NCBI GenBank assembly: GCA_946481615.1
Contig: CAMLOR010000053.1
Location: 1-17,361 of the forward strand
Direction: 5' to 3'
Origin: an uncultured Aquimonas sp.
GTDB lineage: Bacteria; Pseudomonadota; Gammaproteobacteria; Xanthomonadales; Xanthomonadaceae
DNA length: 17,361 nucleotides
Part shown: positions 1-17,361 of the stretch, one piece after another
Numbering within the stretch: position 1 is the stretch's first letter
How the letters are laid out: the number at the start of each line of letters is the position of its first letter
The notes under the pieces: generated by a model
The model's database searches: none
Seen by the model: only the letters and a program-made list of their open reading frames with translations
What the model was told of the DNA's origin: nothing
Program-made: the position numbers and the translations under genes

Positions 1-2
1 AC

Positions 3-761
3 GGCATCAGCGTGCTCGCCATCAACCGCGGCAACGAAGTGCATCGCGAGGACATCCGCAGCATGGCGATCCGCGCCGGCGACATGCTGGTCTTCCACAG
101 CATCTGGCGCGATCTGGCGATGGCGGCGGAGACGCGCGACTTCGTCGTGGTGACGGATTATCCGAAGGACGAGCAGCGTCCGCACAAACTATGGATGGCG
201 CTGGCGGTGTTCGGCATCGCGCTGGCGCTGGCGCTGTCGAACCAGATCGCGGTGCCGGTGGCGCTGATGGCCGGCGTGATCGGCATGTTGCTCACCGGCG
301 TGCTCAACATGGACGAGGCCTACGCCGCCATCAACTGGAAGACGGTCTTCATCATGGCCAGCCTGATCCCGCTGGGCTGGGCCGTCGACACTTCCGGCAC
401 CGCCGCATGGGTGGCGCAGAATGTGGTGGATCGCATCGGCACCATCCCGGTGTGGGCGATGCAGGCCACCATCGGCATCCTCACCATGCTGTTCGCGCTG
501 GTGGTGAGCAACGTGGGCGCTACCGTCATCATGGTGCCGATGGCGATCAACGTTGCGGTGTCGGCCGGCGCCGATCCCCTGCCCTTCGCGGTGCTGGTGG
601 CGCTGTGCGCTTCGAACAATCTGATCAGCGCGAGCAATCCCACCTTGTCGATGGTGATGGGGCCGGCGGGTTATCGCGCCAAGGATCTGCTGAAGGTGGG
701 ATTGCCGCTGTCGCTGCTGTATCTGGTGGTGGCGATTGCGTCGGTGAAGTTGATGTTCTAA
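3..761 (+). CDS. SLC13-family permease with RCK_C (TrkA-C) segment, 3' part only
   Basis: The reading frame is open to the left window edge, so the true start lies upstream; the first whole codon is at position 3. The first ~50 residues (GISVLAINRGNEV...AGDMLVFHS) look like the end of an RCK_C/TrkA-C domain, which some SLC13 (DASS) permeases carry in a cytoplasmic loop. The rest is hydrophobic with several membrane helices, including a SNVGATVIMVPMAI segment and the late signature SMVMGPAGYRAKDLLKVGLPL, where the family usually has N-x-MVxGPGGYxxxDfxKxGxPL. The family moves dicarboxylates or sulfate with Na+. The neighbouring cysB, cysG and cysK suggest sulfate or another sulfur oxyanion here, but that is inference from context. 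The usual TPxxHQtN-like stretch before the GPGGY motif reads SASNPTLS. It ends convergently with cysB, 98 bp away. Confidence 0.85.
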   Translation, partial: GISVLAINRGNEVHREDIRSMAIRAGDMLVFHSIWRDLAMAAETRDFVVVTDYPKDEQRPHKLWMALAVFGIALALALSNQIAVPVALMAGVIGMLLTGVLNMDEAYAAINWKTVFIMASLIPLGWAVDTSGTAAWVAQNVVDRIGTIPVWAMQATIGILTMLFALVVSNVGATVIMVPMAINVAVSAGADPLPFAVLVALCASNNLISASNPTLSMVMGPAGYRAKDLLKVGLPLSLLYLVVAIASVKLMF

Positions 762-771
762 GCGCGGATTC

Positions 772-819
772 GTGCATCGACCACTCCAAGCCGAAGGCGG
801 TCGGGTCGATTCGCTGCAC
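772..819. terminator. Candidate stem-loop between convergent permease and cysB genes
   Basis: GTGCA (772-776) pairs with TGCAC (815-819) and TCGACC (777-782) with GGTCGA (804-809), with a 5-nt bulge on the 3' side (810-814). It starts 11 nt after the permease stop and sits between two convergent genes, so it could serve both. There is no T-tract on either strand. The rest of the 98-bp gap holds only an imperfect direct repeat around GAAGGCGGT. Confidence 0.35.
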
Positions 820-859
820 CACCCGGAGAAATATCCGCTGAAGGCGGTAGGTCCCGCGC

Positions 860-1822
860 CTAGATAGCGGCATTCCACCGCGGCGGCTCAGGCCAACGCG
901 GTTCGATGTTGCCTTCGAGCGCGCGCCGCAGGTCCCGGCGGTCGAGTTGCGGGGCGAGTGCCACGACGAGGTCGAGCGCGTAGTCGCGCAGCACGCGTTC
1001 GCGGGGAAGCACGGCCCAGGCGATGCACTCGGGCACCGCGCTCGGTGCGGGCAGCACGCGCAGATCGGTGTCGTTCTGGCCCAGTGCCATTTCGGCCAGC
1101 AGACCGACGCCCAAACCGGCACGCACGTAGGTCTTGATCAGGTCCGCCTCGCGTGCGGTGAGCACGAAGTTCGGTTCGAGGCCGGCGCCGGCGAAGGCGC
1201 GGCGCAGCGAAGAATCCGGACGCGACGAGGATTCGTAGCTCACCAGCGGATGTTTCGACAAGGCTTCGAGCGTGGGCGGTTCTTCGCCCAGGGCATGCTG
1301 CGCGGGGACCAGCACGACGCGCCGCCAGCGGTACAGCGGCACGGCGAGGCCCGCCTGCGGCGCGGCGCCGCTGGTGCTGACCAGTGCGAAGTCGGCTTCG
1401 CCGCGCACGAGGCGATCGAGCACATCGCCCTCGCCTTCCGGCGAGAGGTGGAAACTCACGTCGGGATAGGTGCGGCGCAGCGCCGCGATCGCCTGCGGCA
1501 GCACGTAGCGCGCCTGCGTGTGCGTGGTGACGAGTTCCAGCCGTCCTTGCCCGTCGCCGCGCTGGTTCGCCGCGTAGGCGCGGATGTTGCCGGCCTCCGC
1601 CAGGATGCGGCGCGCGTGTTCGAGGATCTGCGCGCCACCCGGCGTGATGGCCTCCAGCGACCGCCCCTTGCGCGCGAACAGCAGGAAGCCCAGTTCGTCC
1701 TCGAGCTGCTTGAGCTGCTTGGAAAGGCCGGGCTGCGTGGCGTGCACGCGCTCGGCCGCCAGCGTGATATTGAGGCCGGCGTCGGTGATGGCGACGAGAT
1801 AACGGAGTTGCGTGAGCGTCAT
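860..1822 (-). CDS. cysB: CysB-like LysR-family transcriptional regulator
   Basis: The product is a 320-residue LysR regulator, close to the 324 residues of E. coli CysB. An N-terminal winged helix-turn-helix (about residues 1-60) begins MTLTQLRYLVAITDAGLN and contains ATQPGLSKQLKQLEDELG. The effector-binding domain follows and opens with TTHTQARYVLP, the CysB/Cbl hallmark where sulfate or N-acetylserine binds. Later EADLIKTYVRAGLGVGLLAEMA matches the CysB core. CysB activates sulfate assimilation genes when N-acetylserine signals sulfur limitation. Here it is transcribed divergently from cysG-cysK, its expected targets. The start codon has no recognisable Shine-Dalgarno and directly abuts an inverted repeat (1823-1845), so the mRNA may be leaderless or the start structured. 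An alternative is another CysB-clade paralogue such as Cbl. Confidence 0.88.
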   Translation of the reverse strand: MTLTQLRYLVAITDAGLNITLAAERVHATQPGLSKQLKQLEDELGFLLFARKGRSLEAITPGGAQILEHARRILAEAGNIRAYAANQRGDGQGRLELVTTHTQARYVLPQAIAALRRTYPDVSFHLSPEGEGDVLDRLVRGEADFALVSTSGAAPQAGLAVPLYRWRRVVLVPAQHALGEEPPTLEALSKHPLVSYESSSRPDSSLRRAFAGAGLEPNFVLTAREADLIKTYVRAGLGVGLLAEMALGQNDTDLRVLPAPSAVPECIAWAVLPRERVLRDYALDLVVALAPQLDRRDLRRALEGNIEPRWPEPPRWNAAI

Positions 1823-1845
1823 GCCGCTACGCTATGGCAAGCGGC
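1823..1845. promoter_or_regulatory. Candidate LysR-type operator (T-N11-A dyad) upstream of cysB
   Basis: GCCGCT (1823-1828) and AGCGGC (1840-1845) form a perfect 6-bp inverted repeat separated by 11 nt. The inner bases fit the T-N11-A rule for LysR-type binding sites. It touches the cysB start codon in the 118-bp divergent cysB/cysG region, where negative autoregulation of a LysR gene is usual. Dyads of this size also arise by chance in GC-rich DNA. In the mRNA it could instead fold over the start. I found no convincing -35/-10 pair in this intergenic region. Confidence 0.4.
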
Positions 1846-1940
1846 CCGGAGCGTCCACCGGCGGCTGATAACCGCGCGGCATGAGAAAACGCGGCGCCGT
1901 CATTTCCGGGCGGCTTCGCTGCGGCCGAGCATCGTGGCCC

Positions 1941-3407
1941 ATGAGCCACCCTGCCCCCCGACTCTATCCCCTGTTCGCTGATCTGGCCGGCAAGCGCGTG
2001 CTGGTCGTGGGCGGCGGCGCGGTGGCGCTGCGCAAGACGCGCGCGCTGCTCGACGCCGGCGCGCTGGTGACGGTCGGCGCACCGGCCTTCGAGCCCGGCA
2101 TCGAAGCGTTGCGCGTGCGGCTGGTGTTCGGCGAGTTCGAGGAAGGCTGGCTGGACACGGCCTGGCTGGTGGTGGCCGCCACCGACGATCGCGCGGTGAA
2201 CGCGCGCGTCGCCGAGGCCTGCGCGCACCGCCGCGTACTGGTCAACGTGGTGGACGATCTGGATCTGTCGAGCTTCCAGGTGCCGGCCGTCGTCGAGCGC
2301 GGACCGCTGCGGATCGCGATCTCCAGCGCGGGCGCAGCGCCGATGCTGGCACGCGCATTGCGCGAGCGCCTCGAAACGCAGCTCGACGAATCGCTGGGCG
2401 ACCTCGCGCGTTTGCTGGCGCAGGCGCGCGCGGCGATCCGGCGCAAGCTGCCCGATCTTTCCGCCCGCCGCCGCTTCTTCGTGCGCGTGCTCGAAGGCCG
2501 CATTCCCGCGCTGCTGCGCGGCGGGCGAACGGGCGAAGCGCAGGCCGCGCTCGACGAAGAACTTTCGGTGCGACCGGCACAGCTGCGCGGGCGCGTCGCG
2601 CTCGTCGGCGCCGGTCCCGGCGACCCCGGCCTGCTCACGTTGCGTGCGCTGCGCCTGCTCAACGAAGCCGACGTCATCCTGCACGACCGCCTGGTGTCGC
2701 CCGACGTGCTGGCGCTCGCGCGCAAGGATGCCGAACGCATCGAAGTCGGCAAGCAGGCGGGCAACCATCACGTCACGCAGGAACGCATCCACGAACTGAT
2801 GCTCGCCCACGCGCGGCAGGGCCGGTTCGTCGTGCGCCTGAAGGGCGGCGATCCCTTCGTGTTCGGCCGCGGTGGCGAGGAACTCGAAGTGCTGCGCGCG
2901 CACGGCGTCGATTACGAAGTCGTGCCCGGCATCACCGCCGCCGTCGCCTGCGCGGCGTACGCGGGCATTCCGCTCACGCATCGCGAGCATGCGCAGTCGG
3001 TGCGCTTCGTCACCGCGCACGGCCGCGACGACTCCCCTTCCCCCGATTGGCCGGCGCTGGCGCAGGAACGCCAGACGCTCGCCTTCTACATGGGCGTGGC
3101 GGGCTTGGCCGCGGTGCGCGACGGGCTCGTTTCGCACGGGCGCGATGGCGGCACGCCGTTCGCGCTGGTCGAGAACGGCACGCGCCGCGACCAGCGCGTG
3201 ATCACCGGCGCGCTGCGCGATCTGCCCGAACTCGCCGCGCGCCACGCGGTGCAATCGCCCGCGATGCTGTTCGTGGGCGAAGTGGCGGCCTTCGCGAACA
3301 CGCTGCACTGGTTCGGGGCGCCGCCAGCGAGCGATCCCACCGCGTCCGCGCACGGCGAGCCTGCCGAATCCGCCGTCCCGCTACCCGCCCTCGAACAGGC
3401 CGCCTGA
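1941..3407 (+). CDS. cysG: Siroheme synthase (trifunctional CysG)
   Basis: This fused enzyme makes siroheme from uroporphyrinogen III: methyltransferase (SUMT), precorrin-2 dehydrogenase and sirohydrochlorin ferrochelatase. From the ATG at 1941 it has 488 residues (E. coli CysG has 457). The N-terminal part has the NAD loop [16 protein letters not shown] (residues 17-32) and NVVDD with Asp105, matching the E. coli catalytic Asp104. The C-terminal SUMT part starts near 219 with [14 protein letters not shown]. It continues with [33 protein letters not shown] and the FYMG segment with Met384. An upstream in-frame ATG at 1881 would add 20 residues that do not look like the family, so 1941 is preferred, although neither start has a strong ribosome site. 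The last ~35 residues are Ala/Pro-rich and look like a linker tail. cysK follows after one nucleotide, so coupled translation is likely. Siroheme is the cofactor of sulfite reductase. Confidence 0.94.
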
Positions 3408-3408
3408 G

Positions 3409-6683
<3,275 letters not shown>

Positions 6684-6685
6684 GT

Positions 6686-6725
6686 CGATCGCTCGCGCGC
6701 GGCACCGCGCGCGAGTCGGCGATCG
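6686..6725 (+). terminator. Strong stem-loop after katG
   Basis: CTCGCGCGCG (6692-6701) pairs perfectly with CGCGCGCGAG (6706-6715) around the 4-nt loop GCAC. An outer CGATCG/CGATCG helix (6686-6691 with 6720-6725) extends it past a 4-nt bulge. It begins 3 nt after the katG stop. No T-tract follows. Confidence 0.6.
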
Positions 6726-6731
6726 GATGAG

Positions 6732-6761
6732 GCGCGCCGCCGCAGACCGGCGGCGGCGCGC
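6732..6761. terminator. Second GC-rich stem-loop in the katG 3' region
   Basis: GCGCGCCGCCG (6732-6742) pairs perfectly over 11 bp with CGGCGGCGCGC (6751-6761) around an 8-nt loop. It follows the first hairpin by 6 nt. It may back up termination, or be part of the untranslated leader of the next gene. The remaining ~125 bp up to 6887 shows no convincing promoter. Confidence 0.45.
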
Positions 6762-6887
6762 GAAGCCCCGCTTCCTTGCGCCGATCGACGAACGTCGCGC
6801 CCTTCGACGGCGCGGGATGTCCCGGTCCCCGCCGTTTCTCGTTCCTCGCCATCGTCCGGCCCTGGGCCGAATCGATCGGGGATCGCC

Positions 6888-9800
6888 ATGCACCACCGTT
6901 TCCTGCGCGCATCGGCCGCGCTGTTCGCCTGCGCGCTGCCGTTCTGCGCAAACGCCGCCACCTACACCGTCACCAACACCAACGACGCCGGCGCCGGTTC
7001 GCTGCGCGCCGCGCTGCTGAGCGCCAACGGCAACGCAGGACTCGACTTCATCAACTTCAACATCCCCGGCGCGGGGGAGAAAGTCATCAGCCCGCTGACG
7101 TCGCTGCCGGCCGCGAGCGCCACCGCGGCGGTGTACATCAACGGCTTCAGCCAGCCGGGCTTCACCACCGTGCCGCTGATCCGCCTGGACGGCGTCAACC
7201 TGCCGGACAACGCGAGCGGCCTGACGCTGAGCGCTCCCAGCAGCACCATCCGCGGGCTGAAGTTCACGCGCTTCGGCACGGGCGTCCTGATCTACGGCGA
7301 CAACGCGGACATCTATGGCAGCTGGTTCGGCACCGACGGCACCGTGGCGCTCGGCAACAACGCCGGCATCCGCCTGCTCGCCGACGCCGCCGCCATCGGC
7401 GGCACGCTCGCCACCTCGCGCTGCGTGTTCTCCGGCAACGGCACCGGCATCTATCTGGACCCGGGCTTCAGCGGCACGACGATCGTCAACTCGTACTTCG
7501 GCCTCAATCCCGCCGGCACGGCGGCGATACCGAACGAGAACACCGGCATCCGCAGCTTCGCCGACGACGTGATCATCGGCGGCACGCTCGCCACGCAGCG
7601 CAACGTGATCTCCGGCAACGGCTACGGCATCGGGATCGAGGCCGGCACGCTCGCGACCGTCTACAACAACTACATCGGCACCAACGCCGCCGGCACGGCC
7701 GCGGTGCCGAACGGCGTCGGCATCGGCGTGTCGGGCGGCAGCGACCACAATATCGGCGGCTCCGTCGCGGGCACCGGCAACCTGATCTCGGGCAACACCG
7801 GCACCGGCATCTACGTGGGCGGCAATGCCTCCCTCGTGCGCATCCGCGGCAATCGCGTCGGCACCGACGCGGCGGGCAACGCGGCGCTGCCCAACGGCTA
7901 TGGCATGGATGTCCACGGCTCGGACATCGACATCGGCGGCAACGGCGTGGGCAATCACGTCGCGGGCAACCTGGAAACCGGCATCTCCGTGGCAGCGAGC
8001 GCCTCGCTGGTGCGCGTGCTGGGCAACCGCGTGGGCATCAACGCGGCCGGCAACGCCGTGCTTCCCAACGATCAGGGCATCGTGGCCTACGGCACCAGCG
8101 TGGAGATCGGCGGTTCGGTGCCGGGCACCGGCAACGTGATTTCCGGCAACGTCGACACCGGCGTCTACGTGGGCGGCACCGCTTCGCTGGTGCGGGTGCG
8201 CGGCAACCGCATCGGCACCAACGAGGCCGGCACCGCCGCGCTGTCCAACGGCCAGTACGGCGTGCAGGTGCACGGCACCGACGTCGACGTGGGCGGGTCG
8301 CAGGGTGCGTTGAACGTGATTTCCGGCAACGGGCGCGACGGCATCGGCGTGGGCGCCTCCGCCGGGCACGTCTTCATCTTCAACAATCGCATCGGCACCA
8401 ATCTCGCCGGCACCGCCGCCATCCCGAACGTGGAGGAAGGCATCTCGGTGGGCGGCACCGACATCCACATCGGGCCGCTCATGAACCTGATCTCCGGCAA
8501 CGGCGGCAACGGCATTTCGGTGCACTCCGTCGACGGCGTCGAGATCACCAACAACCGCATCGGCACCGATCTTGCCGGCATGGCCGCGTTGCCGAACGGC
8601 GGCTACGGCATCCGCGTGCTGGCGGGCAGCGGCGTGCAGATCGGCCTGCCCAACGCCGGCAATCTGGTGTCGGGCAATGCGCGCAGCCTGTCGCTGGAGA
8701 ACGGTGGCAACATCGTGCAGGGCAACACCATCGGCCTCAACGCGGACGAAACCGCGGCGCTGGGCAACGGCGAAGGCATCGATCTTTCCAGCAGCGACAA
8801 CCTGTTCGGCGGCACCGGCGCCGGCGAAGGCAATGTCGTGGCCGGCAACGACGGCGGCGTGAGCGTGAGCGCCGGCGGCATGCACAACGTCATCCAGGGC
8901 AATTTCCTCGGCAGCAATCGCCTCGGCACCTTCGTGCCCGGCAACGGCTATTCCTCGATGCAGATTTACGAGGGCTTCGACACGCTCGTCGGCGGCACGC
9001 AGCCGGGTGCGGGCAACGTGATCGCCGGCAACTACGCCGCCGGCATCTTCACGCGCGTGGGCAAGCGCAATTCGTTCCTCGGCAACAGCATCCATTCGAA
9101 CGAATTGAGCGGCATCGACAACGAACCCGTCGGACCGAGCCCGAACGATCCGCTCGACACCGACCAGGGTCCGAACGAAAACCAGAACCGTCCCGTGGTG
9201 CGCTCGGCGATCGCATCCAACAACCAGATCGCCATCGTCGGCGAATTGCGTTCCGCGCCCGGGCTCAGCTATCGCGTCGAATTCTTCCACAACGCCGCCT
9301 GCCACGAGAGCGGCCTGGGCGAAGGCCGCACCTTCCTGGGCTTCGCCGAGGTCGCGACGCAGGCCGACGGCACCGGCGCCATCGTCACCTCGCTGGCCAG
9401 CAATCTTTCCAGCGGTTTCGTCACCGCCACGGCGACGGCGCCCGACGGCAACACGTCGGAATTTTCGCCGTGCATCGCGATGGGCGTGCCGGGCAACGGC
9501 AAGTTCACCTTCTGGCGCAACCCGGGCCTTTCGTACGAAGACCATCAGAAGGTCGAGATCTCGGTGGTGCGTTCCGAAGGCCTCGAAGGCACGGTATCGG
9601 TGAGCTTCGCCACCGTGCCCGACAGCGCCACCGCGCCGGCCGACTACACCCACACCGCGCAGGTGCTCACCTTCGGCCCGGGCGAATGGCTGCGCACGGT
9701 GACCGTGCCGCTGAAGCTCGACAACGACGTCGAAGGCGACCAGGAATTCAAGGTGACGCTCGCCAATCCCACCGGCGGCGCCACCGTCGGCACGGCCGAG

Positions 9801-10211
9801 GCCACCTACATCCTCTTCGACCACGAACAGTCCTATCCCTTCCTCCTTGTGAACAACGTCAGCCTCGACGAGCCGGCCAGCGGACAGGCGGTGGCCACCT
9901 TCGACGTGACGCTCACCAGCACCGACCACGCGGTCGTCGTCGACTACGAAACCATGGCCGAAACCGCTACGGCGGGTGCCGATTTCCAGGCCAAGTCGGG
10001 GACGCTCACCTTCCCCGCCAGCGCCACCACGACCACGTTGAAGGTTTCGGTGCCCATCTACGCGGACGACGTCGACGAAACCGACGAGACCTTCCGCCTC
10101 GATGTGCACGGCAACAGCGGCACCTTCATCGCCTCCGAAACGGTGGGCGAGGCCATCATCCGCGACGATTCGGCACCGATCGCCGGGATCTTCGCCGACG
10201 GTTTCGAGTGA
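6888..10211 (+). CDS. Secreted right-handed beta-helix repeat protein with Calx-beta-like domains
   Basis: This is an 1107-residue exported protein. Residues 1-23 form a signal peptide with a likely cleavage after CANAA or nearby. TYTVTNTNDAGAGSLRAALLSAN follows, the usual opening of CSLREA-type beta-helix proteins. Residues ~145-690 hold ten repeats with NRIGTNxAGTAALPNG-type cores alternating with NVISGN-type turns, expected to stack as a parallel beta-helix. Residues ~745-865 are an Ig-like segment (NRPVVRSA...VTATATAPDGNTSEFS). Two Calx-beta-like domains span ~868-980 and ~984-1095, each with an acidic DDVDETDETF-like loop suited to Ca2+. The chain ends IAGIFADGFE. A weak GGGGA lies 5 nt before the ATG. 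Role unknown; a surface or extracellular adhesin, or polysaccharide binding, is plausible. No catalytic residues are recognised. It is flanked by hairpins and is probably monocistronic. Confidence 0.88.
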   Translation: MHHRFLRASAALFACALPFCANAATYTVTNTNDAGAGSLRAALLSANGNAGLDFINFNIPGAGEKVISPLTSLPAASATAAVYINGFSQPGFTTVPLIRLDGVNLPDNASGLTLSAPSSTIRGLKFTRFGTGVLIYGDNADIYGSWFGTDGTVALGNNAGIRLLADAAAIGGTLATSRCVFSGNGTGIYLDPGFSGTTIVNSYFGLNPAGTAAIPNENTGIRSFADDVIIGGTLATQRNVISGNGYGIGIEAGTLATVYNNYIGTNAAGTAAVPNGVGIGVSGGSDHNIGGSVAGTGNLISGNTGTGIYVGGNASLVRIRGNRVGTDAAGNAALPNGYGMDVHGSDIDIGGNGVGNHVAGNLETGISVAASASLVRVLGNRVGINAAGNAVLPNDQGIVAYGTSVEIGGSVPGTGNVISGNVDTGVYVGGTASLVRVRGNRIGTNEAGTAALSNGQYGVQVHGTDVDVGGSQGALNVISGNGRDGIGVGASAGHVFIFNNRIGTNLAGTAAIPNVEEGISVGGTDIHIGPLMNLISGNGGNGISVHSVDGVEITNNRIGTDLAGMAALPNGGYGIRVLAGSGVQIGLPNAGNLVSGNARSLSLENGGNIVQGNTIGLNADETAALGNGEGIDLSSSDNLFGGTGAGEGNVVAGNDGGVSVSAGGMHNVIQGNFLGSNRLGTFVPGNGYSSMQIYEGFDTLVGGTQPGAGNVIAGNYAAGIFTRVGKRNSFLGNSIHSNELSGIDNEPVGPSPNDPLDTDQGPNENQNRPVVRSAIASNNQIAIVGELRSAPGLSYRVEFFHNAACHESGLGEGRTFLGFAEVATQADGTGAIVTSLASNLSSGFVTATATAPDGNTSEFSPCIAMGVPGNGKFTFWRNPGLSYEDHQKVEISVVRSEGLEGTVSVSFATVPDSATAPADYTHTAQVLTFGPGEWLRTVTVPLKLDNDVEGDQEFKVTLANPTGGATVGTAEATYILFDHEQSYPFLLVNNVSLDEPASGQAVATFDVTLTSTDHAVVVDYETMAETATAGADFQAKSGTLTFPASATTTTLKVSVPIYADDVDETDETFRLDVHGNSGTFIASETVGEAIIRDDSAPIAGIFADGFE
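7320..8960 (+). repeat. Ten degenerate intragenic repeats (168-183 nt) of the beta-helix domain
   Basis: Codons for the N-x-IG-T-N/D core recur at about 7320, 7491, 7668, 7851, 8025, 8205, 8385, 8553, 8724 and 8901. The spacing is 171, 177, 183, 174, 180, 180, 168, 171 and 177 nt, always a multiple of three. Each unit encodes 56-61 residues, probably two to three helix coils. The middle copies (7668-8553) are the best conserved and the outer ones have drifted. DNA identity between copies is partial, so this is an old protein repeat and not a recent tandem duplication. Confidence 0.8.
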
Positions 10212-10232
10212 GGCATCGGCATCCCTCGCAGC

Positions 10233-10266
10233 GTGCGCGCCAGCGGTCTCGACCGTGGGCGCGCAC
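10233..10266 (+). terminator. Two-tier stem-loop after the beta-helix gene
   Basis: GTGCGCGCC (10233-10241) pairs perfectly with GGCGCGCAC (10258-10266). Inside it CGGTC (10244-10248) pairs with GACCG (10251-10255), separated by a symmetric 2x2 internal loop. It lies 22 nt after the stop codon and no T-tract follows. The rest of the gap to 10390 holds no gene I can support. Confidence 0.6.
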
Positions 10267-10390
10267 GCGCGCTGCTCCCGCGCGAAGGTAAGCTGCACGC
10301 CACGAGCTGCCCGCAGCGCGGCCCCGCGGTGCCACGGTTTTTGCACCTGCCCGGGAGAGGCTGGCTCACCCTCACAGCGGAGGCAAGACG

Positions 10391-10948
10391 ATGGCCGGAA
10401 CCATGGAAACCCGCATGCCTCGCGGCATCCGGCATTGGCGGATCGCGGTCTGGGGCGCCGCCGCCTTCCTTCTGCTCCTGCCTGCGGTCGCGATGCAGTT
10501 CACGCGCGAGGTGGACTGGGACGCCGCGGATTTCACCGTGATAGCCGTGATGCTGCTGGCGGCCTGCGCGGCCTTCGAGATCGCCGCGCGCGTGGCGCGC
10601 AGCAATGCCTACCTCCTGGCCGCGCTGGGCGCGATCGGCGCCGGCTTCGTGCTGGTGTGGATCAACCTGGCGGTGGGCATCATCGGCAGCGAGAACGATC
10701 CTGCCAACCTGCTGTTCGGCGGCGTGCTGCTCACCGCCATCGTCGGCGCCGCCGTGGCGCGCCTGCAGCCGCGCAGCATGGCCATCGCGATGTACGCCAC
10801 GGCGGCCGTGCAGGGATCGATCGGCATCTACGCGGCGATCGGCGGCCACGTCGAGGCCGTCGTCCTGTGCGTTTTCTTCGCGGGCGTGTGGATCGCCTCG
10901 GGGCTGTTGTTCGCCCATGCGGCGCGCCAGCAGGGCGCCGCGTCCTGA
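10391..10948 (+). CDS. Hypothetical six-helix inner membrane protein
   Basis: This 185-residue hydrophobic protein has about six membrane segments, near residues 16-37, 48-68, 73-98, 105-124, 129-151 and 153-178. A short polar N-terminus precedes them, and a REVDWDAADF loop lies between helices 1 and 2. The start at 10391 is supported by GGAGG at 10379-10383, 7 nt upstream; later ATGs at 10403 and 10415 lack such a site. I do not recognise a named family with certainty. Small membrane proteins with this FTREVDWDxxDF loop are, from memory, widespread hypothetical proteins in proteobacteria. The gene stands alone between the beta-helix gene and a convergent small gene. There are no catalytic motifs, so no function is proposed. 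Confidence 0.8.
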   Translation: MAGTMETRMPRGIRHWRIAVWGAAAFLLLLPAVAMQFTREVDWDAADFTVIAVMLLAACAAFEIAARVARSNAYLLAALGAIGAGFVLVWINLAVGIIGSENDPANLLFGGVLLTAIVGAAVARLQPRSMAIAMYATAAVQGSIGIYAAIGGHVEAVVLCVFFAGVWIASGLLFAHAARQQGAAS

Positions 10949-10983
10949 CGCAGGCGGGCGCAGCGCGCCGGCGTCACGGACGA

Positions 10984-11008
10984 CCGCCGGCGCCTTGCGC
11001 GCCGGCGG
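10984..11008. terminator. Perfect 10-bp stem-loop shared by convergent genes
   Basis: CCGCCGGCGC (10984-10993) pairs perfectly with GCGCCGGCGG (10999-11008) around the loop CTTGC. It lies 35 nt after the membrane-protein stop (+) and 7 nt after the stop of the small Arg-rich ORF (-), so it could end both transcripts. No T-tract is seen on either side. Confidence 0.6.
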
Positions 11009-11015
11009 GCTGACG

Positions 11016-11087
11016 TCAGAGCTTGCCGCGCGAGCGGAAGTTGCTGCGCAGGCGGTTGCGACGGCGGCGGAGACGGGAAAGCTTCAT
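11016..11087 (-). CDS. Candidate small gene for a 23-residue arginine-rich peptide
   Basis: An ATG at 11087-11085 (minus strand) opens a 23-codon frame that starts MKLSRLRRRR and ends FRSRGKL before TGA. Nine Arg and two Lys make nearly half the residues basic. GAGGA (11096-11100) lies 8 nt before the ATG, and a perfect hairpin follows 7 nt after the stop. A GACAAT hexamer (11121-11126 on the minus strand) could be a -10 element giving a ~27-nt leader. I do not recognise the family. Its composition resembles tiny basic ribosome- or nucleic-acid-binding proteins, but that is a guess. Its short length means chance cannot be excluded. The full set of expression signals in a ~210-bp gap is the reason for calling it. 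Confidence 0.5.
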   Translation of the reverse strand: MKLSRLRRRRNRLRSNFRSRGKL

Positions 11088-11095
11088 CGGGAGAG

Positions 11096-11100
11096 TCCTC
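11096..11100 (-). promoter_or_regulatory. Ribosome binding site of the small Arg-rich ORF
   Basis: The minus strand reads GAGGA here, 8 nt upstream of the ATG at 11087. This is one of the better Shine-Dalgarno matches in the window. Confidence 0.5.
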
Positions 11101-11157
11101 GGGGGTTGAAAGGGGGGCGGATTGTCGCACGGGGCCGGTTTTCGCGCCCGCGGGCCC

Positions 11158-12981
11158 TCATCCTCCGGCTTTCTGCGCCGCGATCCAGCCGTCCACGCGC
11201 TGCTCGAGCAACATCAGCGGCATGTCGCCGCCCGCCAGCACGAAATCGTGGAAGCGCGACAGGACGAAGCCCTCGCCCAGCTCGCGCTTCGCGCGTTCGC
11301 GCAGTTCGAGGATCTTGTTCATCCCGACCTTGTAGGCCAGGGCCTGGCCCGGATTGACGAGATAGCGTTCGATCTCGGCCACCACTTCGGTCTCGTCCAT
11401 GCCGGTCTTTTCCTGCATGTAGGCGATGGCCTGCTCGCGCGTCCAGCGCTTGGCATGCATGCCCGTGTCCACCACGAGGCGCACCGCGCGGAACATCTCC
11501 GCCTGCAGCCGGCCGAGATTGTCGAGCGGGTCTTTCTGGAACCCGAGTTCCCAGGCCAGGCGTTCGGTGTAGAGCGCCCAGCCTTCCGAGAAGGCGGTGA
11601 ACGGCAGCACCTTGCGGAACGTCGGCACGCCGGTCATTTCCTGCTGGATGGTCGACTGGAAATGATGGCCGGGAATGGCTTCGTGATAGGCCAGCGTGCG
11701 CATCGAGAACCGCGCCAGCTCGCCGGCTTCGCGCAGGTTGATGTAGAAGATGCCGGGGCGCGAACCATCGAAGGCCGGCGTGTTGTAGTAGGCGCCCGGC
11801 GCGGTCTTCTCGCGGAAGGCGGGCACGCGCTCGACCTTCACCTTCGCTGCGGGCCGCAGCGCGAAGGCCTCGCCGAGCCCGGCGTCGACCTCGTCGATGA
11901 TGCGCTGGAACTCCGCGATGATCTGCGCGCGGCCTTCCTCGGTGTCGGGATACAGCTGGTCCGGCCGCTTCGCGATCTGCTGCACGCGCGTGCCGATGCT
12001 GCCTTCGGCGAGCCCCTGCGCCTGCAGGATCGCATCCATCTCGCCTTCGATGCGCGCCACTTCGGAAAGACCGAGTGCATGCACCTGTTCGGCCGTCATA
12101 TCGGTGGTGGTGTGTTGGCGCACCGCCCAGGCGTACATCGCCTCGCCGTCCGGCAAGGCCCACACGCCGTCGTTGCCGATGGCCTTCGCCTGCAGCGCTT
12201 CGTAATACGCGATGAAGCCCTGGTACGCCGGATACACCGACGCATCGATCGCACGTTCGACCTGCCCCAGCAGGCGCGTTCGCGTGGCTTCGTCCATCGC
12301 CTCGGCCGGCACCTTGCCGAGCTTCTCGGCGAACGTGGCGTAGAGCACGTTCTGCTTCGCCGGCACGCCGACGAACCGGCGCATCTCGTCGAGCACCTTG
12401 GCGACCACGAACTGCGGCGGCACGATGCCCGCGGCCTCGCGCGCCTTCAGTCCTTCCATGGTCTGCGCGAACTTGAGCGGAAACTTCTCGAGTCGCGCGA
12501 TGTAATCCTCGGCTTCCGTTTCGCTGGCGACCGGATGCTGCGTGGCCATGAACGTCGGCAGCTCGTTCTGCAACCCGAAGAGCTGGTTGAGCGGATGGTT
12601 GTGATGGCGGAACCGGTCGCCCTCGACCTGGGTGGCGAGGAAGTACTCGAGCATGTCGTAGGACGTCTGCTGCGAGGGCGTCAGCGACGCCCGATCGTAG
12701 GCCCTCAAGGTGGCCAGATCGTTGCGCAGCTTCGCGCTCATCTCGTCCTCGGCCTTCAGCGAGGCATCCGCCAGATCGTCGCTGAACCAGTCCAGCCACG
12801 GCGGCAGCATCCGCATGCTCGAAAGCATCTCCGGATTCTTCACCGCGTACTCGGCGAACACGCGCTCGAAGAACCAGTCGATCTTCATCGGCTTGAACCA
12901 GATCGTGTGCACGATCAGCAGGCCGACGGCCAGTACGAGCAACAGCAGGAGCCGGACGCTCCACTTCAACACGCGGCGCAT
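11158..12981 (-). CDS. DUF885-family membrane-anchored (putative zinc) peptidase
   Basis: This is a 607-residue protein. Its N-terminus MRRVLKWSVRLLLLLVLAVGLL is a signal anchor, so the body is expected in the periplasm. The C-terminal half carries the DUF885 hallmark HEAIPGHH (residues 433-440), a HExxxGH-like metal site, followed by SEGWALYTERLAWE with E466 as the likely third ligand. Other family segments are PGAYYNTPAFDGSRPGIFYIN and NPGQALAYKVG. The family is thought to be Zn-dependent peptidases, but substrates are generally unknown. The start at 12981 is preferred over the much longer open frame upstream because it gives the anchor and has GGGGGAGA about 8 nt ahead. The metzincin-like gene lies 137 bp upstream on the same strand, so co-transcription is possible, although a hairpin lies between them. 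Confidence 0.9.
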   Translation of the reverse strand: MRRVLKWSVRLLLLLVLAVGLLIVHTIWFKPMKIDWFFERVFAEYAVKNPEMLSSMRMLPPWLDWFSDDLADASLKAEDEMSAKLRNDLATLRAYDRASLTPSQQTSYDMLEYFLATQVEGDRFRHHNHPLNQLFGLQNELPTFMATQHPVASETEAEDYIARLEKFPLKFAQTMEGLKAREAAGIVPPQFVVAKVLDEMRRFVGVPAKQNVLYATFAEKLGKVPAEAMDEATRTRLLGQVERAIDASVYPAYQGFIAYYEALQAKAIGNDGVWALPDGEAMYAWAVRQHTTTDMTAEQVHALGLSEVARIEGEMDAILQAQGLAEGSIGTRVQQIAKRPDQLYPDTEEGRAQIIAEFQRIIDEVDAGLGEAFALRPAAKVKVERVPAFREKTAPGAYYNTPAFDGSRPGIFYINLREAGELARFSMRTLAYHEAIPGHHFQSTIQQEMTGVPTFRKVLPFTAFSEGWALYTERLAWELGFQKDPLDNLGRLQAEMFRAVRLVVDTGMHAKRWTREQAIAYMQEKTGMDETEVVAEIERYLVNPGQALAYKVGMNKILELRERAKRELGEGFVLSRFHDFVLAGGDMPLMLLEQRVDGWIAAQKAGG

Positions 12982-13047
12982 GGTGGGTTCTCCCCCGGGA
13001 GGGTGCCGACGATAGCAAATCGATTCGCCACTGCGCGATCTGCGCGC

Positions 13048-13068
13048 CGCGACGCTCGGGGCGTCGCG
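13048..13068 (-). terminator. Stem-loop between the two peptidase genes
   Basis: CGCGACGC (13048-13055) pairs perfectly with GCGTCGCG (13061-13068) around a 5-nt loop. It lies 50 nt after the stop of the upstream protease gene on the minus strand. No T-tract follows. It could terminate the transcript, or only attenuate it before the DUF885 gene. Confidence 0.45.
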
Positions 13069-13118
13069 AGACTGACAATTCGCAGAGACGACGGCGGGCG
13101 TCGCTTCGGCTTCTCCTG

Positions 13119-15542
13119 TCAGATCGGCGCGCCGGGCGGAATCGGCGGCAAGGCGCGGATCTTGACGCTGGCCGGGTCTTCGAGCCAGCGGGCGATGCGG
13201 CGTGACGCTTCGGCGTACTGCGGGTCGTGCGGACGGGCAGCCGCGAAGTCGGCAAGCTGCACGAGTTGACCGCGGACCTGTGCCGCCACCGCCGGCTGCA
13301 ACGTCTCGTTGGCGGCGAGATTCATCAGCGCGTCGAGCAGCACCCAGTTGCGCGCCCACGCCACCTCGTAGTGCGGCGCATCGACCGGCAGCGCCTGCTG
13401 CCACGTCCGCAGCAGCACCTTGCGGATCACGGAGGCCGGCGTGGCGAAGGCGTCGTCGCGCGCGCGCTGCCATTCCAGGCGGTTGAGCCGCGCCGGATCG
13501 AAGATCAGCTGCGCCTGCAGCGCCGTAGCGGCTTCGACGGCCGCGCCGGGATCGAAGACCGGGCCGTTGCGGGTGGCGAAGTATTCGCGGGTACGCTTGG
13601 CGCCGGCATTCGGCGGCGTCATCAAGGCTTGCACCGACGCGGGTAGCGCAAGCTTCCCGGTCTGCAACGCATCGATCAATGCATCGAGCGCCGCGGCTTG
13701 CTGCGCGGCAGGTACGGGCGTGGCGCCGAAGGCACCCTCGCCTGCCAGTCCGGGCTTGTAGGTTTCGCCGCCGATCATTCGCGCCACGGCTTCGCTCTGG
13801 TAGCGGTGCAGCAGGTAGACCGGCACGAGGCGCGCCTCGATCTCGCCAGCCTGGCGGTCCGGCGGCAACACCGCTGCGCCGAAGTGGGCGAGTGCGCGGC
13901 GGCGCGCTTCCATGATGGCGCCGAAGGTTTCGATGGCATCGGGGCCATAGTCCCAGAGCACGCCGTCGGGATGGGCGTCGCCGGGCGCGCGGCCCTGGGC
14001 GTCTTCGATGTAGCCGTAGCCCTTCGCGTAGATGTCGTGGCGCAGTTTTGCCAGCGCCGTTGTCTCGTCGGCGAAGATGCCGTAGCCGTGCGCGACGAGG
14101 TACTTGTCCCATTCGCCGATGCCGGTGCCGTAAGGCTGCGCCAGCGAAACGCCGTCGGCGCCGTCCAGCGCGAGGATGGGGTGCGGGTAATCCATCACGG
14201 AGCCTTCCGCACCGTGGCGGCTGGCGGTGAAGTTGTGCAGGAAGCCCAGTGCGTGACCGATCTCGTGCGCGGCGAGTTGCCGCAGGCGCGCCAGCGCCAT
14301 CGCGCGGGCCTGTTCGCGGCGCACCGCCTCGTCGGGCTTGCCGTACGGCGCCAGCAGCGCTTCGGCGATGAGCAGATCCTGCCGCACGCGCTGCGAGCCG
14401 AGCATCACGTGGCCCTTGATGATCTCGCCGGTGCGCGGGTCCACCACGCCGTAGCCGTAGCTCCAGCCGCGCGTGGCGCGATGCGTCCAGCTGATGGTGC
14501 TGTAGCGGATGTCGAGCGGATCGGCATCGGCCGGCAGCAACTCGACGCGGAAGGCGTCGATGAAGCCGGCCGCCTCGAAAGCGTCGTTCCACCAGCGGCC
14601 GCCTTCGAGCAGCGCGCTGCGCATCGGCTCGGGCGTCCCGGGGTCGAGGTAGAAGACGATGGGTTTCGTCACCTTGCTGCGCGCGGCGGCAGGATCGGTC
14701 TTTTCCAGACGGAAGCGTGCCTGCCACTGGCGCAGCAGCGAAGCTTCGAGCGGCTGCGCGAAATCGACGGTATCGACGCTCCACGCGCCCGAGGCCGGAT
14801 GATAGGCGCGTGGCACAAAACCCGGCCCAGGCAACCGCACGAAGCTGACGCGCTGGCGCAGCGTGAACACCTCGGGGTCCATCGCCACGTCCTTCACGAA
14901 GTTGCCGGTGCCCGGGCCCGTGAAGGTGAGCAGCGATTCGAATTCGCTGTTGTCGGGAAAGCTGCGCGCGCTGTCGGCCAGCACGGCGCTGCGCTCGGCA
15001 TCGAGCTTGTGCTCGCCCTGCTGCGTGTTGCGCAGCGTGGCGATGACGCCGTGGCGATCGGCCAGCAGCAACGAGGAAAGATCGACGATCCACGGCCCGT
15101 TCCTGCGGTCGCCCGCCTCGAGCAGCGTGCCGCTCCACAGCACGGACTCGGCAAAAGCGTCCGTGGCAGCGCGGCGCTCCAGCGCATCGTCGCTTTCGGC
15201 CGTGAAGCGGGTGTTCTTCTGCACCAGCAAGACCTTCGCGCCGGCGCGGCGGAACTCGACGAGGCGCGGTTCGCCGACCTGGCTGCGATCCAGGCCGATG
15301 TCGTTCGAGCCCAGGCCGCCGGGCAACGCGCTGACCAGCAGGAAAGGCTCGTCCAGTTCGTGGATGCCGATGAGCACGCGGCCCTTGTCGAGGTCGCGGT
15401 AGACGTCGACGAAGCCCGCCTCCTTGCGCGTACCAGCAAGTGGGTCGTCGGCGGCATCGCGCTTCTTCGCGTACGCGGGCCAGGCCGCGGCCAGCATCAG
15501 CAGTGCGAGCATCAGGAAGAAGGCACGGGCAAATCGGATCAT
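13119..15542 (-). CDS. Exported zinc-dependent metalloprotease (metzincin-like, DUF5117/DUF4953 type)
   Basis: This is an 807-residue protein with a signal peptide (residues ~1-25, MIRFARAFFLMLALLMLAAA...AYA). The active site is HEIGHALGFLHNF with H426, E427, H430 and H436, the HExxHxxGxxH zinc motif. A metzincin Met-turn SVMDY follows with M450. Upstream, SYGYGVVDPRTGEIIKGHVML and the N-terminal SALPGGLGSNDIGLDRSQ segment match the DUF5117 plus DUF4953 architecture of large bacterial zinc proteases; length is in the expected range. Substrate unknown; the location is periplasmic or outer membrane. The start has GGGAG (15550-15554) 7 nt upstream and a TATAGT -10 candidate further up. Together with the DUF885 peptidase downstream this makes two unrelated envelope metallopeptidases in tandem. 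Confidence 0.92.
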   Translation of the reverse strand: MIRFARAFFLMLALLMLAAAWPAYAKKRDAADDPLAGTRKEAGFVDVYRDLDKGRVLIGIHELDEPFLLVSALPGGLGSNDIGLDRSQVGEPRLVEFRRAGAKVLLVQKNTRFTAESDDALERRAATDAFAESVLWSGTLLEAGDRRNGPWIVDLSSLLLADRHGVIATLRNTQQGEHKLDAERSAVLADSARSFPDNSEFESLLTFTGPGTGNFVKDVAMDPEVFTLRQRVSFVRLPGPGFVPRAYHPASGAWSVDTVDFAQPLEASLLRQWQARFRLEKTDPAAARSKVTKPIVFYLDPGTPEPMRSALLEGGRWWNDAFEAAGFIDAFRVELLPADADPLDIRYSTISWTHRATRGWSYGYGVVDPRTGEIIKGHVMLGSQRVRQDLLIAEALLAPYGKPDEAVRREQARAMALARLRQLAAHEIGHALGFLHNFTASRHGAEGSVMDYPHPILALDGADGVSLAQPYGTGIGEWDKYLVAHGYGIFADETTALAKLRHDIYAKGYGYIEDAQGRAPGDAHPDGVLWDYGPDAIETFGAIMEARRRALAHFGAAVLPPDRQAGEIEARLVPVYLLHRYQSEAVARMIGGETYKPGLAGEGAFGATPVPAAQQAAALDALIDALQTGKLALPASVQALMTPPNAGAKRTREYFATRNGPVFDPGAAVEAATALQAQLIFDPARLNRLEWQRARDDAFATPASVIRKVLLRTWQQALPVDAPHYEVAWARNWVLLDALMNLAANETLQPAVAAQVRGQLVQLADFAAARPHDPQYAEASRRIARWLEDPASVKIRALPPIPPGAPI

Positions 15543-15569
15543 CGCGCGGCTCCCAAGGGACTGCTCGCA

Positions 15570-15575
15570 ACTATA
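15570..15575 (-). promoter_or_regulatory. Candidate -10 element of the metalloprotease gene
   Basis: The minus strand reads TATAGT, five of six matches to the sigma-70 -10 box, in very GC-rich DNA. It would start transcription about 20 nt before the ATG, with the GGGAG ribosome site in between. No good -35 hexamer is visible. Confidence 0.45.
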
Positions 15576-15626
15576 CGATCCATGGGCGACACGTCTGCGT
15601 GCGTCGCGTCCCTGTCGGAGACATCC

Positions 15627-15699
15627 GTGCCGGCGCTTCGGCCTGTCGTGCGGGAATTATCCCGAGCCGACGGCGCGAAGAATTCCGGGCCGGCACGAC
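15627..15699. repeat. Complex inverted-repeat element upstream of the ORF6N gene
   Basis: GTGCCGGC (15627-15634) pairs with GCCGGCAC (15689-15696). In conflict with it, GTCGTGC (15645-15651) pairs with GCACGAC (15693-15699) and GGAATT (15653-15658) with AATTCC (15681-15686). A small CGGGA/TCCCG hairpin (15651-15664) is a third option. These dyads fill the middle of the 202-bp divergent gap between the protease and ORF6N genes. They could be an operator region, an untranslated leader with exclusive folds, or an old REP-like element. Confidence 0.5.
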
Positions 15700-15744
15700 C
15701 GCAAGCCCTAGCGTCGGCCTCGTCCTGCCGAGGCAAGCTGACGC

Positions 15745-16314
15745 ATGACTTCGACGCCGCCACTGCAGCCGGCCATACAGAGCCGGATCCTCGAGCTCCG
15801 CGGACGGCGGGTGATGCTGGACGCGGATCTGGCCAGGCTCTACGGTGTCGAAACCCGTGCGCTGGTCCAGAGCGTGAAGCGGAATGCGGCCCGATTTCCC
15901 GGGGACTTCGTGTTCCAGCTTTCGGTCGCCGAGGCTGCCAACTTGACATCACAATTTGTGATCTCAAGATCGGGGCATGGCGGGCGTCGTACCCTGCCTT
16001 ATGCGTTCACCGAACAAGGCGTGGCCATGCTGTCGTCGGTCCTGGGCAGCCCGCGCGCCATCGCCGTCAACATCGAGATCATGCGGACCTTCGTGCGGAT
16101 CCGCGAACTGGCGGAAACCCACGCGGACCTCGCGGATCGCCTCGGCGATCTGGAGCGCAAGACCGAGGCGCTGGCACGCCAGCACGAAGGATTGAGCCAG
16201 GAAACGCGCTTGCAGTTGAAGGCGGTGCGGGAGGCATTGCGAGCGCTGATTGCGGCGCCCGAGCCTTCCCGCCGCCCGATCGGATTCGTGCCTGCGCAGG
16301 AGAAGAAGCGCTAG
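15745..16314 (+). CDS. ORF6N-domain DNA-binding protein
   Basis: This is a 189-residue protein. Residues ~10-100 are an ORF6N domain: RGRRVMLDADLARLYGVETRALVQSVKRN, then RFPGDFVFQLS, then LPYAFTEQGVAMLSSVLGSPRAIAVNIEIMRTFVRIRE. The rest (about 105-165) is charged and probably coiled coil. It ends in a PSRRPIGF tail typical of chromosomal members. ORF6N comes from phage antirepressor-like proteins and is thought to bind DNA; targets of chromosomal copies are unknown. No other phage genes surround it, so it stands alone. The ribosome site is weak (GAGG, 11 nt from the ATG). An unusual feature is an AT-rich, rare-codon palindrome at 15942-15968 encoding residues L67-R75. It ends convergently with the ABC genes. 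Confidence 0.9.
   Translation: MTSTPPLQPAIQSRILELRGRRVMLDADLARLYGVETRALVQSVKRNAARFPGDFVFQLSVAEAANLTSQFVISRSGHGGRRTLPYAFTEQGVAMLSSVLGSPRAIAVNIEIMRTFVRIRELAETHADLADRLGDLERKTEALARQHEGLSQETRLQLKAVREALRALIAAPEPSRRPIGFVPAQEKKR
15942..15968. repeat. 27-bp near-perfect AT-rich palindrome inside the ORF6N gene
   Basis: Outer arm CTTGA (15942-15946) pairs with TCAAG (15964-15968). Inner arm ATCACAA (15948-15954) pairs with TTGTGAT (15956-15962). Only a C/C pair at 15947/15963 breaks the symmetry, and T15955 is the centre. It encodes residues 67-75 with codons such as TTG, ACA, TCA, CAA, TTT, TCA and AGA, rare elsewhere in this window. Twelve of thirteen pairs matching is far beyond chance for one site. 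Confidence 0.8.
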
Positions 16315-16320
16315 CTGCTT

Positions 16321-16347
16321 CGGGAAGGCCGCAACGCGACCTTCCCG
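16321..16347. terminator. Stem-loop between convergent ORF6N and ABC transporter genes
   Basis: CGGGAAGG (16321-16328) pairs perfectly with CCTTCCCG (16340-16347). After a C/A mismatch, CGC (16330-16332) pairs with GCG (16336-16338) around the loop AAC. It lies 6 nt after the ORF6N stop and 18 nt beyond the ABC ATPase stop on the other strand. There is no T-tract on either side. Confidence 0.55.
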
Positions 16348-16365
16348 TGCAAGCGCGGGAGACGG

Positions 16366-17109
16366 TCAGATGACTTCGCGCTCCACGCCCAACTCGCGCA
16401 GGATCTTTGCGCGCAGCGACTGAACTTCCGTCCCGGCGAGATGGCGCGGATGCGGGATGGCGACGTCGAAGACGGCCTGCACGCGCGTCGGGCGCGGCGA
16501 GAGCACGACGACGCGGTCGGCGAGGTGGATGGCTTCTTCCACGTCGTGGGTGATGAGCACGACGGTGTGTTTTTCCTCGCCCAGGATGCGCAGAAGTTCG
16601 TTGCGCATGCGCAGCGACAGCAGCGCGTCGAGGGCGGAGAACGGCTCGTCCATGTAGAGGATGTCGGGCTTGACGACGAGCGCGCGCGCGAGCTCCGCGC
16701 GCTTGAGCATGCCGCCGGAGAGCTCGTGCGGGTAGCTGCGTTCGAAGCCTTTCAGCCCCACCATTTCCGCGTAGTGGTCGGCGAGTTCCTGCTTTTCGTG
16801 CAACGCGCGGCCTTCGAGGCCGAACATCAGGTTCTGCTGCACCGTGAGCCACGGAAACACGGAGCCGTGCTGCGAGATGAGAATGCCGCGCGGGCCGGGT
16901 TTGGTGAGCGGCTTGCCGTCGATGGCGACGCTGCCGCGGTCGGGGCGCTGGAAGCCCGCGACGATGCCCATCAGCGTGGATTTGCCGCAGCCCGAGGGGC
17001 CGACGATCGCGACGGTTTCGCCCTCGCCCACCTGCAGGCTGATGTCCCGCAGCACTTCGAGTTCGCCGAAGCGCTTGCCGATGCCCTCGACGACGATCTT
17101 AGCGGGCAT
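16366..17109 (-). CDS. ABC transporter ATP-binding protein, nitrate/sulfonate/taurine (NrtD/SsuB/TauB) type
   Basis: This 247-residue ATPase energises an importer at the inner membrane. Walker A is GPSGCGKST (37-45), the Q-loop glutamine is Q80 in ISQHGSVFPWLTV, the signature is LSGGM (130-134), Walker B is ILYMDE (150-155), the D-loop is SALD, and the switch histidine is H188 in LITHD. The FPWLTV segment after the Q-loop is typical of the NrtD/SsuB/TauB group. The signature continues LKRAELARAL in place of the commoner RQRVALARAL. Its start overlaps the end of the permease gene by 11 nt, so translation is coupled. The substrate cannot be told from the ATPase; nitrate, sulfonate, taurine or a pyrimidine-like compound are all possible. 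The sulfur genes at the other end of the window are too far to argue from. Confidence 0.93.
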   Translation of the reverse strand: MPAKIVVEGIGKRFGELEVLRDISLQVGEGETVAIVGPSGCGKSTLMGIVAGFQRPDRGSVAIDGKPLTKPGPRGILISQHGSVFPWLTVQQNLMFGLEGRALHEKQELADHYAEMVGLKGFERSYPHELSGGMLKRAELARALVVKPDILYMDEPFSALDALLSLRMRNELLRILGEEKHTVVLITHDVEEAIHLADRVVVLSPRPTRVQAVFDVAIPHPRHLAGTEVQSLRAKILRELGVEREVI

Positions 17110-17361
17110 AACGCCACCGCACGCTGTCCATGCCTTCGAGCAATCGCATCAATCCGTCCAGCAGCAGGCCGATCAGGCCGATGATGATCATGCCGGCGAT
17201 CACGAGATCGTAGCGGTTGCCGGCGTTGCGCGAGTCGATGATGAGATAGCCCAGACCCGAATGCAGCGCGATCATTTCCGCCGCCACCACCACGAGCCAC
17301 GCCACCCCCAGGCCGATGCGCATGCCCACGATGATCTGCGGCAGCACGGCGGGGATCACCA
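17099..17361 (-). CDS. ABC transporter permease (SsuC/TauC/NrtB-like), C-terminal part
   Basis: The frame is open to the right window edge, so the N-terminal part is missing. The 86 visible residues start within the conserved cytoplasmic coupling loop: VLPQIIVGMRIGLGVAWLVVVAAEM, the EAA-like segment of the BPD_transp_1 family as found in SsuC, TauC and NrtB. Two further membrane helices follow (GLGYLIIDSR then LVIAGMIIIGLIGLLLDGLMRLLE), and the protein ends WRYAR. The apparent Met at 17359 is an internal GTG codon, not a start. The stop (17099-17101) overlaps the ATPase gene, so the two form one operon. A periplasmic substrate-binding protein is expected further upstream, outside the window. 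Confidence 0.9.
   Translation of the reverse strand, partial: VIPAVLPQIIVGMRIGLGVAWLVVVAAEMIALHSGLGYLIIDSRNAGNRYDLVIAGMIIIGLIGLLLDGLMRLLEGMDSVRWRYAR

Follow-up and report, generated by a model that had tools for sequence, protein, structure and literature searches.

Co-variation of a conserved palindrome inside ORF6N genes with the predicted recognition helix of the encoded proteins

The ORF6N gene and its internal palindrome

The window analyzed here, i.e., the whole stretch of 17,361 nucleotides from an uncultured Aquimonas sp., carries a gene for a protein of 189 amino acids (15745–16314, + strand) whose N-terminal part (residues 14–99) is an ORF6N domain, matching PF10543 with 110.1 bits as compared to a Pfam curated cut-off of 27.8 (E = 6.7e-32). 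The protein also matched phrog_4792 in PHROG (E = 2.9e-27), and ORF6N matched PDC-S05 in PADLOC (E = 5.9e-51), a family whose own label is that of a candidate defence system. Phage anti-repressors (PHROG 4792; Ant/Rha/KilAC group) are related in sequence to the ORF6N domain; nonetheless the Pfam search returned no KilAC match in the window protein, and in the accessible part of the literature no self-site was found described for the anti-repressors. Helices 26–33 and 37–46 of the AF2 model, in which pLDDT averages 70.8 for the whole protein and about 85 for these two blocks, form a helix-turn-helix (HTH); the second of them, encoded by codons 37–46 (15853–15882, +), is the predicted recognition helix, and the long C-terminal helices (residues 103–146 and 152–169) may serve in dimerisation. 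The eight chains retrieved by a PDB sequence search up to E = 1 all covered only profile positions 97–164, corresponding to these C-terminal helices, and a fold comparison against the PDB gave no match at E ≤ 0.001. Elsewhere in the window, two very long open reading frames overlap on opposite strands (4467–10346, −, 1959 amino acids; 6776–10291, +, 1171 amino acids), the minus-strand one having no Pfam match up to E = 0.001.

The predicted recognition helix lies about 25 codons upstream of a 27-bp palindrome at 15942–15968, CTTGACATCACAATTTGTGATCTCAAG, which encodes residues L67–R75 and which we propose as the binding site of the encoded protein. It is an odd dyad centred at 15955 with 12 of its 13 pairs matched, exactly as reported in the preliminary description, the single mismatch being a C/C at 15947/15963. 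Comparison of the arms places this mismatch in the left half-site (15942–15954, +), where C occupies position −8 (15947) at which G is common; the right half-site spans 15956–15968 on the minus strand. The symmetric consensus, with up to three mismatches, matched a single place in the window, and 200 dinucleotide shuffles gave no match at all; the dyad in the ORF6N gene is real and not a product of chance.

Conservation and pairing of the palindrome

Relatives were gathered by protein search, without use of the palindrome, from 17 viral loci, the best 80 of 572 genome loci and 14 more viral loci. Nearly all of the 100 protein-pattern ORF6N segments from the 17 viral and the best 80 of 572 genome loci carried the palindrome in the same place, the exceptions being L001, L016 and L017, where it was weak or absent. 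The conserved palindromes are odd, with a centre CAA-N-TTG or a near form of it. At a score of at least 8 the site was present in 88 of 90 genome-contig ORF6N genes (89 of 90 at a score of at least 6.5), as compared to 22 of 1095 control stretches of 480 bases, and in 18 of 25 viral ORF6N genes. Genes found with the Pfam profile gave 23/25 in Bacteroidota and 20/27 in Pseudomonadota at a score of at least 8, the latter rising to 25/27 at 6.5 or more. When all sets were pooled, a recognisable site was missing from 12 of 214 unique ORF6N genes. The palindrome is a conserved feature of ORF6N genes, and the dyad present in 88 of 90 of them makes homologues that encode the same residues with GC-rich codons and no dyad, named in the preliminary description as the contrary case, not the rule.

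The rare AT-rich codons first noticed against the GC-rich background of the window gene were indeed found to extend to 17 genes with the site in loci whose GC content is 60% or more, picked by the strict centre pattern and hence leaving out TCT/ACT centres: for seven amino acids, GC3 was 0.40 within 12 bases of the centre and 0.78 in the rest of the domain (110 and 1094 codons, respectively). Near the centre in these genes leucine was encoded by TTG or TTA in 17 of 17 cases, and glutamine by CAA in 16 of 16.

The two arms of the palindrome also change together. In 140 ORF6N genes, gathered partly by palindrome patterns and accompanied by 7 more without the site, positions 4–12 were paired in 88–99% of cases, the column-wise expectation being 48–75% apart from the nearly invariant position 6. 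Compensated arm changes included AGG..ACC, AGA..ATC, AAG..ACT and AAA..ATT, as well as TTG..TCA vs. TTA..TTA, and further TCA..GTG, TCG..GCG, TTC..GGA and TGC..GGC. A second ORF6N subclass (L035, L066, L096) keeps the same DNA core in another frame, where a VTNCDHL-like segment replaces RSQFVTS; the third frame of the core would give TGA, so that both usable reading frames are occupied. The suggestion that selection acts on the nucleic acid itself is borne out by the covarying arms, the two frames and the AT-biased synonymous positions, and by this sequence evidence the palindrome is selected at the DNA level.

A residue-base code

Mutual information computed on 137 genes with the site (4 without it being set aside) singled out residues 42, 39, 43 and 38, besides those encoded by the palindrome. 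The identity of residue 42 follows the base at ±4, glutamine going with A, glutamate with G, lysine or arginine with C and leucine with T, and this held in both halves for all 103 protein-found genes with a site (72 Q-A, 10 E-G, 10 K-C, 9 R-C and 2 L-T). The 12 genes of all sets with the palindrome in the other frame obeyed the same code (8 Q-A, 4 E-G), and therefore the link with residue 42 does not pass through contact with palindrome-encoded residues. In the pooled sets, restricted to genes aligned without a gap at residues 38 and 42, the code held in 191 of the 202 unique site-bearing genes; of the 11 that break its simple form, two combine Arg39 with Gln42 and read GG/TT, possibly a sub-code, recognised post hoc. 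Lys38 was accompanied by G at ±7 in 120 of 120 pooled cases, and Arg38 was looser (34 AA, 23 mixed A/G, 5 GG and 1 TT). The window gene has Arg at codon 38 (15856–15858, +) and A at ±7, the commonest base with Arg, and Gln at codon 42 (15868–15870, +) with A at ±4, as in 118 of 124 Gln genes; by co-variation these two would be its specificity residues.

The specificity residues occupy the second, third and sixth positions of helix 37–46, and it is at the second, third and sixth positions of the recognition helix that HTH proteins contact bases. Gln with A is a classical pairing, and so are Arg or Lys with G and Glu with C, which appear on the sense arm as C and G, respectively. A predicted recognition helix whose residues co-vary with the bases of the site, as expected of an HTH regulator with a cognate palindrome, is hence present in these proteins. 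Since the residues of the helix predict the bases of the palindrome, the ORF6N protein very probably binds the palindrome inside its own gene; the preliminary description had offered such a site as one of three options, and the co-evolution of helix residues and palindrome bases strongly supports it.

Gene sets assembled later behaved in the same way. Among 40 new Bacteroidota genes found with the Pfam profile, all with both residue 42 and the palindrome (L263 was excluded, being the L071 gene of the first set), the code fitted both halves in 33 and one half in 5 (2 R-A/C, 2 L-G/T, 1 Q-A/C), and two had no clean fit (L303, and L311 with a doubtful palindrome); 4 further genes had residue 42 and no palindrome. 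The later Pseudomonadota set comprised 30 genes, 3 of them without a palindrome, and 19 of its 20 new site-bearing genes fitted the code. In the genomes G014, G025 and G026 paralogues differ in specificity, and each matches its own palindrome except the truncated fragment L351. A FastTree tree was computed from 167 rows after removal of helix and site columns; on it the residue class changed 49 times and the base 45 times. Independent pairs across supported branches numbered 12 for Q/A (about 10.4 concordant), 9 for E/G (8.5 concordant), 11 for K38/G7 (9.6 concordant) and 5 for KR/C (4.9 concordant, too few for significance alone), with no discordant pair in any class.

These results bear on two other explanations. 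The first, an mRNA hairpin acting on translation or transcript stability, had been raised in the preliminary description, and its support is limited to the ability of the palindrome to fold (z −3.4 for the window sequence as RNA); an mRNA hairpin should favour G·T over A·C mismatches on the sense strand, whereas the 140 genes showed 22 G·T-type and 33 A·C-type mismatches at ±4 to ±13, and a base code linked to HTH residues is not expected of a bare RNA hairpin. A search of Rfam up to E = 1 found nothing at the palindrome, its one match, to radC, scored below the gathering threshold and fell on the minus strand in another part of the gene. We therefore reject the RNA hairpin, which is very improbable on both the mismatch types and the residue-base code. 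The second explanation, either constraint on nothing but the protein sequence of the LRSQxVTS segment or mere chance, is hardly credible: the segment is kept in close homologues among the matches listed, as the preliminary description had claimed, but the second frame encoding VTNCDHL and the residue-base code already contradict this reading, to which the AT bias at synonymous positions and the excess of sites over control windows are also opposed.

Further copies of the palindrome

Additional sites lay 20–230 bases before the domain start in 21 of 134 ORF6N genes, as compared to 2 of 132 in the first 210 bases past the domain (Fisher p = 3e-5) and 15 of 2953 far control windows. Such a promoter-proximal site, within 20–230 bases upstream, was not recognised for the window gene or for most ORF6N genes. 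Considering 30 upstream sites from all locus kinds, pattern-found loci included, 17 were of the gene's own ±4 type against a permutation mean of 11.2 (p = 0.015; row L006, whose centre is not CAA-N-TTG, was dropped from the permutation). As just 17 of the 30 are of own type, self-repression cannot account for all of them, and we rejected the own-type operator as the sole reading of the upstream copies, 13 of which deviate from the code of their own gene. Sites of foreign specificity occurred in G003, G008, G010, G250 and G349, in each of which one ORF6N gene was found, although these assemblies may be incomplete. One of them is a G-type palindrome just 5' of the start codon of a DedA-like gene, as read from its translation, in the Rhizobacter genome G003 (L134:3334), where the sole ORF6N gene found is of Q type.

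Genome-wide, the core GGTCRCAANTTGYGACC was present in 9 of 299 Pseudomonadota genomes (1 for the reversed-pattern control) and in 12 of 118 Bacteroidota genomes (control 0). ORF6N genes occurred in 41 and 32 of the same sampled genomes, respectively, and accompanied the core in 8 of the 9 Pseudomonadota (Fisher p = 5e-7) and in all 12 Bacteroidota (p = 3e-8); the exception, L115, where the core falls in a long unrelated open reading frame that reads as ribonucleotide reductase-like, was treated as a chance occurrence. In 21 of 26 loci fetched by palindrome patterns, ORF6N was matched either at the palindrome or next to it. Orphan palindromes adjoin toxin-antitoxin-like genes (L125, L146), a DUF1016-like gene (L127), an AbiEi/AbiEii pair (L254) and a dinB/Sir2 plasmid region (L253), and in phages they occur both between genes and inside coding sequence; the labels DUF1016-like, NERD-like and HigB/HigA-like derive from reading the translations and not from family searches. 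At L126:843-3295, three truncated copies of a NERD-like 5' gene fragment alternate with other genes, and one of them holds an orphan palindrome. Weak blastn matches (20/22 or 22/25 bases, E 3–7) were also returned in P1-like phages and E. coli plasmids.

Possible roles of the site

From the site itself, its pairing as DNA, the code and the upstream enrichment, all read from the sequences, we infer physical binding, a dimer and repression. As double-stranded DNA, the palindrome would be the cognate site of the very ORF6N protein in whose coding sequence it lies, and a dimer would set one HTH recognition helix into each half-site, residue 42 (with 39) reading ±4/±5 and residue 38 reading ±7. Occupancy of this site, joined in some genes by that of a second one near the promoter, would then limit transcription by roadblock or looping. 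We consider it fairly probable that the palindrome serves as the protein's own site mainly for autoregulation, which appears the most likely use, as enrichment of further sites upstream but not downstream favours it. Autoregulated HTH repressors of the LacI/GalR type use two or more operators, including one within a gene, and the parallel with ORF6N would lie in dimer binding both close to the promoter and within the coding region; in ORF6N genes, unlike in these, the intragenic site is near-universal, is found in distant phyla and co-evolves with its reader. As a single gene supplies both site and reader, the two move together in horizontal transfer and would switch specificity together. The upstream sites of other specificities make it probable that the ORF6N proteins carried by different elements regulate each other or shut each other out. 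ORF6N thus appears as a protein-DNA pair locked in one gene and co-evolving across phyla, and a code readable from the genes alone would give a DNA target and a mechanism to a family that is common in the genomes sampled.

No functional study of ORF6N genes was found in the literature searched, which lay mostly outside subscription journals, and within the same limits no description of a self-site in these genes was found in work on ORF6N, KilA-N, BstA, PDC-S05 or intragenic autoregulation. In the available text of PMC6591296, ORF6N is mentioned and the word "palindromic" belongs to the CRISPR name; the intragenic HspR site in that of PMC6102357 sits in another gene, speA. The closest parallel is BstA, a KilA-N-like prophage defence protein, with aba, a 63-bp cognate element across the start codon of its gene (PMC8585504). 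As far as the accessible text describes it, BstA/aba resembles ORF6N in that the DNA-binding domain of the protein is KilA-N-like, a DNA element overlaps the gene coding for it, and protein variants and elements are specific for one another; judged by co-variation, ORF6N likewise has a cognate element overlapping the gene, although position and shape differ, aba having direct CCCGCC repeats and ORF6N a palindrome of 25–33 bp about 200 bp inside the gene. For three ORF6N proteins, the PADLOC matches up to E = 1 included no BstA family, presupposing that the library holds a BstA model. To our knowledge, the concept of a cognate self-element within a gene is known only from BstA, and the palindrome would link the candidate defence family PDC-S05 to it.

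The main rival to autoregulation follows from this parallel: an aba-like mark of self-immunity, by which ORF6N would attack foreign replicons and its own palindrome would exempt the DNA bearing it, elements collecting marks of several specificities thereby being exempt from several ORF6N proteins. The match to PDC-S05 and the cognate immunity given, in the accessible text of PMC8585504, by the DNA element at the start of the BstA gene point in this direction. The foreign-specificity sites near genes do so too, as does the phage contig L146, where three palindromes of ±4 types C, G and A lie within about 110 bp (4401–4513) beside a HigB/HigA-like toxin-antitoxin pair, in a stretch without an ORF6N gene. 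Simple self-repression accounts less well for foreign-type sites and this triplet than a self-mark or a network of cross-regulation does. Nonetheless the upstream excess over downstream sites is operator-like, and aba, as far as described in the same source, has its direct repeats at the gene start and no internal palindrome; we regard the self-mark as unlikely. A broader proposal, rather unlikely as well and put forward only tentatively, is that ORF6N constitutes a self/non-self code among mobile elements, with the ±4 and ±7 bases set by residues 42/39 and 38: each gene would carry the mark read by its own protein, specificities would diversify under rivalry, and phages and plasmids collecting marks would become exempt from, or controlled by, several ORF6N proteins.

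A target for recombination or insertion, aiding spread of the genes or shuffling of their halves at the palindrome, was the remaining option of the preliminary description. Where the domain match is broken internally, the ends tend to fall at the site (22 of 40, hand-picked, in profile positions 46–73), tandem extra copies occur in L076, L123, L157, L275 and L299, and orphan copies are dispersed. Some of the clustered ends, however, come from profile matches split by in-frame insertions (L157 and L275 are open throughout), a recombination target does not predict the residue-base code, and in a phage helicase clade the palindrome was gained by substitution at constant aligned length (45 of 81 rows viewed). 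The target is improbable as the main role, and we rejected mobile palindromic insertion as a general rule on the evidence of that clade.

In the phage helicases (L173–L182 and L186) the related palindrome lies at about residues 284–293, and neighbours among the 45 of 81 rows viewed have a decayed one or none. In L123, whose protein is of E type (G), the first tandem copy (1473) is of A type and the second (1509) of G type, as though the gene had gained a site of its own present type next to an older copy.
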